Origin: Haloarchaeobius iranensis
GTDB lineage: Archaea; Halobacteriota; Halobacteria; Halobacteriales; Natrialbaceae
Assembly (NCBI RefSeq): GCF_900103505.1
Contig: NZ_FNIA01000007.1
Span: 62,001-126,000 of the forward strand
Direction of reading: 5' to 3'
Length of the DNA stretch: 64,000 nucleotides
The position numbers and the translations under genes were made by a program. The notes below the pieces were generated by a model. The model was given only the letters and a program-made list of their open reading frames with translations. It ran no database searches and had not been told where the DNA came from. Positions 1 to 64,000 of this stretch are shown in pieces; positions within the stretch are counted from its first letter, which is position 1, and every line of letters begins with the position of its first letter.

Positions 1-1860
1 CAACAGCGCGTCGTCCATCAGGTCCGGGCGGTTCGTCGTCGCGATGACGACGACGTCCTCCAGGTCCTCGAGGCCGTCCAGCTCGGTCAGGAGCTGGGAG
101 ACGACGCGTTCGCCGACGCCGGAGTCACCGGTCCGGCTGCCACGTTCCGTGGCGATTGAGTCGATCTCGTCGAAGAAAATGACCGTCGGGGCGTTCGACC
201 GTGCTTTGTCGAACACCTCGCGGACGCCCTTCTCCGACTCGCCGACGTACTTGTTCAGCAGCTCCGGCCCCTTGATGGAGATGAAGTTGCTGTTGGCCTC
301 GTTGGCGACGGCCTTCGCGAGCAGCGTCTTGCCGGTCCCGGGCGGCCCGTACATGAGCACGCCACGGGCGGCTTCGAGGTCCATCGCCTGGAACACGTCG
401 CCGTAGTCGAGCGGCCACTGGATGGTCTCGCGGAGGCGTTCCTTGGTGTCCTCCAGGCCACCGACATCCTTCCAGGTGACGTCGGGGACCTCGACGAACA
501 CCTCGCGCATCGCCGACGGCTTGACCGACTTCATCGCCTCCTTGAAGTCCTTCTCGGTGACCTGCAGGTTCTCGAGCACCTCGGCGTCGATCTCCTCCTG
601 CTCGAGGTCGAGCTCGGGCCGGATGCGCCGGAGCGCGTTCATCGCCGATTCCTTGCTCAGGCTGGCGATGTCGGCACCGACGAACCCGTGCGTGTTCTCC
701 GCGTAGTCCTCGAGCTCGACGCTGTCCGACAGCGGCATCCCGCGCGTGTGGACCTGGAGGATCTCCAGGCGGCCACCAGTGTCGGGGACGCCGATCTCTA
801 TCTCGCGGTCGAACCGGCCGCCGCGGCGGAGCGCGGGGTCGAGCGCGTCGACGCGGTTCGTCGCCGCGATGACGGTGACCTGGCCGCGCTCCTCGAGGCC
901 GTCCATTAGCGAGAGCAGCTGGGCCACGACGCGGCGCTCCACGTCGCCGGATGCCTCGCCGCGCTTGCTCGCGATGGAGTCTATCTCGTCGATGAAGACG
1001 ATGGCGGGCGCGTTCTCCTCGGCCTCCTCGAACACCTCGCGGAGCTGCTCCTCGCTCTCGCCGTAGTACTTCGACATGATCTCCGGCCCGGAGATGGTGT
1101 GGAAGTGGGCGTCGATCTCGTTGGCGACGGCCTTGGCGATGAGCGTCTTCCCGGTGCCCGGCGGGCCGTGCAGGAGGACGCCCTTGGGCGGTTCGATGCC
1201 GAGCTGCTGGAACAGCTCGGGGTGGCGCATCGGCAGCTCGATCATCTCGCGCACCTGGTCGAGCTCGTCGTCGAGGCCGCCGATGTCCTCGTACGTCACG
1301 TTCGGGACGCCCTCCGCGTCACCCTCGCCGCTGGGGCCGACCTGCTCGGCGGGCGTCTCGGATATCTGGATGTCGGTCGAGTCCGTGATGATGACCGTCC
1401 CCGACGGGTCGGTCGAGGCGATCTTCAGCGGGACCGACTGGCCGCTGCCGCCCATCGGACCGAACGAGAGCGAGAACGGGACGGTCTGGCCGCTGGTGAC
1501 GGCCTGCCCGCTGAGCTTGTCACGGACGAGCGGCCCGATGTTCCCGCGGATACGGAGGTTCTGCGGGAGGGCGACGGTCACGCTCGTCGCGGGCTTCACG
1601 TCGGCCTTCTCGACCTCGACGCGGTCGTCGATACCGACGTTGGCCTGCTGGCGGAGGCGACCGTCGATACGGACGACGCCCTGGCCCTGGTCCTCGGGGT
1701 AGCCGGGCCAGACGCGGGCGACCGTGGTCGCGTCCTGCTTACCGACGAGGCGGATGTAGTCGCCGTTCTCGAGCCCGAGTTCGGCCATCGAGCCTCTGTC
1801 GATCGCGGCGAGTCCACGACCGGCGTCCTTCTGTTTGAGGGGTTTGACGGTGAGTTTCAT
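1..1860 (-). CDS. cdc48: Cdc48/VCP-type AAA+ ATPase (C-terminus cut by window edge)
   Basis: Archaeal Cdc48 homologue, a hexameric unfoldase that feeds proteins to the proteasome. The 620 visible residues contain the N-terminal double-psi barrel region (about 1-190) and two AAA modules. Module D1 has Walker A GPPGTGKT near residue 235 and Walker B VFIDEID near 290. D2 has Walker A GPPGTGKT near 505 and Walker B IFFDEID near 560. The last visible residues are in the TTNRPD sensor-1/arginine-finger region of D2, so roughly 120 C-terminal residues lie outside the window. The start codon overlaps the stop of the upstream mini-Hsp20 gene by 4 bp (ATGA), indicating one operon and translational coupling. 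Family assignment is secure. Confidence 0.97.
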
Positions 1861-2102
1861 GCATCGACCTCCATCTCGATAGTGAGGACGCCGTTTCTGA
1901 TAAACGCTTGCGAGACGCCGGGGACCTCGAGCTCGTACTGCTCGGCCCCGTCGCCGACCACGATGACCGTCTCGCCGATGACGTCGACGGACCCGGTGCC
2001 GGCGAACTCGCCGGCGAGGTCCACTGCCACGACGTGTGCGTCGTCGTACGCGTACTGCCGGACGAAGCGCTCGTCCTCCGCGGTGAAGTCTTGGATATTC
2101 AT
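1857..2102 (-). CDS. small Hsp20/alpha-crystallin-like protein
   Basis: An 81-residue protein that appears to be little more than a short alpha-crystallin-type beta domain. A first strand region (HVVAVDLAG) matches the 'vdlPG' strand of small heat-shock proteins, and the C-terminal segment [10 protein letters not shown] resembles their NGVLTV strand. The usual N-terminal arm and C-terminal IXI tail are missing. It is the first gene of a two-gene operon with cdc48, overlapping it by 4 bp. In Archaeoglobus fulgidus a small Hsp and a Cdc48 homologue are also co-transcribed under the heat-shock regulator HSR1. A role as adaptor or co-chaperone for Cdc48 is inference. Confidence 0.8.
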
Positions 2103-2110
2103 GAGTTCAA

Positions 2111-2142
2111 CTAACCCAAGGTTAGTCGTACTACTATATAAA
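2111..2142 (-). promoter_or_regulatory. heat-shock type promoter with CTAAC-N5-GTTAG operator
   Basis: On the minus strand a TATA box TTTATATA (2142 to 2135) is followed about ten bases later by the perfect palindrome CTAAC-CCAAG-GTTAG (2111-2125), nine bases before the ATG at 2102. The expected transcription start falls at or just after the palindrome, so a bound protein would block initiation. The palindrome equals the motif reported for Archaeoglobus HSR1, which controls a small Hsp / cdc48 operon. Identity of the motif is seen; binding by an HSR1 homologue here is inferred. No such regulator is encoded in this window. Confidence 0.75.
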
Positions 2143-2250
2143 TGATTCGGCGGCGGAACCACCAGACGGTATCGGGTTCTCCCGCGTATGGTGTATCTGC
2201 GGTTCAGGATAGACTTAGGCTTTATGCCCTCGGCCCGGCAACCTGTTCGT

Positions 2251-3024
2251 ATGCAGCAGGTCACACACCACGGTCGGACGACGACGTACGAGAGCTTCGA
2301 CCGTGGCGGCTCCGGGGAGACGGTACTGTTCGTGCACGGGAGCGGGGGAAGCAGGCGCCTCTGGAAGTCACAGGCCCGCCTCGCCGACGAGTTCCCCGTG
2401 GCCGCGGTCGACCTCAGCGGCCACGGCGGCGCGAGCGACACCGACGCCAGCGCGGGCTTCGAGTCGCTGTCGGCCTACGCCGACGACGTGCTCGCCGTCG
2501 CCGAGGAGGTGGACGCGAGCGTCCTGGTCGGCAACTCGCTGGGCGGTGCCGTCGCCCTCCACGTCCTCCTCGAGCGCGACACCGAGTTCGACGGTGTGGT
2601 CCTCGCCGGCACGGGCGCGAAGCTGGGGGTACTGGAGGACCTGCGGAACTGGCTCGCCGACGACTTCGAGCGCGCCATCGAGTTCCTCCACGCGAACGAC
2701 CGGCTGTTCCACGACCCCGACCCGCGGCTCGTCGAGTTGTCGACGGAGAGCATGCGAGCCTGTGGCCGGGCGGTCACGGAGCGTGACTTCCTGACCTGCC
2801 ACCAGTTCGACGTCCGTGGCGAACTCGACGGGCTCGACGTGCCGACGCTCTGTATCGTCGGCGAGCACGACCAGCTGACGCCGCCGCACTACCACGACTA
2901 CCTCGCGGAGGTCATGGACGGGCGCGTCGCCGTCGTCGAGGACGCCGCCCACCTCACGATGCTCGAACAGCCCGAGGCGTTCAACAGCGCGCTCGACCGG
3001 TTCGTGGCACGCGTACAGGAGTAG
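2251..3024 (+). CDS. alpha/beta-fold hydrolase
   Basis: A 257-residue serine hydrolase of the alpha/beta superfamily. It shows the oxyanion-loop motif FVHGSGG, the nucleophile elbow GNSLGG (Ser near residue 93), an acid in GEHDQLTP and the catalytic His in DAAHLTMLEQPE. The lid region is short. The start at 2251 is preferred over an upstream in-frame start because a TATA-like sequence around 2214-2224 sits about 30 bases before it, which suits a leaderless message. The substrate cannot be read from the sequence; relatives include esterases, haloperoxidase-like enzymes and carboxylesterases. It is divergent from the hsp20/cdc48 operon and convergent with panB, with only 3 bases between stops. 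Confidence 0.9.
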   Translation: MQQVTHHGRTTTYESFDRGGSGETVLFVHGSGGSRRLWKSQARLADEFPVAAVDLSGHGGASDTDASAGFESLSAYADDVLAVAEEVDASVLVGNSLGGAVALHVLLERDTEFDGVVLAGTGAKLGVLEDLRNWLADDFERAIEFLHANDRLFHDPDPRLVELSTESMRACGRAVTERDFLTCHQFDVRGELDGLDVPTLCIVGEHDQLTPPHYHDYLAEVMDGRVAVVEDAAHLTMLEQPEAFNSALDRFVARVQE

Positions 3025-3027
3025 GAC

Positions 3028-3840
3028 TCAGTAGATGCCGTCGAGGTCGTCCTCGACGTGGCTGTGCTCTTCCGCCGGGAACTCGCCCGACTCCACGGCC
3101 TCGCGGTAGGCGTCGACGGCGTCGGCCATCTCGCTCCGCACGTCACCGAACTCCTGGACGAACGACGGCGTCCACGTCGAGAGCCCGACGGCGTCGTCCA
3201 CGACGAGTACCTGCCCGTCGCAGTCCGGGCCCGCGCCGATGCCGATGGTCGGCATCGTCACCGTCTCCGTCACCTCGCGGGCGACGTTCGCCGGCACGTG
3301 CTCCAGCACGAGCGAGAACGCGCCCGCCTCCTCGTGGGCGACCGCGAGGTCGAGCATCTCCGCCGCGGCCTCCGCCGTGGTGCCCTGTCGCGCGTAGCCG
3401 AGCTGGTTCACGCGCTGGGGCGTCAGCCCGAGGTGTGCCATCACCGGGATGCCGAGCTGGCTCATCCGCTCCGTCAGCTCGACCGTGTGCGGCCCAGACT
3501 CGAGTTTCACCGCGTGCGCACCGGCCTCCTTCAGCATCCGACCGGCGTTCTCGATGCTCTCCTTCGCGTCGTGGCCGTAGCTCAGGAACGGCATGTCGGC
3601 GACGACCAGCGCGTCCTCCGTCGCCCGCGAGACGGCGGCCGTCGCGCTCGCCATCTCGTCGACCGTCACCGGGAGCGTCGACTCGTGCCCCAGCTTCGTG
3701 TTCCCGATGCTGTCCCCCACCAGGATGACGTCCACGCCCTGCTCGTCGACGATCTCCGCCGTCACCGCGTCGTACGCGGTGAGCATCGTGATCGGCTCGT
3801 CACCCGCCTTCTCTCGCACGTCACGCACCGTGGTTCGCAT
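3028..3840 (-). CDS. panB: 3-methyl-2-oxobutanoate hydroxymethyltransferase
   Basis: PanB (270 residues) makes ketopantoate from 2-oxoisovalerate and methylene-tetrahydro-folate or -pterin, the first committed step of pantothenate and CoA synthesis. The N-terminal block LTAYDAVTAEIVDEQGVD, the metal-binding VGDSIGN and the GHEST/PVTVDEM region are all typical, as are AHLGLTPQ and IGIGAGPDCDGQVLV further on. The length matches the family. The ATG at 3840 (MRTTVRD) is preferred; an in-frame extension of 20 residues upstream is Arg-rich and unlike the family. It is a single gene converging on the hydrolase. Confidence 0.96.
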   Translation of the reverse strand: MRTTVRDVREKAGDEPITMLTAYDAVTAEIVDEQGVDVILVGDSIGNTKLGHESTLPVTVDEMASATAAVSRATEDALVVADMPFLSYGHDAKESIENAGRMLKEAGAHAVKLESGPHTVELTERMSQLGIPVMAHLGLTPQRVNQLGYARQGTTAEAAAEMLDLAVAHEEAGAFSLVLEHVPANVAREVTETVTMPTIGIGAGPDCDGQVLVVDDAVGLSTWTPSFVQEFGDVRSEMADAVDAYREAVESGEFPAEEHSHVEDDLDGIY

Positions 3841-3945
3841 GTCCCGAGGTAGCTCGGCATCGCTCAAACGCCTGCCGGTTCCGTGACGACTGGGCGTCAC
3901 ATACCACGGCCTCGCCGTCCCCCAGACGGCCCGCGAGCCCGAGAG

Positions 3946-3964
3946 GTTTACAGTAATCGTAAAC
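3946..3964. promoter_or_regulatory. inverted repeat GTTTAC-N7-GTAAAC
   Basis: A perfect 6-bp inverted repeat with a 7-nt spacer in the divergent region between panB (start 3840) and the small membrane protein gene (start 4054). It is AT-rich against a GC-rich background and could be a TATA-containing operator for either gene. No protein is known to bind it; the assignment is inference. Confidence 0.35.
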
Positions 3965-4053
3965 TATCGCCGTGGGCGCGTCCACCGAGAGGACCACCGG
4001 CTGCCGACCGCGAAATCGGCAGACCTTACCCACTGGCGGGGTCAGCACCGTCT

Positions 4054-4344
4054 GTGAGCGATGCAGACGCCGAGGCGGACGAGCCGGAACCCGTCAGCAA
4101 CCCCGAGGAGGCGGTCGACGCGGCCGTGGGCGAGCGCGAGGAGGAGGGTGTCGACTACGCGTGGGTGATGCGGACGACGTTCGTCGTCACCATCCTCGTG
4201 GGCGCTCCGCTGGTGACGCTGCTCTCGGTCCCGGTCTCGCTGCCGACGTGGAACGCGCGCGCCGAGTTCGCCATCCGTGTCGGTGCCGTGGTCTGGTTCC
4301 TCACCGCCGTCGGCGTCTATCTCTACGCGTCACGCAAGCGCTGA
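4054..4344 (+). CDS. small two-helix membrane protein
   Basis: A 96-residue protein read from a GTG at 4054. About 40 residues of acidic N-terminus (DADAEADEPEP...) are followed by two hydrophobic helices, roughly residues 40-60 (TTFVVTILVGAPLVTLLSV) and 70-92 (AIRVGAVVWFLTAVGVYLYA), ending in a basic tail KR. The topology suggests a cytoplasmic acidic head with a hairpin in the membrane. I do not recognise a function; such DUF-type proteins are common in haloarchaea. It stands alone and converges on the HAD hydrolase gene, 8 bases away. Confidence 0.75.
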   Translation: MSDADAEADEPEPVSNPEEAVDAAVGEREEEGVDYAWVMRTTFVVTILVGAPLVTLLSVPVSLPTWNARAEFAIRVGAVVWFLTAVGVYLYASRKR

Positions 4345-4352
4345 CCGGCGGG

Positions 4353-4877
4353 TCAGTCGACCCACTGGAAGCCGGTGCCGGCGCGCTCGGCCGTCACCGC
4401 GTCGCGTTCCGAGTCGCCGACGAACAGCACGTTCTCGGGCGAGAGGTCGAGTCCGTCGACCGCGTGGAGCAGCGGCGCCGGGTCGGGTTTCCACGTCGAG
4501 AGCGTGTCGCGGCCGACGACGGGGCCGACGTGCGGGGTGAGGCCGTGGGTGTCGAGCGCGACCCGACAGGCGGCCTCGCAGTTGAGCGAGCAGACGGCGG
4601 TCGGACGGCGCTCGCCGACGAGTTCGTCGGCGTAGGGGAGCAGGTGCGACTCGCGGGCACCGGCCCGCTCGTGGGCCGCGATGGCAGCCTCGACCTCCTC
4701 GTACAGCCCGTGCTCGCGTGCCTCGCCGAGCATCGTCCAGAGGTCCCGGTCAGCGGGCGCGATGCCCGCGTCGGCGTACACCGTCTGAACGTCCCGCGCG
4801 ACCGCGTCCCAGTCGACCACCAGGTCGACCAGCGTCCCGTCGAGGTCGTAGACGACGCCCGCGTACTCGCCCGTCAT
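4353..4877 (-). CDS. HAD-family hydrolase, phosphoglycolate phosphatase-like
   Basis: A 174-residue HAD hydrolase. Motif I is VVYDLDGTLVDL near the N-terminus with both catalytic aspartates. Motif II is AVCSLN, and the C-terminal motifs III/IV appear as WKPDPAP and FVGDSERD. A helical cap of about 60 residues lies between motifs I and II, as in the class I phosphoglycolate phosphatase / beta-phosphoglucomutase group. The ATG at 4877 puts motif I at the usual distance from the N-terminus. The exact substrate, likely a small phosphoester, is not visible. Confidence 0.88.
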   Translation of the reverse strand: MTGEYAGVVYDLDGTLVDLVVDWDAVARDVQTVYADAGIAPADRDLWTMLGEAREHGLYEEVEAAIAAHERAGARESHLLPYADELVGERRPTAVCSLNCEAACRVALDTHGLTPHVGPVVGRDTLSTWKPDPAPLLHAVDGLDLSPENVLFVGDSERDAVTAERAGTGFQWVD

Positions 4878-4992
4878 CGACCGTCGATTGGGTCGAACGC
4901 CGGTTGAGCGTGTCGGTTCGGGACCGGGGGACCCCGTCGTGGTCCACCGCGGCACCTAGCTTCTTGCCCGTGGCGGCCGTCCGTCAGCACGG

Positions 4993-5331
4993 ATGTCCTA
5001 CACGAAAGCCAGCACGGACGACGTGGACTCGGTCGTCCCGGAGGAGTACGGCGGTATGTGGTTCCTCAGGGACGCCCTGGATGCCGAGGCGGTGGGCGTG
5101 ACCGTCCTCGAACTCGAACCCGGCGCGAAGGGCAAGGAACACGACCACGAGGGTGATGGCCAGGAGGAGGTGTACGTCGTCGTCGCGGGCGAGGTCGCCG
5201 TCGACCTCGGCGACGAGACGGTCCACGTCAGCGAACACGAGGCCATCCGACTGCCGGCCGACCAGACGCGCCAGATCCACAACGACGGCGACGAGCGCGC
5301 CCAGCTCGTGCTCGTCGGAGCCACCCCGTAA
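4993..5331 (+). CDS. cupin-domain protein
   Basis: A 112-residue single cupin. The first cupin motif is seen as KEHDHEGDGQEEVYVVVAGE (His, His, Glu metal ligands) and the second as LPADQTRQIHNDGD, where the usual His is shifted into the IHN segment. The fold binds a divalent metal and many members act as isomerases, dioxygenases or small-molecule sensors. No neighbouring pathway gene fixes the role. The beginning (SYTKASTDDVDSV) is typical of a haloarchaeal family of cupins fused to nothing else. Confidence 0.88.
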   Translation: MSYTKASTDDVDSVVPEEYGGMWFLRDALDAEAVGVTVLELEPGAKGKEHDHEGDGQEEVYVVVAGEVAVDLGDETVHVSEHEAIRLPADQTRQIHNDGDERAQLVLVGATP

Positions 5332-5403
5332 CCGGGAGAGGGACCGTCACCCCCGTCCGCCGGCTCCGCAACCGTGAAACCCGTCGCCCCGGTAGGGACG
5401 CGC

Positions 5404-5985
5404 ATGATACAGAATCTCGCCGCTGGCGTCCGGGCGTTCACCAGCAACGCCTTTCTGGTCGAGGGTGACCGCCGCGTGCTCGTGGATACGGGCGCGAACT
5501 TCGACATCACGGAGCGCGTCACCGAGCACGGTGGCATCGACGCCGTCGTGATGACACACACGCACGCCGACCACGTCGGCAACCTCGCCGACGTGAAAGC
5601 GGAGTTCGACGTGCGGGCGTGGGGCTTCGACACGGACGAACCGGGTATCGACGAGCCCATCGCGGACGAGGAGACGGTCCAGCTCGGCGACCACGAGTAC
5701 GTCGCCCTGCACACGCCGGGGCACAAGAACGACCACTGCTGCTTCTACAGCGCGACCGCCGGCGTACTGTTCGCGGGCGACCTGGTGTTCCAGAACGGGA
5801 GCTTCGGTCGGACTGACCTGGAGGAGGGCGACCACGGGTTGCTCGTCGAGAGCATCGACCGGGTCCTCGACGTCGTCGACGAGGACCTCGACGAGATGCA
5901 CGTCGGGCACGGCCAGTCGATGACCGACCGACCGTACAGCCACATCGAACTGGCGGCGCGGATGGCCCGGTCGTCGGGGCCCTGA
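5404..5985 (+). CDS. metallo-beta-lactamase fold hydrolase
   Basis: A 193-residue MBL-fold protein. The zinc signature HTHADH lies near residues 50-55, followed by HTPGHKNDH, the AGDLVF loop (Asp ligand) and a C-terminal HVGHG histidine. This arrangement is that of the glyoxalase II / general hydrolase branch, which usually has two metal ions. It lacks a C-terminal nuclease extension. The start at 5404 (MIQNLAAGV) is taken; an in-frame ATG-type start does not occur closer. The next gene is convergent, one base apart. Confidence 0.9.
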   Translation: MIQNLAAGVRAFTSNAFLVEGDRRVLVDTGANFDITERVTEHGGIDAVVMTHTHADHVGNLADVKAEFDVRAWGFDTDEPGIDEPIADEETVQLGDHEYVALHTPGHKNDHCCFYSATAGVLFAGDLVFQNGSFGRTDLEEGDHGLLVESIDRVLDVVDEDLDEMHVGHGQSMTDRPYSHIELAARMARSSGP

Positions 5986-5986
5986 C

Positions 5987-6790
5987 TCAGGAGAGCGCGG
6001 CCGTCACGAGCGCCTCGTAGGCGACCTCGTACGCGTCGGCCACCGTCGCCGGGTGGGACCGTTCGTCGCTCGAGAGCGCGGGGAGCGTACAGGTCGCGAG
6101 CGGGTCACAGAACGAGAGCACGTCTTCGACACGCTCCTCCAGCCGGCCCTCGCGCGGACTGCCGCTGACGGCCTCGCAGGCCCGCCCGTAGCGACCGCCG
6201 TCGTACACCCTGGCGCGCTCCGGCTCGACGACGGCGACGGCGTCGAAGGCGACGTCCTGGAGCGGGAGCGCGATGTCGGCGTAGGACTCGACGACCGCCC
6301 GGTCGGCCCCCTCTACTGTCTCGCGTATCTCCGCGAGCGCCGGCGCGTGGAGCTGCTCCATCACCGCGTTCAGCTCGTCGAGCGTCCCCACGTGGATGGC
6401 CTCGTCGAGTGGGAGGTGCTCGCGGGCGTCGTCCGGCACGTCGGCGCGCTCGTTGACGACGTACCGCTCGCCCACCCGGTCGAGCACGAACTGGCGGTGG
6501 CTAGCGCCGATGATACCGGTGTCACTGCCCGGTTCGGGCCGCCAGAGCCGGTGGAGTGGGTTCAGTTCCTCCGGCCGGCGGTCACCCGGGCTCGCCGTCG
6601 CGAGCCGCTTCGCGTCCTTGCCGTACAGTCGACCGTCGGTGACGGCGGCGAGGTAGTCGTCGTGGTCGAACCAGTGGTCGTTGCCGGCCCGGGGCTTGAA
6701 CCCGGTGGCGTCGAGGTACTCGCAGAGCCCGGTCGAGAAGGTCGTCTTTCCGGCGTCGACGCGGGCGTCGCCGGCGACGAGGAGCCTCAT
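5987..6790 (-). CDS. P-loop ATPase of unknown role
   Basis: A 267-residue protein whose N-terminus carries a Walker A-like loop, AGDARVDAGKTT (residues 6-17), embedded in a beta-strand-loop-helix (LLVAGDA...GLCEYLDATG). The rest includes FDHDDYLAA and AVVESYADIALPL, the latter reading like a Walker B strand. The layout recalls deoxynucleoside-kinase or CobQ/BioD-like P-loop NTPases, but no specific family motif is clear. Its start overlaps the stop of the upstream 88-residue protein (ATGA), so the two are coupled and probably act together. Confidence 0.75.
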   Translation of the reverse strand: MRLLVAGDARVDAGKTTFSTGLCEYLDATGFKPRAGNDHWFDHDDYLAAVTDGRLYGKDAKRLATASPGDRRPEELNPLHRLWRPEPGSDTGIIGASHRQFVLDRVGERYVVNERADVPDDAREHLPLDEAIHVGTLDELNAVMEQLHAPALAEIRETVEGADRAVVESYADIALPLQDVAFDAVAVVEPERARVYDGGRYGRACEAVSGSPREGRLEERVEDVLSFCDPLATCTLPALSSDERSHPATVADAYEVAYEALVTAALS

Positions 6791-7053
6791 GTGGCGAGGC
6801 CGTAGTAGCCGGGTTCGTCGTCGGACCGGGGAGTGGCGACGACGAGGTCGTCTGCGTTGCCGATGATCCACGGGATCGCCCAGTCGAGCAGGACGTCCTC
6901 CGTCTCCGGGTCGAGTTCGGCATCCGGCTCGATCCCCTGCAGGAGGCGAGCGATCTCGTAGACGGTGTACATCTGGTTCGCCTCGAGCAGCTCGTCCGGC
7001 TCGTAGAAATCACACGGGTGGAGATCGTCGAATTCGGACTTCGCGGTGGGCAT
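6787..7053 (-). CDS. conserved small acidic haloarchaeal protein
   Basis: An 88-residue acidic, soluble protein (MPTAKSEFDDLHPCDFYEP...). It contains a predicted helical segment EANQMYTVYEIARLLQG and ends in DDLVVATPRSDDEPGYYGLAT. There is no transmembrane segment, signal or recognisable catalytic motif. The stop codon overlaps the start of the P-loop ATPase by 4 bp, which is the best clue to function: it is likely a partner or regulator of that ATPase. Family known only by its presence in haloarchaea, as far as I can tell. Confidence 0.7.
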   Translation of the reverse strand: MPTAKSEFDDLHPCDFYEPDELLEANQMYTVYEIARLLQGIEPDAELDPETEDVLLDWAIPWIIGNADDLVVATPRSDDEPGYYGLAT

Positions 7054-7491
7054 GCGGGCTCGTAGGTCCGTGCCCGACCTAAAGCGTGCGGTCCACGGCT
7101 GCGGCTGTCGGTGAGTGTCGTCGAACGGAACCGGGGCCCAGAGGCCCCGTCCCGCTCGAGCAAGGGACGACCCGTCCGACCGGCAGGATGACAGGCGGTG
7201 GTCTGCGGTACGTCGGTCGGAGGGCCGGGGTGCAGGTGCGAGTGTGTCGGCTCGCGAGTGGTGGTGGTGGTGGTGCTGCGCTCTGCGGTCGGTCGCCGTT
7301 CGGGACGGCGAGAGACGCGCACCGCAGTGGCACGGTGGACTGCGGCGGCTGGCAGCAAGCGGGGCTACTCCACGGCGACGCCTAAAGCTATCGGATTTAA
7401 TATATGTTCTGCTCTGAGGGGAACAGTCGGCTCCGGAGGCCTCCATAGACCTCGATAGCGGTGCCCGGATACCGGCGTCTCACCGCGCTAT
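7054..7491. other. intergenic region with a TATA-like box and a GC hairpin
   Basis: No convincing gene in these 438 bases. Visible elements are a 7-bp GC hairpin (CGGGGCC-CAGA-GGCCCCG, 7132-7149), a short GTG microsatellite of six units (7258-7275) and a strong AT box TTTAATATAT (7396-7405) that could drive transcription in either direction. A small RNA starting near 7427 (plus) or 7372 (minus) is possible but unproven. Confidence 0.5.
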
Positions 7492-7692
7492 GTGCCAGTA
7501 TCGCGAATCCAGGCCGGGGAATTCACGACCGACGCGGAGGGGAGCGGGCTCGGGCTCTCGGTCGTCCAGTCCATCGCGGACGCCCACGACTGCGAGGTCC
7601 GGGTCGCCGAGAGCGAGCCCGGCGGCGCGCGGTTCGAGTTCGTCGCTCCGGCGGCCGCGGTGGCGGCCCCGTCGTCGTCCGCCGACGACTGA
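7492..7692 (+). pseudogene. C-terminal remnant of a sensor histidine kinase
   Basis: The reading frame encodes about 66 residues that match only the end of a HATPase domain: FTTDAEGSGLGLSVVQSIAD is the G2 box and lid, followed by GGARFEF, the final strand. The dimerisation/His domain, N box and G1 box are absent, and no homologous frame continues upstream of 7492. A short peptide could be made from the GTG at 7492, but it could not bind ATP on its own. Best read as a decayed kinase gene whose 5' part was deleted. Confidence 0.8.
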
Positions 7693-7815
7693 ACCGGCCC
7701 CGGGCTGGCCGTCGTCGACGGCCCAGCCGGTGGTGGGCGGGTCGAGTTCACCGGGGCTGTCGTTGCCCGAGCGGCGCGTCGACGCGAAAAAATTCGGTGG
7801 TGTACGGCTCGTCGC

Positions 7816-8427
7816 TTACTCGACGCGACCGACGACCTTCGAGTACTCCTCGGCGACCTTGTCCCAGTTCACGACGTCGAAGAAGTTGTCGATGAAGCTG
7901 CCGCGGTCCGGCCCGTAGTCGTAGTAGTAGGAGTGCTCCCAGACGTCGAGCGCGAGGATGGGGTGTGCGCCCCAGAGCGCGCCCTGGTCGTGCTTGTCGA
8001 CGGCGACGTTGCGGAGCTGCTTGGCGACGGGGTCGTAGACGAGCAGCGCCCAGCCACCGGCGGCCGAGGCAGCCGCCTCGAACTCGCCCTTCCAGCCCTC
8101 GTAGGAGCCGAAGTCCTCCTCGATACGGTCCCGGAGCTCGCCCTCGGGCTCGCCACCGCCGTTCGGGGACATGTTCTCCCAGAACAGCGTGTGCAGGTAG
8201 TGCCCACAGCCGTTGTGGGTCACGTTCCCGAGTGCACCCGCGGTCGAGGAGTGGTCGCCCGACTCGCGATTCTCGGCGAGCGTCTCCTCGGCTGCGTTCA
8301 GACCGTTGACGTACCCCTGGTGGTGTGTATCGTGATGCCAGGTAAGAACCTGTTCGGATATCGACGGTTCGAGTGCGTCGTAGTCGTACGGGAGCGGCGG
8401 CAGTTCGGCGTGTGATTTCTCGGCCAT
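7816..8427 (-). CDS. sod: superoxide dismutase (Mn/Fe family)
   Basis: A 203-residue cytoplasmic superoxide dismutase, converting superoxide to oxygen and hydrogen peroxide. The metal ligands lie in WHHDTHHQGYV (first His), GHYLHTLFW (second His) and LDVWEHSYYYDYG (Asp and His). The active-site block GGGEPEG and the short C-terminal helix YSKVVGRVE match haloarchaeal Mn-SODs of about 200 residues. The ATG at 8427 (MAEKSHAELPPLPY) is chosen because the family starts 6-8 residues before ELPPLPY. It has its own promoter and stands alone. Confidence 0.97.
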   Translation of the reverse strand: MAEKSHAELPPLPYDYDALEPSISEQVLTWHHDTHHQGYVNGLNAAEETLAENRESGDHSSTAGALGNVTHNGCGHYLHTLFWENMSPNGGGEPEGELRDRIEEDFGSYEGWKGEFEAAASAAGGWALLVYDPVAKQLRNVAVDKHDQGALWGAHPILALDVWEHSYYYDYGPDRGSFIDNFFDVVNWDKVAEEYSKVVGRVE

Positions 8428-8463
8428 TTGTATCACCCAGTCATCCCATACGGTCGAGTACCG

Positions 8464-8471
8464 TTTAAAAG
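8464..8471 (-). promoter_or_regulatory. TATA box of sod
   Basis: The minus strand reads CTTTTAAA at 8471-8464, 37-44 bases before the sod start codon, the only AT-rich stretch in the 62-base gap to the next gene upstream. The implied leader is about 10-15 bases. Confidence 0.55.
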
Positions 8472-8489
8472 TTTAGAACCCGTATGCGT

Positions 8490-10193
8490 CTAGTTGGCAA
8501 CCTGGCTCTCGGCGGTCGCCGGCTTCTCGGCCTCACAGGGCACGTGGAGTGTGATGGCGTTGCCGGTCTCGGCCTCGCCCTCGAAGTCGATGGTGCCGCC
8601 GATGGACCGCACGCCCCAGACGGCCAGCCAGAGCCCCAGCCCGCTGGTGTGGTCGAGCGGCGTCTCCGTCCCGGACTTGAGCACCTCGCGCTCGCGCTCC
8701 GGGATGGCCGGGCCGTCGTCCGCGACGGTCACGGAGACGTAGCCGTCGGTCCCCGGCGTGACGAAGACGGTCACCGTCGCGTCCCCGTTCACTGCGGCGT
8801 TCTCGAGGAGACTCCAGACGACCGGCTGGAGGGTCCGTGGACAGTAGACCACCTCCTGCTCGGTCGTCCACGTGGACTCGAACGTCGCTGACGGGTACTG
8901 GTTCCGCCCTCGCTCGAGAACGCGCGAGAGCATCGTCTCGAGTGGCTCCAGGGCGCTCTCGTCGGCGCTCTCCAGCAGCGTCTCGATGCGCCGCGCGGTG
9001 TCGCCGAGGGTGGCGACGTCGTTGGCGCGCTCCCGGATGGTCTCGACGAGTTCGCGGTCGTCGTCGTCGACCCGGCCCGAGAGCTCCTCGGCGCAGGCTG
9101 CCACGATGTTCATCTCGTTCCTGAGATTGTGCCTGAGCACGCGGTTCAGCACGTCGAGGCGCTGTTCGTCGTGGGTGCGTTCGGTCACGTCGCGCATCGT
9201 CACCACCCGGCCGATGCGGCTGCCGCTGCTGTTCGTGACGGCCGACACCGTCACGTCGAAGAACCGTCGCCCCTGCGCGGTCTCGACCGCAACCGTCTCG
9301 TTGTCGCCGTCGACTGCTGTGGGGTAGCCGGGAATCGCGCGAGCGGCGTCGCGACCGAGCGCGGCGGCCGCGTCGTAGCCGAGGACCGTCGACGCTGCCG
9401 AGTTCGCGTCGACGACCCGGTTGCGCTCGTCGACGACGACGACGGGGTCCGTCATCCCCTCGACGACCACGTCCCGGGCGATGTGGTCGGGGACGGGGAC
9501 GGCCTCGAACAGTTCGAGCTCGTCGAGTGCGACGTAGCTGGCGACGCCGGTCACCATGAACGCGATGGGTGTCGGGTCGAGCGCGACCATCGGGACGTCG
9601 AGGACGTGGACCAGGTTGCCGAGCCACGGTGCCAAAACCGCTGCGAGCAGGGCGACCGACTGCCGTCGGTGCGTCGGACTCCGGTCGAATATGAGCGAGA
9701 CGAACAGGAGCGACCCGACGAGGACTATCAGGTAGGCGTAGCCGACGCCGAGATAGAACAGCGGCCCGAACACGTGGTCGACGACGTACGTGCCTCCCTG
9801 CTCGACGATCTGTGGGTCCTGGTAGACGAGGGTGTGGTGTTCGAACGTCGCGACGAACCCGAACACGACCGCCGGGACGACGAGCAGTGCCGCCACCGAC
9901 CGCCGGGTGACGTAGCGGTCACGGCCGGTGTACTCGAGGGCGAAGAGCAGCCAGAGGACGGGGATGGTGAGACTCGCGAGCCACTGGAGCTTCATGAACG
10001 GCCGACGTGTGGCCATCCGCTGTATCGGCAACTCGAGTGCGTAGAGCGCTGTCCACCACGCGACAGCGACGAGCATCGCGGCGAGCCACATCGCTCCTGG
10101 CTTCGGCCGCTGACGGTATGCAAGCCAGGCGACTATCGTGGTCACCGCGGCGATGATGAGGAGCCCTGACATGGGAACGAGCGAGGCGGACAT
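8490..10193 (-). CDS. 7TM-PAS sensor histidine kinase
   Basis: A 567-residue membrane sensor kinase. Residues 1-230 form a seven-helix N-terminal domain of the 7TM histidine-kinase type, including LWLLFALEYTGR, a hallmark of this domain. A PAS domain follows (about 240-350, GMTDPVVVVDERNRVVDAN). The phosphoacceptor is in RVLRHNLRNEMN (His near 355), the archaeal HisKA variant. The ATPase domain shows an N box SLLENAA near 463, G1 DDGPAIP and G2 SGLGLWLAVW near 516. The signal is unknown. No response regulator is encoded next to it, as is normal in haloarchaea. A remnant of a related kinase lies at 22,565. Confidence 0.93.
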   Translation of the reverse strand: MSASLVPMSGLLIIAAVTTIVAWLAYRQRPKPGAMWLAAMLVAVAWWTALYALELPIQRMATRRPFMKLQWLASLTIPVLWLLFALEYTGRDRYVTRRSVAALLVVPAVVFGFVATFEHHTLVYQDPQIVEQGGTYVVDHVFGPLFYLGVGYAYLIVLVGSLLFVSLIFDRSPTHRRQSVALLAAVLAPWLGNLVHVLDVPMVALDPTPIAFMVTGVASYVALDELELFEAVPVPDHIARDVVVEGMTDPVVVVDERNRVVDANSAASTVLGYDAAAALGRDAARAIPGYPTAVDGDNETVAVETAQGRRFFDVTVSAVTNSSGSRIGRVVTMRDVTERTHDEQRLDVLNRVLRHNLRNEMNIVAACAEELSGRVDDDDRELVETIRERANDVATLGDTARRIETLLESADESALEPLETMLSRVLERGRNQYPSATFESTWTTEQEVVYCPRTLQPVVWSLLENAAVNGDATVTVFVTPGTDGYVSVTVADDGPAIPEREREVLKSGTETPLDHTSGLGLWLAVWGVRSIGGTIDFEGEAETGNAITLHVPCEAEKPATAESQVAN

Positions 10194-10266
10194 TTCCGGT
10201 GAAGCCGATGTACATCGGGTTCGCGTCCCAGGCCCTTAACTCGACTGGCAATATCGAGCCGCGATT

Positions 10267-11172
10267 TCAGACAGCGACCGCCACACAGCAGAGCATGAGG
10301 ACGTACTGACAGTCGCGGCAGGTACCGAGCCGTCTGCGGTCGATGTCGCGGCCGACCAGCGTGGTCACCAGCACCGAGTAGCCGACCGCGGGTACCAGCG
10401 CGACTGCGAGGGGGACGGCCAGGATGTCGGCCGTCGCCGCCAAGGCGAGGAGCCCGAGTGAGAGCGCGTCGAGCGCGTAGAGCGCCCACTGGGTCCGCCG
10501 CACGCCGAAGACGGTCGCCATCGTTCGGACGCCCTCCGCACGGTCGCCGACCACGTCACGGGCGTTGAGGACCTCGCCCGCGACGACGGTCTGGAGGAAG
10601 AAGAATGCACAGACGACCACGGCAGTCATCGACACGGACGCATCGGCGTACGCCACGGGGATGAACGCCACGTAGAGGGCCCAGGAGCCGGCGACGAGGA
10701 CGGTGTTGGCGACGAGGAGGTCCTTCACCCGGGTCCCGCCGTCGAGCGGCAGCCAGGGTGTGCTGTACAGCACTGCGGCGACGGCGGGGACGAGCGTCAG
10801 GAGGAACGAATCGAGACCCTCGAGCGCTGCGAGGCCGAGCGCGACGACGTACGCGCCGAGCGTGCCAAACAGCAGCAGTTCGCGGTTCCGGGCGACGAAG
10901 CTGGCACGGTCGGGGCAGTTGACCTCGTCCTCGGCGTCGACGAGCTTGTTCGAGCCGTAGACCGAGAAGGTGACGAGTCCGGCCAGCAGCACCGCCGTGG
11001 TGACCGGCAGCGACAGCAGCAACGACACCACGACGACCTTCGTCGCCGCGACGAGGCCGTCGAGGAGTGACGCGTGCTTCGCCACACCGAACGCGCGCTC
11101 GACGGCGACGGTCGGGTCCGGGAGGTAGTACCTGAGCTGTTCGGGTTCGTACGGGCCGCTCGATTGACTCAT
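10267..11172 (-). CDS. UbiA-family prenyltransferase
   Basis: A 301-residue integral membrane prenyltransferase with about eight helices. The two aspartate-rich motifs that bind the prenyl diphosphate through magnesium are NKLVDAEDEVNCPDR (about 73-88) and NARDVVGDRAEG (about 205-216). Both are intact, though the first differs from the usual NDYFDRDVD. Likely substrates for haloarchaeal UbiA proteins include carotenoids (bacterioruberin elongation), menaquinone and archaeal lipids; the sequence does not decide. A divergent UbiA subfamily seems likely. The same-strand photolyase gene lies 324 bases upstream. Confidence 0.88.
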   Translation of the reverse strand: MSQSSGPYEPEQLRYYLPDPTVAVERAFGVAKHASLLDGLVAATKVVVVSLLLSLPVTTAVLLAGLVTFSVYGSNKLVDAEDEVNCPDRASFVARNRELLLFGTLGAYVVALGLAALEGLDSFLLTLVPAVAAVLYSTPWLPLDGGTRVKDLLVANTVLVAGSWALYVAFIPVAYADASVSMTAVVVCAFFFLQTVVAGEVLNARDVVGDRAEGVRTMATVFGVRRTQWALYALDALSLGLLALAATADILAVPLAVALVPAVGYSVLVTTLVGRDIDRRRLGTCRDCQYVLMLCCVAVAV

Positions 11173-11496
11173 AGAACGTGTGACAGTCGGGAGCGACCCC
11201 GGAAATAGCTTAGTGCGATGGCCGACAATTATTTCAAACCTGGAGGCCGTTGGTGGCCGTTTCTGCGGGAAGAGGGACAGGGTAACTGGGCGAGCGTCGA
11301 TTCGTTCATCGGCACGGCCGGTCACGGTGACTTCGAGAACGAGACGACGGGGAGTACTCGGTGGGCGGAGGCGGCTGCCGACGGCGTCGCAGCCGTCGAC
11401 CGGCCAGTCGGTCCCGTCGCTAAGTGGAAGCCGGAGCACCAGCCGGGCGCGTGCCGATTCGGGGACCGCCACTCCCGCCGAACGACTCGCCGTGGG
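11173..11496. other. intergenic region upstream of the UbiA gene
   Basis: No convincing gene in 324 bases. An AT-rich element (CTAAGCTATTTCC on the minus strand, about 11200-11213) can serve as the promoter of the UbiA gene. A plus-strand open frame beginning at 11218 runs on antisense through the photolyase gene and has no coding support. A second AT patch (AATTATTTCAAA, 11225-11236) is unexplained. Confidence 0.45.
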
Positions 11497-12921
11497 TCAC
11501 TCCTCGCCGCGTGCCGATTTGAACATCGCCAAGGCCTGCTCGCGGCGCTCCCCGTGGTCGACGATGGGCCGTGCGTACTCCGGTGCGCCCTGCTCGCGCA
11601 TCAGCTCGCTCGCCTCGTGCCAGCCGTGGATCAGCGACGGGTCGGCGTCGCGCAGCTCTGGGACGTACTCCGTGATGTACTCGGCGTCGGGGTCGTAGCG
11701 CTCACCCTGGGTCATCGGGTTGAAGATGCGGAAGTACGGCTGTGCGTCGGTGCCCGTCGAGGCGGCCCACTGCCAGCCGCCGTTGTCGTTCGCGGTGTCG
11801 TGGTCGACGAGGTGTTCGCGGAAGTGTGCGTAGCCCTCGCGCCAGTCGACCAGGAGGTCCTTCGTGAGGAACGAGGCGACGATCATCCGCACTCGGTTGT
11901 GCATGTACCCCTCCTCGCGGAGCTGCCGCATTCCGGCGTCGACGATGGGGTAGCCCGTCTCGCCGTCCTTCCAGGCCTGGAGCTCCGCCGGGTCGTTCCG
12001 CCACTCGATGGGGTGTTCGTACTCCTTGTAGTTCGCCGAGACCACCTCCGGGTTGAAGAAGAGGACGTGGTGGTAGAACTCGCGCCACGCGAGCTGGCTC
12101 TGGAACTCCTGGACGGACTCGCGGTCGGACTCCGAGTCCGCGAGGTCGGCGGCGGCCGCGGTCTCCTCGTACACCTCGCGGATGCCGATAGTGCCCCACT
12201 TGAGGTCTGCCGAGAGTCGCGACGTGCAGCCGTCGGCGGGGTAGTCCCGGCGCTCCGCGTAGTCGTACACCGGGCCGTCACAGAACGCGGTGACCCGGTC
12301 GCGAGCCGCTTCGGTCCCCGCCGGCTGGATGGTCGCGGTCGGCTCCGCGAAGCCGAGGTCGGCGAGCGTGGGCAACGGCTCCGGGTCTGGCAGGTCGGCG
12401 GCGTCGGCGAGCGCGCCGGCCTCGGGCGCGTCCACCGGGTCGGCCTTCGGCCGGTCGCGCCACTTCTTCCAGAAGTACGTGTACACCGAGTACGGGTCGC
12501 CGTCGTTGGTCGTGATGGACCCCGGCTCGTGGTGGAGCGCGTCGGTGACGGACTCGCGGGCCACGTCGACGGCGTCGAGTCGCTGTCGGACCGCGGCGTC
12601 GCGCTCGTTCGCGAGCCCCGAGTAGCCCTCCGCCCACGTCACCGACACGGCGCCGAGTTCGGTTGCGAGGGCGGGGAGCACCTCGCGCGGGTCGCCGTGT
12701 CGGACGAGCAGGTCGCTGCCGCGGTCACGGTACGCCTCCCGGAGCTGTGACAGTGCGTCGAGCATGAACGCGACCCGGTTCGGCGAGCCGTGGGCGAGTA
12801 CGTCGTCGTCGAACACGAACACCGGGGCGACGGGACCGCGCTCGGCGGCGCGGTCCGTCGCTGTCGAGAGCGCCAGGTTGTCCGCGACCCGCAGGTCGTC
12901 GCGGTGCCAGTGTAGTTGCAT
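11497..12921 (-). CDS. phr: deoxyribodipyrimidine photolyase
   Basis: A 474-residue CPD photolyase that repairs UV pyrimidine dimers with blue light. The N-terminal Rossmann-type antenna domain begins LHWHRDDLRVADN. The FAD-binding C-terminal half has YPADGCTSRLSADLKWG, the central WREFYHHVLFFNP and the signature TGYPIVDAGMRQL...MHNRVRMIVASFL, ending with GGWQWAASTGTDAQPYFRIFNP. The tryptophans of the electron-transfer chain appear to be present. Length and motifs match class I photolyases such as Phr2 of Halobacterium. This gene reflects the sunlit habitat typical of the group. Confidence 0.96.
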   Translation of the reverse strand: MQLHWHRDDLRVADNLALSTATDRAAERGPVAPVFVFDDDVLAHGSPNRVAFMLDALSQLREAYRDRGSDLLVRHGDPREVLPALATELGAVSVTWAEGYSGLANERDAAVRQRLDAVDVARESVTDALHHEPGSITTNDGDPYSVYTYFWKKWRDRPKADPVDAPEAGALADAADLPDPEPLPTLADLGFAEPTATIQPAGTEAARDRVTAFCDGPVYDYAERRDYPADGCTSRLSADLKWGTIGIREVYEETAAAADLADSESDRESVQEFQSQLAWREFYHHVLFFNPEVVSANYKEYEHPIEWRNDPAELQAWKDGETGYPIVDAGMRQLREEGYMHNRVRMIVASFLTKDLLVDWREGYAHFREHLVDHDTANDNGGWQWAASTGTDAQPYFRIFNPMTQGERYDPDAEYITEYVPELRDADPSLIHGWHEASELMREQGAPEYARPIVDHGERREQALAMFKSARGEE

Positions 12922-12969
12922 ACCCGACCGAAGGACCGGTCGCTCCCTTAAGCTACTGCCAACGCGGCG

Positions 12970-13566
12970 CTACACCTTGCGGTCCGGCGGGACGACCCGG
13001 TCGTCGGTGGTGCGGACACCCGGCCGCGTCCGGATGCCGGCCCCGAAGCCGAAGACGGCGGCCAGGACGGCGATGGCGAGCCCGTAGGCCGGTGCCGTGA
13101 CGCTCGCCCCGGCGACGACGACCGCGCCGACGACGCCCCACGCGGAGTGGTCGGCACCGACGAGGTCGGCGCCGGCCTGACACAGGCCGACGAGGCCGAT
13201 GGCCGTCCAGACCGTCCCGAGGCCGACGAGGACGAAGAGCACCGGCGTCGCGATGAGCGAGACGACCTGGTCCTGTCCCGCTGCGTACCAGATCACGCCG
13301 ATACAGGCCCCGTAGATGACGGCGACCACGCTCCCGATGAGGAACGAGGAGACCATGCTCTCGCGGACGCGGTCGATCGCCGTCGTGCCGTAGTCCGGGA
13401 ACAGACCGACGACGAGTATCCCGAGTAGTAGTGTCGAAGCGGAGAGGACCGCGGCTCGAACTGGGACCGAGAGTGTCCAGAACGCGCCGAGGTTCTCCAA
13501 CCCCGCGGTCGTTGCAGTCGCTGTCGTGCCAGCCCCCAAGCTGGCGAGTGCGGCAGGCACCCCCAT
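12970..13566 (-). CDS. multi-pass membrane protein, function unknown
   Basis: A 198-residue protein with about five hydrophobic helices (for example VRAAVLSASTLLLGILVVGL, FLIGSVVAVIYGACIGVIWY, LFVLVGLGTVWTAIGLVGL). The C-terminal tail RTRPGVRTTDDRVVPPDRKV is hydrophilic and basic. There are no residues that suggest transport or catalysis. Its start at 13566 is close to an AT box (ATTATAATATC on the minus strand, around 13600-13612), a plausible promoter. Not in an operon with its neighbours. Confidence 0.72.
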   Translation of the reverse strand: MGVPAALASLGAGTTATATTAGLENLGAFWTLSVPVRAAVLSASTLLLGILVVGLFPDYGTTAIDRVRESMVSSFLIGSVVAVIYGACIGVIWYAAGQDQVVSLIATPVLFVLVGLGTVWTAIGLVGLCQAGADLVGADHSAWGVVGAVVVAGASVTAPAYGLAIAVLAAVFGFGAGIRTRPGVRTTDDRVVPPDRKV

Positions 13567-13663
13567 ACGAGCCTCCTCGTGCCCGAGTTGCAAAGAAGTA
13601 TCGCCCGAGATATTATAATTGTCCGAAGTTTGTGGCAAGCACCGATCGCGGGGGGCGAGCAGG

Positions 13664-14734
13664 CTACAGTGGCTCCTCGCCGTCGATGATGCGCTGTGCG
13701 CGGTCGGCCAGCGCGGGGACCGCCTCGCGCATCTTCGGATAGAGCGGGTCGTCGGCGTCGCCGGCGAGGTGGCGCGCGAAGAACATCTCGCCGAGGCCAC
13801 AGAGCTTGTACACCGCCAGCGCCCGATAGAACCGGTCGTTGGTGTACTCGATGCCGGTCGCGGCCTCGTACCGGTCCACGAGCTCCCGCCGGGTCGGGTA
13901 GCCGTCGTTCTCGAGGAACGGGTCGAAGAACTCGCCCGAGACCGGGTCGGGGTCGCCGGCGTCACGCCAGAACGACAGCATCCAGCCGAGGTCGGTCAGC
14001 GGGTCGCCGAGCGTGCTCATCTCCCAGTCGAACACCCCGATGAGTTCGGGCTCGTCGGCGAGGTCGTACATCACGTTGTCGAGCTTGTAGTCGCCGTGGA
14101 CGAGCGTGTGCGGGTGCTCCTCGGGCGCGTTCTCCTGCAGCCACTCCATCACGTCGTAGATGGCCGGCACCTCGCGCTCGTCGCTCGTCTTCGAGAAGGC
14201 CCAGGTGAGCTGCTCTGACCAGCGCTTGACCTGCCGCTGGCTGAACCCCTCGGGGTGGCCGAACTCGGTGAGCCCCACGTCGTCGACGTCGACGGTGTGG
14301 ATGGCCGCGAGCGTGTCCACCAGCTCCTCGCCGACGCGCTTGCGGGCCGCCGGCTCGGAGAGCGGGTCGCCGTCCCCGCCCCGGACGACGGTGCCGTCGA
14401 GGCGCTCCATCAGGTAGAAGTCGCTGCCCACCACGTCGTGGTCGTCGCAGGCGAGGACGGTGCGGGGGAGCGGCACGTCGGTCGACTGGAGCGCGTCGAC
14501 GACGGAGTACTCCCGCAACACGTCGTGGGCCTTCTCCGCCGTCTCACCCGGCGGCGGTCGCCGGAGCACCAGCTCCTCGCCGCCCCAGGTCACGAACAGC
14601 GTCTCGTTGGAATGGCCGGCCTGGTGGCGGCGTACCTCGAAGTCGTCCGCGTCGCCGAGGTTCGCCCGGAGGTACGACTCCAGGGCGGCCTCGTCGACGA
14701 GTCGGTCGAAGTACTCGTCGGATTCGTCTGTCAC
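13664..14734 (-). CDS. APH-type phosphotransferase (ACAD10/11 kinase-domain-like)
   Basis: A 356-residue member of the aminoglycoside phosphotransferase / choline kinase fold. The N-lobe includes QAGHSNETLFVTWGGEELVL and RRPPP, and the catalytic loop is LVHGDYKLDN (near 210-220) with the metal-binding VFDWEMSTLGDP (near 233). This variant is the one found at the N-terminus of eukaryotic ACAD10/ACAD11, and in LvaA, a kinase of 4-hydroxyacyl-CoA. The gene is divergent from an acyl-CoA dehydrogenase of the ACAD10/11 type, which supports a joint role in catabolism of 4-hydroxy acids. The GTG at 14734 is chosen; the upstream in-frame extension is not protein-like. Confidence 0.87.
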   Translation of the reverse strand: MTDESDEYFDRLVDEAALESYLRANLGDADDFEVRRHQAGHSNETLFVTWGGEELVLRRPPPGETAEKAHDVLREYSVVDALQSTDVPLPRTVLACDDHDVVGSDFYLMERLDGTVVRGGDGDPLSEPAARKRVGEELVDTLAAIHTVDVDDVGLTEFGHPEGFSQRQVKRWSEQLTWAFSKTSDEREVPAIYDVMEWLQENAPEEHPHTLVHGDYKLDNVMYDLADEPELIGVFDWEMSTLGDPLTDLGWMLSFWRDAGDPDPVSGEFFDPFLENDGYPTRRELVDRYEAATGIEYTNDRFYRALAVYKLCGLGEMFFARHLAGDADDPLYPKMREAVPALADRAQRIIDGEEPL

Positions 14735-14782
14735 GCCCGGGACGACGTGAGGGTCGTACGAATAACCTCGGGTCACGGCAGC

Positions 14783-14793
14783 TAACAATGTTA
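14783..14793. promoter_or_regulatory. palindrome TAACA-A-TGTTA in the divergent promoter region
   Basis: A perfect 5-bp arm palindrome with a single central base, inside the only AT-rich stretch of the 164 bases between the phosphotransferase and acyl-CoA dehydrogenase genes. It extends into TTAAAA. Position between two divergent genes of likely common pathway makes it a candidate shared operator. No regulator is known to bind it. Confidence 0.4.
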
Positions 14794-14898
14794 AAACGGG
14801 GATGAAATGTCCGCTACCGCCGGAGGACGGGAGGAAACGCCGAACGAGTTCCCCGCTGTGTGGGACCGTTTTTGACCCCGGCCCCCGAAGCAATTGCC

Positions 14899-16113
14899 AT
14901 GGAGTACCACGACCCGGACGTCGGACAGGAGGTCGCCGAGCGAGCCCGCGAGTTCGTCGAGAACGAGGTCATCCCCGTCGAGCGCGAGTGGCTGGGGCAC
15001 GAGTCGATCCCCGACTCGGTGATCGACGACCTGCGCGAGACCGCCCGACAGTACGAGGTGTACGGGCCACAGATTCCGGAGGAGTACGGCGGGCTCGGGC
15101 TGGACTTCCGCGCGATGCTGCCCGTCTTCGAGGAGGCCGGCCGGAGCCTGCTCGGGGGGCTCGCCATGCGCTGTGCCGCCCCGGACGAAGGCAACATGCA
15201 CACGCTCGAGATCGTCGGGACGAAGGAGCAGCAGCAGCGCTGGCTCGCACCGCTCGCGGCCGGCGAGCTGAACTCCGGGTTCTGCATGACCGAGCCGATG
15301 CAGGGCGGCGGCTCGGACCCGAAGATGCTCAGCACCACGGCCGAGAAGGAGGGCGACGAGTGGGTCATCGACGGCCACAAGTGGTGGACTACGGGCGGTG
15401 CCGACGCCGACGTCTTCCTCGTGATGGCCCGCACCGACCCCGACGCGCACCCCTACGAGGGCGCGAGCATCATCCTCGTGCCGCGTGACACGGACGGCGT
15501 CGAGGTCGTCCGCGACATCCCGCACCTCGGCGGCGAGCCAGTCGGCTCCAGCCACTCGGAGGTCCGGTTCGACGGCGCGCGCGTTCCCGTCGAGAACACG
15601 CTCGGCCCCGAGAACGCCGGCTTCGCGGTGGCCCAGAAGCGGCTCGGTCCGGCCAGACTGACCCACTGCATGCGCTTCGGCGGGATGGCCGACCGCGCGC
15701 TCGACATCGCCACGGCGTACGCGAGCGAGCGGGAGTCCTTCGGCGAGCCAATCGCGGAGAAGCAGGCCCTCCGGTTCCGCGTCGCCCGCTCGCGGACCCG
15801 ACTGCACGCGGCCCGCACGATGATCCGCCACGCGGCCGACGACATCGCGGCCGGCGAGGAGGCCCGCATCGGCGTCGCCATGGCGAAGGTGTTCACCGCG
15901 AACGTCGCACAGGAGGCCGTCGACGAGGCCGTCCAGATCTGTGGCGGCAACGGCATCGGGAAGGACCTGCCGCTCGCCGACTTCTACGAGAACGTCCGCG
16001 CGTTCCGCATCATCGACGGCGCGGACGAGGTCCACCTCCGCAGCATCGCCCGGGAGGCCTTCGCCGAGCCGAAGCTTGACGAGCTGGAGAACGTCACCAG
16101 GTTCGGGCAGTAG
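14899..16113 (+). CDS. acyl-CoA dehydrogenase, ACAD10/11-like
   Basis: A 404-residue flavoprotein of the acyl-CoA dehydrogenase family. It shows the FAD-binding GFCMTEP segment (near 128), GHKWWTTGG (near 158), SFGEPIAEKQ (near 280) and a C-terminal block ICGGNGIGKDLPLADFYENV...RIIDGADEVH. The KWW-T/S-T/S-G motif is typical of ACAD10/11 rather than of short-chain dehydrogenases, which read KxxITN. In that group the substrate may be a phosphorylated 4-hydroxyacyl-CoA. The start at 14899 follows a TTTTTGA-type stretch. It is convergent with the receiver-kinase gene, stops adjoining. Confidence 0.93.
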   Translation: MEYHDPDVGQEVAERAREFVENEVIPVEREWLGHESIPDSVIDDLRETARQYEVYGPQIPEEYGGLGLDFRAMLPVFEEAGRSLLGGLAMRCAAPDEGNMHTLEIVGTKEQQQRWLAPLAAGELNSGFCMTEPMQGGGSDPKMLSTTAEKEGDEWVIDGHKWWTTGGADADVFLVMARTDPDAHPYEGASIILVPRDTDGVEVVRDIPHLGGEPVGSSHSEVRFDGARVPVENTLGPENAGFAVAQKRLGPARLTHCMRFGGMADRALDIATAYASERESFGEPIAEKQALRFRVARSRTRLHAARTMIRHAADDIAAGEEARIGVAMAKVFTANVAQEAVDEAVQICGGNGIGKDLPLADFYENVRAFRIIDGADEVHLRSIAREAFAEPKLDELENVTRFGQ

Positions 16114-17970
16114 TCACGTCCGGATCTCGAACCGCGCGCCGCCGTCGTGCGAGTCGACCAGCTCGACGGTCCACCCGTGGGCGGTGACCACGCGCTCGAC
16201 GATAGCCAGCCCGAAGCCGGTGCCGTCCGGGTCCGAGCTCTCTCCGGCCTCGAACAGCTCCTCCTGGACCGATTCGGGCACGCCGACGCCGTCGTCCGCG
16301 ACGAAGAAGCCGTCCGCAGCGAGTGTTCCGACCGTGACCGTGAGCTCGTGGGCGTCGTCGGGTGCGCCGTGCTCCAGCGCGTTGCGGTACAGGTTCTCGA
16401 ACACCTGCTGCAGTCGGTCCCGGTCGGCTTCGAGCGTCGTGTCGTCGACGACTGCCAGGGTCGCCGCCCCCGTCTCCACCGTCTCCCACGCCTCGGTGGC
16501 GAGCGCCCTGATCGAGACCGGTTGCCGGTCGCCGATCTCCCGCCCCTCACGGGCCAGCGTGAGGACGCCCTCGATGATGCGTTCCATCCGCTCGTGGGCG
16601 TTCGCTATCTTCCCGATGTACTCGTGGTCGACGTCCGCCCCGAGGAGGTCGAGGTACCCATCCGCCACGCTGAGCGGGCTCCGCAGGTCGTGGCTGACCA
16701 GGTGGGCGAACTCGTCGAGCCGCTCCTTCTGGCGCTGCAGCTCCCGCTCGCGCTGTTTCAGTTCCGTGATGTCCGACGAGATACCACAGACGCCGACGGG
16801 GTCGCCGTCGCCGCCGTACAGCGGGACCTTCACCGAGTAGTAGGTCCGTTCGTCGCCCTGGAACTTGCCGGTCTCCTCTATCTGGATTGCTTCGCCGCGT
16901 TCGACGGCCAGCCGGTCGTTCGCGTGGACCTCCTCGGCGTGGGCGTCGTCCTGCAGGTCGAAGTCGGTCTTGCCGACCGCCTCGCCCGGCGCCAGCCCGA
17001 GCAGCTCCCGGAAGCTGTCGTTGACGAGTTCGTACCGGCCGTCGAGGTCCTTGATGTAGATGTTCGCCGCGGTGTTGTCGAGGATGGCCTGCAGCTGCTC
17101 GTTCGTCCGTCGCAGGTCCGCCTCGCTCTCCAGCCGGTCGAACGCCTGCGTGACGTGGGTGACGAGGAGCTCCGCGAGCTCCCGGTCGGTCTCGGTGAAG
17201 GCGTTGGCCTCCTCCGAGATGGCCTGGAACACGCCGTAGCGACCGACCGGGACGCTGACCGCCGAGCGGAACTCCGGCTGGTCCGGCTGGGCGGTCGTGT
17301 CCTCGCGGACGTCCCTCACCAGCACCGACTCGCGCTGTCTGTACGTGTGCCCGAGGACGCCGTCGTCGACGGTCGGGAGGTCGTCCTCCGGTCGGTAGCT
17401 GCGCTCGGTCAGGGGGACGAACCGGCCGTCTTCGAGCACGTAGATGCCGGAGACGTCGAAGTCGAGGATGCGGTCGGCCGCGACCAGCGCCTGGTCGACG
17501 ACGGTCTCGCGGTCGTGCGCCCCGGCGATGGCGACTGCGTGGTGATGGAGCCCCTCGAGGCGGCCTCGCGTCTCCGCCAGCCCGCGTTCGGCGCGGCACT
17601 GGTCCACGGCGTTCCTGATGCGCTCACGGAGGAGCTTGCGGGCCTCCGTGCCGCTCTTCCGGAGGTAGTCGGTGACACCGGCGGAGATCGCCTCGCTTGC
17701 GACGGACTCGGAGCCGGTGCTGGTGAACATGATGAACGGGAGACGGTCCCTGCGTCCCCGGACGGCCGCCAGCAGGTCGAGGCCGTCAATCCCGGACATC
17801 TCGTACTCGCTGACGACGCAGTCGATCCGCGTCTCACCGAGGCGGGTGAGCGCGTCCGCGCCGGTCGTCGCGACCAGACAGTCGAACCCCGCGTCCTGCA
17901 GATACTCCGCGGTCCTGCGGCCGGCGTCCCGGTCGTCGTCCACGCAGAGGACGCGGAGGTCGTCTGGCAT
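16114..17970 (-). CDS. receiver-GAF-PAS hybrid sensor histidine kinase with Glu at the phospho-site
   Basis: A 618-residue soluble kinase. An N-terminal receiver domain (1-120) has the acidic pocket CVDDD and conserved Lys in YLRKSG. The phosphoacceptor position (residue 55) is Glu (VVSEYEM) instead of Asp. A GAF domain (about 140-290) and a PAS domain (310-425, NIYIKDLDGRYELVND) follow. The kinase core shows LVSHDLRSPL (His near 426) and a full HATPase with ENLYRNALEHG, DDGVGVP and GTGFGLAIVE. There are no membrane helices. The start at 17970 (MPDDLRVLCVDDD) is preferred to an upstream in-frame ATG at 18003. The ligand is unknown. Confidence 0.93.
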   Translation of the reverse strand: MPDDLRVLCVDDDRDAGRRTAEYLQDAGFDCLVATTGADALTRLGETRIDCVVSEYEMSGIDGLDLLAAVRGRRDRLPFIMFTSTGSESVASEAISAGVTDYLRKSGTEARKLLRERIRNAVDQCRAERGLAETRGRLEGLHHHAVAIAGAHDRETVVDQALVAADRILDFDVSGIYVLEDGRFVPLTERSYRPEDDLPTVDDGVLGHTYRQRESVLVRDVREDTTAQPDQPEFRSAVSVPVGRYGVFQAISEEANAFTETDRELAELLVTHVTQAFDRLESEADLRRTNEQLQAILDNTAANIYIKDLDGRYELVNDSFRELLGLAPGEAVGKTDFDLQDDAHAEEVHANDRLAVERGEAIQIEETGKFQGDERTYYSVKVPLYGGDGDPVGVCGISSDITELKQRERELQRQKERLDEFAHLVSHDLRSPLSVADGYLDLLGADVDHEYIGKIANAHERMERIIEGVLTLAREGREIGDRQPVSIRALATEAWETVETGAATLAVVDDTTLEADRDRLQQVFENLYRNALEHGAPDDAHELTVTVGTLAADGFFVADDGVGVPESVQEELFEAGESSDPDGTGFGLAIVERVVTAHGWTVELVDSHDGGARFEIRT

Positions 17971-18130
17971 CCGTATTTCGAGGAAGAGCCACGGAACCGA
18001 CATGATTCTTGCGCTTGTCGGACGTTGACAGGGGCCGTGGTATCAGGGACCAGCTGACGCGCCGACCACGCTGTCGGGGACGTCCTAGCCCTCACCGGCC
18101 TGATACGCCCCGGGGTGGCAGGAACAGCGG

Positions 18131-18724
18131 TCAGGCCCTGGCGGCGGGTGCGAGCTGGCTCTCGACGGCGGTCGGGCCGTCGAGCGGGAGGCGCATCTCG
18201 AGCTCGACGGCAGCTCGGTCGGCGACCTGGAAGCCGAGCTTGCGGTAGACGGCGATGGCGGTCCGGTTCTCGTTCGCGACGTTGAGCCGCAGCGCCCGGT
18301 GGCCCGCGGCGGCCGCGTACGCGATGGCGTGTCTGGTGAGCTCGGTCCCGAGTCCGCGGCCGTGGGACGCCGGGTCCACGTAGACCAGGAACTCCGGCTC
18401 CTCGCCGTCGTGTGGGGCGAACCCGGTGTGTCCGACGACCCGCTCACCGTCCCACGCGAGCAGGTTGGTGCCGCGTGCGTGGAGGGTCCGCAGCCAGTCA
18501 CGAATCCCCCGCTCGCTGATCGGTGGGAGCCCCATCGAGCGGTGTTCCTGCGGGTAGTCCAGGTACATCTCGACGAGTTCCTCCGGGGTGTCGTCGGCGG
18601 CGGGAATCGGCTGTATCAGGTAGTTCGTCCCGTGCTTGCCGACGAACCGTGGACAGCGTGGCGGACAGTGAGTCGTCCCTTCACAGCCGTCCACGTTCCA
18701 GCCACCGCACGCGTTCGTTGCCAT
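18131..18724 (-). CDS. GNAT acetyltransferase with an N-terminal Cys cluster
   Basis: A 197-residue GNAT-fold protein. The acetyl-CoA loop appears as YVDPASHGRGLGTELTRHAI and the last strands as LRLNVANENRTAIAVYRKLGFQ. In front of this lies a short Cys-rich segment, CGGWNVDGC and HCPPRCPRF, giving four cysteines in about 20 residues that could bind a metal. A separate zinc-binding N-terminus is unusual for GNATs; it may aid folding or protein contacts. The substrate is unknown. The start at 18724 is used; an in-frame start at 18742 adds only six residues. Confidence 0.85.
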   Translation of the reverse strand: MATNACGGWNVDGCEGTTHCPPRCPRFVGKHGTNYLIQPIPAADDTPEELVEMYLDYPQEHRSMGLPPISERGIRDWLRTLHARGTNLLAWDGERVVGHTGFAPHDGEEPEFLVYVDPASHGRGLGTELTRHAIAYAAAAGHRALRLNVANENRTAIAVYRKLGFQVADRAAVELEMRLPLDGPTAVESQLAPAARA

Positions 18725-18864
18725 CCTGCGATCACTGTACACAGCTACGGGGCGGACCGAGGAGGGAGCTCGCCCGTCTATGTACGGGGTTTAAACATAC
18801 GCGTGGCAGATGCGGTCCTCCAGAGTCGAGCGAGAGAACCAACGACACTGGCCGCAGCCGACAC

Positions 18865-20388
18865 TCAGACCGACGACAGCTCGTGGTCGTCGTCGATGTC
18901 CTCGAGCAGCTTCCCGATGGTGTACTCCTCGGAGCCGGTCGGCGAGAGCACCATGCCCGCCAACTCGGCGTCGAGTTCGTCGACGTCCGCCCGCTCGGTC
19001 TCCCGCTGGAGTTCGGTGAACGCCACCATCGCATCGGTCGGTTCGTCGCTGTCGGGCGTCGACCCAGCATCCGCACCGAGGCCGGCGTCGGTCCCGTCCT
19101 CGTCGTCGAACGTGAACTCCTCGGACGAGCCGAACCCGCCGTCGACGCCGAACCCATCGCCGGTGTCCGAGTCGCCGTCCGTTCCGAGGTCGTCGGGTTC
19201 GAACGCACCGTCACGGGTCCCGAACTCGTCTTCGTCGGTGCTCCCGCCCGGCGAGACCGGCTCCGGAACGAAGTCGCCCGGTTCGCCCGGTCCGGTGGGG
19301 TCGACGGTGCTGGCGTCGTCGTCGACGGTTCCCTCGGCGACGACCGGCGCGTCCGAGTCCGCCAGCGCCGTCGCGGGTTCGACCGGGTCGGGGCTGTCGG
19401 TCGACGCTGGGCCCGGTGTGGCAGCGTCGCTCCCCTCCTCCGCCGTCGGCGACGCCGATTCGAACACGGTGGCCGCGAACTCGTCGGGGTTCGGGTCGGC
19501 CGACTCTGGCCGCGCCGCCCGTGCGGCGACCGCGCCCGTCAGTTCGGTCACGACCAGCCCGGAGACCCGGTGGTCGTCGCCCAGGGCCGTCACGATGCGT
19601 TCTGCCTGCCAGTTCGTCCCGATGGCCACGTCGAGGACGCGCCACGCGCCGCCGTCGCGGTCGTCCGCGTCGGCGTACAGCACCGAGAGCGCGTTCGTCA
19701 GGTCCTCGAGGACGGAGACCTCGCGCGCACCACGGTCCGCGGAGTCCACCGACAGCCGGAGGTGGTAGTACCGGTCGTGGTCCGCGTCCGAGCCGCCACC
19801 GACGATGGCGTCGGCCGCCTCGTTGACGACCGCCCGGGGCGGTGCGTCGAGGCCGTCCCCGGGGTCCGGGAGTTCGGCGAGCGTCGGGATGGTCCCCTCC
19901 TCGCGGCGGAATGCGCCGTCGGGTACGTGCTCGGCGACCGCCGACGTGCCCGCGCCGGAGCCGGCCCCCGTGAGCAGGGTCTCGTCGAGCACCTGCGGGT
20001 CGGCGTCGCGCCCGACCGTCCGGACGGACTCGACCGTCGGCGGCGTCAGCAGCGACAGCGCCGTCTCCGGCGCGTCGAGCCACACGGCGAGCACGACGCG
20101 ACGCGACTCGCCCGGTGCGAGTTCGCCACGCCAGACGAGCTCGCCGCCGTCGTAGCAGGTCCAGCCGTCGCCGCCGTACTCCGGGTGGTAGCCGACACGG
20201 TCGGGCTCGACCGTCGCCGGCAGCTGCTCGACGAGCGTGACTTCCGTTCGTTCCTCGCGCTCCGACCGAAGTTCGTACGAGACGGCCGGTAGCGGTAGCG
20301 AGTCCACGTCGAGTCGTTTCGCGACGACGATGCCCCCCCGGGCGACCGTCATCCCGTGTCGACGGGTGTCCCCGTTCGTATGTTCCAT
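18865..20388 (-). CDS. large acidic protein with beta-rich N-terminus, function unknown
   Basis: A 507-residue protein. Residues 15-115 are likely beta-rich and well ordered, with YELRSEREERTEVTLVEQLP and a WTCYDGGELVWRGEL strand pair. A second block (about 180-280) may be folded, including SVLEDLTNALSVLYADAD and DVAIGTNWQAERIVTAL. The remainder (280-450) is low-complexity Asp/Glu/Gly/Ser/Thr/Pro sequence with almost no hydrophobic residues, ending in a helix FTELQRETERADVDELDAE and YTIGKLLEDID. No membrane segment. I do not recognise the family. It is monocistronic with an AT-rich promoter region before 20388. Confidence 0.75.
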   Translation of the reverse strand: MEHTNGDTRRHGMTVARGGIVVAKRLDVDSLPLPAVSYELRSEREERTEVTLVEQLPATVEPDRVGYHPEYGGDGWTCYDGGELVWRGELAPGESRRVVLAVWLDAPETALSLLTPPTVESVRTVGRDADPQVLDETLLTGAGSGAGTSAVAEHVPDGAFRREEGTIPTLAELPDPGDGLDAPPRAVVNEAADAIVGGGSDADHDRYYHLRLSVDSADRGAREVSVLEDLTNALSVLYADADDRDGGAWRVLDVAIGTNWQAERIVTALGDDHRVSGLVVTELTGAVAARAARPESADPNPDEFAATVFESASPTAEEGSDAATPGPASTDSPDPVEPATALADSDAPVVAEGTVDDDASTVDPTGPGEPGDFVPEPVSPGGSTDEDEFGTRDGAFEPDDLGTDGDSDTGDGFGVDGGFGSSEEFTFDDEDGTDAGLGADAGSTPDSDEPTDAMVAFTELQRETERADVDELDAELAGMVLSPTGSEEYTIGKLLEDIDDDHELSSV

Positions 20389-20533
20389 TGATGCCCCCCT
20401 TCGCGTTCCACCCACATTTCAACTCTACAATAGTTATAACTTCCCTACAATTCCAGTGGGCCGAACTGTTGCTTTTACCGAGAATAAACCGGGAACGATT
20501 CGCACGGTGTTTCAGCCCGTCGCCTTCACCGAC

Positions 20534-20599
20534 CTTTATTGCTCACAGTCCGTACGGTACGACAGCATGACACACGAGCATCTGGAGGCGGTTCGATGA
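20534..20599 (+). promoter_or_regulatory. promoter, leader ORF and Shine-Dalgarno of the SDR gene
   Basis: A TATA-like CTTTATT (20534-20540) sits about 27 bases before an ATG at 20567 that opens a 10-codon frame (MTHEHLEAVR, stop 20597-20599). The stop overlaps the SDR start by ATGA, and GGAGG (20584-20588) precedes the SDR ATG by 7 bases. A leaderless mini-ORF coupled to an SD-led gene is therefore possible. Sequence is seen; translation of the leader is inferred. Confidence 0.5.
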
Positions 20600-21372
20600 G
20601 TACCGAACAGTTCGCGGTCGACGGCGACGTGGCCATCGTCACCGGGTCGTCGAGCGGCATCGGCCGGGTGATCGCCGAACGCTTCGCCGACGACGGCGTC
20701 GACGTGGTCGTCTGTTCGCGCGAACTCGACAACGTCGAGCCAGTCGTCGAGGGCATCGAGGACAGCGACCGGCCCGGTAGCGCGCTCGCCGTCGAGTGCG
20801 ACGTGACCGACCGCGACGCCGTCGAGGCGCTCGTCGAGGCCACCGTCGAGGAGTTCGGGGGCATCGACGTGCTCGTCAACAACGCCGGCGCGTCGTTCAT
20901 GGCGAACTTCGACGACATCAGCCCGAACGGCTGGCAGACCATCGTCGACATCAACCTCACGGGCACCTACCACTGCACGCAGGCCGCCGCAGAGCACCTG
21001 AAGGAGTCGAACGGCACCGTCATCAACCTCTCAAGCGTCGCCGGCCAGCAGGGCGCACCGTGGATGAGCCACTACGCCGCCGCCAAGGCCGCCGTCGAGA
21101 ACCTCACGAAGACGCTCGCCTACGAGTGGGCCGACGACGACGTGCGCGTCAACTGCATCGCCCCCGGCTTCGTCGCCACCCCCGGCGTCGCCAGCCAGAT
21201 GGGCGTCACCGCCGAGGAGCTCGACCGCGACGAGGTGAAACGCCGCATCGGTCTGAGCGAGGAGATCGCCGACATCGCGCAGTTCCTCGCCTCACCCGCG
21301 TCCTCCTACGTCGTCGGCCAGACCATCACGGCCGCCGGGCTGCCGGACATCATGGAGAACCCCGACGTCTGA
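20596..21372 (+). CDS. short-chain dehydrogenase/reductase
   Basis: A 258-residue SDR. The NAD(P) loop is IVTGSSSGIGRVI (about 17-29), NNAGA marks the central strand, and the catalytic Ser, Tyr and Lys lie in NLSSVAG and SHYAAAKAAVEN. The C-terminal segment ASPASSYVVGQTI is typical of the FabG-like classical SDR type. The cofactor specificity is not certain: the Cys-Ser-Arg after the second strand (VVVCSRELDN) suggests NADPH. The substrate is unknown. The start at 20596 has a good Shine-Dalgarno, the longer in-frame version begins with a non-conserved segment. Confidence 0.93.
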   Translation: MSTEQFAVDGDVAIVTGSSSGIGRVIAERFADDGVDVVVCSRELDNVEPVVEGIEDSDRPGSALAVECDVTDRDAVEALVEATVEEFGGIDVLVNNAGASFMANFDDISPNGWQTIVDINLTGTYHCTQAAAEHLKESNGTVINLSSVAGQQGAPWMSHYAAAKAAVENLTKTLAYEWADDDVRVNCIAPGFVATPGVASQMGVTAEELDRDEVKRRIGLSEEIADIAQFLASPASSYVVGQTITAAGLPDIMENPDV

Positions 21373-21493
21373 GGAGTCGGCCCACGCCGGGTTCTTACGC
21401 CGGACCACGCCGAGTGCGTTCATCTCGGTTCCACGTTCTCTGCACGAAAATGGGGAGTAATCAAGTTCCCACGGCCCCAACTGCAGCAGTATC

Positions 21494-22501
21494 GTGACAG
21501 ATTATCACGTCCATCTACCGGTCGCCGCACAGGATTCGGTGCAGGACTTCGTCGACATGGCGGTCCGCGCCGAAGAACTCGGGTACGACTTCGTCTGGCT
21601 GCCAGAGACGTGGGGACGGGACGCCGTCACCGTGATGACGAGCATCGCCCACGCCACGGAGGAGATCGGTATCGGCTCCTCCATCATGAACGTCTACTCA
21701 CGGTCGCCCGCGCTGCTCGCACAGACAGCCGCGACGCTGCAGGAGGTCTCCGACGGGCGGTTCCGCCTCGGCATCGGCCCCTCGGGTCCGGCGGTCATCG
21801 AGGGCTGGCACGGCATCGACTTCGGCAACCCGCTCCGACGCACCCGCGAGTACGTCGACATCGTCAAGATGGTGCTCGAGGGGAAGGAGCTGGACTACGA
21901 CGGCGAGTACTTCAACCTCTCCGGGTTCCGGCTGCGCTGTGACCCGCCCGAGCCGCGGCCGAAGGTCGACGCCGCCGGCATGGGCCCGAAGGCCGTCGAG
22001 CTCGCGGGGCGGTTCGCCGACGGCTGGCACGCCATCCTGTTCACGCCGGAGGCGATGCGCGACCGCCTCGAGGACTTCGACCGCGGGGTCGAGATGGGCG
22101 ACGGCGACCGGAGCGAGCAGGACGTGACGCTCTCGCTGACCTGTGCTGCGCTCGACGACGGCGAACGGGCGCGCCACCTCACGAAGCAGCACTCGGCGTT
22201 CTACGTCGGCGCGATGGGCACCTACTACCGCGACTCGCTCGCCCGCCAGGGCTACGAGGACGAGGCCCACGACATCGCCGCGAACTGGATGAACGGCGAC
22301 CGCGAGGCCGCACTCGACGTGTTCACCGACGAGATGCTCGACGACTTCACGGCCGCCGGGACGCCCGAGCGCGCTCGGGAGGAGCTGGCGAAGTTCGCGG
22401 CGATCGACGGCGTCGACAACATCAGCGTCGGCTTCCCGCGTGCCGCGTCCCGGGAGGAGATTCACGAGACCCTCGACGCGCTCGCGCCCGACCAGCGCTG
22501 A
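21494..22501 (+). CDS. LLM-class F420-dependent oxidoreductase
   Basis: A 335-residue luciferase-like TIM-barrel oxidoreductase, probably using coenzyme F420. It has MAVRAEELGYDFVWLPETWG near the N-terminus, GIGSSIMNVYSRSPALLAQTAA, RFRLGIGPSGP and the RRTREYVDIVKMVLEG helix. These match the haloarchaeal NP1902A-type subfamily related to F420-dependent methylene-H4MPT reductase (Mer). The start is GTG at 21494. It may be transcribed with the preceding SDR gene (gap 121 bases), though an AT-rich stretch before it could be its own promoter. The substrate is unknown. Confidence 0.92.
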   Translation: MTDYHVHLPVAAQDSVQDFVDMAVRAEELGYDFVWLPETWGRDAVTVMTSIAHATEEIGIGSSIMNVYSRSPALLAQTAATLQEVSDGRFRLGIGPSGPAVIEGWHGIDFGNPLRRTREYVDIVKMVLEGKELDYDGEYFNLSGFRLRCDPPEPRPKVDAAGMGPKAVELAGRFADGWHAILFTPEAMRDRLEDFDRGVEMGDGDRSEQDVTLSLTCAALDDGERARHLTKQHSAFYVGAMGTYYRDSLARQGYEDEAHDIAANWMNGDREAALDVFTDEMLDDFTAAGTPERAREELAKFAAIDGVDNISVGFPRAASREEIHETLDALAPDQR

Positions 22502-22564
22502 CGCTCGGACCGCCGGAAGCTTGAGGCTGCTCTGCGGGCCACGTTGGCTCTGGTAGCCAACCAG

Positions 22565-23010
22565 ATGTCCGATGTCCCCGCCCTCAGCGTCGCACTCGCG
22601 GCGGCGGCGGCAGCCGGTACCGCGTTCCTCTCGTTCGTCGGGTACCGCCGGAGGCACCGCCCCGTCGCTCGCACCCTCGTGCTCCTGGCCGGTGTGACCG
22701 CTGCCTACGCCGGCATCTACGCCGTCAGTCTCCCGGTCCCGGCCAGCTCCCTCCGCACCGTCCTCGGGACCGCGCAGTGGTTCACGCTCGCGCCGATTCC
22801 GGTCCTCTGGCCGTTCTTCGCGCTCGAGTACACGGGTCGGGTCGAGTTCATCACGCCACGTATCGCGGTTGCGCTCGGCGTCGTCCCGGCGCTGGCTGTC
22901 GCCGGGGCACGCTGCCCACTGGTCGCGAACGCAGTCAGCATCGCCGGTGGCTCACCGGTCGCCGGGTTGGACCTGCTCCCGTTCTGGCTCCCGGTGACGG
23001 CGGCGCAGCT
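22565..23010 (+). pseudogene. N-terminal 7TM remnant of a histidine kinase
   Basis: From the ATG at 22565 the frame encodes hydrophobic helices with the sequence PVLWPFFALEYTGRVEF, near identical in pattern to the 7TM domain of the kinase at 8,490-10,193 (PVLWLLFALEYTGRD). After about 145 residues the homology stops around 23,010. The frame then runs on antisense through the AbrB-PhoU gene without coding character. The PAS, His and ATPase domains are all missing. Either a decayed kinase gene, or a small orphan membrane-sensor fragment. The end coordinate is approximate. Confidence 0.7.
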
Positions 23011-23076
23011 GACGGACCGGACGACCCGTGACCGACACGCGGAACGGGACCACCACAGCGAGGCTTACCGTCGCCG

Positions 23077-24141
23077 TCAGGGGGTCGACTCGCCGTCGAC
23101 GACCTCTCCGGTGTCCTCGACGTCGCCCACGCTGGCGGCACCGGCCCCGGTCGTCGTGGCCCCGAGCGCGGCCCGTGCGACGGCACGGCCGCCCTCCGCC
23201 GTTCGGGCCACAGAATCGAGCGCACGCAGGAGACGCGGGTCGGTGTCGGACGCAGTCTCGAACAGCGCCGTCTCGACGGTCTCCTGCTCCGCCGTGAGCG
23301 ACTCGGTGCGCCCGAGCAGGTCGGTGACCTCGTCGACGGTCGCCCCGTCGAGCACCAGTTCGGTGGCGTCCTCGAGGAGCGTTCGAGCGTCGGTCGCGAG
23401 CGTCTCGAAGGAGTCGACGAACCCGTCCGGGAGCGGGCGCTCGACCGACTCGGCGACGCTGGCGACGATGACGCCCTCGTCCGCGAGTCGCTCGTACTCA
23501 CGGGCGACCCGGCAGTGTGTGAACAGGTCGGGACGGCTCACCCCGAGGGCGTCGGTCTCCTCGAAGTCGCTGAGCGAGCGGTTGAAGTGCCGCACGACCA
23601 TGCCCGCGAGCCGCTGGACCTCGGCCGCGCGCTCCCGGAGGTCGGTCGGACTGCCGTCCTCGCCGTCGACCAACGTTTCGACGGCGGACCGATGCAGCGA
23701 CAGCGCCGTGAACTGCAGCTGGAGGACGGACTGCTGGACCGAGACGTCCGCGGCGTCGAGCAGGCTCCGGACGGTGACGGCTGCCTCGTCCGCGGCGACG
23801 ACCTGGAGCCCGACGGTGTCACGGGCGACATTCGTTACCTGCCGCCGCTGGGCGTCGCCGAACCCGTCCGGCGCGGTCAGGGTTATCTCGTCGAAGCCCG
23901 CGGCGTACAGTCCCCGGAGGACCGTCGCTATCGTCTCGGGGGGCTCGCATCCGAGCTCGACGGTGCGCTCGGCGAGGCCCTCGCCGTCCGTCCGCGAGGC
24001 CCGAACGACGAGCGAGCCGTCGTCGTGGGTGTAGAGGTGGACGTCCTCGCCGGCCTCGATGTGGTGTTCGTGCGCCCAGTCCTTCGGCAGCGAGACCGTG
24101 TAGGTCGAGCCGCCGACCTTCTGAACCTTTCTCCGTTCCAT
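23077..24141 (-). CDS. AbrB-PhoU fusion, phosphate uptake regulator
   Basis: A 354-residue protein. Residues 1-45 are a SpoVT/AbrB-type swapped-hairpin DNA-binding domain (KVQKVGGSTYTVSLPKDWA) and residues 115-320 form a PhoU-like helical bundle (VRHFNRSLSDFEETDALG, CRVAREYERLADEG). The combination is typical of archaeal phosphate regulators, which are thought to sense transporter state and control transcription directly. It is the last gene of the pst operon, 2 bases after phoU. The PhoU metal-cluster motif E(D)xxxD appears only as the degenerate AREYERLAD. Direct autoregulation of the operon is inference. Confidence 0.9.
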   Translation of the reverse strand: MERRKVQKVGGSTYTVSLPKDWAHEHHIEAGEDVHLYTHDDGSLVVRASRTDGEGLAERTVELGCEPPETIATVLRGLYAAGFDEITLTAPDGFGDAQRRQVTNVARDTVGLQVVAADEAAVTVRSLLDAADVSVQQSVLQLQFTALSLHRSAVETLVDGEDGSPTDLRERAAEVQRLAGMVVRHFNRSLSDFEETDALGVSRPDLFTHCRVAREYERLADEGVIVASVAESVERPLPDGFVDSFETLATDARTLLEDATELVLDGATVDEVTDLLGRTESLTAEQETVETALFETASDTDPRLLRALDSVARTAEGGRAVARAALGATTTGAGAASVGDVEDTGEVVDGESTP

Positions 24142-24143
24142 TG

Positions 24144-24815
24144 TCAGTAGATGAGCGTCCGGTCGTTCTCGACCATGTACGCCGTCCGCGCCGCGATGTT
24201 CACCGCGTGGTCACCGATGCGTTCCAGATCACGGACCGTCAGGAGCAGCCGGGAGACGTCGTCGAGGACGCGCTCGACGGACCACGCGTCGGTGACGTGC
24301 TCTCGCTCGATGAGCGCCCGCACGAGCTGCTCGCTCGCCCGCAGTCCGTTCGCGTCCACCCTGTCGTCGCGGTCAGCCAGTTCGTAGCACGCCTCGACGT
24401 CCCGTTCTGCGTAGGCTGTCATCCCATCCTCGACCATGGCCTGTACGTCCTCCGCGAGGGCGACGACGTCGACTTCGGGGACGCTGCTGCGCTGTTCCGT
24501 CAGTGCGTACGTGCCGAGGTTCGACGCGAGGTCGCCGATGCGTTCGAGGTCGGTGATGATCTTGAACGACGCCGCGACGATTCGCAGGTCCGAGGCCACC
24601 GGCTGCTGGAGCGCGAACAGGTCGAGGCAGCGGTTCTCCAGGGCGACGTACGTCTGGTTCACCGCGTCGTCGCCATCGACGACCCGGTGGGCCGCCGTCT
24701 CGTCGCCGTCGAGAGCGTCCAGGGCCAGGGAGAGACGGCCGGTCACGAGGTCGCCCATCCCGGCCACCTCGGTTCGGAGGGTTTTCATCTCGTTCCGGAA
24801 GCCTTCGCGCGCCAC
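24144..24815 (-). CDS. phoU: phosphate signalling protein PhoU
   Basis: A 223-residue PhoU made of two three-helix repeats. Each repeat has the metal-binding E-x-x-x-D pattern: IITDLERIGDLASN (about 90-102) and LLTVRDLERIGDHAVN (about 193-207). PhoU links the Pst transporter to phosphate signalling and lowers uptake when phosphate is plentiful. It follows pstB by 4 bases. Unlike bacteria there is no PhoR/PhoB pair nearby; control in archaea likely runs through the AbrB-PhoU fusion encoded immediately downstream. Confidence 0.96.
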   Translation of the reverse strand: MAREGFRNEMKTLRTEVAGMGDLVTGRLSLALDALDGDETAAHRVVDGDDAVNQTYVALENRCLDLFALQQPVASDLRIVAASFKIITDLERIGDLASNLGTYALTEQRSSVPEVDVVALAEDVQAMVEDGMTAYAERDVEACYELADRDDRVDANGLRASEQLVRALIEREHVTDAWSVERVLDDVSRLLLTVRDLERIGDHAVNIAARTAYMVENDRTLIY

Positions 24816-24819
24816 GGTA

Positions 24820-25722
24820 TCACCCGAACTTGCCGGTGATGTAGTCGTCGACGCGCTGGCTCTCGGGGTCCTCGAAGATCTTCTCCGTCCGGTCGTACTC
24901 GACCAGCTCGCCGCCGGTGAGGAAGACGGCGGTCTGGTCGGAGATGCGTGCGGCCTGCTGCATGTTGTGCGTGACGACGACGACCGTGTACTCCTCGGCC
25001 AGCTGCTCGATGAGGTCCTCGATCTTCGCCGTCGCGATGGGGTCGAGCGCGCTCGCGGGCTCGTCCATCAGGATGACATCCGGGTCGACCGCGAGACAGC
25101 GTGCGATGCAGAGCCGCTGCTGCTGGCCCCCGGAGAGCCCGAGCGCGTTGTCGTCGAGGCGGTCCTTCACCTCGTCCCAGAGCGCGGCCTGCTTCAGGCA
25201 GCGCTCGACGAGCGCCATCTCGCTCTCGCGGTCGTCGCGACCGATGAGCCGGGAGAGCAGGCTCGTGTCGAGGTCGCCGTGCTTGCGCGGCCCGTAGGAG
25301 ATGTTGTCCTTGATGGACTTCGGGAAGGGGTTCGGCGCCTGGAACACCATCCCGACGCGCTTGCGCAGTTCGACGAGGTTGGTGTGGCCGCCGTAGATGT
25401 CCTCGCCGTCGAACTCGACGGACCCCTCGACGCGGGCGCTGGAGATGCGGTCGTTCATCCGGTTGAGCGAGCGGAGGAACGTCGACTTCCCGCAGCCGGA
25501 GGGGCCGATGAGGGCGGTGACGCTCTCCTCGGGGATGTCCATCGTGACGCGCTTGATGGCCCGCTCGTCGCCGTAGTAGACGTCGAGGTCCTCGACCGAG
25601 AGCTTCGCCTCGCCGGGGTACTGGTAGTCGCTCCAGGCGTCCTCGACCGTCTCCTCGCTCTCGCCGGCTGTGGTCAACTGGCTGTCCGTCCCGTCGGTGT
25701 CGATCTGTCTGTTGCTACTCAT
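24820..25722 (-). CDS. pstB: phosphate ABC transporter, ATP-binding protein
   Basis: A 300-residue ABC ATPase. It has Walker [10 protein letters not shown] (near 72-80), the PstB-type [19 protein letters not shown] loop, signature LSGGQQQR (near 196), Walker [14 protein letters not shown] and the H-loop [13 protein letters not shown]. These are diagnostic of PstB rather than other importers. The N-terminus carries a 45-residue acidic, serine-rich extension ([18 protein letters not shown]) not found in bacteria. Its start overlaps the end of pstA by 8 bases. Confidence 0.98.
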
Positions 25723-27325
25723 AGTGCAGTTTCCTCCGGAAGTAGAGCCGGCTAGCGACGCCGATGGCGTAGAGCCCGAGGACGACGAGCAGCAGGACCA
25801 GCGCGGTCCCCCAGCCGAACTCCTGGTTGCTGTATATCTCCGGGCGCGGGAACACCCCGGCCGTGATGGTGGAATACAGCTGGTACGGCAGCGCGCTCGC
25901 CGGTTCGAGCAGCGCCTGATTGGTTATGAACGGCGGCTCGGTGCTGAACGAGAACTGGCCGACGACGTTGGGGCTCGCGCTCGGGTAGGGTGCGCCGCCG
26001 AACACGAGCAGCAGCGGCGCGGTCTCGCCGGCGATGCGGCCGACGCCGAGGATGACGCCGGTGATGGTGCCGGGCATCGCCGCCGGGATGACGACGCTCC
26101 GGATCGTCTGCCACTTCGAGACGCCCAGCGCGGCGCTCGCGTCGCGGTACTCGTCCGGCACCGATTTGATGGACTCCCGGCTGGTGATGAGCACCAGCGG
26201 GAGCAGCATGAACCCGAGGACGAGCTGGCCGACGAAGATGGAGTTCCCGCCGCTGATCCGCGGGACGAGGAACGCCAGCCCGAACAGCCCGAACACGATG
26301 CTCGGCGTGCTCCAGAGGCCGTTCGTGGCGACTTCGACGACCTGCGTGAACCGCCCCTGTTCGGCGTACTCGGTGAGGAACACCGCGGCACCGACGCCGA
26401 GTGGCACCGCGAACAGCACCGCGCCGAACACCAGCCAGAGCGTGCCGACGACCGCGGGCATCACGCCCGGCGTCTCGACGAACAGGCTGCCCGTGACGTT
26501 CGTGACGAAGGGCACCTCGACGAAGGGGAAGCTGAGGCCGGTGAACGGGACGTTCAGGTGGCCGCCCGTGAGGCTCGCGCCGGTCAGGAACGTGTCGAGC
26601 CCGTTCTTGACGATGAACCAGATGAGCAGCGCCAGCACCGACAGCATGCTGAAGACGACGGTGGCGATGATGTAGAACGCGCCCGCCTCCCGTCCCTGCG
26701 CACCGAAGCCCTCCTTCGCCTTCCCGGCGCTCCACGCGCCGAGCAGCGTCGCGCCGGAGACGAGCAGCGGGATGAGCTCGCTCCCGGGGAAGATGGCCCC
26801 GGTCCACTCGGCCTCGTACACCCAGCTCGCATCGAACACGCCGGCGACGATGAGGCCTCCGAGAACGGCGAGCAGCAGTGCCGAGGGGACCGTGGAGCCG
26901 ATGTCCTCGCGGGGCAGCGTCGCCGTCAGGAGCCCGACCGCGCCCATGACGAGCGCGACCGGCCCCCAGGAGAGCACCGTGTTGCCGAGGTACTGGAACG
27001 AGACGGCCATCCCGATGGCCGCCCAGAGCGTCCCGAAGACGATGCCGACGGGGAGCCCAGCCGTCGGCGACGGCGTCGTGTCGATGTAGCCGAAGCGCGA
27101 GAGGACGCCGATGCCGGCGACCCCCGCCGCCATGAGCAGCAGTGCGACGCCGAACACCGTCAGCACGGTGAGGCCGAGCACCGTCCGCGACTCGTCGATC
27201 CACTGGAACGTGGTGACCCACGTCGCGAGGAACGTCAGGAACGCGAGCCCCAGTACGGGCAGTGCGACCTGTCGACCGAGCGTCGTGTAGCCGGCACGCA
27301 GTTCTGTGTCCGCGGCGTTGCTCAT
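25715..27325 (-). CDS. pstA: phosphate ABC transporter permease PstA, with long N-terminal extension
   Basis: A 536-residue permease. The C-terminal 300 residues form the usual PstA permease with the EAA-like loop [27 protein letters not shown] and the [16 protein letters not shown] segment. Bacterial PstA ends near this size, but here the first 230 residues add some six hydrophobic helices plus a soluble loop, for which no homology is evident to me. Similar long forms are known in other haloarchaea. The gene begins directly at the stop of pstC with no gap. Confidence 0.94.
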
Positions 27326-28429
27326 CTACTGGTCACCTCCGAGCTTCCTGTGCATCCTCCACTCGATCCACTGGGAGGTGACGCTGAACAGCATCACCAT
27401 GAAGAAGAGGACGACGCCCCCCGCGAACAGGGCGCTGAGGTGGATGCCGCTGGCGCTGGCGCCCTCGAACGCGATGACCGTCGTCAGCGTCTCGCCGTAG
27501 TTCGAGAACACGTCGAACGCCGGCGAGGGGAACCCCTTCGTGTGCGAGAGCATGACCGTCGCGGCCATCGTCTCGCCCATCGCCCGGCCGACGCCGAGCA
27601 GGACCGCTGCGGAGACGCCAGACAGCGCCGCCGGCAGGGTGACGCTCTTGGTCGTCTGCCACTCCGTCGACCCCATCGCCAGCGAGCCGCTCTTCATCGA
27701 CTCGGGTACCGTCGAGATGGCGTCCTCGGCGACGGTGACGATCGTCGGGAGCGCCATCAGCCCGATCATGATGCCGGCCGCGAAGTAGCTCCCGATGGTC
27801 GGGGTGCGGAACTCCGTGTAGAAGTACTGGTTCAGGATGGTGAGCCCGATGAAGCCGTAGGTGATGGAGGGGATGCCGGCCATCAGCTCGATGCCGGGCT
27901 TGACGACCTCGCGGACCGTCGGGGGAGCCATCTCGCTGATGAAGATGGCCCCGGCGATGCCGAGCGGTGCGGCGATGGCAGTCGCGACGAGCGTCGTCAG
28001 CGCCGTCCCCATCATCATCGGGGTCAGCGAGTAGACGCCGCCCTCCGAGGGCGTCCAGAGCGGTTTCTCGATCCGCGTGAACACCCCGAGGCCCATGTGC
28101 TCGACGATGGCCATGGACTCCCACAGCAGGAAGCCGATGATGAGCGTCAGTATCGACACCGTCACGATGGTGGTGAGGAAGGTCAGCCCCATCGCCACCT
28201 CGGCCTGCTGGCGCTGCCAGCCGACCACGATGACGGCGACGAACGCGAGCAGGGGGATGACGGTCCACTCCGACCCGGCGAAGAACATCACGAAGGTCAG
28301 CAGCGTCGTGAACCCCGCCGCCGCGTGGAACAGCAGCGCCTCGTCGTCTGTTCGAGCGCGGTACGCCCGTGCCCGCCGGGAAACGCCCCGTACGAACTCG
28401 CCCGCGCGGTTCTGGATCTGTTGTAGCAT
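27326..28429 (-). CDS. pstC: phosphate ABC transporter permease PstC
   Basis: A 367-residue permease with six helices plus additional N-terminal ones. It has the EAA loop SGSLAMGSTEWQTTKSVTLP preceded by ISTVPESMK, and AGIPSITYGFIGL, all typical of PstC. The preferred ATG at 28429 (MLQQIQNRAG) makes the N-terminus 9 residues shorter than a TTG alternative at 28456. It follows pstS by 51 bases, enough for a weak terminator or internal promoter, though none is clear. Confidence 0.96.
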   Translation of the reverse strand: MLQQIQNRAGEFVRGVSRRARAYRARTDDEALLFHAAAGFTTLLTFVMFFAGSEWTVIPLLAFVAVIVVGWQRQQAEVAMGLTFLTTIVTVSILTLIIGFLLWESMAIVEHMGLGVFTRIEKPLWTPSEGGVYSLTPMMMGTALTTLVATAIAAPLGIAGAIFISEMAPPTVREVVKPGIELMAGIPSITYGFIGLTILNQYFYTEFRTPTIGSYFAAGIMIGLMALPTIVTVAEDAISTVPESMKSGSLAMGSTEWQTTKSVTLPAALSGVSAAVLLGVGRAMGETMAATVMLSHTKGFPSPAFDVFSNYGETLTTVIAFEGASASGIHLSALFAGGVVLFFMVMLFSVTSQWIEWRMHRKLGGDQ

Positions 28430-28480
28430 TCGTACTGAAATATCGAAGGTGGTCAATTCCCGTCGTCGGGAACCGGGTCG

Positions 28481-29632
28481 TCAGTAGTTCGAGGCGTCGA
28501 CCTTCTCGCGCTCGGTCTCCAGGCGGTCCTGCGGGAGCTTGAAGTAGTTGTTCCCGGCGACGAAGACCTCCTGCCCGAAGTCGCTGAGGCAGAAGTTGAT
28601 GAACGCCGCCTCCTTGCGGCTGGTGTCCTCGTAGGTGTACGCGTGCAGGTCACGCGAGAGCGGGTAGTCGGCCGCACCCAGGTTCCGCCCGTACTCGTAC
28701 AGGGTCCCGTCGATCTCGAGGCCGACGGCGGGCGTGTCCTCGGTCACGAAGGCGAGCGCGATGTACGAGATCGCGTTGTCGGCCTGCGCGATGGCCTGCT
28801 GGAGCTGCTGGTTCTGGCCGAAGCGCTGGTCCGGCTCGATGGGCGCCTCCGGGTCGCCGAAGACGTTCTGGCGGAACGCAGTGTCCGTCCCGGAACCGAC
28901 CGCACGGCCGAGCGCGAGGATGTCGCGGTCCGGGCCGCCGAGCTCGCTCCAGTTGGTGATCTCCTGGTTGTAGATACCACGGAGCTCGTCGATGGTGATC
29001 TGTTCGACGCCTGCGTCCTTGATCTCCTGGCTCACGACGATGGGCTGGCCGTCGACGCCGACCACGTGGTCGACGAAGCCGTCGAGGCCCTCCGCGTCCG
29101 AGCCGAGTTCGGACTCGGCAGACGAGCTCGCGTCACCGATGTCGACGCGACCCTCCATGACGCCCTCGATACCCGTGCCGGAGTGGCTGAGCGCGATGCT
29201 CACGCGAAACGGCGGGTGGGAGCGCTCGCCGGTCGCCTCGTAGCCGTACTCGCTGGCGAAGAAGTCGGCGAGGCGCATGTCGGTGCCGTACTCCTCAGCC
29301 CAGTCGGACGGCCAGTAGTCGCCGTCGCCGGCCTCGGGGTTGGAGTTCCAGTAGCTCGCGGCGGTGTTCGTGATAGGGAACACCGTCGAGGAGCCGTCGC
29401 CGGTCAGGACTGTCGTGTCGAGCCCGGACTCGTTGCTGTCGTCGTCGTTCTGCGTGTCCTGGTCACTGTTCTCGGTCTCCGGAGCCTCGGTCTGGTCGCC
29501 GTCACCCTCGCCGTCGCTCCCGTCGCTGGACTGGGAACAGCCAGCCAGCATGGTGAGTCCAGCGGCCCCTGTGGAGACGAGGAACTTGCGACGTGATGCC
29601 ACCTCTGCCAGACGCGTCGAGCCTTGCGTCAT
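28481..29632 (-). CDS. pstS: phosphate-binding lipoprotein PstS
   Basis: A 383-residue phosphate-binding protein on the outer cell surface. The N-terminus SRRKFLVSTGAAGLTMLAGC combines a twin-arginine signal with a lipobox (LAGC), so the Cys near 32 is probably lipidated after Tat export, usual for haloarchaea. A 40-residue Asp/Glu/Ser/Thr linker follows. The mature domain has GDGSSTVFPI, the SHSGTGIEGVMEGRVDIGDAS and GRAVGSGTDTAFRQNVFG phosphate-binding loops. It is the first gene of the operon and the promoter region lies beyond 29632. Confidence 0.96.
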   Translation of the reverse strand: MTQGSTRLAEVASRRKFLVSTGAAGLTMLAGCSQSSDGSDGEGDGDQTEAPETENSDQDTQNDDDSNESGLDTTVLTGDGSSTVFPITNTAASYWNSNPEAGDGDYWPSDWAEEYGTDMRLADFFASEYGYEATGERSHPPFRVSIALSHSGTGIEGVMEGRVDIGDASSSAESELGSDAEGLDGFVDHVVGVDGQPIVVSQEIKDAGVEQITIDELRGIYNQEITNWSELGGPDRDILALGRAVGSGTDTAFRQNVFGDPEAPIEPDQRFGQNQQLQQAIAQADNAISYIALAFVTEDTPAVGLEIDGTLYEYGRNLGAADYPLSRDLHAYTYEDTSRKEAAFINFCLSDFGQEVFVAGNNYFKLPQDRLETEREKVDASNY

Positions 29633-29959
29633 CAACTGGGCGAATACGTGTTTACTGTAAAGCGATTTATAATATCGCTACTCTTCGATGGGTTCTCCTC
29701 GCCAGTGGTACGCTTCGGGTTATACCGGTACGTACGGTATGTCGACATTGGGTCGGCTATTGCGGACTATGTAGGTGTCTGTATTGCCGGTCGCCGGCCG
29801 GTGATGGACCGGGAGCAGAATAATATTAGAACTGACATGTGGGCACTGACACCGGCGGGGTTCGGGGGCTCATGCCATCGGCTGTCTGCTCCCGGACTCG
29901 TGACCGTCGCGAGTGCCGCCGTGCCAACGATTTTCACTCCCCCCGCCGAGGAAGCAGAT
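29633..29959. promoter_or_regulatory. divergent pstS / TPP-enzyme control region
   Basis: No gene in these 327 bases. On the minus strand TTATAAAT (about 29675-29668) is a TATA box 36-43 bases before pstS. It is flanked by a perfect 5-bp inverted repeat, GCGAT (29662-29666) and ATCGC (29674-29678). A further repeat, ATACCG-N7-CGGTAT (29722-29740), with GGTACG nearby (29707, 29727), lies about 100 bases before pstS. These are candidate phosphate-response sites; no protein is assigned. A promoter for the plus-strand gene at 29960 is not obvious. Confidence 0.5.
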
Positions 29960-31660
29960 ATGACCGAGTACACCGGTGCGGACCTGTTCGTCGACGGCCT
30001 CTCCGAGTACGGCATCGAGTACGTCTTCGGCAACCCCGGGACGACGGAGCTCCCGGTGATGAACGCGCTCGTCGACTCCGAGCTGGAGTACGTCCTGGGG
30101 TTGCACGAGGACGTAGCCGTGGGCGCGGCGGCGGGCTACGCGAGCGTCCGACGCCAGCGCGCGGACGAACTCGACGGGCTCCCGGCGGGCGTGGTGAACC
30201 TCCACGTCGCGCCCGGGACGGCCCACGGGCTGGGCAACCTCTACGGTGCCGCGATGGCGGGCGCACCGCTGGTCGTCACGGCGGGCAACCACGAGCGCGA
30301 CTTCCGCGCCGAGGAGCCCATCCTCTCGGGCGACCTCGTCCAGCTCACCGACCAGTTCACGAAGTGGTCCGACGAGGTGCTGTCCGTCGAGGCGCTGCCC
30401 CGGATGCTCCGCCGGGCGTTCCGCGTCGCCTGTACCCCGCCGACCGGCCCCGTGTTCCTCGGGCTTCCGATGGACGTGATGCGCGAGGAGACGGAGCTGG
30501 AACCGGAGCCGATGGGCGGGACGGTTCCGAACCCCGGCCGGGGCGACCCCGCGGCCATCGAGGACGCGGCCGACGCCATCGCCGAGGCGGACAACCCGGT
30601 CCTCGTCGTCGGCGACCACGTCGGCCGCCACCGGGCCTGGTCCGGTGTCGAACCGGTCGACGCGGCCGTCGACCTCGCCGAGGCGGGCGGGCTGCGCGTC
30701 CACGGCGAGATTCTGGGCTACGAGGTGAACTTCCCGACCGACCACGAGCAGTGGGTGAGCCACGTCCCGCCCAGCGAGGACGTCGCCTCGACGCTGTTCC
30801 ACACCGACACGCTCGTCTTCGCCGGCTGCTCGACGAACACGACGCTCTGGGGCCACGAGAACCCGCTCGTCCCCGAGGACGCGACGGTCGTCGACCTCAC
30901 CGACGAGCCGTGGGAGGGCGGCAAGAACCAGCCCGCGACGGTCGTCACGGGCGACCTCGGCCACGTCATGGACGAGCTCGCCGACGCGGTGGCGGCCCGG
31001 GTCGACGAGGAGACGCGGGAGGAGCGGCTCGTGCAGGTCGACGCGATGAAACAGCTCGCGGCCCAGCAGATGGACGCGATGGGCGAGGACGAGGCACCGG
31101 CGGGCGACAGCCGGGGGTCGAAGGCCGACCTCGTCGACGCCATGAACAGCGTCGCGCCGGACGCGCTCGTGATGGACGAGGGCGTCACGGCACGCTACGC
31201 GCTGCTCACGCGCTGGGACCTCGCGCCGGGACACCTGTTCGGCAACAAGGGCGGCGGACTCGGCTATGGGCTCCCGGCGGCCGTCGGGGCGGCGCTCGCG
31301 GAGTCCGAGCGCGAGGACCCCCGGACCGTCTTCGGGTTCGTCGGCGACGGCTCCTACCTCTACTACCCCCAGTCGCTCAACACCGCCGCCAGACACGACC
31401 TGGACCTGACAGTCGTCGTCCCCGACAACCGGAACTACCGAATCCTGAAGGACAACACGGCGGCCATCTTCGGCGGCGACGTCGAGGACTACGAGTACGT
31501 CGGGATGGACTTCGAGCCGGCGGTCGACCTCGCGGCGAACGCCGAGAGCCACGGCGCGACCGGCTTCACGGTCGAGCACGGCGCGGAGCTGGAGGCGACC
31601 ATCGCGGAGGCCGTCGCGGCCGAGGGGCCGACGGTCGTCGACGCGTTCGTCCACGACTGA
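29960..31660 (+). CDS. thiamine pyrophosphate-dependent enzyme, acetolactate synthase / benzoylformate decarboxylase type
   Basis: A 566-residue TPP enzyme. The PYR domain starts GADLFVDGLSEYGIEYVFGNPGTTELPV, with the catalytic Glu-type region LGLHEDVAVGAAAGYA. The TPP-binding motif is GDGSYLYYPQSLNTAARHDLDL (GDG...N type, about 450-475). It resembles benzoylformate decarboxylase and oxalyl-CoA-like members more than IlvB, since an acetolactate synthase would be expected near ilvN. The product is unsure. It is divergent from pstS and followed 70 bases later by a SHOCT-domain gene. The start 29960 is the only one that begins within the family. Confidence 0.88.
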   Translation: MTEYTGADLFVDGLSEYGIEYVFGNPGTTELPVMNALVDSELEYVLGLHEDVAVGAAAGYASVRRQRADELDGLPAGVVNLHVAPGTAHGLGNLYGAAMAGAPLVVTAGNHERDFRAEEPILSGDLVQLTDQFTKWSDEVLSVEALPRMLRRAFRVACTPPTGPVFLGLPMDVMREETELEPEPMGGTVPNPGRGDPAAIEDAADAIAEADNPVLVVGDHVGRHRAWSGVEPVDAAVDLAEAGGLRVHGEILGYEVNFPTDHEQWVSHVPPSEDVASTLFHTDTLVFAGCSTNTTLWGHENPLVPEDATVVDLTDEPWEGGKNQPATVVTGDLGHVMDELADAVAARVDEETREERLVQVDAMKQLAAQQMDAMGEDEAPAGDSRGSKADLVDAMNSVAPDALVMDEGVTARYALLTRWDLAPGHLFGNKGGGLGYGLPAAVGAALAESEREDPRTVFGFVGDGSYLYYPQSLNTAARHDLDLTVVVPDNRNYRILKDNTAAIFGGDVEDYEYVGMDFEPAVDLAANAESHGATGFTVEHGAELEATIAEAVAAEGPTVVDAFVHD

Positions 31661-31730
31661 GCCGTCGGGGGCGCTCCCGCGACCCGGCAACCACAAAACG
31701 ATATGGTCGGGGCGGTCGAACAGCCCGGCT

Positions 31731-32159
31731 ATGTCCGACAGAGGTAGCGGGTTCGACCCGGTCCACGGGGACTTCTTCGAGAAGCTCCCGGTCCTCGTGG
31801 TGTTCGCCACCCTGGCGGTCGCCATCGTCGGGAACGGGGTCGGGGCCTACGCCGTCACCGCACCGCTCGTCGCCCTCGGGTTCGTCATCGTTCTCCCGCT
31901 GTCGTTCCTGTTCAGGGACGACCTCCGGCGGCTGGTCGGCCGCGAGCCCGACCCGGAGGACGGGCCGGACCCGAAGAACGACGCCTTGGACCAGCTGCAG
32001 CGGATGTACGCCAGCGGCGAGCTCTCCGAGGAGGAGTTCGAACGGCGTGCCGCACGCATCCTGGAGAACGAGGACCTGGAGCGGGTCCGTTCGCGGGTCG
32101 AGCCCGGGCAGGGGCAGGCATCCGACGAGGAGCGCCGCGAGTCCGAGTTCGAGCGCTGA
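31731..32159 (+). CDS. SHOCT-domain membrane protein
   Basis: A 142-residue protein with two hydrophobic helices (about 20-40 LPVLVVFATLAVAIVGNGVGA and 43-62) and a soluble tail. The tail contains a SHOCT-like motif, DALDQLQRMYASGELSEEEFERRAARIL (seen in short form as LQRMYASGELSEEEFE), which is a small oligomerisation segment found on many membrane proteins. Residues after 110 are acidic and disordered. No function is known; it lies between the TPP enzyme and the phosphate transporter genes. Confidence 0.82.
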   Translation: MSDRGSGFDPVHGDFFEKLPVLVVFATLAVAIVGNGVGAYAVTAPLVALGFVIVLPLSFLFRDDLRRLVGREPDPEDGPDPKNDALDQLQRMYASGELSEEEFERRAARILENEDLERVRSRVEPGQGQASDEERRESEFER

Positions 32160-32278
32160 GCGCTGCCCGGCGCGGGCGGGTACTTACTTCACCTGACAGC
32201 GCAAACGGAGTGATATGACAGTGACGCAGCGAACCGCCGACCGGGGACTCCCGTGGTGAGCGACCCGGAGCGGTGCCG

Positions 32279-33493
32279 ATGACCGACCCCGTCTTCTGGG
32301 GACTGGTCGTGGTGGCCACCCTGACGAGCCTCGGCACCGCGTGGACGCTCGGCGCGAACAGCAACTCGCCGCCGTTCGCGCCGGCCATCGGGGCGAACGC
32401 CGTCTCGACCATGAAGGCGGCGTTCCTCATCGGCATCCTCGCCGCGCTCGGTGCGCTCACGCAGGGCGGGAGCATCTCCGAGACCGTCGGCGCGGGGCTC
32501 ATCCAGGGAGAGCCCATCACGTCGCTCGCGGCGACCGCGGGACTGCTCACCGCGACGGCGTTCATGGCGTTCGGTATCTACTCGGGGTACCCGGTGCCGG
32601 CGGCGTTCGCGACGACAGGGGCGATGATCGGCGTCGGGCTCTCGCTCGGCGGCGACCCCGCGGTCGCGACCTACCAGCGCATCGCGACGTTCTGGCTGCT
32701 CGTCCCGCCCGTGTCTGGCGGGCTTGCGTACACGACCGCGACGCTCCTGCGTCGGGACGACATCCCCGAGACGGTCAGCATCCCGCTGTTGGCGGCCGTC
32801 GTGGGTGGTATCGTCGCCAACATCCGGCTGAGCGTCATCCCGTCGCCGACGGGTCGCTCCCAGGAGTCCGTCGCGGGCTTGGTCTCGGGCACCGTTCCGT
32901 CGCCGACGGTCGGCCCGGTCGACCTACTGCTGCCGGTCGTGACGCTCGTCTTCGCCGCGGTGAGCTTCCAGTTCATCCGCCGACGGACCCAGACGTCGGT
33001 CGACAAGGGCATCAAGAGCTTCCTGCTCATCCTGGGGAGCATCGTCGCCTTCTCCAGCGGCGGCAGTCAGGTCGGGCTGGCGACCGGGCCGCTGGAGAAC
33101 CTCTACGGCGTCGAGCTCGGCCTCCCGGGCATCGCCCTGCTGACCGTCGGTTCGGTCGGGATCCTCGGCGGGGCGTGGATGGGTGCGCCGCGGCTGCTGC
33201 AGGCGACCTCGCGGGAGTACGCCCAGCTCGGGGTCCGCCGGTCCATCGCGGCGCTCGTCCCCGGGTTCATCATCGCGCAGGCGGCCATCCTGCTCGGCAT
33301 CCCCATCTCGTTCAACAACATCATCATCTCGGGTGTCATCGGCGGCGGATTGGCGGGTGGCTCGGCCGGCGTCTCCCGGCGCAAGATAGCGACGACGCTC
33401 CTCTTCTGGGTGTTGACCCTCGGGACCTCCGTCGTGCTCGGCTTCGGGGTCTATCGGGTGTTCGCCTTCGTTCTGGGTGGCGCCACGGGCTGA
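32279..33493 (+). CDS. PiT-family inorganic phosphate transporter
   Basis: A 404-residue permease of the PiT family (proton- or sodium-coupled phosphate uptake). Both halves carry the signature: GANSNSPPFAPAIGANAVST near the N-terminus and FSSGGSQVGLATGPLENLYG about residue 260, related to the canonical GANDVANA repeats. About ten hydrophobic helices are predicted. It provides low-affinity uptake alongside the Pst system encoded 3 kb upstream. The DUF47/PhoU-like protein that usually pairs with PiT in prokaryotes is 3 kb downstream (36,480). The ATG at 32279 is preceded by a GTG two codons earlier. Confidence 0.9.
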   Translation: MTDPVFWGLVVVATLTSLGTAWTLGANSNSPPFAPAIGANAVSTMKAAFLIGILAALGALTQGGSISETVGAGLIQGEPITSLAATAGLLTATAFMAFGIYSGYPVPAAFATTGAMIGVGLSLGGDPAVATYQRIATFWLLVPPVSGGLAYTTATLLRRDDIPETVSIPLLAAVVGGIVANIRLSVIPSPTGRSQESVAGLVSGTVPSPTVGPVDLLLPVVTLVFAAVSFQFIRRRTQTSVDKGIKSFLLILGSIVAFSSGGSQVGLATGPLENLYGVELGLPGIALLTVGSVGILGGAWMGAPRLLQATSREYAQLGVRRSIAALVPGFIIAQAAILLGIPISFNNIIISGVIGGGLAGGSAGVSRRKIATTLLFWVLTLGTSVVLGFGVYRVFAFVLGGATG

Positions 33494-33508
33494 GCGCTCG
33501 GCCGCGGG

Positions 33509-33943
33509 TCAGTCCCTGACCACGGTCACGGTCGTCGTCGCCTCGCTGACGACGGTCGTCGCGACGGTGCCGAGCAGCCGGGCGGCGAGCGCGTTTCGTT
33601 CGCCCCCGTGTCCGCCCATCACGATGTGGTCCACGGCGCTGGACTCGGCGAATTCGACGATGGTCTCGGCGGGGTCGCCGGTCTCGACGGCCGTCTCGAC
33701 GGTGCGGCCGTGCTCCGCTGCGCGGCGCTTTCCCCGCTCGATTATCGTCTCGGCGCGGTCCTCGGCGGACTCCTCCCGGTCCTCGTCGGCGTCGAGGATG
33801 CCGCTCTCGCTCATCGATCTGTCCAGCGGCGTCACGACGTTCAGCACCGTGGTCCGGCAGTCGAACGTCTCCAGCGCGTGGACGAGCGCGCGGTCGGCCA
33901 GCGGCGAGCCGTCGAGCGGGACCAGGACGTGGTCGGGTGCCAT
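33509..33943 (-). CDS. universal stress protein (UspA family)
   Basis: A 144-residue UspA-fold protein. It begins with HVLVPLDGSPLADRAL and ends with IVMGGHGGERN and a C-terminal GTVATTVVSEATTTVTVV, which form the ATP-binding G-2x-G-9x-G(S/T) pattern. It is therefore an ATP-binding UspA type. The gene starts 1 base after the stop of the glycolate oxidase-type enzyme and is likely co-transcribed. Haloarchaea have dozens of these; the specific stress is not visible. The acidic insert EDREESAEDRAE is typical of the salt-in group. Confidence 0.92.
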   Translation of the reverse strand: MAPDHVLVPLDGSPLADRALVHALETFDCRTTVLNVVTPLDRSMSESGILDADEDREESAEDRAETIIERGKRRAAEHGRTVETAVETGDPAETIVEFAESSAVDHIVMGGHGGERNALAARLLGTVATTVVSEATTTVTVVRD

Positions 33944-33944
33944 C

Positions 33945-35366
33945 CTACTGGTCCCCGTCGCGGACGCGGTGTCCGTCGACGGTCTCCGGGAACAGTTTGC
34001 CGGGGTTGAGGGTGTCCGTCGGGTCGAGCGCGCGCTTGACCCGGCGCATCGCGTCGACGGTGGCCTCGCCGTGCTCGCGGACGAGGAACTCCCGCTTGCC
34101 GAGGCCGATGCCGTGCTCCCCGGTGCAGGTGCCGCCCCGTTCGATGGCGAACTCGACGATGTCCCGGTAGGCTGCCTCGCCACGCTCGACCGCGTCGGGG
34201 TCGTCCTCGTCGACCAGCACGGAGTAGTGGACGTTGCCGTCGCCCGCGTGCCCGAAGCAGGGTATCAGCAGGTCGTGCTCGTCGGCGAGGTCCTTCGCGT
34301 ACCGGATGGCGTCCCCGTACTTCGAGATGGGGACGGTGATGTCGCCGGGGTGGAGCGGCGTCAGCTCGGGGTCCCAGGACTGCATCGCGTAGGCGAGGTC
34401 CTTGCGGGCCTCCCACAGCTCGTCCATGCCGGCGTCCGCCTCGGCCACCTCGAACAGCGTCGCGTCGTGGGCCGCGAAGACGGACTCGCAGAAGGCGACC
34501 TCCTCGTCGACGCCGTGGTTGGCGTGGAACTCCACGAAGACGGTCGGCCGGTCGGGGAGGTCGGTGCCGGAGTACGCGTTGGCCATCATCGCGCTCTCGG
34601 CGTCGATGAGTTCGAGCTTCGCCACGTCGACGCCGGACTGGACGGCGTCCTCGACGGCGGCGGTGGCGTCGTCGAGCGTCTCGAACTGCGCGCGCCCGCC
34701 GCGGATCTGTGCGGGTCGCCCCGCGAGTTCGAGCGTCGCCCGGGTCACGACCGCGAGCGTGCCCTCGCTGCCGATGAGGAGGTCGCGCAGGTCGTAGCCC
34801 GACGAGGTCTTGACCGCCTTCGACCCGGCGGTGACGACCGAGCCGTCGGCGAGCACGGCCTCCAGTTCGAGCACCCAGTCCGCGACCTCGCCGTACTTCA
34901 CCGTCTGCATCCCGCTGGCGGCGTTGGCGACCATGCCCCCGACGGTCGAGATGCTGCCCGAGGAGGGGAGCGGGGGGAACAACAGCCCGTGCTCGCCGGC
35001 CGCGTCGTCGACAGCCGAGCCCATGACGCCCGGCTCGACGTCGAGCTGGAAGTCCTCCGGTCGGACGTCGAGCACCGCGTCCATCCGGGTCAGGTCGAGG
35101 CTGATGCCCGCGTGCGCCGGCACGGCGTTGCCCTCGAGGCTGGTGCCCGCCGCGTACGGCGTGACCGGAACGTCGCGTGCCGTCGCGGCCTCGAGGACGG
35201 TCGAGACGTCCGCGGTCGACTCGGGGTACACCACCGCGTCGGGCAGCACCTCGTCGCCCGGCTTCGTCCCCCAGTCGCTGTCGTGTGCCTCCCGCGTCGC
35301 CTCGGCGAACGACACCTGGTCGTCGTCGAGGTCGAGGTCGTCGAGGAACGAACAGTCGGTTGTCAT
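33945..35366 (-). CDS. FAD-linked oxidase, glycolate / D-lactate dehydrogenase type
   Basis: A 473-residue flavoprotein of the VAO/GlcD family. The FAD-binding PP-loop region is PVTPYAAGTSLEGNAVP (about 80-95), with PSSGSISTVGGMVANAASG and KTSSGYDLRDLLIGSEGTLA further on. The C-terminal cap has CFGHAGDGNVHYS and GGTCTGEHGIGLGKREFL, typical of GlcD and D-lactate dehydrogenases. It is expected to oxidise a 2-hydroxyacid and pass electrons to quinone. The partners glcE and glcF are not next to it, so a single-subunit form is likely. Start 35366 (MTTDCSFLDD). Confidence 0.94.
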   Translation of the reverse strand: MTTDCSFLDDLDLDDDQVSFAEATREAHDSDWGTKPGDEVLPDAVVYPESTADVSTVLEAATARDVPVTPYAAGTSLEGNAVPAHAGISLDLTRMDAVLDVRPEDFQLDVEPGVMGSAVDDAAGEHGLLFPPLPSSGSISTVGGMVANAASGMQTVKYGEVADWVLELEAVLADGSVVTAGSKAVKTSSGYDLRDLLIGSEGTLAVVTRATLELAGRPAQIRGGRAQFETLDDATAAVEDAVQSGVDVAKLELIDAESAMMANAYSGTDLPDRPTVFVEFHANHGVDEEVAFCESVFAAHDATLFEVAEADAGMDELWEARKDLAYAMQSWDPELTPLHPGDITVPISKYGDAIRYAKDLADEHDLLIPCFGHAGDGNVHYSVLVDEDDPDAVERGEAAYRDIVEFAIERGGTCTGEHGIGLGKREFLVREHGEATVDAMRRVKRALDPTDTLNPGKLFPETVDGHRVRDGDQ

Positions 35367-35507
35367 ACGGAGACGTGGGGCGACCCCGGCGATAAAGCTG
35401 TCTCCCGTGGCGGTCGTGGTCCCGAGCCGGATTGAACACTGAACTTGTGGATGGTTTCGCCGGTTGGCCGACCCTTTTCCCGCCGGCGGTGGTACGAAGG
35501 GTCGAAC

Positions 35508-36479
35508 ATGCGCGCTATCCAGGTCACGGAGTACGGCGGACGCGACAACATCGAAGTCATCGAGCAGGAGAAACCGGAGCCAGGGCCGGGCGAGGTCCGG
35601 ATCGACGTCGAGGCCGCGGGGATCAACTTCGCGGACATCATGCAGCGACGGGGCCACTACCCGGGCGGACCGGACGCGCCGTTCGTCCCCGGCTTCGAGG
35701 CGGCCGGTACCATCGACGCCGTCGGCGAGGGTGCCGGAATCGAGGAGGGCGCGCGCTACGTCGGTATGGTCGGCGTCGGCGGCTACGCCGAGTACGCCGT
35801 CACCGACGCCGACTCGCTGTTCCCCATCCCGGAGGGGATGAGCTTCGCGGAGGCCGCGGGCTTCCCGGTGCAGTTCCTCACCGCCCACAACAGCCTGTTC
35901 GGCTGGGGCGGCCTCGAGGAGGGCGAGTCGGTGCTCATCCAGGCCGCCGCGGGCGGCGTCGGCACCGCGGCGGTCCAGCTCGCCGACCGCGCCGGGGCAG
36001 AGGTGTTCGGCACCGCGAGCACGCAGGAGAAGCTCGACCTCGCCGCCGAGCTCGGCTGTGACCACCCCATCAACTACACCGAGGAGGACTTCGTCGACGT
36101 GGTGCAGTCCGAGACCGACGGCGTCGGCGTGGACCTCGCGCTCGACGGCGTCGGCGACGACGTGTTCTCGAACTGCATCCGCGCGACGAAGGACTTCGGA
36201 CGCATCGTGCCCTACGGCGCGGCCAGCGGCGTGCCCGGCACGCTCGACACCAGCGAGATGTTCTTCCGGAACCAGTCGGTCATCGGCTACCACCTCGGCC
36301 GCGCGATGGCCCGCAAGCCCGAGAAGGTGCTCGAGGCGGTGCCGGACCTGACCCAGGGGCTCACCGAGGGCGAACTGGAGGTCGTCGTCGGCGAGACGTT
36401 CGCCCTCGAGGACGCCCGCGAGGCGCACGAGTACATCGAGGACCGCAAGTCGACCGGCAAGGTCGTCCTGGAGCCGTAG
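35508..36479 (+). CDS. zinc-independent quinone oxidoreductase / MDR-family enzyme
   Basis: A 323-residue member of the medium-chain dehydrogenase/reductase family, quinone oxidoreductase branch. It has GINFADIMQRRGHYP (the substrate/NADPH pocket), PFVPGFEAAGTI and the nucleotide loop AAAGGVGTAAVQLADRAGAEV. Structural and catalytic zinc cysteines are absent, as in the QOR branch. It ends IEDRKSTGKVVLEP, the usual tail. It likely reduces quinones or alpha,beta-unsaturated carbonyls with NADPH. Convergent with the DUF47-like gene with stops adjoining. Confidence 0.93.
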   Translation: MRAIQVTEYGGRDNIEVIEQEKPEPGPGEVRIDVEAAGINFADIMQRRGHYPGGPDAPFVPGFEAAGTIDAVGEGAGIEEGARYVGMVGVGGYAEYAVTDADSLFPIPEGMSFAEAAGFPVQFLTAHNSLFGWGGLEEGESVLIQAAAGGVGTAAVQLADRAGAEVFGTASTQEKLDLAAELGCDHPINYTEEDFVDVVQSETDGVGVDLALDGVGDDVFSNCIRATKDFGRIVPYGAASGVPGTLDTSEMFFRNQSVIGYHLGRAMARKPEKVLEAVPDLTQGLTEGELEVVVGETFALEDAREAHEYIEDRKSTGKVVLEP

Positions 36480-37154
36480 TCACGGGAGCGTCGTCCCCGA
36501 CGCGAACAGCAGGTGGTCGGCGGCGTCCTCCACCGCGTTCATCGCCGCGTCCAGACAGACGAGCAGGTCCCGGACCAGGAGGGCCGCTGACGTCTCCTCG
36601 TCGCCGTCGAACGCGGCACCGAGGGCGTCGTACTTCAGCTGGTCGCACGCGGACTCCAGCGCCGCCACGCGCTCGACCGTCGCGGTCGGGTCGCCACCCG
36701 TTCCACCGGTGACCAACCGCTCGACGAACGTCGAGATGGCCGCCGTGAGTGTCCGCGCGGCCGTGTCGATGTGGTCGGTCATCTCGACGAACGTCGCCAG
36801 CTGTGAGTCCGTCAGCGACGGTTCCGTCGCCCGGAGCTGCCGGGCGAACCGTTCGAGCTCCGTGGGAATCCTGTCGACGTGCGTGTACAGCTCGAGCAGG
36901 TCGCTCTTCCTGAGGTACGCACCGCTGAAGCTCGGGTCTAGCTCCGACCCGACCGTCCGTCTGAGCTCGTGGAGCGTGTTGTCGCAGGCCGATTCGACGG
37001 CCACGAGGCGCGACAGCTCCCGCTCGAACGCGTCCCCGTCCGTTCCGTAGGCGTCGAGTGCCGTCGCGAGGGTTTCGGTGCTCTCCGTGACGTGCTGCAG
37101 GAAGGTGCTGGTCTTGGCGAGCAGCTCGTCGGTCATCCCGTCGGTCGAGGGCAT
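36480..37154 (-). CDS. DUF47/PhoU-like phosphate-transport regulator
   Basis: A 224-residue, mostly helical protein with acidic heptad-like sequence. Its pattern LELYTHVDRIPTELERFARQL and VRDLLVCLDAAMNAVEDAADHLLF recalls PhoU bundles, where such helices carry metal-binding acidic residues. DUF47 proteins are commonly encoded with PiT-type transporters, and one lies at 32,279. The C-terminus has two helices related by sequence to the N-terminal pair. A role in regulating PiT is inferred from family association. Start at 37154; a second in-frame ATG at 37136 is possible. Confidence 0.75.
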   Translation of the reverse strand: MPSTDGMTDELLAKTSTFLQHVTESTETLATALDAYGTDGDAFERELSRLVAVESACDNTLHELRRTVGSELDPSFSGAYLRKSDLLELYTHVDRIPTELERFARQLRATEPSLTDSQLATFVEMTDHIDTAARTLTAAISTFVERLVTGGTGGDPTATVERVAALESACDQLKYDALGAAFDGDEETSAALLVRDLLVCLDAAMNAVEDAADHLLFASGTTLP

Positions 37155-37260
37155 CGGGTGGAAGACGGGCAGTGACGGACGAAAGCGCTCCTATGAGTTC
37201 ACCAGTGCGCTACGTTCCCACACGTAGTGCAGGCCTGCCGGCGGTTCCGCGGGCGGGTGC

Positions 37261-37938
37261 TCACGGCAGTGGCTCCAGGTCGTCCCGAACGCCGTCCAGG
37301 ACCGCGAACCACCCGTCGCGCCGCCGCTCCAGCCACGCGAGCAGCCGCGCCGCCCAGCGGAGCTTGCGCCGTTTCATCGGGCCCACGTCGGGGTCGTCGA
37401 ACGACCAGCCGGGGAACGAGAGCCGGGTCGCGCCGGCGTGGTCCGCGAGGAACGCGGCCCGGTCGCCGTCGGTGAAGCCCCCGTAGTTCCGGACGTGTGC
37501 GGCTGGTGCGGCCTGCGTCGTGGGGAGCACCGGTTCGGCCGGGAGCCCGGGCACGACCGACCGGACCCGCCCGACGTTGTCGCCGTGTGCGTGGACCGCG
37601 ACGGGTGTCCCCTCGGCAGCGAGGTCACCGACCAGCTCGGGGTCGCCGTCGAGGTCGGTGACGTAGACGTCGACGGTGACGCCCCGCTCACGGCAGACCG
37701 CCGCCGCCGAGGATGCCGCGACGACCCGGTCGGCGTCACAGTCGTCGAGGTCCGCGGCGAGCGTGGGGCCGGCCCCACAGACGGCGACGTGTTCGCCGGC
37801 GAGCACCGAGAGGCGCGACTCGTCGAACGGCGTCGTCAGCTCGGCGAGGGCGTCGCGTGCTCGCTCGTCGCCGTCGCGGTCGAAGCCGAAGTCGGCGAGG
37901 ATGGCCTCGTACACCGGCTCGAACGTTTCGAAGTCCAT
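37261..37938 (-). CDS. mptE: MptE-like 6-hydroxymethyl-dihydropterin diphosphokinase
   Basis: A 225-residue protein of the archaeal 6-hydroxymethyl-7,8-dihydropterin pyrophosphokinase family, which takes the place of bacterial FolK in tetrahydropterin and folate synthesis. Visible family features are AVCGAGPTL, the VYVTDLDGDPELV motif (about 100-110) and HAHGDNV, then PVLPTTQAAP and GGFTDGDRAAF. It lies 279 bases after folP on the same strand, which fits a shared pathway. The start at 37938 is the only ATG at the beginning of the conserved region. Confidence 0.9.
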   Translation of the reverse strand: MDFETFEPVYEAILADFGFDRDGDERARDALAELTTPFDESRLSVLAGEHVAVCGAGPTLAADLDDCDADRVVAASSAAAVCRERGVTVDVYVTDLDGDPELVGDLAAEGTPVAVHAHGDNVGRVRSVVPGLPAEPVLPTTQAAPAAHVRNYGGFTDGDRAAFLADHAGATRLSFPGWSFDDPDVGPMKRRKLRWAARLLAWLERRRDGWFAVLDGVRDDLEPLP

Positions 37939-38216
37939 GGCTGTAGCTGTCGGATGTAGTTCCAAGATAACCGTTGGTGTGGGCCGGAATTGCCTCTTGT
38001 GAGTACCCCTACCCGAGAGGCCCTCCCGGCTTCCACCCCCACCTTCTGAAGCCACCGGTATAAGTTTTCTCTTACCGAGTTATACGACCCATAACGATTC
38101 GTTAGAGCCCGCTACGTGTGGAGTTCGATAGATATGCGACCCGGGGACGGTCGGCGGATGGTGTCCCACGGGGCCTCGATGCACCGTCGACCAGCGGACG
38201 GGACCGCGGTGCAGGC

Positions 38217-39410
38217 TCAGTTCAGGGACGACGCGACGGCGTCGAGGACCGCCCCAGTGCCCGCAGTCCCGGGCGTGGCCTCGACGAGCGCCTCGAGTGC
38301 GGCGTGGGTCCCCACGAGCAAGCCACCGTCGCCCGCCGCGTTCCTCGCGAACGTCGTCTCGGCGTCGGCAGCGAGCGTCCCCAGCTCCTCGCACGCGTCC
38401 TCGGTGAGTCCACGGACGTCGAACACGGCGAGGGTAGCTGTGGCGGCCAGGTCGGCCGTGCCGAGGCGGTCCGCGTGCCGTCGCACGTCGCCCTCGGAGT
38501 CGACGTCGAGCTCCTCGACGCTGACCCCGCTCGCGTGGCTCCGGTGCCGCTCGGGGACGAACGCGTCGCCCACGGCGGCCGCGTCGACCGTCTCCCGCAC
38601 GTCGTGGGTCCGAATCACGTGTGCGCCGCGTTCGATGGCCATCGACGTGGCCGCGAGGGAGACGGCGAGTGCGTCCTCGGTGGGGCGGTCGGTCAGCGAC
38701 CTGAGGAAGTTCTTCCGGTTGATGGAGACGAGCATCGGCCGGCCGAGCCCACGGAACTCGCGGAGCCGCCGGAACGTCTCCCGGTCGTCGGCGACCGTCT
38801 TCGCCTCGGACCAGCCCCCGAACGCCGGGTCGACGATGGTGTCTTCGGGCAGCCCGTTCTGCTTGAGCGCCTCGTACACCATGTCGACGTAGTCGGCCTG
38901 TTCGGCCCACGCCTCGCCTTTGCGCTCCGCCCAGGGTGTCTCCTCGACAGCGCCCGGACGCGTCAGATCCGGTGGGCTGGCCATCTTCGCGACGGCGACC
39001 CCGTACTCCTCGGCGACCCGGGGCATCTCCGGGTCCGCGAACCCGGCGATGTCGTTTATCATGTCGAAGCCACCGTCGAGGGCGGCCGCGGCGACCTCGT
39101 GGTAGCGCGTCTCGATGGACCAGACCGGGTCCGCGGACGTGTTCTCGATGACCGACAGCGCCACGTCCAGCCGGTCCAGCTCCTCCGCCGCGCTGAGCAC
39201 CTCGAAGCGCTTGTTCGCCGACTCCAGCCCGATGTCGACGATGTCCGCCCCCTCCGCGACGAGTTCGTCCTCGACGTAGTCGGCTGCCTCCGCGGGGTCG
39301 TCGAACACGCTCGGGTCGTACGGTGATTCCGCGCTCACGTTCAGCACGCCCATGATCCGTGTCGGGTGGTCGTCCCCGATACCGAGTCCGGCGGCGTCGA
39401 CGTTCTGCAT
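38217..39410 (-). CDS. folP: dihydropteroate synthase with extended C-terminus
   Basis: A 397-residue protein. The N-terminal 270 residues contain a TIM-barrel DHPS: RIMGVLNVSAESPYDPSVFDD (shorter than the bacterial loop), DIVDIGLESANK, FDMINDIAGF and SINRKNFLRSL. The enzyme joins p-aminobenzoate to the pterin diphosphate made by MptE. The C-terminal 125 residues (VSVEELDVDSEGDVRRHADRL onward) are an additional alpha/beta domain typical of haloarchaeal homologues but of unknown role. The ATG at 39410 is used; an ATG two codons upstream (39416) would add MG. Confidence 0.92.
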   Translation of the reverse strand: MQNVDAAGLGIGDDHPTRIMGVLNVSAESPYDPSVFDDPAEAADYVEDELVAEGADIVDIGLESANKRFEVLSAAEELDRLDVALSVIENTSADPVWSIETRYHEVAAAALDGGFDMINDIAGFADPEMPRVAEEYGVAVAKMASPPDLTRPGAVEETPWAERKGEAWAEQADYVDMVYEALKQNGLPEDTIVDPAFGGWSEAKTVADDRETFRRLREFRGLGRPMLVSINRKNFLRSLTDRPTEDALAVSLAATSMAIERGAHVIRTHDVRETVDAAAVGDAFVPERHRSHASGVSVEELDVDSEGDVRRHADRLGTADLAATATLAVFDVRGLTEDACEELGTLAADAETTFARNAAGDGGLLVGTHAALEALVEATPGTAGTGAVLDAVASSLN

Positions 39411-39549
39411 ACCCATCCTGGGGGCGCTGACAGTGAAAAGGGCCGTGTTCCCCGGAGCGACTGCCGGGACCCGGCGCGCCGCCGCCGTCGGTACAGTCGA
39501 CGTGTGTGCCAACGAAAACCACTCATACCATCGGACCCGAGTGGCGGGC

Positions 39550-40500
39550 GTGAACCGAGAGCGACTCCTCCCGGTCGTCCTCGCGCTCGTCTGCGTGGTC
39601 GCGCTCTCGCTCGTCGCCGCGAGCGTGGTGGACCCGGCCGACGGCGGCGGCGGGTCGACCGTCAGCGACCCCACCGGCGGCGACGACCGCGACTCCGGCG
39701 AGAACGGCAGCAGCGGCCGTGAACCCCTCACCGACCCCGGGCAGTTCTCGTTCTCTTTCGGCATCTGTCTCCCGTTCCTGTTGACCGGCGAGTTCCTCGC
39801 CATCGTCATCGGCGTCGCACTCCTGCTCTGGTCGGGGCTCGCGTACCGCGACGACGGGTTCGCGGCCTCCGCCGCCCTCGTCGTCGTCGGGTTCCCCGCC
39901 TTCTTCCTCTGGATGCTGCTGACCAACTGCGCGGAACAGCCCGCGCCGACCTCGGCCGACATCCTGCCCTCGGAGCCGGCACCGCCCAGCACCGGGGGAA
40001 ACGCCTCGGTCGGCATCGCCAACGACTCCGGGCTGGTCATCACACAGCCCTCGGTGTTCGTGGTGCTCGTCGCGGCGACGCTGGTCGTCGGTCTCCTCGG
40101 CTACGCCCTCCTCTCGAGCACGGACGACGAGGAGAGCGAGGCGGAGCCCCCCGAACAGGGGAGCGCCGAGGAGGGCGACCCGAGGCGGGTCACCGAGATC
40201 GGCAACGTCGCCGGTCAGATCGCCGACAGGCTGGAGCGGACCACCGGCACCGAGAACGAGGTGTTCCGCGCCTGGGTCGAGATGACCCGGCACCTCCCCG
40301 TCGAGCACCCCCGGTCGAGCACCCCCTCGGAGTTCGCCGACGCGGCCGTCGGGGCCGGTGTCTCGCGCGAGGACGTGGCCGAACTCACCGAGCTGTTCGA
40401 GGAGGTCCGCTACGGCGGCGAGCCGGTGACGGCGGACCGCGAACGTCGTGCCGTCGACGCACTCCGGCACATCGAGGACAAGTACGGGGACGAGCCCTGA
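39550..40500 (+). CDS. membrane protein with C-terminal DUF4129-like domain (first paralogue)
   Basis: A 316-residue protein read from GTG at 39550. One N-terminal helix (about 8-28) is followed by a Gly/Ser/Asp-rich extracellular loop, then helices at about 75-97, 103-123 and 158-180, and a cytoplasmic acidic linker. The C-terminal 100 residues, starting FRAWVEMTRHLPVEHP, are a DUF4129-like helical domain found on transglutaminase-like and other membrane proteins of MoxR loci. It is about 65% similar by eye to the next gene in this domain, less so elsewhere. First gene of a five-gene set. Confidence 0.85.
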   Translation: MNRERLLPVVLALVCVVALSLVAASVVDPADGGGGSTVSDPTGGDDRDSGENGSSGREPLTDPGQFSFSFGICLPFLLTGEFLAIVIGVALLLWSGLAYRDDGFAASAALVVVGFPAFFLWMLLTNCAEQPAPTSADILPSEPAPPSTGGNASVGIANDSGLVITQPSVFVVLVAATLVVGLLGYALLSSTDDEESEAEPPEQGSAEEGDPRRVTEIGNVAGQIADRLERTTGTENEVFRAWVEMTRHLPVEHPRSSTPSEFADAAVGAGVSREDVAELTELFEEVRYGGEPVTADRERRAVDALRHIEDKYGDEP

Positions 40501-40555
40501 CGCCGTCGACGCCACCTGCGTCGCTTCCGGTGGTCGTTCAGCACAAGACGTGTTT

Positions 40556-40583
40556 GTGTATACGAACCCGTTAAGTGCGGGTT
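40556..40583 (+). promoter_or_regulatory. TATA-like box and AACCCG-N7-CGGGTT inverted repeat
   Basis: TGTATACG (40556-40563) is followed directly by a perfect 6-bp inverted repeat, AACCCG (40565-40570) and CGGGTT (40578-40583), ending 17 bases before the GTG at 40600. The expected start site lies inside or just after the repeat. It suggests a separate, possibly regulated promoter for the second paralogue and the genes after it. Confidence 0.45.
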
Positions 40584-40599
40584 GTGGTAACAGTGGTCC

Positions 40600-41577
40600 G
40601 TGAACAGACGGACGATCGGGGTCGCTATCATCGCTGTCTGCTGTGTTGTGGCTATCGTCTTCGCGGCCGGGACGCTCAGTCAGACGACGAGTGCTGGCCA
40701 AGACGCGAACCAGCCGGCACCGGAGCAGGACGAGAGCATCGCTGCGACTGACTCGCCGATGGACGCGAACGTGGAGGGCGGTGAGAAGCGGCAGAAGCCG
40801 CCGGTGAAGGTCGAGCGGTGCGAGCAGTCGATTCCACCGACGCTACTGCTCGGGCTGATTGGTATCCTCGTCGGGGTGACGGCGTTCATGTACCGGAAGT
40901 ACGACCGGATGGTCGCGCTCAGCGCCTTCTTCGTGGTGGGTGTGCTGGTGGCGACGACGGTGCCGTTCCTGGTCGCGTGCCCGGACGAACCGGTCCCGAA
41001 GGAGCAACAGAACGGCAGCCCGGACGTCATCAGTAACCAGACGGCGTCGGGCGGTGGCGGTGACGGTAGCGGCGGCGGCGAACAGGGCGAGACGCGCCAG
41101 CAGCTGCCCGACGCCCTCCTGCTCCTGCTCGGCGTCGTGGGTGTCGCGGTGGTGGTGGTCGCGGGCGTCTGGATGGTCCGCTCCGGCGACGACGACGCGG
41201 AGTCGGAGCTCGCCGAAGCGGTCGACCCGGCCGACGAGGAGGACCCCCCGGAACCGCCGGACGTCGCGGCGGTCGCGGCGGCCGCCGGCCGGGCGGCGGA
41301 CCGCATCGAGGAGCAGTCGGCGGTCGACAACGAGATCTACCGCGCCTGGGTCGAGATGACCGGCCACCTGCCGGTGGAGCACCCGGAGACCAGCACGCCG
41401 CGGGAGTTCGAACGTGCGGCGGTCGCCGCGGGGTTCGAGACCGGTGCGGTCGGCGAACTCACCGACCTGTTCGAGTCGGTGCGCTACGGCAGCGAGTCGG
41501 CGACCGCGGAACGCGAGGAGCGGGCAGTCGAAGCACTGAGGCGTCTCGAGGACCAGTTCGAGAGTGAGAACGAATGA
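40600..41577 (+). CDS. membrane protein with C-terminal DUF4129-like domain (second paralogue)
   Basis: A 325-residue protein from GTG at 40600. Layout is that of the preceding gene: N-terminal helix (about 5-25), external Asp/Gln/Pro-rich loop, helices about 77-97, 105-125 and 168-190, and a cytosolic Ala/Asp/Pro-rich linker. The C-terminal block IYRAWVEMTGHLPVEHPETSTP matches the first paralogue nearly word for word. The tandem copies must have arisen by duplication and diverged in the external part. Ends in an ATGA overlap with the next gene, so translation is coupled. Confidence 0.85.
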   Translation: MNRRTIGVAIIAVCCVVAIVFAAGTLSQTTSAGQDANQPAPEQDESIAATDSPMDANVEGGEKRQKPPVKVERCEQSIPPTLLLGLIGILVGVTAFMYRKYDRMVALSAFFVVGVLVATTVPFLVACPDEPVPKEQQNGSPDVISNQTASGGGGDGSGGGEQGETRQQLPDALLLLLGVVGVAVVVVAGVWMVRSGDDDAESELAEAVDPADEEDPPEPPDVAAVAAAAGRAADRIEEQSAVDNEIYRAWVEMTGHLPVEHPETSTPREFERAAVAAGFETGAVGELTDLFESVRYGSESATAEREERAVEALRRLEDQFESENE

Positions 41578-42137
41578 AGCCGCGAACCCTGCTCGCCGTC
41601 TTCGGCGTGGCGCTCGCGCTGACCGGGTTCACCCTCGTCGCAGCGCCAGGGCTGGCGTCGTCCATCACGCTCGACGAGGCGGTCCTCGTCGTCGTCGGCC
41701 TCCTCGGCGTCCTCCAGGGGGTGCGTGTCGCCATCGGCCGGTCACGCACCGACTACGAGCAGGTCGAGACGCCCGACCCGGAGGCGTCACAGGACCTCCC
41801 GACCCCGGGTGACGAGTTCGACGAGATGCTCCTCACGGCCGGCTCGGACCGCAGGGAGATCGAGACGCGAGAGACGGTGCGGACCCGCCTGGAGCGGGCT
41901 GCCATCGCGACCATCGTCCGCACCGAGGGCTGCACGCGGGCCGAGGCCGAGCGACAGCTTGAGTCGGGCGAGTGGACCGACGACCCCTTCGCCCGGGCCT
42001 TCTTCACCGGCTCCGTCGAGGGGGCGTCGCTGTTCGACCGGTTCGACTTCCAGCGGGACAACCGGACGCAGTACCACCGCTGGGCGGTCCACGCCGCCAG
42101 CGAGATAACGCGGCAGTCGGAGGCGGCCGAAGCATGA
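41574..42137 (+). CDS. two-helix membrane protein of the MoxR locus
   Basis: A 187-residue protein. The N-terminus has two hydrophobic stretches (LLAVFGVALALTGFTLVAAP and LDEAVLVVVGLLGVLQGVRV). The remaining two-thirds is a soluble acidic domain (QVETPDPEASQDLP, RTRLERAAIATIVRTEGCTRAEAERQ), ending RWAVHAASEITRQ. No enzyme motif is evident. It overlaps both neighbours by 4 bp (ATGA), between the DUF4129-type paralogue and the DUF58 protein. It is probably a scaffold or adaptor of the membrane complex; that is inference. Confidence 0.8.
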   Translation: MKPRTLLAVFGVALALTGFTLVAAPGLASSITLDEAVLVVVGLLGVLQGVRVAIGRSRTDYEQVETPDPEASQDLPTPGDEFDEMLLTAGSDRREIETRETVRTRLERAAIATIVRTEGCTRAEAERQLESGEWTDDPFARAFFTGSVEGASLFDRFDFQRDNRTQYHRWAVHAASEITRQSEAAEA

Positions 42138-43525
42138 GTTCGACGCTATCGCAGTCGGCGACGGGCGAGTCCACGGCCGACGAGGCCGAGTCGGGCGGCG
42201 GAACGTCGACGGGGACGCGAGAAGGAGGGAGCGAGGGGAGCCAGCGGGTCATCTCCGAGACCGAGGAGGACACGAACCACTGGCGTGGCATCGGCGCGCT
42301 GACGTTCGTGGCGGGTGGAATGGGCGTCATCCTGAAACAGCCCGCCCTGCTCCTCGCGGCGGTCGTCGCGGTCGCCTACCTCGCGTACGTCCAGGTGACG
42401 ACGGTACCCCGGGCGACGGTCCGCATCCGACGGGAGCTGTCCGACCCGACGCCGGACCTGGGCGACGACCTGACGGTGACGGTGAGGGTCACAAACGTGG
42501 GCGACCGTGTCCTCCCGGACCTTCGGGTCGTCGACGGCGTGCCGGAGGAGCTCACCGTCGTGGGCGGCACGGCCAGGCTCGGCACCGCGCTCCGCCCCGG
42601 CGAGACCGACTCGTTCACGTACACGTTGAACGCCAGACGGGGGACACACGAGTTCAAGACGTGTGACACCATCGTCCGTGACTGGTCCGGCAAGCGCGAG
42701 CGATACACCCGCTTCCGGACCGGCGGCGAGGTGGTCGTCACGCCGTCGCTCTCGTCCACGCTACCGATGCCGCTCCGCAAGCAGACCTCGCAGTACGCTG
42801 GCCGCGTCGAGACCGACCACGCCGGCGACGGCGTCGAGTTCCACTCCACCCGCGAGTACCGTTCTGGTGACCCGCTGTCGCGGGTGGACTGGCGACGCTA
42901 CGCGCGCACCGGCGACCTCGCGACCCTCCAGTTCCGCGAGGAGCGGGCCGCGACAGTGATGCTCCTGCTCGACCTGCGCCAGGAGGCGTACGTGCGGCGC
43001 GACGAGGACGACCTCCACGCGGCCGACCTCGGCATCAACGCGGCCGGCCAGATTTTCACCACGCTGCTCGAGACCGGCGACCGGGTCGGTATCACCGCCC
43101 TGGCACCCCAGAAGGTCTGGCTCTCGCCCGGACTCGGCAACGAGCACCGGGTCGAGGTCGAGGAGCTGTTCGCCCACCACCCCGCGCTGTCGGCCGAGCG
43201 ACCGACGGGACGCTACTCCGTCACGCTCGGCGTCCGGAACCTCCGCAAGCGCCTCTCGGGCGACATCCAGGTGATGTTCTTCTCGCCGCTCTGTGACGAC
43301 GACGCGGTGAAGGCGGCACAGCTGCTCCACGCACACGGGCACAAGGTGACGGTGCTCAGCCCCGACCCGACGAACGACGGGACGCTCGGCCAGCGGTTCG
43401 CCCGCGTCGAGCGCGCGGACCGGATATCGACGCTCCGACAGGGTGGCGTCAGGGTGCTCGACTGGGACCCCGACGAACCGCTCGCGGAGTCCATCGCGCG
43501 GAACACCGTGCGGTGGTCGCGATGA
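42134..43525 (+). CDS. DUF58-domain protein (MoxR partner)
   Basis: A 463-residue protein. A 60-residue Ser/Gly/Glu-rich start is followed by two helices (about 55-90), a beta-rich extracellular CARDB/DUF11-like domain (VRVTNVGDRVLPDLRVVDGVPEE, about 110-185), and the DUF58 domain. The DUF58 signature is STREYRSGDPLSRVDWRRYA (about 240-258). The following vWA-like region includes MLLLDLRQEAY, a near-MIDAS strand, though the DxSxS motif reads DLRQE. DUF58 proteins are the usual partners of MoxR ATPases. Coupled on both sides by ATGA junctions. Confidence 0.92.
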   Translation: MSSTLSQSATGESTADEAESGGGTSTGTREGGSEGSQRVISETEEDTNHWRGIGALTFVAGGMGVILKQPALLLAAVVAVAYLAYVQVTTVPRATVRIRRELSDPTPDLGDDLTVTVRVTNVGDRVLPDLRVVDGVPEELTVVGGTARLGTALRPGETDSFTYTLNARRGTHEFKTCDTIVRDWSGKRERYTRFRTGGEVVVTPSLSSTLPMPLRKQTSQYAGRVETDHAGDGVEFHSTREYRSGDPLSRVDWRRYARTGDLATLQFREERAATVMLLLDLRQEAYVRRDEDDLHAADLGINAAGQIFTTLLETGDRVGITALAPQKVWLSPGLGNEHRVEVEELFAHHPALSAERPTGRYSVTLGVRNLRKRLSGDIQVMFFSPLCDDDAVKAAQLLHAHGHKVTVLSPDPTNDGTLGQRFARVERADRISTLRQGGVRVLDWDPDEPLAESIARNTVRWSR

Positions 43526-44031
43526 CGGAGATCGACAGGCGGCCGGTGCGCCTCTCGGCAATCGTCTCGCTCGGCGCGGCCGCGGTCGCCGCGCTCGCGG
43601 CCATCCTGACCGCGAGCGTCGGGGGCGTCGTCGCCGGGCTGGGCATCGTCGCACTCGCCCCCGGCCTCGTCGTCGGCTCGCGACGACTCGTCCACGCGGG
43701 CGGCGTCGTCCTCGCCGCGGGGATGGTGGTCGCGGGCGCGACCGGTGCCGGCGCTGCAGCAGAGCTGTTCCTGCTCGTCGGCACCGCGGCGACTGTCGTC
43801 GCCTGGGACGTCGGGCAGAACGCCGTGGGGCTGGGCCAGCAGCTGGGCCAGGAGGCGGAGACGACCCGGGCCGAACTCGCACACATCGGCGCGACGCTGG
43901 TCGTCGGCGGGGTCACGGTCGGCGTCGCGTACGGCCTGTACCAGGTCGCCGGCACCGGCCAGCCGCTCCCAGCACTGGTGATGCTGCTGGTCGCGGCGCT
44001 CGTCCTGACCACGGCGCTGCGACAGACGTAG
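43522..44031 (+). CDS. polytopic membrane protein of the MoxR locus
   Basis: A 169-residue protein with about five short hydrophobic helices, rich in Ala, Gly and Val (LSAIVSLGAAAVAALAAILT, LFLLVGTAATVVAWDVGQN, VMLLVAALVLTTALRQT). It has no soluble domain. A hydrophilic segment GQQLGQEAETTRAELAHIG lies between helices 3 and 4. Start overlaps the DUF58 stop by 4 bp. Converges on moxR with 6 bases between stops. Specific to haloarchaeal MoxR loci as far as I can tell. Confidence 0.78.
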   Translation: MTEIDRRPVRLSAIVSLGAAAVAALAAILTASVGGVVAGLGIVALAPGLVVGSRRLVHAGGVVLAAGMVVAGATGAGAAAELFLLVGTAATVVAWDVGQNAVGLGQQLGQEAETTRAELAHIGATLVVGGVTVGVAYGLYQVAGTGQPLPALVMLLVAALVLTTALRQT

Positions 44032-44037
44032 AAGGGG

Positions 44038-44988
44038 TTACTCGACGGTCGGGACCGGGACCGAGTCGAGCACCGTCTGGACGACCTCACGCTTGTCGAC
44101 GTTGTTCACCATCGCGTCCGGCGTCAGCACGAGACGGTGCGCGAGCACCGGCAGCGCCACGCGCTTGATGTCGTCGGGCGTGACGTACTCGCGGCCGACC
44201 ATCGCGGCGTAGGCGCGCGAGGCCTCGAACAGGCGCTGGGTCCCACGCGGAGAGACGCCGATGTCGACGCGGCCGTCCTGCCGGGTCTCGCGGCAGAGCG
44301 CGGCCATGTACGCGAGGAGGTCGTCGTCGACCCGCACGTCCTCCGGCACCTGCCGGAGCTCCGCGACCTCCTCGTCGCTGAGGACGCGGTCGACGCTCGG
44401 GCTCTGGTCGACGCGACCCGCGCGGCGACGGAGCAGTTCGATCTCGCCCTCCTCGTCGGGGTAGCCGATGCTCGACTTGACGATGAAGCGGTCGACCTGT
44501 GCTTCCGGCAGCGGGAACGTCCCCTCCTGCTCGACGGGGTTCTGCGTCGCGATGACGAAGAACGGCTGCGGGAGCATCCGCGTGTCGCCGTCGACGGTGA
44601 CCTGTCCCTCCTCCATCGCCTCGAGCAGGGCGGCCTGGGTCTTCGGCGGCGCGCGGTTGATCTCGTCCGCGAGCACGATGTTCGCGAAGATGGGACCGGC
44701 CTGGAACTCGAACTCGCGGCTCTCCTCGTTGAACACGTGCGTCCCCGTCACGTCGGAGGGCAGGAGGTCGGGGGTGAACTGGATGCGGGAGAAGGACAAT
44801 CCGAGGGCGGACGCCATCGACCGTGCCGTGAGCGTCTTGCCGGTCCCGGGCACGTCCTCGAGGAGTACGTGACCGCGGCCGACGACGCCCATCAGTACGG
44901 TTTCGAGGAACTCTCGGTCGGCGATGACCGAGTTCCCGATGGCGTCGAGGACTGCGTTGCAGTCCTCGTTTGCTTGGCTAACGTCCAT
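44038..44988 (-). CDS. MoxR-family AAA+ ATPase
   Basis: A 316-residue AAA+ ATPase of the MoxR group. It shows Walker A EDVPGTGKT (about 43-51), Walker B NIVLADEINRAPPKTQAALL (about 101-120), the sensor-1 FFVIATQNP, and VDRFIVKSSIGYP plus VSPRGTQRL (arginine finger and sensor 2). MoxR enzymes act as chaperones for membrane or periplasmic complexes via DUF58/vWA partners. The facing gene set, tail to tail, includes that partner. A TATA box 24-33 bases before the start makes the message leaderless. Confidence 0.95.
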   Translation of the reverse strand: MDVSQANEDCNAVLDAIGNSVIADREFLETVLMGVVGRGHVLLEDVPGTGKTLTARSMASALGLSFSRIQFTPDLLPSDVTGTHVFNEESREFEFQAGPIFANIVLADEINRAPPKTQAALLEAMEEGQVTVDGDTRMLPQPFFVIATQNPVEQEGTFPLPEAQVDRFIVKSSIGYPDEEGEIELLRRRAGRVDQSPSVDRVLSDEEVAELRQVPEDVRVDDDLLAYMAALCRETRQDGRVDIGVSPRGTQRLFEASRAYAAMVGREYVTPDDIKRVALPVLAHRLVLTPDAMVNNVDKREVVQTVLDSVPVPTVE

Positions 44989-45011
44989 GGTATCTCCCTG
45001 CGACGCATGCA

Positions 45012-45021
45012 ATTTATTATT
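45012..45021 (-). promoter_or_regulatory. TATA box of moxR
   Basis: The minus strand reads AATAATAAAT (45021-45012), 24 to 33 bases before the moxR ATG at 44988, in an otherwise GC-rich sequence. Spacing fits a leaderless transcript beginning at or just before the start codon. Confidence 0.6.
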
Positions 45022-45089
45022 GACGATTGTCACCACACGCCCGACCGAATCGAAACCCCTAAAATACTCAGCGGGCAAGGTGAGAGCGA

Positions 45090-45174
45090 GCCGAGATAGC
45101 CTAGCCTGGCCAAGGCGGTAGATTCGAAATCTACTGTCCACACGGACACGGGAGTTCAAATCTCCCTCTCGGCG
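45090..45174 (+). tRNA. tRNA-Ser (anticodon CGA)
   Basis: A class II tRNA. The acceptor stem GCCGAGA (45090-45096) pairs with TCTCGGC (45167-45173), followed by the discriminator G. The anticodon stem GTAGA/TCTAC (45118-45122, 45130-45134) encloses TTCGAAA with CGA at 45125-45127. A long variable arm (GTCC...GGAC type) identifies it as serine rather than leucine. The T arm carries GGTTCAAATC-like GTTCAAA. No intron and no encoded CCA. It decodes UCG. A second copy of the 3' end lies downstream. Confidence 0.96.
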
Positions 45175-45301
45175 TTTCTTCGGGAACCACGACGGCGAGC
45201 GCAGCGAGCCGTCCGTCCACGAAGAAACGCCAAAGGGGAGTTTGAACCAGGGAGCGAGCACAGCGAGCGACCGCGGTTCAAATCTCCCTCTCGGCGTTTC
45301 T
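45154..45301 (+). repeat. tRNA-Ser 3'-end repeats (direct and inverted copies)
   Basis: The last 21 bases of the tRNA plus 5 flanking bases (45154-45179) are repeated exactly at 45276-45301 in the same orientation, 122 bp away. Between them, an inverted copy (45220-45247) matches about 25 of 29 positions, with a perfect 12-bp arm, GGCGTTTCTTCG (45171-45182) against CGAAGAAACGCC (45220-45231). tRNA 3' ends are typical attachment sites for archaeal integrases. The repeats are seen; that they are the scar of an integrated element is inference, since no integrase remains. Confidence 0.75.
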
Positions 45302-45545
45302 CTCGACGCGATGACGACGAGCGGTGCGTCTTCCGAACGCAGTGAGGAACAGGAGGTCGCGAACGGGGAGCGACGCGACCCGTGAGCGGCGTCCCGTCCA
45401 GTTCCGACTGGGAGGCCCCGGTATGTTTCCGGGGCGACGAGAGACGGGAGCCGTCCTCGCTCGACCGCTCGCGGACGGACACGACGTTACCAGCCGGCGG
45501 GAACCGACCTCCACATCTAATGGCTCGTGCTATCAATACACACAT
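45302..45545. other. intergenic region with a GC hairpin
   Basis: No convincing gene between the tRNA repeat and the PPOX-type gene. It includes a 7-bp stem with a 7-base loop, GCCCCGG-TATGTTT-CCGGGGC (45415-45435). The sequence CGACGAGCGGTGCG etc. is GC-rich and coding-like in two frames but without start or known homology. May be a leftover of the same mobile element. Confidence 0.45.
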
Positions 45546-46010
45546 ATGGCGCAGCAGACAGCAACGCAGATGGACGCACTGGAGATAGACGAGTTCCTCG
45601 AATCACAACAGACGGGTGTCCTCGCGCTCGCGAACGACGGCGACGCCTACGCGGTCCCGCTCTCGTTCGCGTACGACGACGACGACCGGTCGGTGTACCT
45701 ACGGCTCGGGTTCGCACCGGGGAGTCAGAAGCAGCGCTACCTCGAGAGGACCGACCACGTCTCCTTCGTCGTCTACGACGACACCGACGAGGGCTGGAAG
45801 AGCGTCCTCGTGGAGGGGAAGGTGACGATGCTGTCACACGACAGCCTCGACGCCGCCATCGTGGAGGTGATGGAGGGGCTCGACATCCCGTACTTCCAGG
45901 TCCACTCCCGGCCGGCGACCGATATCCAGTTCAACGTTGCCTGTATCGAGCCGACGCAGGTGAACGGTATCATCGAGGGGTACTCCCACCGGACGGACGA
46001 CGAGGCGTGA
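45546..46010 (+). CDS. pyridoxamine 5'-phosphate oxidase-family protein
   Basis: A 154-residue split-barrel flavoprotein. It begins with a helix MDALEIDEFLESQQTGVLALAN followed by the FMN-binding barrel (YAVPLSFAYDDDDRSVYLRLG, SFVVYDDTDEGWKSVLVEGKV). It resembles general nitroreductase-like or F420-binding PPOX proteins of archaea rather than true PdxH. The C-terminal segment HSRPATDIQFNVACIEPTQVNGIIEG closes the barrel. The role is unknown, perhaps redox of a small ligand or F420. Start at 45546 after CACAT. Confidence 0.88.
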   Translation: MAQQTATQMDALEIDEFLESQQTGVLALANDGDAYAVPLSFAYDDDDRSVYLRLGFAPGSQKQRYLERTDHVSFVVYDDTDEGWKSVLVEGKVTMLSHDSLDAAIVEVMEGLDIPYFQVHSRPATDIQFNVACIEPTQVNGIIEGYSHRTDDEA

Positions 46011-46172
46011 CGCGTCGGAGTCCGGTGCTTCCGTCCCCCGCACGTGGCCGAATTTTCAGCGGGTCCTCCCCGGAACACCTGCCGACAATGGGTCACCCGC
46101 GGGTAAGTCGGGACTACCGACCGGCGCGGCGGTTTCGGTGGGTTTTACGCCCCGTCGCGCGTCGGTTCGCCC

Positions 46173-47579
46173 ATGTCCGACGACTACCGCACCGAACAGG
46201 ACAGCCTCGGCGAGATGCAGGTACCGGCCGACGCGTACTGGGGTGCACAGACCCAGCGCGCGGTCGAGAACTTCCCCATCTCGGGGCTGACGTTCGGCCG
46301 CCGGTTCGTGCGCGCCCTCGGTGTCGTGAAGAAGGCCGCGGCGCAGGCCAACCGCGACCTCGAGATGATCCCGGAGGACAAGGCCGACTGCATCGTCGCC
46401 GCCGCCGACGAGGTCATCGCCGGCGAGCACGACGACCAGTTCCCGGTCGACGTGTTCCAGACCGGCTCGGGCACGTCCTCGAACATGAACGCCAACGAGG
46501 TCATCTCGAACCGCGCCACCGAGCTCTACGGCGGCGACATCGGCTCCCGGGAGATCCACCCGAACGACCACGTGAACTTCGGCCAGTCGAGCAACGACGT
46601 CATCCCCACCGCGATGCACGTCGCGGCGCTCGAGGCCGTCGAGAAGGACGTCATCCCGGCGCTGGACATCCTCCGCGAGGCGCTGCGCGCGAAGGAGGAG
46701 GAGTTCGACGGCGTCGTCAAGACCGGCCGCACCCACCTGCAGGACGCGACGCCGGTCCGGCTCGGCCAGGAGTTCGGCGGCTACGCAACCCAGATGGAGA
46801 AGGGGCTCGTCCGCGTCGACAACGTCCGCGAGCACCTGAGCGAGCTCGCGCTCGGCGGGACCGCGGTCGGCACGGGGCTGAACACGCACCCCGAGTTCGC
46901 CTCGCGTGCGGCCGAGTACATCACGAAGGAGACGGGCGTCCAGTTCCGCGAGGCCGACGACCACTTCGAGGCGCAGGCCGCTCACGACGCGATGGGGGAG
47001 GCCCACGGCGCGCTCCGGACCGTCGCCGGGAGCCTGAACAAGATCGCGAACGACCTGCGGCTGCTCGCCTCCGGCCCGCGCAACGGGCTCGGCGAGATCG
47101 AGCAGCCCGAGAACCAGCCCGGCTCGTCCATCATGCCCGGCAAGGTGAACCCGGTCGTCGCCGAGGCCGTCAACCAGGTGCACAAGCAGGTCGTCGGCAA
47201 CGACGCCGCCGTCTCGGCCGGCGCTGCGGAGGGCCAGCTCGACCTCAACCTGTACAAGCCGGTCTGTGCGTACAACTTCCTGCAGTCCGCCGAACTCGTC
47301 ACGAACGCGAGCGAAGTGTTCGCCCGGAAGTTCGTCGCGAAGCTGGAGGCCAACGAGGAGCACTGTCAGGACCAGGTCGAGCAGTCGATGGCGCTCGCGA
47401 CCGCGCTCAACCCGCACATCGGCTACGACAAGGCCAGCGAGGTCGCCAAGGCCGCGCTGAAGGAGGACAAGACCGTCCGCGAGGTCGTCGTCGAGAAGGG
47501 CTACCTCTCGGAGGCGGAGGCCGACGAGGTCATCGACCCCGAGGCGATGACCTACACCGGCATCCTGGGCGACGACTGA
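46173..47579 (+). CDS. fumC: class II fumarate hydratase
   Basis: A 468-residue fumarase of the fumarase/aspartase superfamily, interconverting fumarate and malate in the citric acid cycle. The signature GSSIMPGKVNP (about 317-327) contains the catalytic Ser loop. Other conserved blocks are TGSGTSSNMNANEVI, HPNDHVNFGQSSNDVIPTAMH and KTGRTHLQDATPV. Length and motifs match FumC; argininosuccinate lyase and aspartase are excluded by HVN-GQSSND sequence. Archaea often use class I fumarases, so this class II form is typical of haloarchaea. Confidence 0.96.
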   Translation: MSDDYRTEQDSLGEMQVPADAYWGAQTQRAVENFPISGLTFGRRFVRALGVVKKAAAQANRDLEMIPEDKADCIVAAADEVIAGEHDDQFPVDVFQTGSGTSSNMNANEVISNRATELYGGDIGSREIHPNDHVNFGQSSNDVIPTAMHVAALEAVEKDVIPALDILREALRAKEEEFDGVVKTGRTHLQDATPVRLGQEFGGYATQMEKGLVRVDNVREHLSELALGGTAVGTGLNTHPEFASRAAEYITKETGVQFREADDHFEAQAAHDAMGEAHGALRTVAGSLNKIANDLRLLASGPRNGLGEIEQPENQPGSSIMPGKVNPVVAEAVNQVHKQVVGNDAAVSAGAAEGQLDLNLYKPVCAYNFLQSAELVTNASEVFARKFVAKLEANEEHCQDQVEQSMALATALNPHIGYDKASEVAKAALKEDKTVREVVVEKGYLSEAEADEVIDPEAMTYTGILGDD

Positions 47580-47831
47580 GCCGGCCCGTCAAGTAGCTCT
47601 CGAAGCGGGGCTACAGCACCCGGAACCGTTCGATGGGACCGTACGACCCGGTCGTCGACCACGACTCGTCGGTCCCGCGCCGCCGTGCGGAGAAAGATTT
47701 ATCACTTCGAAATTCGCTGACTGGCTTCAGACCGACCGCACGACGGCAGTAAGTTACCGAGAGTGACCGGTAGACGGCGCCACGGCGAACAATCCACTGT
47801 TGTTATGGGGGATGCCGGAGTCGATTCGAGT

Positions 47832-48065
47832 ATGTACACCTGCAGAGACTGCAATCAGTCGTTCAGCACAGAGCTCGCCCTCGAGCTACACCACGACAAG
47901 TGCGAGAAGGGCCAGCTGTTCTGCGAGTCCTGTGGTGGACGATTCTCCGAGCGCGTAGCGACACGGGACGGCTGGCACTACCGATGTCCAGACGAGGACT
48001 GCGACGGCGAGGGCCTCGGCGACGACATCGTCCGCATCGAGGACATCAAGGCAGCGACGCAGTGA
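47832..48065 (+). CDS. small zinc-finger protein
   Basis: A 77-residue protein with two zinc-binding motifs. The first is YTCRDCNQSFSTELALELHHDKC, a C2H2/C2HC finger; the second is FCESCGGRFSERV followed by YRCPDEDC, a ribbon-like CxxC...CxxxxC pair. Short archaeal zinc-finger proteins of this kind are thought to bind nucleic acid or proteins; the role is not known. The start at 47832 (MYTCRDC) is preferred over an in-frame ATG at 47805. An AT box at about 47695-47701 (GATTTATC) may be its promoter with a 110-base leader. Confidence 0.82.
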   Translation: MYTCRDCNQSFSTELALELHHDKCEKGQLFCESCGGRFSERVATRDGWHYRCPDEDCDGEGLGDDIVRIEDIKAATQ

Positions 48066-48162
48066 GCGCGCTGGCGGCGGGCAGTTCTGTGGACGCCTGC
48101 TTCTGAGAGGAGTCGCTCTCCGAACCCGACGGAGGAACACACTATCGGGGGAGACTGGACGG

Positions 48163-48169
48163 TTTTTTA
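48163..48169 (+). promoter_or_regulatory. TATA-like element of gatE
   Basis: TTTTTTA (48163-48169), in a GC-rich setting, is centred 29 bases before the gatE ATG at 48195. It suits a leaderless promoter. The T-run could equally end transcription of the zinc-finger gene; 100 bases lie between that stop and this site. Confidence 0.5.
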
Positions 48170-48194
48170 CCCCTCCGGGTCGGACCTGCTCTCA

Positions 48195-50063
48195 ATGACC
48201 GACCACGACTACGACGAGCTCGGGTTGGTGGCCGGGCTGGAGATCCATCAGCAGCTCGACACCGACACGAAGCTGTTCTGTTCGTGTCCGACCGACCTCC
48301 GCGAGGCCGACGCGTCGACCCGCCAGTTCACGCGGTACCTGCATCCCACGAAGAGCGAACTCGGCGAGATCGACGAGGCGGCGCTGGAGGAGAGCCAGGT
48401 CGAACGGGAGTTCACCTACCTCGGCTACGACACCACCTGCCTCGTCGAGGAGGACGACGAACCGCCGCACCGGCTCGACCAGGAGGCACGCACGGTCGTC
48501 CTCGAGATCGCCCAGCTGCTCGACATGGAGCCGGTGGACGTCGCGCACGTCATGCGCAAGCTCGTCGTCGACGGCTCGAACACGTCGGGGTTCCAGCGCT
48601 CGACGCTCGTGGCGACCGACGGCGAGATACAGACGGACGAGGGCCCCGTCAGAGTCGCGGACCTGATGCTGGAGGAGGAGAGCGCCCAGCGCATCGAGGA
48701 GACCGAGGCGGGCGTCACCTACAGCCTCGACCGGCTCGGCATCCCGCTGGTGGAGATCGGCACGAAGCCCGACATCTCCTCGCCGGAGCAGGCCCGCGAC
48801 GCGGCCGAGCGCATCGGGATGCTCCTCCGCTCGACGGGCCACGTGAAGCGTGGACTGGGGACCATCCGGCAGGACGTGAACATCTCCATCGCCGACGGTG
48901 CGCGGGTCGAGGTGAAGGGCGTCCAGAGCCTCGACGACATCGACGACATCGTCCGGAACGAGGTCGGCCGGCAGGTCGCACTCCTCGACATCGCGGCCGA
49001 ACTCGAGGAGCGCGGCGCGAGCGTCGGCGAGGTCCAGGACGTGACCGGGGTCTTCGAGGACACCGACTCCGGTGTCGTCCGGGGCGCGCTCGAAGACGGC
49101 GGTGCGGTGTACGCGGTGCCGCTGTACGGCTTCGACGGGCTGGTCGGCCGGGAGATACAGCCCGACCGTCGGCTCGGCACCGAGCTCTCGGACCACGCGA
49201 AGCGTCACGGCGCGGGCGGTATCTTCCACACGGACGAGCTGCCGGCGTACGGCGTCACCGAGGCGGAGGTCGAGGCCATGTGCGAGGCCGTCGGTGCCGG
49301 TGAGGAGGACGCGGTCGCGATGGTCGCCGCCGAGGCGGGCGTCGCCGAGCCGGCCGTCGAGGCCGCTGCAGCCCGCGCGGAGACGGCGATGGACGGTGTC
49401 CCGGAGGAAACTCGTGGCGCGAACGAGGACGGGACGACGCGCTACCTGCGGCCGCTGCCCGGCGCGGCGCGGATGTACCCCGAGACGGACGTGCCGCCGG
49501 TCGAGCTCGACCCGAGCGAGGTCGCGGTCCCCGAACTCCTCACCGAGAAGGTCGAGCGGTACCAGGACGAGTACGACCTCGACGCCGGACTGGCCGAGCA
49601 GGTCGCCTACGGCACGCACATGCCGCTGTTCGAGTCCGTGGTCGCCGATGGGGTCGACGCGACGCTCGCCGCAGGGACGCTGGAGTCGACGCTGACCGAG
49701 CTCCGCCGCGACGACGTCCCCGTCGCCGACCTCACGGACGAGCACCTCCGCGACGCGCTACGCCTCGTCGACGACGGCGAGGTACCGAACGAGGGGCTGC
49801 CCGAGCTACTGACCGCGCTGGCGGTGAACCCCGAGCTGACCGCTGAGGAGGCGGTCGAGCAGGAGGACCTCGGCGGCGTCGACGAGAGCGAGGTGCGAGA
49901 GGCCGTCGTCGAGGTCGTCGAGCGCAACGCCGACCAGGTCGCGGAACAGGGGATGGGCGCGTTCTCGGCGCTCATGGGCGAGTGCATGGGTGCGCTGCGC
50001 GGCAAGGCCGACGGCGACGTCGTCAGCGACACGCTCCGCGAGGAGATCCAGAAGCGCGCCTGA
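48195..50063 (+). CDS. gatE: glutamyl-tRNA(Gln) amidotransferase subunit E
   Basis: A 622-residue GatE, the tRNA-binding kinase subunit of the archaeal GatDE complex that converts Glu-tRNA(Gln) to Gln-tRNA(Gln). The N-terminal domain is GLEIHQQLDTDTKLFCSCPT (about 14-33) with SGFQRSTLVATDGEIQ and GVTYSLDRLGIPLVEIGTKPD, as in GatB. A GAD insertion lies between about 285 and 400, which separates GatE from bacterial GatB. The tail has a GatB/YqeY-like helical domain ending MGECMGALRGKADG. The partner gatD is not adjacent. Confidence 0.96.
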   Translation: MTDHDYDELGLVAGLEIHQQLDTDTKLFCSCPTDLREADASTRQFTRYLHPTKSELGEIDEAALEESQVEREFTYLGYDTTCLVEEDDEPPHRLDQEARTVVLEIAQLLDMEPVDVAHVMRKLVVDGSNTSGFQRSTLVATDGEIQTDEGPVRVADLMLEEESAQRIEETEAGVTYSLDRLGIPLVEIGTKPDISSPEQARDAAERIGMLLRSTGHVKRGLGTIRQDVNISIADGARVEVKGVQSLDDIDDIVRNEVGRQVALLDIAAELEERGASVGEVQDVTGVFEDTDSGVVRGALEDGGAVYAVPLYGFDGLVGREIQPDRRLGTELSDHAKRHGAGGIFHTDELPAYGVTEAEVEAMCEAVGAGEEDAVAMVAAEAGVAEPAVEAAAARAETAMDGVPEETRGANEDGTTRYLRPLPGAARMYPETDVPPVELDPSEVAVPELLTEKVERYQDEYDLDAGLAEQVAYGTHMPLFESVVADGVDATLAAGTLESTLTELRRDDVPVADLTDEHLRDALRLVDDGEVPNEGLPELLTALAVNPELTAEEAVEQEDLGGVDESEVREAVVEVVERNADQVAEQGMGAFSALMGECMGALRGKADGDVVSDTLREEIQKRA

Positions 50064-50088
50064 ACGAGGGGCGCGAGAAGCGGTTCTT

Positions 50089-50961
50089 TCAGTCGGCCCG
50101 CTGTCCCCGCGTCTCGGTGTCCTCGTCGCCGATGGGGAGCAGCCGGGCGACCCGGGCCTCGTACACCGCCGGGTCGGGCATCCGCTGGGAGATGTAGTAC
50201 GCGATACCGACGAGCACCAGCGCGAACGCCGCGTCGGTCAGCCAGTGGACGCCGAGGTAGAACGTCGAGAACATGATGAGCACCGTCAGGATGCCGGCCA
50301 GCCACGCGTACGGCCGGTCGGTCTCGCGGGCGTACAGCGCCGCCATCGCGGAGATGCCGGTGTGCAGGCTCGGGAACGCCTTCACCAGCGTGTCCGTCGA
50401 GGTGATTCCCTCGCTCACGATGGGGTGGAGGTTGTACAGCAGGGCGCGCATGACGGGCTCGCCGCTCGCGGTCTGCCCGAGGTACTCCGAGGTCACCGCG
50501 ACCGGGAACGCGAGGAAGTACGGGAGCGCGAGCAGGACGAGCAGCGCGTAGCCCGCACAGTACCGCCGGGCCTGCTCGCGGTCGTGTACCTTCAGCTTGA
50601 AGTAGGTGAACAGGGTCACGAACGGGAAGCCGATGAGGTAGACGAACGCCAGGAAGTACGTCATCGGCTCCCACGTGAACGCCTGGAAGTAGAGCACGGT
50701 CGTTCCTTCCAGGTCGTAGATGACGGACGTGTACGCCGCGCCGGAGTGGAACGTCGCCGCCATGGTGTTCACGCCCTGGGTGACGACCCAGGCGACACCG
50801 AGGTACTTCCAGTCGGTCCTGACCAGTTCCCGGGCGAACTCTCGTGGCGAGGTCTCGGGGACGAACAGGGCGAAGCCGACGGCGAACGTGATGAGGGTCG
50901 GGACAGTCACGACGAGGGTGAACAGGGTCCCGAACGAGATGGAGGGCAGGAGCTGTTGCAT
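50089..50961 (-). CDS. PAP2-type membrane phosphatase
   Basis: A 290-residue protein of the PAP2 superfamily with about six transmembrane helices. The catalytic motifs are KAFPSLHTGIS (about 193-203) and STFYLGVHWLTDAAF (about 232-246), matching C2 (SxxxxxH) and C3 (SRxxxxxHxxxD) with the SR replaced by ST. Family members hydrolyse or transfer phosphate on lipid phosphates, including phosphatidylglycerol phosphate or prenyl diphosphates; the inositol-phosphotransferase-like variants also have the ST form. The exact substrate is unknown. A long N-terminal half (1-170) contains three helices and a loop. Confidence 0.85.
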   Translation of the reverse strand: MQQLLPSISFGTLFTLVVTVPTLITFAVGFALFVPETSPREFARELVRTDWKYLGVAWVVTQGVNTMAATFHSGAAYTSVIYDLEGTTVLYFQAFTWEPMTYFLAFVYLIGFPFVTLFTYFKLKVHDREQARRYCAGYALLVLLALPYFLAFPVAVTSEYLGQTASGEPVMRALLYNLHPIVSEGITSTDTLVKAFPSLHTGISAMAALYARETDRPYAWLAGILTVLIMFSTFYLGVHWLTDAAFALVLVGIAYYISQRMPDPAVYEARVARLLPIGDEDTETRGQRAD

Positions 50962-51134
50962 GGTCCTACACGACGTGGGCTGTCGGCGGCTGTCGTTCGT
51001 CGAGTGAGACGTCGGGCGGTGCGCCGGGGCGGAACCGTCGCTGGGGGCTCTGGAGGGGCATGAGACCTATCGATTACTACATAATCCCTCGCGTCGATTA
51101 AAGACTTTCCGGTACAGTTGACATGCGCCCCGGG

Positions 51135-51893
51135 CTACTGCTCGCCGTCGCGGCCGCGGGCCGTTCGTCCCCGCTCGAGCTCCTCGCTCGCCCGACGGAA
51201 GATGCCCATCAGCGTCCGCGTCTCCCGCTCCGTCAGGTGTGCTCGACCGAACACCCGGCGGGCCATCCTGACAGTTTTGTGCCGCTTCTCGTCGTTGTGG
51301 TCGATGCCGTCGAGCAGGTCCTCGAACTTCTCGTACAGGTGCTCGATGAGCTCCTCGTCGGCGCGCTCGTGCTGCCGGTCCGGCAGCTGGTTCTCCTCGA
51401 CGGTGAGCTCGCGCAGTTCGTACATCGTCACCGTCGCGGCCTGGCCGAGGTTCAGCACCGGGTACTCGTCGCTCGCCGGGATGGAGCAGACCGCGTCCAG
51501 CCGGGAGAGCTCGCGGTTGTGCAGGCCGTTGGCCTCCCGACCGAACACGATGCAGCTGTCGCCGTCGAGCTCGGCGAGGTCGTCGGCGAGCTCGGCCGGC
51601 GTCGAGTACGGGAACCGGACGTGCTTCCGGCAGTCCTCGTTCGTCGTCGCCGTCAGCCCGACGGTGTAGTAGTTCTCGACGAGGTCGTCGAAGCTGACCT
51701 CGCGAGCGTTCGCGAGCACGTCGCGGCGCGCGCGGCCAGCGAACCCCCACGCCTCCCCGTGCTTCTCCTTGACGCCTTCGGGTGGGTCTACCAGCAGCAA
51801 CTCCGACAGCCCGAAGTTCTTCATCGAGCGGGCGATGGTGCCGACGTTTCCGGGGGTCTTCGCGTCGACGACCGCCACGGCGGGGACGCTCAT
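51135..51893 (-). CDS. trmJ: tRNA (cytidine-2'-O-)-methyltransferase TrmJ
   Basis: A 252-residue SPOUT methyltransferase that forms 2'-O-methylcytidine at tRNA position 32. It begins PAVAVVDAKTPGNVGTIARSMKNFG and has the knotted SAM-binding segment IVFGREANGLHNRE...VLNLGQAATVTMYEL (about 115-160). A C-terminal helical region includes YEKFEDLLDGIDH and FGRAHLTERETRTLMGIFRRA. The closest match is archaeal TrmJ. It starts inside the stop of the preceding hypothetical gene (ATGA), pointing to an operon. Confidence 0.93.
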   Translation of the reverse strand: MSVPAVAVVDAKTPGNVGTIARSMKNFGLSELLLVDPPEGVKEKHGEAWGFAGRARRDVLANAREVSFDDLVENYYTVGLTATTNEDCRKHVRFPYSTPAELADDLAELDGDSCIVFGREANGLHNRELSRLDAVCSIPASDEYPVLNLGQAATVTMYELRELTVEENQLPDRQHERADEELIEHLYEKFEDLLDGIDHNDEKRHKTVRMARRVFGRAHLTERETRTLMGIFRRASEELERGRTARGRDGEQ

Positions 51894-52429
51894 GTGTCGC
51901 CGCCGGTCGGGTAGTCCCGGTCGAACTCCATGTTCCGCAGGTCGATGCGTTTCTCCTCGTCCTGCTCCTGCTCGTCGGCGAACTCCTCGGGGTCTGGCAG
52001 GTCCGGCGTCGGCAGGTCGCGCGGGTCGGTGTCGACGTGCTCCAGTCCCGCGTACCCCTCCGGCGCGCGCCCGCCGTCCAGGAACCACTCGTGGAACGCC
52101 TCCTCGAACTCGTCGGTCTCGGCGTACTCGGCGCCGCCCTCCTCGCGGAACCAGTAGAGGAAGTCCGGCTCGTGCTCGTCACAGAGGACGGCCTCGTTCA
52201 GCGGTTCGCCGTACACCGCCGCGGCCTCGTTGCACTCCTCGATGTTCTCGTCCCCGTGGATGAGCCAGCAGGCGTCGCAGGGCCCGCTGAAGATGGCGGT
52301 GAGCCGGACGAGACGCCGGCGCGTGTCGTCGCTCATCTCGTCGAAGGGACGCACCTCGCCAGTCTCGGTGAACACCTCGTCCTCGTCGAAGCGCCACCCG
52401 CGGAGGCCGATGCTGATCTTCTCGCTCAT
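51890..52429 (-). CDS. acidic protein with possible zinc site, function unknown
   Basis: A 179-residue acidic protein. It has a CDAC...ECN and LCDEH grouping (about 52-86), which may form a zinc site with four Cys/His. Residues after 130 are mostly Asp, Glu and Pro (DPRDLPTPDLPDPEEF). No known catalytic pattern is seen. The start at 52429 is taken from MSEKISIGLRGWRFDEDE, with no better ATG. The stop codon overlaps the trmJ start by 4 bp, so a role near tRNA modification is a reasonable guess. Confidence 0.78.
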   Translation of the reverse strand: MSEKISIGLRGWRFDEDEVFTETGEVRPFDEMSDDTRRRLVRLTAIFSGPCDACWLIHGDENIEECNEAAAVYGEPLNEAVLCDEHEPDFLYWFREEGGAEYAETDEFEEAFHEWFLDGGRAPEGYAGLEHVDTDPRDLPTPDLPDPEEFADEQEQDEEKRIDLRNMEFDRDYPTGGDT

Positions 52430-53007
52430 ACCCGTCGGTATCGGGTCTGTGGGTAAAAGCGACGCGTATCGGGACTAGTAGCTGTGGCTCGTGATTGGGT
52501 CGGGTCAGTCTCGGACACGGACGGTCAGGAAGCGACTTCGAGGCCAACAGGACCGATTGACGATACCAACCGGAAAGCCCCACCGTCGGACCTGCGGTCC
52601 GACGAGCCCCCGTTCGCTCGCAAGCTCGCTCACGGGGACACCCGAGCGCGACCGCCCCGCACCTCAGACCTCCCCAGCCGATTGCGCTTCTCAGTCGCTA
52701 GCGTCCCCGGAAATCTCCGATTTCCGGTGGGCTCACGAGACGCAAGCGTCTCGTGACCGCTCCCTCCGGTGCCTGAGTGCTACGCGCTCAGACTCGCGAG
52801 AGCGAAGCTCTCGCGTCGCTCATCCCTCGCGCGAGTACGGCGAGCGGCCTTCGGTACGCTCGCCAGCCGCGCGCCATCCGGTTAGGCGGACAACGACGAC
52901 GCCACAGTCTGGGAACCCTACGCTGGCCGAAGTTCTAGATACTCGTCAGCTATTGTCAGGTCGAGTCCTCCCGAAGATACTTGCCTGTGTCCTCCGGTAC
53001 ATCGGTC
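52430..53007. other. gene-free region between the trmJ operon and the lipoprotein gene
   Basis: No coding sequence is supported in these 578 bases. The central 280 bases are the hairpin cluster described separately. The 5' part (52430-52583) is GC-rich and featureless. The 3' part (52865-53007) contains a CCGGTTAGGCGG patch and an AT-containing CTAGATACTCGTCAGC, which may serve as promoter for the lipoprotein gene. Confidence 0.55.
52584..52864. repeat. cluster of six perfect or near-perfect hairpins
   Basis: Six stem-loops occur within 280 bases: 52584-52604 (9 bp, loop 3), 52608-52637 (outer 6 bp, long loop), 52707-52727 (8 bp, loop 5), 52733-52756 (11 bp, loop 2), 52773-52791 (7 of 8 bp plus one wobble, loop 3), 52795-52815 (9 bp, loop 3), with a seventh at 52839-52864 (8 bp, loop 10). 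Each stem has a different sequence, so this is not a tandem repeat. No reading frame of protein type is present. Function unknown; a structured RNA or a multi-hairpin element is possible. Confidence 0.7.
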
Positions 53008-53475
53008 ATGCGACGCAGGGCCGCCCTGCTGTGTCTCTGTCTGGTCCTCGCAGGCTGTTCGTCGTCGACACCAGCTCCGGAGACGACGACGGCGACGGAC
53101 TCTCCGTGTTCGACGACGGTCGAGTACGAGCACCGACCGGTTCCCGACCTGCCCTCGAACGTCACCCGTGAGACGGCCATCGCGTTCGCAGAGCGCCACG
53201 CCGAGGCCCTGGCGTGGAACGATAGCGTCCGTTCGGCCGAGTTCGGTCTCAGTGTTACCAGCGACACATCCGTCGTGAACCGGACCCCTGACGGGTTCGT
53301 CATCCACGTCACCGGTGGGGTGACGTTCCGGGGCTGCACCGACGGGAGCGTGTGGGTCGCGGACGGCGGACTGGCTGCGAACTACTTCGTGAACGAGACG
53401 ACGGCTATCCGCCTCGATCAGCCACAGAACACCACCGACGACCCGCGAGAGCACGGCGGCGAGGTCGTCGCGTAA
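53008..53475 (+). CDS. secreted lipoprotein, function unknown
   Basis: A 155-residue lipoprotein. The signal RRRAALLCLCLVLAGC has a lipobox LAGC with Cys at about 16. A Ser/Thr/Pro linker follows, then a domain of about 110 residues, with EHRPVPDLPSNVTRETAIAFAERHAEAL and YFVNETTAIRLDQPQ. The mature part may be beta-rich and has two further cysteines (PCSTTVE and FRGCTDG) that could form a disulphide. No family recognised. It is convergent with the FAD oxidoreductase (7 bases). Confidence 0.82.
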   Translation: MRRRAALLCLCLVLAGCSSSTPAPETTTATDSPCSTTVEYEHRPVPDLPSNVTRETAIAFAERHAEALAWNDSVRSAEFGLSVTSDTSVVNRTPDGFVIHVTGGVTFRGCTDGSVWVADGGLAANYFVNETTAIRLDQPQNTTDDPREHGGEVVA

Positions 53476-53481
53476 CTCGGT

Positions 53482-55128
53482 TCAGGGCCGCACCACGTCA
53501 CGGTACGCCGACCAGAGCGACGACGCGCCCTCCCCGGGGTGGGTCAGCCCGAGGCGCTGGCCGAGGTCGTCCTGCCGGCGCAGCGGCGCGAAGACGGCGG
53601 GCCACTCGAACGGCCAGACCTCGCAGCGCTTCGACGGGTGGCCGAGGTCGTCGAGCAGCGCGTTGACGGCGCGGCGGGCGGCCTCGTTCGCGCACTCCAT
53701 GCTGGCGAGGTCGGTCTCTGTGCGGACGTAGTCGGCGGCGAGGTAGAGGTTCGGGCACTCGGTTGCGGCCTCGGGGCGGTGCTCCAGGCTCCCGACGGTG
53801 TTGATGAGCAGCTCGGCGTCGTTGGTGACCGTGCCGGTCTCCTCGTCGAAGCCGACCGCGGGGTCGAGCTGGCTGGCGACGAGGGTCGACTCGTTCAGCA
53901 GGTCGGTGCCGAGGTGGGCCCGGAGCTGCTCCCAGACCTCCGTGACGATCTCCTCGCGGGTGCATTCGCGGGCTGGTTTGCCGTAGACGATGCCGGGTTC
54001 GTCCCACTCGGAGACGATGACAGAGAGCACGCCCTCGGTCTCCGCGAGGGCGTTCCAGTCGTAACGCTCCCAGAACTGGCGCTGGCTCACCGCGGTCAGC
54101 GCCCACGGCGAGTCGTAGAACACCCCGTGGCCGCGCACGGGGGCGACGTCCTCGCGGAGGTAGAACTGCACGCCGTTCATCCAGCCGTGGTCGAGGTTCC
54201 GGACGCCGGACAGCGAGGGGGCAGCCCGCTCCAGTTCGGGCGTGAGCAGGTCGTCGACTGCGGGGGCCGGAACCGCGAGGACGTAGTGGTCCGCCTCGAC
54301 GCGCTCCGCGTCGCCGTCGGGGCCGTCGTGGCGGACCGTCGCGCCGGTGACGCGCTCGCCGTCGGCGTCGACGGCGGTGACGGCCGCGTTCGGGACGAGG
54401 TCGACGCCGCGGCGGCGCAGGTGGTCGACCCAGGGGTCGATCCAGGCCTCGTTCGTCGGTCCGTCGAGCAGCCGGTCGGCGGGCAGCTCCGGGTCGAACA
54501 GCCCGCGGAGCATCTGGAGGTAGATGCGACCGATGGTCCGCGTCGAGGACACCTGCGGACGCATCGCCACGAGCGACTGCGTGATGCCGTAGCCGAGGTA
54601 CGTCTGGTACGCCTGGGACATCTCCTCGGCGCGGATGAACTCCCACCAGGAGCGATGCTCGTACTCCTCGCGCCAGCGTCGCTCCGAGCTGGACAGCAGC
54701 GTGAGGAGCCGGTTCGCGAAGAACGCCGCCTCGTCGCGGGGGACGTCGGAGCCGAAGACGGTCTGGATGCGTTCGCGCCACTCCCGGACCGACCGCGGCG
54801 CTTCGACGCGCATGAGCCGGTCGTCCCCGTCCGTCACCGCCTGCAGCAGCTCGTCGGTGGTCGTCAGCCGGTCGACGACGGTGCCGCCGTCGACCGGGAT
54901 GCGGGACATGGTGTCGGTGACGTGCCGGTAGAACCCCGGGAAGAACCGGAACCCGTGCTCCGCCGGGAGATGGGCGTCGCCGTCGGCCGGACCGGGGAAG
55001 CTCCGGGCCTTCCCGCCGAAGCGGTCGTTCCGCTCGTACACCGTCACGTCGAAGCCCCGTTCCGCGAGTTCGTGCGCTGCGCTCAGGCCGCCGATACCGC
55101 CGCCGAGGATGGCTACCGTTCGTGTCAT
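53482..55128 (-). CDS. FAD-dependent phytoene desaturase-like oxidoreductase
   Basis: A 548-residue flavoprotein. The dinucleotide-binding loop AILGGGIGGLSAAHELAERGFDVTVYERNDRFGGKARS begins the chain (seen in part as GGGIGGLSAAHELA), and the FAD site near the end is NLYLAADYVRTETDLASME. The family includes carotenoid and phytoene desaturases, hydroxysqualene dehydroxylase HpnE and NAD(P)-binding amine oxidase-like enzymes. The substrate channel region YEHRSWWEFIRAEEMSQAYQ does not decide among them. Haloarchaea use such enzymes for bacterioruberin and squalene modification; no carotenoid gene lies nearby. Confidence 0.88.
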   Translation of the reverse strand: MTRTVAILGGGIGGLSAAHELAERGFDVTVYERNDRFGGKARSFPGPADGDAHLPAEHGFRFFPGFYRHVTDTMSRIPVDGGTVVDRLTTTDELLQAVTDGDDRLMRVEAPRSVREWRERIQTVFGSDVPRDEAAFFANRLLTLLSSSERRWREEYEHRSWWEFIRAEEMSQAYQTYLGYGITQSLVAMRPQVSSTRTIGRIYLQMLRGLFDPELPADRLLDGPTNEAWIDPWVDHLRRRGVDLVPNAAVTAVDADGERVTGATVRHDGPDGDAERVEADHYVLAVPAPAVDDLLTPELERAAPSLSGVRNLDHGWMNGVQFYLREDVAPVRGHGVFYDSPWALTAVSQRQFWERYDWNALAETEGVLSVIVSEWDEPGIVYGKPARECTREEIVTEVWEQLRAHLGTDLLNESTLVASQLDPAVGFDEETGTVTNDAELLINTVGSLEHRPEAATECPNLYLAADYVRTETDLASMECANEAARRAVNALLDDLGHPSKRCEVWPFEWPAVFAPLRRQDDLGQRLGLTHPGEGASSLWSAYRDVVRP

Positions 55129-55243
55129 TATCTGTCGTGGAGGCCGGGTGTTCACCCCCGCTAGGGAACACAGCACAAAAACCGTTCGCACGGCCACGCC
55201 GCCTATGCCAACGTCTATACTGCTCGCGTTCCTCCCGGTAATC

Positions 55244-55540
55244 ATGACCGACGAGTCGGACCTTCGCGACCGCATCGGGGCGTTCCTCGACCGTAACTTC
55301 CCGCAGATAGAGATGCACGGGGGGAGCTGGGACATCGCGAGGCTCGACCCGGAGACCGGCGAGGTGCACCTGCTGCTCTCGGGGGCCTGCGACGGCTGTG
55401 GCATCTCCAGCCTGACGACCGAGGCGCTCCGGGCCCGGCTCCCGGCCGAGATTCCCGAACTGACCGAGGTCACCGTCGAGACCGGCATGGGCGAGGAGTC
55501 CCGGCCGACGGCGGAGGACCTCTCCGACGTGCCGTTCTGA
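55244..55540 (+). CDS. NifU C-terminal domain-like protein
   Basis: A 98-residue protein matching the NifU-like (Nfu) domain. The Fe-S motif is LLLSGACDGCGISSLTTEALRA, with the CxxC pair that assembles a [4Fe-4S] cluster for delivery to target proteins. The first residues MTDESDLRDRIGAFLDRNFPQIEMHGG are typical. Starts at 55244; an ATG at 55205 would add 13 residues that do not match the family. No other Fe-S genes are nearby, so its clients are unknown. Confidence 0.88.
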   Translation: MTDESDLRDRIGAFLDRNFPQIEMHGGSWDIARLDPETGEVHLLLSGACDGCGISSLTTEALRARLPAEIPELTEVTVETGMGEESRPTAEDLSDVPF

Positions 55541-55620
55541 CCCGGCCGTGCCGGGAGGGCGCGGGTTTGACGCCGGCCCGACCCGCAGACATAAATCGAG
55601 GGCGGTCGAAGCCCCTGCCT

Positions 55621-55983
55621 GTGCGACTGGTCCACTACGAGGCGAAGGGCGACGACGAGCTGGCCTCGCAGACGCTCGCCTCGACCGTCGAGTTCGCCGA
55701 CACCGTCCTCTCGCGGGCCAGGGGGCTGATGTTCCGTCGTTCGGTTCCCGACGACTACGCGCTGGTGTTCCGGTTCGAGAAGCCGGGGACACGCGACCTC
55801 CACATGGCGTTCGTCCCCTTCGCCATCGACGCGCTCTGGCTGGTCGACGACGAGGTCGTCCAGAAGAAGCGGCTCCGGCCCTGGGTCGGCCTGGGCCGGG
55901 CGACGGCCGACACCATCGTCGAACTGCCGGCGGGCGCGGCCGACGACGTGGAGCCGGGCGACGTCGTCCACGTCGAGGAGTAA
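55621..55983 (+). CDS. DUF192 protein
   Basis: A 120-residue protein of the DUF192 family from a GTG at 55621. The conserved core is EFADTVLSRARGLMFRRSVPD, then HMAFVPFAIDALWLVDDEVVQ and a C-terminal strand VELPAGAADDVEPGDVVHVEE. The beta-barrel fold is known from structure but not its job. It follows the NifU-like gene by 80 bases on the same strand. An ATAAA-containing stretch near 55590 could be its own promoter. Confidence 0.85.
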   Translation: MRLVHYEAKGDDELASQTLASTVEFADTVLSRARGLMFRRSVPDDYALVFRFEKPGTRDLHMAFVPFAIDALWLVDDEVVQKKRLRPWVGLGRATADTIVELPAGAADDVEPGDVVHVEE

Positions 55984-55993
55984 CCGTCGGCAG

Positions 55994-55998
55994 TTTTT
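55994..55998 (+). terminator. T-tract after the DUF192 gene
   Basis: A run of five Ts 11 bases after the DUF192 stop codon. Archaeal polymerase stops at such U-tracts without needing a hairpin. In this GC-rich DNA a T-run of this length just after a gene is notable. Confidence 0.4.
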
Positions 55999-56075
55999 GC
56001 GGGTCCGACAGTTCGGTCTGTCCGACGGACTCATTGATACCCGTGTGCGTCCTCCCACCGAGTGGCATATGACCG

Positions 56076-57662
56076 GTGACCGATTTATTCGGGGGCTCCC
56101 CCGAACACACACTCTCGAACGCTGACGTCAGCTTTCTAGACACGACACTTCGCGACGGAGAACAGGCACCCGGCGTCTCGTTGACGCCCGAGGAGAAAGT
56201 GGAGATAGCGGAGGCGCTGGAGCGCGCCGGCGTCTCCGTCGTCGAGGCGGGCTCGGCCTGCACGGGCGAGGGCGAGCGCGCGGCCATCAGCCGCGTCACC
56301 GACCTCGGGCTGGACGCGACGGTGACGAGCTTCGCCCGCGGGCTGCAGGCCGACATCGACGGCGCGCTCGCCTGTGATGTCGACGGCGTCAACCTCGTCG
56401 TCCCGTCGAGCGACCGCCACGTCGAGCGGAAGGTCGGTTCGACCCGCGACGAAGTGCTCGACTCGACCGTCGAGCTCGTCGAGTACGCGAAAGACCACGG
56501 CCTCTGGGTCGAGGTCATCGGCGAGGACGGCTCGCGTGCCGACCTCGACTACCTCGCGGCCCTCGCGGAGGTCTCGCTCGATGCGGGGGCAGACCGGTTC
56601 TGCTTCGCCGACACGGTCGGCCACGCCGGCCCGGAGCAGACCGCCGACGCCGTCGAGCGCCTGGCCGCGCTCGGCCCCGTCAGCGCGCACACGCACGACG
56701 ACCTCGGTCTCGGCGTGACGAACGCGCTGGCGGCCGTCGAGGCGGGGGCGGACCTCGTCCACGCGACAGTCAACGGCGTCGGCGAGCGCGCCGGCAACGT
56801 CGCGCTGGAGGAGGTCGTCATGGCCCTCTCGCACGTCTACGGCGTCGACACGCTCGACACGGAGACGCTGTACGACCTCGGGAGCGTCGCCGCCCGGACG
56901 ACCGGGATGCGGCCAGCGCCGAACAAGGCCGTCACGGGCGCGAACGCGTTCGCCCACGAGTCGGGCATCCACACAGACGGCACGCTGAAGGACGACCGGA
57001 TGTACGAGCCGTACCCGCCGGAAGCAGTCGGCCGGGAGCGCCGGCTGGTCCTCGGCAAGCACGCCGGGCGGGCGGGCGTCCGCGCTGCGCTCGCCGAGCA
57101 CGGGCTCGACGTCACCGAGGACGAACTCGGCACTGTGGTCGAGCGCGTGAAGGACCTCGCGGAGCGCGGCCGGCGCGTGACAGACGCCGACCTCCTCGCG
57201 GTCACGGAGGACGTGACGGGCCGCGAGCGCGAGCGCCGGGTCGAACTCGTCGAGGTCACGGCGACCGCGGGCAGCGCGACTCCGACGGCCAGCGTCAGGC
57301 TGGACGTGGACCAGTCGGTGCTGGGTCCCGACCAGTACGGGGACGACGAGGTCGAGGACGGCACGGTCGAACGCGTCGCCAGCGGCACCGGCTCCGGGCC
57401 GGTCGACGCCGCGGTCTCGGCGGTCCGCAAGGCAGTCGGCGGCGCGACGGACGTCCATCTCACGGCGTACCACGTGGACGCCATCACCGGCGGTACGGAC
57501 GCTCTCGTCACCGTCGAAGTGACGATGGCCCGCGACGACGACGAGGTGACCGTGGCACACAGCGACGCCGACATCACCCGTGCGAGCGTCGAGGCGATGG
57601 TCGACGCACTCGACCGACTGTTGACGGACGAACAGCCGCGTCTCGCGCCGACGACGGACTGA
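56076..57662 (+). CDS. leuA: 2-isopropylmalate / citramalate synthase
   Basis: A 528-residue enzyme of the LeuA/CimA/homocitrate synthase family. It has DTTLRDGEQAPGVSLTPEEK (about 22-41), the metal-binding SAHTHDDLGLGVTNALAA (about 206-223) and the C-terminal regulatory domain (about 380 to the end, TASVRLDVDQSV...), which binds leucine or isoleucine in relatives. Whether it makes isopropylmalate (leucine) or citramalate (isoleucine) is not decided by sequence alone. The start is GTG at 56076. A 19-codon frame (ATG at 56069) overlaps the start in another frame. Confidence 0.92.
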   Translation: MTDLFGGSPEHTLSNADVSFLDTTLRDGEQAPGVSLTPEEKVEIAEALERAGVSVVEAGSACTGEGERAAISRVTDLGLDATVTSFARGLQADIDGALACDVDGVNLVVPSSDRHVERKVGSTRDEVLDSTVELVEYAKDHGLWVEVIGEDGSRADLDYLAALAEVSLDAGADRFCFADTVGHAGPEQTADAVERLAALGPVSAHTHDDLGLGVTNALAAVEAGADLVHATVNGVGERAGNVALEEVVMALSHVYGVDTLDTETLYDLGSVAARTTGMRPAPNKAVTGANAFAHESGIHTDGTLKDDRMYEPYPPEAVGRERRLVLGKHAGRAGVRAALAEHGLDVTEDELGTVVERVKDLAERGRRVTDADLLAVTEDVTGRERERRVELVEVTATAGSATPTASVRLDVDQSVLGPDQYGDDEVEDGTVERVASGTGSGPVDAAVSAVRKAVGGATDVHLTAYHVDAITGGTDALVTVEVTMARDDDEVTVAHSDADITRASVEAMVDALDRLLTDEQPRLAPTTD

Positions 57663-57680
57663 CGAGCGGAAACTGCACGG

Positions 57681-57686
57681 TTTTTT
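57681..57686 (+). terminator. T6 tract between leuA and the next gene
   Basis: TTTTTT at 57681-57686, 19 bases after the leuA stop codon and 32 bases before the next ATG. It could be a transcription stop for leuA, the TATA-like element of the next gene, or both. Sequence alone does not decide. Confidence 0.45.
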
Positions 57687-57717
57687 AACTACCAGTATCC
57701 TTGTTTCGGCCGTTGGG

Positions 57718-58185
57718 ATGACCTACGACAGCCCGACGCAGTCGCCGGCGAGGGCCCAGTTCGTCGACGAGACGCCCGCGAGCAAGCGTATCGTCGAGAA
57801 CACGGACGGCATCGTCGAGCGACTGCGTGACGAGCTCGGTCGCGACCTCACGATGGTCGCGGCGTACAACGCGGACGTGCTGGAGATCCACTACTTCCAC
57901 GAGACGTTCCGCGAGCAGTACGAGCCGTCGGACCTCGACGCGCTCGCCGCGGACCTCTGTCTCGACGGACGCATGGGCGATGCGTTCCAGGAGGAGCTCC
58001 TCCAGCTCGGGCAGTTCAACTTCGTCATCAAGGGGTTCGACGACGGGCTGTTGCTCCGTGCGCCACTCTCGGACGGCACGGGGGTCGCGGTCTCGACGAA
58101 CCTCAACGCCGGTGAGAAGCTGGCGACCGTGGTCCCGCGGACGATACGGAGCTGCGACGTCCGTGTCGTGACGCGGGATCAGTAG
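57718..58185 (+). CDS. conserved haloarchaeal protein, function unknown
   Basis: A 155-residue acidic protein. The middle region IVERLRDELGRDLTMVAAYNADVLEIHYF and FQEELLQLGQFNFVIKGFDDGLLLRAPL are consistent with an alpha/beta fold; no catalytic motif is recognised. Such short proteins are common in haloarchaeal genomes and often near transcription genes. Its last 7 bases overlap the end of tfb on the opposite strand, so the two transcripts are convergent and antisense at their 3' ends. It has its own T-rich promoter-like stretch just before the start. Confidence 0.78.
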   Translation: MTYDSPTQSPARAQFVDETPASKRIVENTDGIVERLRDELGRDLTMVAAYNADVLEIHYFHETFREQYEPSDLDALAADLCLDGRMGDAFQEELLQLGQFNFVIKGFDDGLLLRAPLSDGTGVAVSTNLNAGEKLATVVPRTIRSCDVRVVTRDQ

Positions 58186-59156
58186 CTCGCACCGCCCTCG
58201 TCTGCAGCATCGAGAAGCTCCTTGTAGCGGTTGCGGATGGTGACCTCGCTCACGTCGGCCACGTCGCTGACCACGCTCTGCGTGACACGTTCGTTCGTGA
58301 GCAGCGAGGCCGCGTAGACGGCGGCGGCGGCGAGGCCGACGGGGGACTTGCCGGAGTGGATACCCGCCTCCTTCGCGTCGCGGAGGAGCTCGCGGGCACG
58401 CAGCTCGCCCTCGTCGCTGAGGTCGAGGTCGCTCGCGAACCGGGGGACGTAGCTCTCGGGGTCCGCCGGCTCGACCTCGAGACCGAGTTCGCGGACGATG
58501 TACCGGTAGGTGCGTTTGAACTCCATGTCGTCGACGCGGCTGACGCGGGCGACCTCGTCGAGGCTGCGCGGTACCCCGCCCTGACGCGCGGCGGCGTACA
58601 GCGCGGCGGTGGCGACGCCCTCGATGGAGCGGCCGGGGAGCAGGTCCTCGGCGAGCGCGCGGCGGTAGATGACCGACGCCGTCTCGCGGATGTCGTCCGG
58701 GAGGCCGAGGGCGCTTGCCATCCGGTCGATCTCGCCGAGGGCCTGCTTGAGGTTGCGCTCCTTGCTGTCGCGGGTGCGGAAGCGCTCGTTCCAGGTGCGC
58801 AGGCGCTCCATCTTGCGCCGCTGTTTCGAGCTCAGCGAGCGGCCGTAGGCGTCCGTGTTCTGCCAGCCGATGTTCGTCGACAACCCCTTGTCGTGCATCA
58901 TCTTCGTCGTCGGTGCGCCGACGCGGGACTTCTCGTCTTTCTCTGCCGCGTCGAACGCGCGCCACTCGGGCCCGCGGTCGACGCTCTCCGTCTCGACGAC
59001 GAGACCGCAGTCGGCACAGACCGTCTCGCCGCGTCCGTCGGTGACGAGGCGGCTATCACACTCCGGACAGCGCTCTCGCTCGCGGGCCTGTTCGGAGACG
59101 TCGCGTTCGCGAACGTCAGTCTCGCGACTGGTTGGTCGGGTACGGGTTTCTGTCAT
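58179..59156 (-). CDS. tfb: transcription initiation factor TFB
   Basis: A 325-residue TFB (TFIIB homologue). The N-terminal zinc ribbon is CPECDSRLVTDGRGETVCADCG (about 30-51). The B-finger linker carries GAPTTKMMHDKGLSTNIGW and the two cyclin folds (about 130-215 and 225-310) include AAALYAAARQGGVPRSLDEVA and AAAVYAASLLTNERVTQ. It joins TBP at TATA/BRE and recruits RNA polymerase. Haloarchaea have several paralogues with separate roles, and some respond to heat. The 30-residue N-terminal extension is rich in Arg/Glu. Confidence 0.97.
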   Translation of the reverse strand: MTETRTRPTSRETDVRERDVSEQARERERCPECDSRLVTDGRGETVCADCGLVVETESVDRGPEWRAFDAAEKDEKSRVGAPTTKMMHDKGLSTNIGWQNTDAYGRSLSSKQRRKMERLRTWNERFRTRDSKERNLKQALGEIDRMASALGLPDDIRETASVIYRRALAEDLLPGRSIEGVATAALYAAARQGGVPRSLDEVARVSRVDDMEFKRTYRYIVRELGLEVEPADPESYVPRFASDLDLSDEGELRARELLRDAKEAGIHSGKSPVGLAAAAVYAASLLTNERVTQSVVSDVADVSEVTIRNRYKELLDAADEGGASY

Positions 59157-59198
59157 CGTGGGTGGAGGGCAAGCGGCTCGACACCGCGTCGAGTCCTT

Positions 59199-59231
59199 GC
59201 TAACCGGACGTAATTAGCAGCAACATATAAA
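59199..59231 (-). promoter_or_regulatory. tfb promoter with inverted repeat at the start site
   Basis: The minus strand carries TATA box TTTATATG (59231-59224). About ten bases downstream lies an inverted repeat GCTAA-N10-TTAGC (59199-59203, 59214-59218), near the predicted start site (about 59202), leaving a leader of about 45 bases. The plus strand within it reads CTAAC-CGGAC-GTAAT, a partial match to the HSR1 motif. Its regulatory role is inference. Confidence 0.45.
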
Positions 59232-59318
59232 TTTTCCGCCGACAGTTAAGTATCGGCGTCGCTCAATCCGGTGGAAGGCCCATGTTGTCGTGCACCAATG
59301 TCCTTGGTAACATTCCCC

Positions 59319-59330
59319 AATAAATAAATA
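59319..59330 (+). promoter_or_regulatory. TATA box of the cox operon
   Basis: AATAAATAAATA (59319-59330) is centred about 33 bases before the coxB ATG at 59358. It is the only AT-rich stretch in the 200-base gap to tfb on this side. It supports a strong, near-leaderless promoter for the oxidase genes. Confidence 0.65.
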
Positions 59331-59357
59331 CTCACGCATCGCAATCTTGCACGACCA

Positions 59358-60221
59358 ATGCAAGGTGGACTACTGCTACAGGTGGCCGGCCAGCTGGAGC
59401 CCGACGGGACCCGGGCCGAGCTGTTCGGACGCATCTTCGAGGTGTTCCTGATCCTCGGCACTGTGGTCGGTGTCGTCGCCGTCGGGTACATGCTGTACAA
59501 CGCGTACAAGTACCGTGACGACGGCACCACCCAAGTCGAGGAGACGGGTGACGTCGGGCGGCCCACACTCGGGGAACTCCCGGAGGGCGGTGGTCACGGA
59601 CGCAAACTGCTTCTCTCGTTCACGCTCAGCGCCATCATCGTCATCTCGCTCATCCTCTGGACGTACTGGGCGCTGCTGTACGTCGAGGCGGGGGCCGCCC
59701 AGCCCGCGGAGCCGGAGATGGAGGACGGTACGACGGTGGAGGTCACGGGCTACCAGTTCGGGTGGGAGTTCGAGTACCCCAACGGCAACACGACCGACGG
59801 GACGATGTACGTGCCCGAGGGTGAGCGCGTCCAGATCGTGGTGACATCATCGGACGTGATGCACAACTTCGGCATCCCCGCGTTCAAGACCAAGACCGAC
59901 GCCATCCCGGGGCAGACCACGAGCACGTGGTTCGGGCCGGTGGAGGACGGCGAGTACACCATCAAGTGCTACGAGCTCTGCGGTGCCGGCCACTCCTACA
60001 TGACCGGGACCGTCGAGGTCATCGACCCGGCGGAGTACGAGCGGATGTTCGTGGAGCCGATGAACAGCACGAACTCGAGCGACGGCGGCACCGAACGCGT
60101 CGCCCCCGCGACGGCGGCCGGTGGCGGTTCCGCACCGACGGTCACGCTGCCGACTGACGGCGGCGCGACGACGACGCCGGCCGCCCGCACAGCAACCACG
60201 GAGGGAGTCCTCAGGCCATGA
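59358..60221 (+). CDS. coxB: cytochrome c oxidase subunit II
   Basis: A 287-residue subunit II with two transmembrane helices (about 24-48 and 85-108) and a periplasm-side CuA domain. The CuA signature CYELCGAGHSYM (about 204-215) has both cysteines, the His and the Met. Aromatic residues GYQFGWEFEYP (electron entry) are present. The C-terminal 60 residues are low-complexity Thr/Ala/Gly. The signal-like start MQGGLLLQVAGQLEP has no clear cleavage site. Overlaps coxA-coxC by 4 bp. Confidence 0.96.
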   Translation: MQGGLLLQVAGQLEPDGTRAELFGRIFEVFLILGTVVGVVAVGYMLYNAYKYRDDGTTQVEETGDVGRPTLGELPEGGGHGRKLLLSFTLSAIIVISLILWTYWALLYVEAGAAQPAEPEMEDGTTVEVTGYQFGWEFEYPNGNTTDGTMYVPEGERVQIVVTSSDVMHNFGIPAFKTKTDAIPGQTTSTWFGPVEDGEYTIKCYELCGAGHSYMTGTVEVIDPAEYERMFVEPMNSTNSSDGGTERVAPATAAGGGSAPTVTLPTDGGATTTPAARTATTEGVLRP

Positions 60222-62827
60222 CCGACGACGAACACGAGACGACGGCCGACGGCACCGGTGAGGAACCACCCGTGAGCGACGGCGGCACGGCCAGCGACGG
60301 CGGTGCCATCGTCGACGACGACGGCTTGCCCGCCGGCGGCGTCCCTGACACCCCCCACGAGGACGACCACGGGCTGCCGCCGACCCACTCCATCCGGCGC
60401 TGGTTCGTCACGACCAACCACAAGGACATCGGGCTGCTGTACACCGTCACGGCTCTGTTCTTCCTCATCTTCGGCGGCCTGCTCGCGCTCCTGATGCGCC
60501 TCGAACTGTGGGCCCCCGGCGCGAACGTGATGTCGGCGGCCTCGTACAACCAGGCTGTCTCCGCGCACGGCCTCGTCATGGTGTTCTGGTTCCTGTCGCC
60601 GCTGGCGTTCGGGTTCGCGAACTACGTCGTCCCGCTGCAGATCGGCGCGAAGGACCTCGCGTTCCCGCGGCTGAACGCGCTCTCGTACTGGTTCTACCTC
60701 TTCTCGGGCATCCTCATGGGCATCTCCTTCTTCCAGGGGAGCACGTTCAACGGCGGCTGGACGATGTACGCGCCGCTGAACACGCCCGTCTACACGCCGG
60801 AGATAGGCGGGACGACGACGGTGCTGGCGTTGATACTGTTCGTCGCCTCGGCGACGGTGGGGTCGGTGAACTTCCTGACGACGATGCATCGGATGCGTGC
60901 GGAGGGGATGACCCTCCGCCGGATGCCCATCTTCACCTGGAGCATCCTGCTGACGGTGTGGATGATGCTCTTTGCGTTCGCCGCGCTGCTGGCCGCGCTG
61001 ATGCTGCTCAGCTCAGACCGACTCATCGGCACGGGCTACTTCGCCGAGAGCAGCCCCGGCGGCGCGATGCTGTGGGCGCACCTGTTCTGGTTCTTCGGCC
61101 ATCCCGAGGTGTACATCGTCTTCTTCCCTGCCCTCGGCGCGATGGCGGAGATCTTCCAGACGTTCTGCGGGCGCCGCATCGTCGGGCGGAAGTGGTTCAT
61201 CGGGGCGATGCTGCTCGTGGCCATCCAGAGCTTCGTCGTCTGGATGCACCACATGTTCCTGACGAGCATCAACCTCGAGATCAAGACGCTGTTCATGGCG
61301 ACGACCATCGGCATCTCGCTGCCGTTCGATTTGATGGTGTTCTCGCTCATCTACACCATGTTGAAGGGGAAGATTCGGTTCAAGACGCCGTTCCTCTTCG
61401 GCTTCGGCGCGCTGGTGCTGTTCATCCTCGGCGGCATCACCGGCGTGTTCCTCGGTGCGGTCGTGCTCGACTACACGCTCCGGGGCACGTACTGGGTCGT
61501 CGCGCACTTCCACTACGTGATGGTCGGCGGCGTGACGGGGCTCGTCGGCGGCCTCTACTACTGGTTCCCGAAGATGACCGGCCGGATGTACGACGAGACG
61601 CTCGGGAAGGTCCACTTCGCGATGTACTTCGTCGGGTTCAACCTGCTGTACTTCCCGATGTTCCTCGCCTGGGAGACGCCGCGTCGGGTGTTCGAGTACG
61701 CACCCGCCCTCACCGGCTGGCACCAGCTCTCGACGGTCGGGGCGTTCCTGCTCGGCTCGTCGTTCCTGGTGATGTTCTACAACCTGTTCAAGAGCGCGTT
61801 CGTCGGCGAGGAGGTCGACGGCCAGCCGTGGGACTTCGCCTCGACGGCCGAGTGGACGGTGCCGTCGCCCCCGCCGCTCGAGAACTTCCCCGGCGTGCCG
61901 ACGTACGCGAGCGGCCGGCTGGAGTTCGACGACGGCGGGAGCGCCCAGACCGACGGCGGTGCCGTCCACGGCAAGGCCGCGGCGCTCCCGGGGAGCGAGG
62001 TGACCGGGACCGAGCACGAGGGCGGCGAGAGCCACGCGAGCATCTGGCCGTTCGTCCTCGGCGTCGGTGCCTTCCTCGTGCTGCTCGGACTCTCCGGGCT
62101 CCAGCGCGGGTACTTCCCCGAGGGAACGATGGGCGGGATGTACATCGGGACCGCGGTCGTCGGCGGGGTGGTCGCGTTCGGCAGTCTCGTCGCGATGACC
62201 CGCGAGAGGTTCCACGGGCCCGAGGGCCCGTTCGGGGAGAGCTGGCCGTTCACCACCGTCGAGAACACGAAGCTGGGGCTGTGGATCTTCCTCGCCTCCG
62301 ACGTCATCCTGTTCGGAGCGTTCATCGGTGCGTACGTGTTCTCCCGCGTCGCGTACGGCTGGACCGACTGGCACCACCTCATCCCCGAGGCGCACGTGGT
62401 GCTGCCGGGGCTCATCAACACCTACCTGCTGTTGACCAGCTCGTTCGCGGTCGTCATCGCGATGGAGTTCGCGGAGCGCGAGAACCGTCTCGGCGTCGTC
62501 GGCTCGCTGGTGGCGACGGTCGGGCTCGGCATCGGCTTCCTCGTCAACAAGGGCATCGAGTGGCAGCACCTGTTCCACATCCACACCGAGGCGTTCCCGG
62601 CCGGCTGGGACCCGGGGACGAACATCGCGTCGACGACGTTCTACGTCACCACGGGCCTGCACGCCCTGCACGTCATCGTCGGCCTCGTCATCGCCGGCTA
62701 CATGATACTCAGGGCGTGGAACGGGGCGTACATGGGCGACGACGAGCCCATCGAGTACTTCGGCCTGTACTGGCACTTCGTCGACATCGTCTGGCTGTTC
62801 CTGTTCCCGCTGTTCTACATCGTGTGA
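60218..62827 (+). CDS. coxA: fused cytochrome c oxidase subunits I and III
   Basis: An 869-residue protein. Residues 50-575 form subunit I with the heme/CuB ligands: SAHGLVM (heme a His, about 115), HPEVYI (CuB His and cross-linked Tyr, about 294), MHHMFL (about 342) and HFHYVMVGG (heme a3/a His, about 430). Residues 600-869 form subunit III (HASIWPFVLG to the end) with its seven-helix pattern and GWDPGTN. The fusion is common in haloarchaea. The 45-residue N-terminal acidic leader is non-conserved. It translates from the ATGA junction with coxB. Confidence 0.96.
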   Translation: MTDDEHETTADGTGEEPPVSDGGTASDGGAIVDDDGLPAGGVPDTPHEDDHGLPPTHSIRRWFVTTNHKDIGLLYTVTALFFLIFGGLLALLMRLELWAPGANVMSAASYNQAVSAHGLVMVFWFLSPLAFGFANYVVPLQIGAKDLAFPRLNALSYWFYLFSGILMGISFFQGSTFNGGWTMYAPLNTPVYTPEIGGTTTVLALILFVASATVGSVNFLTTMHRMRAEGMTLRRMPIFTWSILLTVWMMLFAFAALLAALMLLSSDRLIGTGYFAESSPGGAMLWAHLFWFFGHPEVYIVFFPALGAMAEIFQTFCGRRIVGRKWFIGAMLLVAIQSFVVWMHHMFLTSINLEIKTLFMATTIGISLPFDLMVFSLIYTMLKGKIRFKTPFLFGFGALVLFILGGITGVFLGAVVLDYTLRGTYWVVAHFHYVMVGGVTGLVGGLYYWFPKMTGRMYDETLGKVHFAMYFVGFNLLYFPMFLAWETPRRVFEYAPALTGWHQLSTVGAFLLGSSFLVMFYNLFKSAFVGEEVDGQPWDFASTAEWTVPSPPPLENFPGVPTYASGRLEFDDGGSAQTDGGAVHGKAAALPGSEVTGTEHEGGESHASIWPFVLGVGAFLVLLGLSGLQRGYFPEGTMGGMYIGTAVVGGVVAFGSLVAMTRERFHGPEGPFGESWPFTTVENTKLGLWIFLASDVILFGAFIGAYVFSRVAYGWTDWHHLIPEAHVVLPGLINTYLLLTSSFAVVIAMEFAERENRLGVVGSLVATVGLGIGFLVNKGIEWQHLFHIHTEAFPAGWDPGTNIASTTFYVTTGLHALHVIVGLVIAGYMILRAWNGAYMGDDEPIEYFGLYWHFVDIVWLFLFPLFYIV

Positions 62828-62832
62828 TACCC

Positions 62833-63102
62833 ATGTCCCGAGCAAAACTCTACACCGTGATATACGTCGTCCTGTTCGTGCTGGCGACCGTCCAGGTCGT
62901 CGTCGAGCAGGCCGGCTACCTGGAGGAGTCGTACTGGATGGCGTTCTGGGCCATCATGGTCCTGTCGGCGGTCAAGGCCGTCGTCGTCGCGGGCTGGTAC
63001 CAGCACCTGCGCTGGGAGCCGCGCTCGGTGACGACGCTGATGCTGCTCGGCCTGCTCGGCGCGGTCGCGCTCACCGTCGCCGCGTCGTACTCCATCCTCT
63101 GA
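62833..63102 (+). CDS. cytochrome c oxidase subunit IV-like membrane protein
   Basis: An 89-residue protein with three hydrophobic helices (TVIYVVLFVLATVQVVVEQ, FWAIMVLSAVKAVVVAGWYQ, LMLLGLLGAVALTVAASYSIL). Position right after coxA-coxC and the helix arrangement match the small subunit IV of prokaryotic caa3/ba3-type oxidases. The motif AVVVAGWYQHL resembles the 'KA..V..fF.HL' pattern of that family. The start at 62833 follows the coxA stop by 5 bases. Confidence 0.82.
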   Translation: MSRAKLYTVIYVVLFVLATVQVVVEQAGYLEESYWMAFWAIMVLSAVKAVVVAGWYQHLRWEPRSVTTLMLLGLLGAVALTVAASYSIL

Positions 63103-63234
63103 TCGCCGGGCCCGTTCTCGGGCTCTCGAAGCCGGCAGCGACGGCTGTCCGACCGCGACTCCGAGGAGGGGCCCTCGCCGTCGGGACCGCCGCGGTGGCG
63201 AAGGTGAGAGCCCACAGCCGTCGGCGAGTGCAGG

Positions 63235-63597
63235 TCACAGGCTCAACACCACCATGTAGACGAGGACGAGCACGGCGTACATGCCGGCGAGCGCCGCGAT
63301 GACCTTCAGGTGGTAGACGAACAGCTCGTCCGTCTCCGCCTCGAGGGCGTCCTCGTACCGCTCCCGTTCCCGCCCGGTCAGCGCCTCGGCGTGTACCTCA
63401 CCCAGGTGGAGGTCGTGGTGCATCGTCGTCGGGAACGGCCGGGCGCAGCGCTCGCAGGTCGCCGCCGGCTCCTCGCCGTCGGGGAGCTCGAACCCGGGCT
63501 GGCTGTGGCCCACCGGGTTCGTCGCCGACGACGAGGGGTCCGACGGCTCGTCGGTCGCGTTCGCCTCGTCCGTCGAGCGGTCCTGTGTCGTGGTCAT
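63235..63597 (-). CDS. zinc-finger membrane protein next to cox genes
   Basis: A 120-residue protein. The N-terminal 50 residues are acidic and unordered. The centre carries a finger CERCARPFPTTMHHDLHLGEVH (about 58-79; C2H2-type), and the C-terminus is a single membrane helix VIAALAGMYAVLVLVYMVVL (about 97-116). A single-pass protein with a C2H2 finger is unusual in archaea. It starts inside the end of the next upstream gene (ATGA), so the two are co-translated. May assist oxidase assembly; that is inference. Confidence 0.78.
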   Translation of the reverse strand: MTTTQDRSTDEANATDEPSDPSSSATNPVGHSQPGFELPDGEEPAATCERCARPFPTTMHHDLHLGEVHAEALTGRERERYEDALEAETDELFVYHLKVIAALAGMYAVLVLVYMVVLSL

Positions 63598-64000
63598 ACT
63601 GGCGGGGAGACGTACGGCTGGCCGAGCAGCCACATGCTGGTCATCGTGTAGAACACCATCACGAGCGCGAACGGGTACTGGCTGCGGATGGGCTGGAGCC
63701 GCCCGGTGAACGTCTCGAAGGCGATCGAGTGGGCGACCCAGATGGCGAGCAGGTGCCCGAGGACGACGAACGCCAGCCCAACCGAGCTGAACCAGGCGGG
63801 GAGCTCGGCGACCGGCACGTTCTGCGGCGGCGAGAACGGGTCGAGCGCGAGCACCTCGACGGCCGGGACGAAGGTGACGAAGTAGCCGAGGAAGTGCGCG
63901 AGGTGGTAGCCGGCCGCGATGGGCACCAGCGAGCCGACGAACCGGCGTTCGACGGTACCCGCGCTGACGTAGCTCCCGGCGGTCCGCCGGCCGACCAGCG
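63594..64000 (-). CDS. multi-pass membrane protein associated with cox genes (5' end off the window)
   Basis: At least 135 residues are visible, reading to the edge without a stop. It has hydrophobic helices (AAGYHLAHFLGYFVTFVPAVE, VGLAFVVLGHLLAIWVAHSIA, FALVMVFYTMTSMWLLGQPY) and several membrane histidines. The segment SQYPFALVMVFYTMTSMWLLG resembles the C-terminus of actinobacterial proteins annotated as fenitrothion hydrolase; that name does not imply function here. Position among oxidase genes suggests a role in oxidase biogenesis or electron transfer. The N-terminal start is outside the window. Confidence 0.75.
   Translation of the reverse strand, partial: LVGRRTAGSYVSAGTVERRFVGSLVPIAAGYHLAHFLGYFVTFVPAVEVLALDPFSPPQNVPVAELPAWFSSVGLAFVVLGHLLAIWVAHSIAFETFTGRLQPIRSQYPFALVMVFYTMTSMWLLGQPYVSPPV

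Follow-up and report, generated by a model that had tools for sequence, protein, structure and literature searches.

HSR1 of Archaeoglobus fulgidus binds the palindromic DNA element CTAAC-N5-GTTAG, while the site bound by Phr in Pyrococcus overlaps the transcription start (PMC9133787). Both regulators fall into arCOG01684, which is represented in most euryarchaea (PMC5852551). According to a review published in 2022, halophilic archaea are not known to possess a mechanism of the Phr/HSR1 type, and heat induction has been traced there to TFB factors (PMC9133787); the TFB-directed heat-shock response involving hsp5 and TFB2/TFBb (Lu 2008) is taken here in the form in which that review cites it. 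Upon heat shock of Halobacterium, the transcripts of cdc48b, cdc48d and tfbG rise 5.6-fold, 3.4-fold and 2.4-fold, respectively (PMC1971269), and at high temperature tfb2 of Haloferax increases by as much as eight-fold (PMC2121645). Heat-induced tfb and cdc48 genes of haloarchaea have thus been reported, whereas an HSR1/Phr-type repressor in halophiles has not, and the cause of the rise in TFB on heat is not explained in the cited literature.

The locus that we compare with these systems lies in a stretch of 64,000 nucleotides from Haloarchaeobius iranensis, referred to below as the window. It contains the following features:

1..1860, minus strand: cdc48 (CDC48-family AAA ATPase), extending beyond the window edge; its start overlaps the DUF7127 stop in ATGA
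1857..2102 (stop included), minus strand: 81-aa DUF7127 protein with a mini alpha-crystallin-like fold (Pfam and predicted fold)
2111..2125, no strand assigned: putative operator CTAAC-N5-GTTAG, an exact palindrome (sequence; conserved in 48/49 genera)
2137..2142, minus strand: TATA box TTTATA, 11 nt upstream of the operator (sequence and fixed spacing across genomes)
58179..59156, minus strand: TFB (transcription initiation factor IIB), 325 aa (domain matches)
59200..59214, no strand assigned: second putative operator, ATTAC-GTCCG-GTTAG on the minus strand, with the same TATA spacing, before the TFB gene (pattern search)
59226..59231, minus strand: TATA box TTTATA of the TFB gene (pattern search)

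Read along the minus strand, the promoter of the DUF7127-cdc48 operon consists of TTTATA (2142-2137), 11 nt, the exact palindrome CTAACCCAAGGTTAG (CTAAC-CCAAG-GTTAG at 2111-2125; CTAAC-CTTGG-GTTAG on the minus strand), 8 nt and the ATG at 2102, so that the palindrome indeed sits between the TATA box and the start codon, as an earlier note on this DNA had described. It occurs as a single copy in the genome of 3,768,606 bases (3.77 Mb). When up to one mismatch is allowed, the window contains two matches versus 0.26 expected from shuffles, the exact one being found only at 2111-2125. A search with fixed geometry (TTTAWA-N12-TWAC-N5-GTTAG) retrieves exactly two sites from the genome, one before the DUF7127-cdc48 operon and the other before a TFB gene, and returned no occurrence in 60 order-1 Markov shuffles of the window. 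Twelve further one-mismatch sites of the genome were set aside; they are without a TATA box at the operator spacing, and none fits the fixed-geometry pattern.

The operon had been proposed to encode an Hsp20-like protein together with Cdc48. The Cdc48 gene is present, but the family of its small neighbor is DUF7127 (PF23444; 49.9 bits versus a gathering cut-off of 27.6) and not Hsp20: the Pfam Hsp20 model does not match the 81-aa protein, for which Pfam reports only DUF7127 and a weak match to CIS_spike_tip. Among the matches that Foldseek listed for an AlphaFold model (built from five sequences, pLDDT 82), all are small heat-shock proteins (best E value 1.7e-3, probability 1.0; VIA Z 6.5). 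Because the predicted fold matches alpha-crystallin domains, the label Hsp20-like appears fair at the level of the structural model. A DUF7127 copy of Natrinema, located beside an AAA ATPase, is annotated in PLSDB as Hsp20/alpha crystallin. DUF7127 is found in 287 of the 292 genomes of the class, and members of family f1 (probably Natrialbaceae) possess a second paralogue with neither cdc48 nor the operator (L079, L082, L085-L087, L105-L107, L109, L112, L113, L115).

Promoters of 134 cdc48-linked loci from 49 genera were compared, and CT(A/T)AC-N5-GTTAG or a close variant precedes DUF7127-cdc48 at the fixed TATA spacing in all of the genera except one, designated g49. The exact palindrome is present in 216 of the 292 class genomes; where it is missing, the promoters carry CTTAC, ATTAC, GTTAC, TTTAC or GTAAC as the first half. 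When each genus is represented by a single row (48 in total), the operator positions T, A, C and G, T, (T), A, G prove invariant or nearly so, unlike the flanks, and the TATA box forms the other conserved block. The pattern TTTAWA-N{8,16}-CTAAC-N5-GTTAG matched 92 of 194 genomes (control: 1), and the fixed-spacing combination of TATA box and operator matched 91 of 116 (108 sites listed; control: 0/116). The earlier note had named absence of the palindrome from the same promoters of related haloarchaea as the outcome that would speak against it; the site is kept in 48 of 49 genera. A lone 15-base site, taken by itself, could have arisen as a chance palindrome, but that explanation is refuted by the conservation, the geometry shared across genomes also speaks against it, and we assign it a vanishingly small probability. 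At DUF7127 paralogues unlinked to cdc48, the site was not found in the promoters.

A Pyrococcus Phr query that is identical to 2P4W over its full length gave one match only at E<=0.001 in this genome. The corresponding gene (G000:C33:22066-22719; L078 ORF) encodes 218 aa and is unlinked to the operon, which agrees with the proposal that the regulator now acts in trans. Its product comprises an ArsR-type winged helix (HTH_5) and an HTH_Cmi2_C domain (PF24270) and is 35% identical to A. fulgidus HSR1 over 210 aa; this domain pair is also present in HSR1 itself and in a regulator from one genome of family f13 (probably Methanosarcina). With a winged helix close to that of HSR1/Phr and the shared PF24270 C-terminal domain, the protein belongs with the HSR1-type regulators (arCOG01684). 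It scores 94 bits with the NCBIfam Phr model NF053602, under the curated cut-off of 320 bits, and is matched by NCBIfam HTH_metalloreg; a literature search on 'Cmi2' found no paper. The search for HSR1-like ArsR-family genes thus yielded one gene in this genome and, across the class, an HSR1/Phr-type regulator in 290 of 292 genomes (E below 1e-45); none was found on the plasmids searched for an HSR1 orthologue. Upstream of the haloarchaeal regulator genes the full palindrome was not found; a CYWAC half-site alone precedes the ATG, and their promoters have a AGCAGACACNCTTTTCAGCG block in common (L169-L198; L078 upstream of 1767). This block and the half-site could possibly reflect weak autoregulation or an unusual core promoter.

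In the genome that we take, from gene position and operon content, to be that of A. fulgidus (G391), CTAACATAAAGTTAG lies downstream of the TATA box and is followed by the regulator gene (hsr1), cdc48 and hsp20 (L199). Ten further genomes of family f15 have the same site before a regulator-cdc48 pair, the same or a near-same site precedes hsr1-like-cdc48 in families f12, f19, f22, f25, f32, f34 and f36, and family-f13 genomes carry the form CTAAC-N5-GTTAC. The haloarchaeal system resembles the HSR1 (AF1298) regulon in the position of CTAAC-N5-GTTAG just downstream of the TATA box, in the inclusion of cdc48 in the controlled operon and in a regulator with HTH_5 and Cmi2_C. Unlike the autoregulated HSR1, the haloarchaeal regulator gene stands apart from the operon and does not itself carry a full operator; moreover, DUF7127 rather than hsr1 precedes cdc48, and a TFB gene is a putative second target. 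The winged-helix N-terminal domain is shared with Phr of Pyrococcus (2P4W; 54% identity), but Phr is without the Cmi2_C domain and, in contrast to the haloarchaeal regulator genes with their missing full operator, is autoregulated. Judged from these gene arrangements and sites, the haloarchaeal circuit would be a variant of the HSR1 circuit that works like it, minus the regulator's own operator.

A heat-shock circuit conserved between Archaeoglobales and Halobacteria, as proposed earlier, is supported by the occurrence of one and the same site before A. fulgidus hsr1-cdc48-hsp20 and in 48/49 haloarchaeal genera. The additional claim of an equivalent small-Hsp/cdc48 operon needs to be narrowed: the site is the same and cdc48 is the constant partner, but the DUF7127 gene does not correspond to hsp20 of A. 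fulgidus. Since the site also precedes regulator-cdc48 operons in other lineages, it seems that in haloarchaea the operator stayed with cdc48 while the regulator gene was relocated and DUF7127 came to stand in front, which suggests a single inherited heat-shock switch across Halobacteriota. It should be noted that next to the A. fulgidus HSR1 operon, in divergent orientation, lies a short gene that looks like gar1, followed by tfb (L199 4338-5501); regulator and TFB genes are thus already neighbors in this organism.

The two of the 292 class genomes without an HSR1/Phr-type regulator, G066 and G231, both belong to genus g49, which is sampled by five genomes, one of them 73% complete. In all five, a profile search did not find the regulator, returning only generic HTH matches of approximately 32 bits or less, and the operator was not found at the DUF7127-cdc48 promoter, where CTATTCATSTARYAG takes its place (L127, L135, L249-L253). 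This joint loss within one genus probably represents a single evolutionary event. A CTATT-N5-AATAG dyad, considered as a switched operator in g49, was rejected because it is not kept as a dyad in the other g49 genomes. The weak HTH matches that persist in this genus, and the many ArsR-type proteins of haloarchaea, would suit a real operator that is read by another winged-helix protein and not by the HSR1 orthologue; we regard this as quite unlikely, given that Phr has a single match in this genome at E<=0.001, that regulator-cdc48 operons of other lineages are preceded by the same site, and that g49 lacks regulator and operator alike. Our reading of these sequence data is that an HSR1-type repressor in trans probably controls cdc48 and one tfb gene, with the palindrome as its putative operator.

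The tfb gene emerged from the unbiased search for a TATA box combined with the operator. It is located inside the same window, its product contains a zinc ribbon and TFIIB repeats, and its candidate membership in the regulon is an addition to the earlier note. In other genomes, the second site precedes a TFB gene in families f1, f3, f4 and f10, and operator-bearing TFB genes occur in Natrialbaceae, Haladaptataceae, Halocatena and others. CT(A/T)AC-N5-GTTAG is found at the same spacing at megaplasmid TFBs of Halorussus (3 species), Haladaptatus (2), Halomicrococcus and Halocatena salina; it was not found at the TFB copies of Halocatena marina and Halococcus dombrowskii, and with the strict pattern no TFB site was found in many genera. 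All traced pattern sites belong to DUF7127 or TFB genes except one, a match in genome G017 (L334 1548) that lies before neither. The fixed distance to the TATA box, and the frequent placement of the motif directly next to the ATG, would also be expected of a core-promoter or 5' UTR element that is not a regulator site. At TFB genes, however, the motif lies approximately 40-70 nt upstream of the ATG with the TATA distance still kept; it is a dyad, DUF7127 paralogues unlinked to cdc48 are without it, and it is missing where the regulator is missing, which makes such an element highly improbable.

A dimer of the HSR1-type repressor would be predicted to sit on the dyad. This element spans the stretch approximately 11-26 nt past the TATA box, where it should overlap the start of transcription. 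Archaeal transcription starts approximately 25 nt from the TATA box. With an operator over the start zone, a block of the polymerase is the simplest reading of repression, as described for Phr. The bound repressor would keep RNA polymerase from loading at two places, the DUF7127-cdc48 operon and one TFB gene, and heat or proteotoxic stress would cause it to let go; Cdc48 unfoldase and its small partner would then be made directly, along with a specific TFB that could activate further stress promoters. We infer that the HSR1-type regulator binds these sites, that it represses, that heat is the signal and that a cascade runs through TFB. That this conserved repressor tops the haloarchaeal heat-shock cascade, with heat freeing cdc48 and a dedicated TFB and thereby a wider stress regulon, is a proposal towards which we lean by a modest degree.

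Members of the ArsR type often sense metals, and the regulator matches HTH_metalloreg; it might therefore respond to a cue other than heat (salt, metal, redox, unfolded protein) or activate instead of repress. We consider this unlikely, as the targets encode Cdc48, an alpha-crystallin-like protein and TFB, the site over the expected start fits repression of the kind described for Phr, and members of the cdc48 and tfb families are heat-induced in other haloarchaea. By analogy, at the level of gene families, this induction would support a heat-responsive circuit (PMC1971269; PMC2121645). As in the TFB-directed scheme (hsp5, TFB2/TFBb), a heat-linked TFB gene is involved; in contrast to it, a repressor-type site stands upstream of tfb, a possible missing input, and the hsp5 promoter is without the site. 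No such site was found at the heat-induced hsp5-cdc48d promoter of Halobacterium pNRC200, and other mechanisms consequently exist. An HSR1-type operator on tfb and cdc48 across the class is a concrete candidate for what raises TFB on heat; if the proposal is true, the cascade unites two kinds of archaeal heat-shock response, one of the repressor type and one of the TFB type, which have so far been described separately.

This genome contains 11 TFB matches. The promoter of a second TFB gene (L294 1401-1415) reads TTTATA-N11-CTAAC-TAAGG-GTGAA and has a half-kept operator. In the window, the 5' UTR of TFB (59156-59199) holds a short inverted repeat (CTCGACGCGGTGTCGAG).
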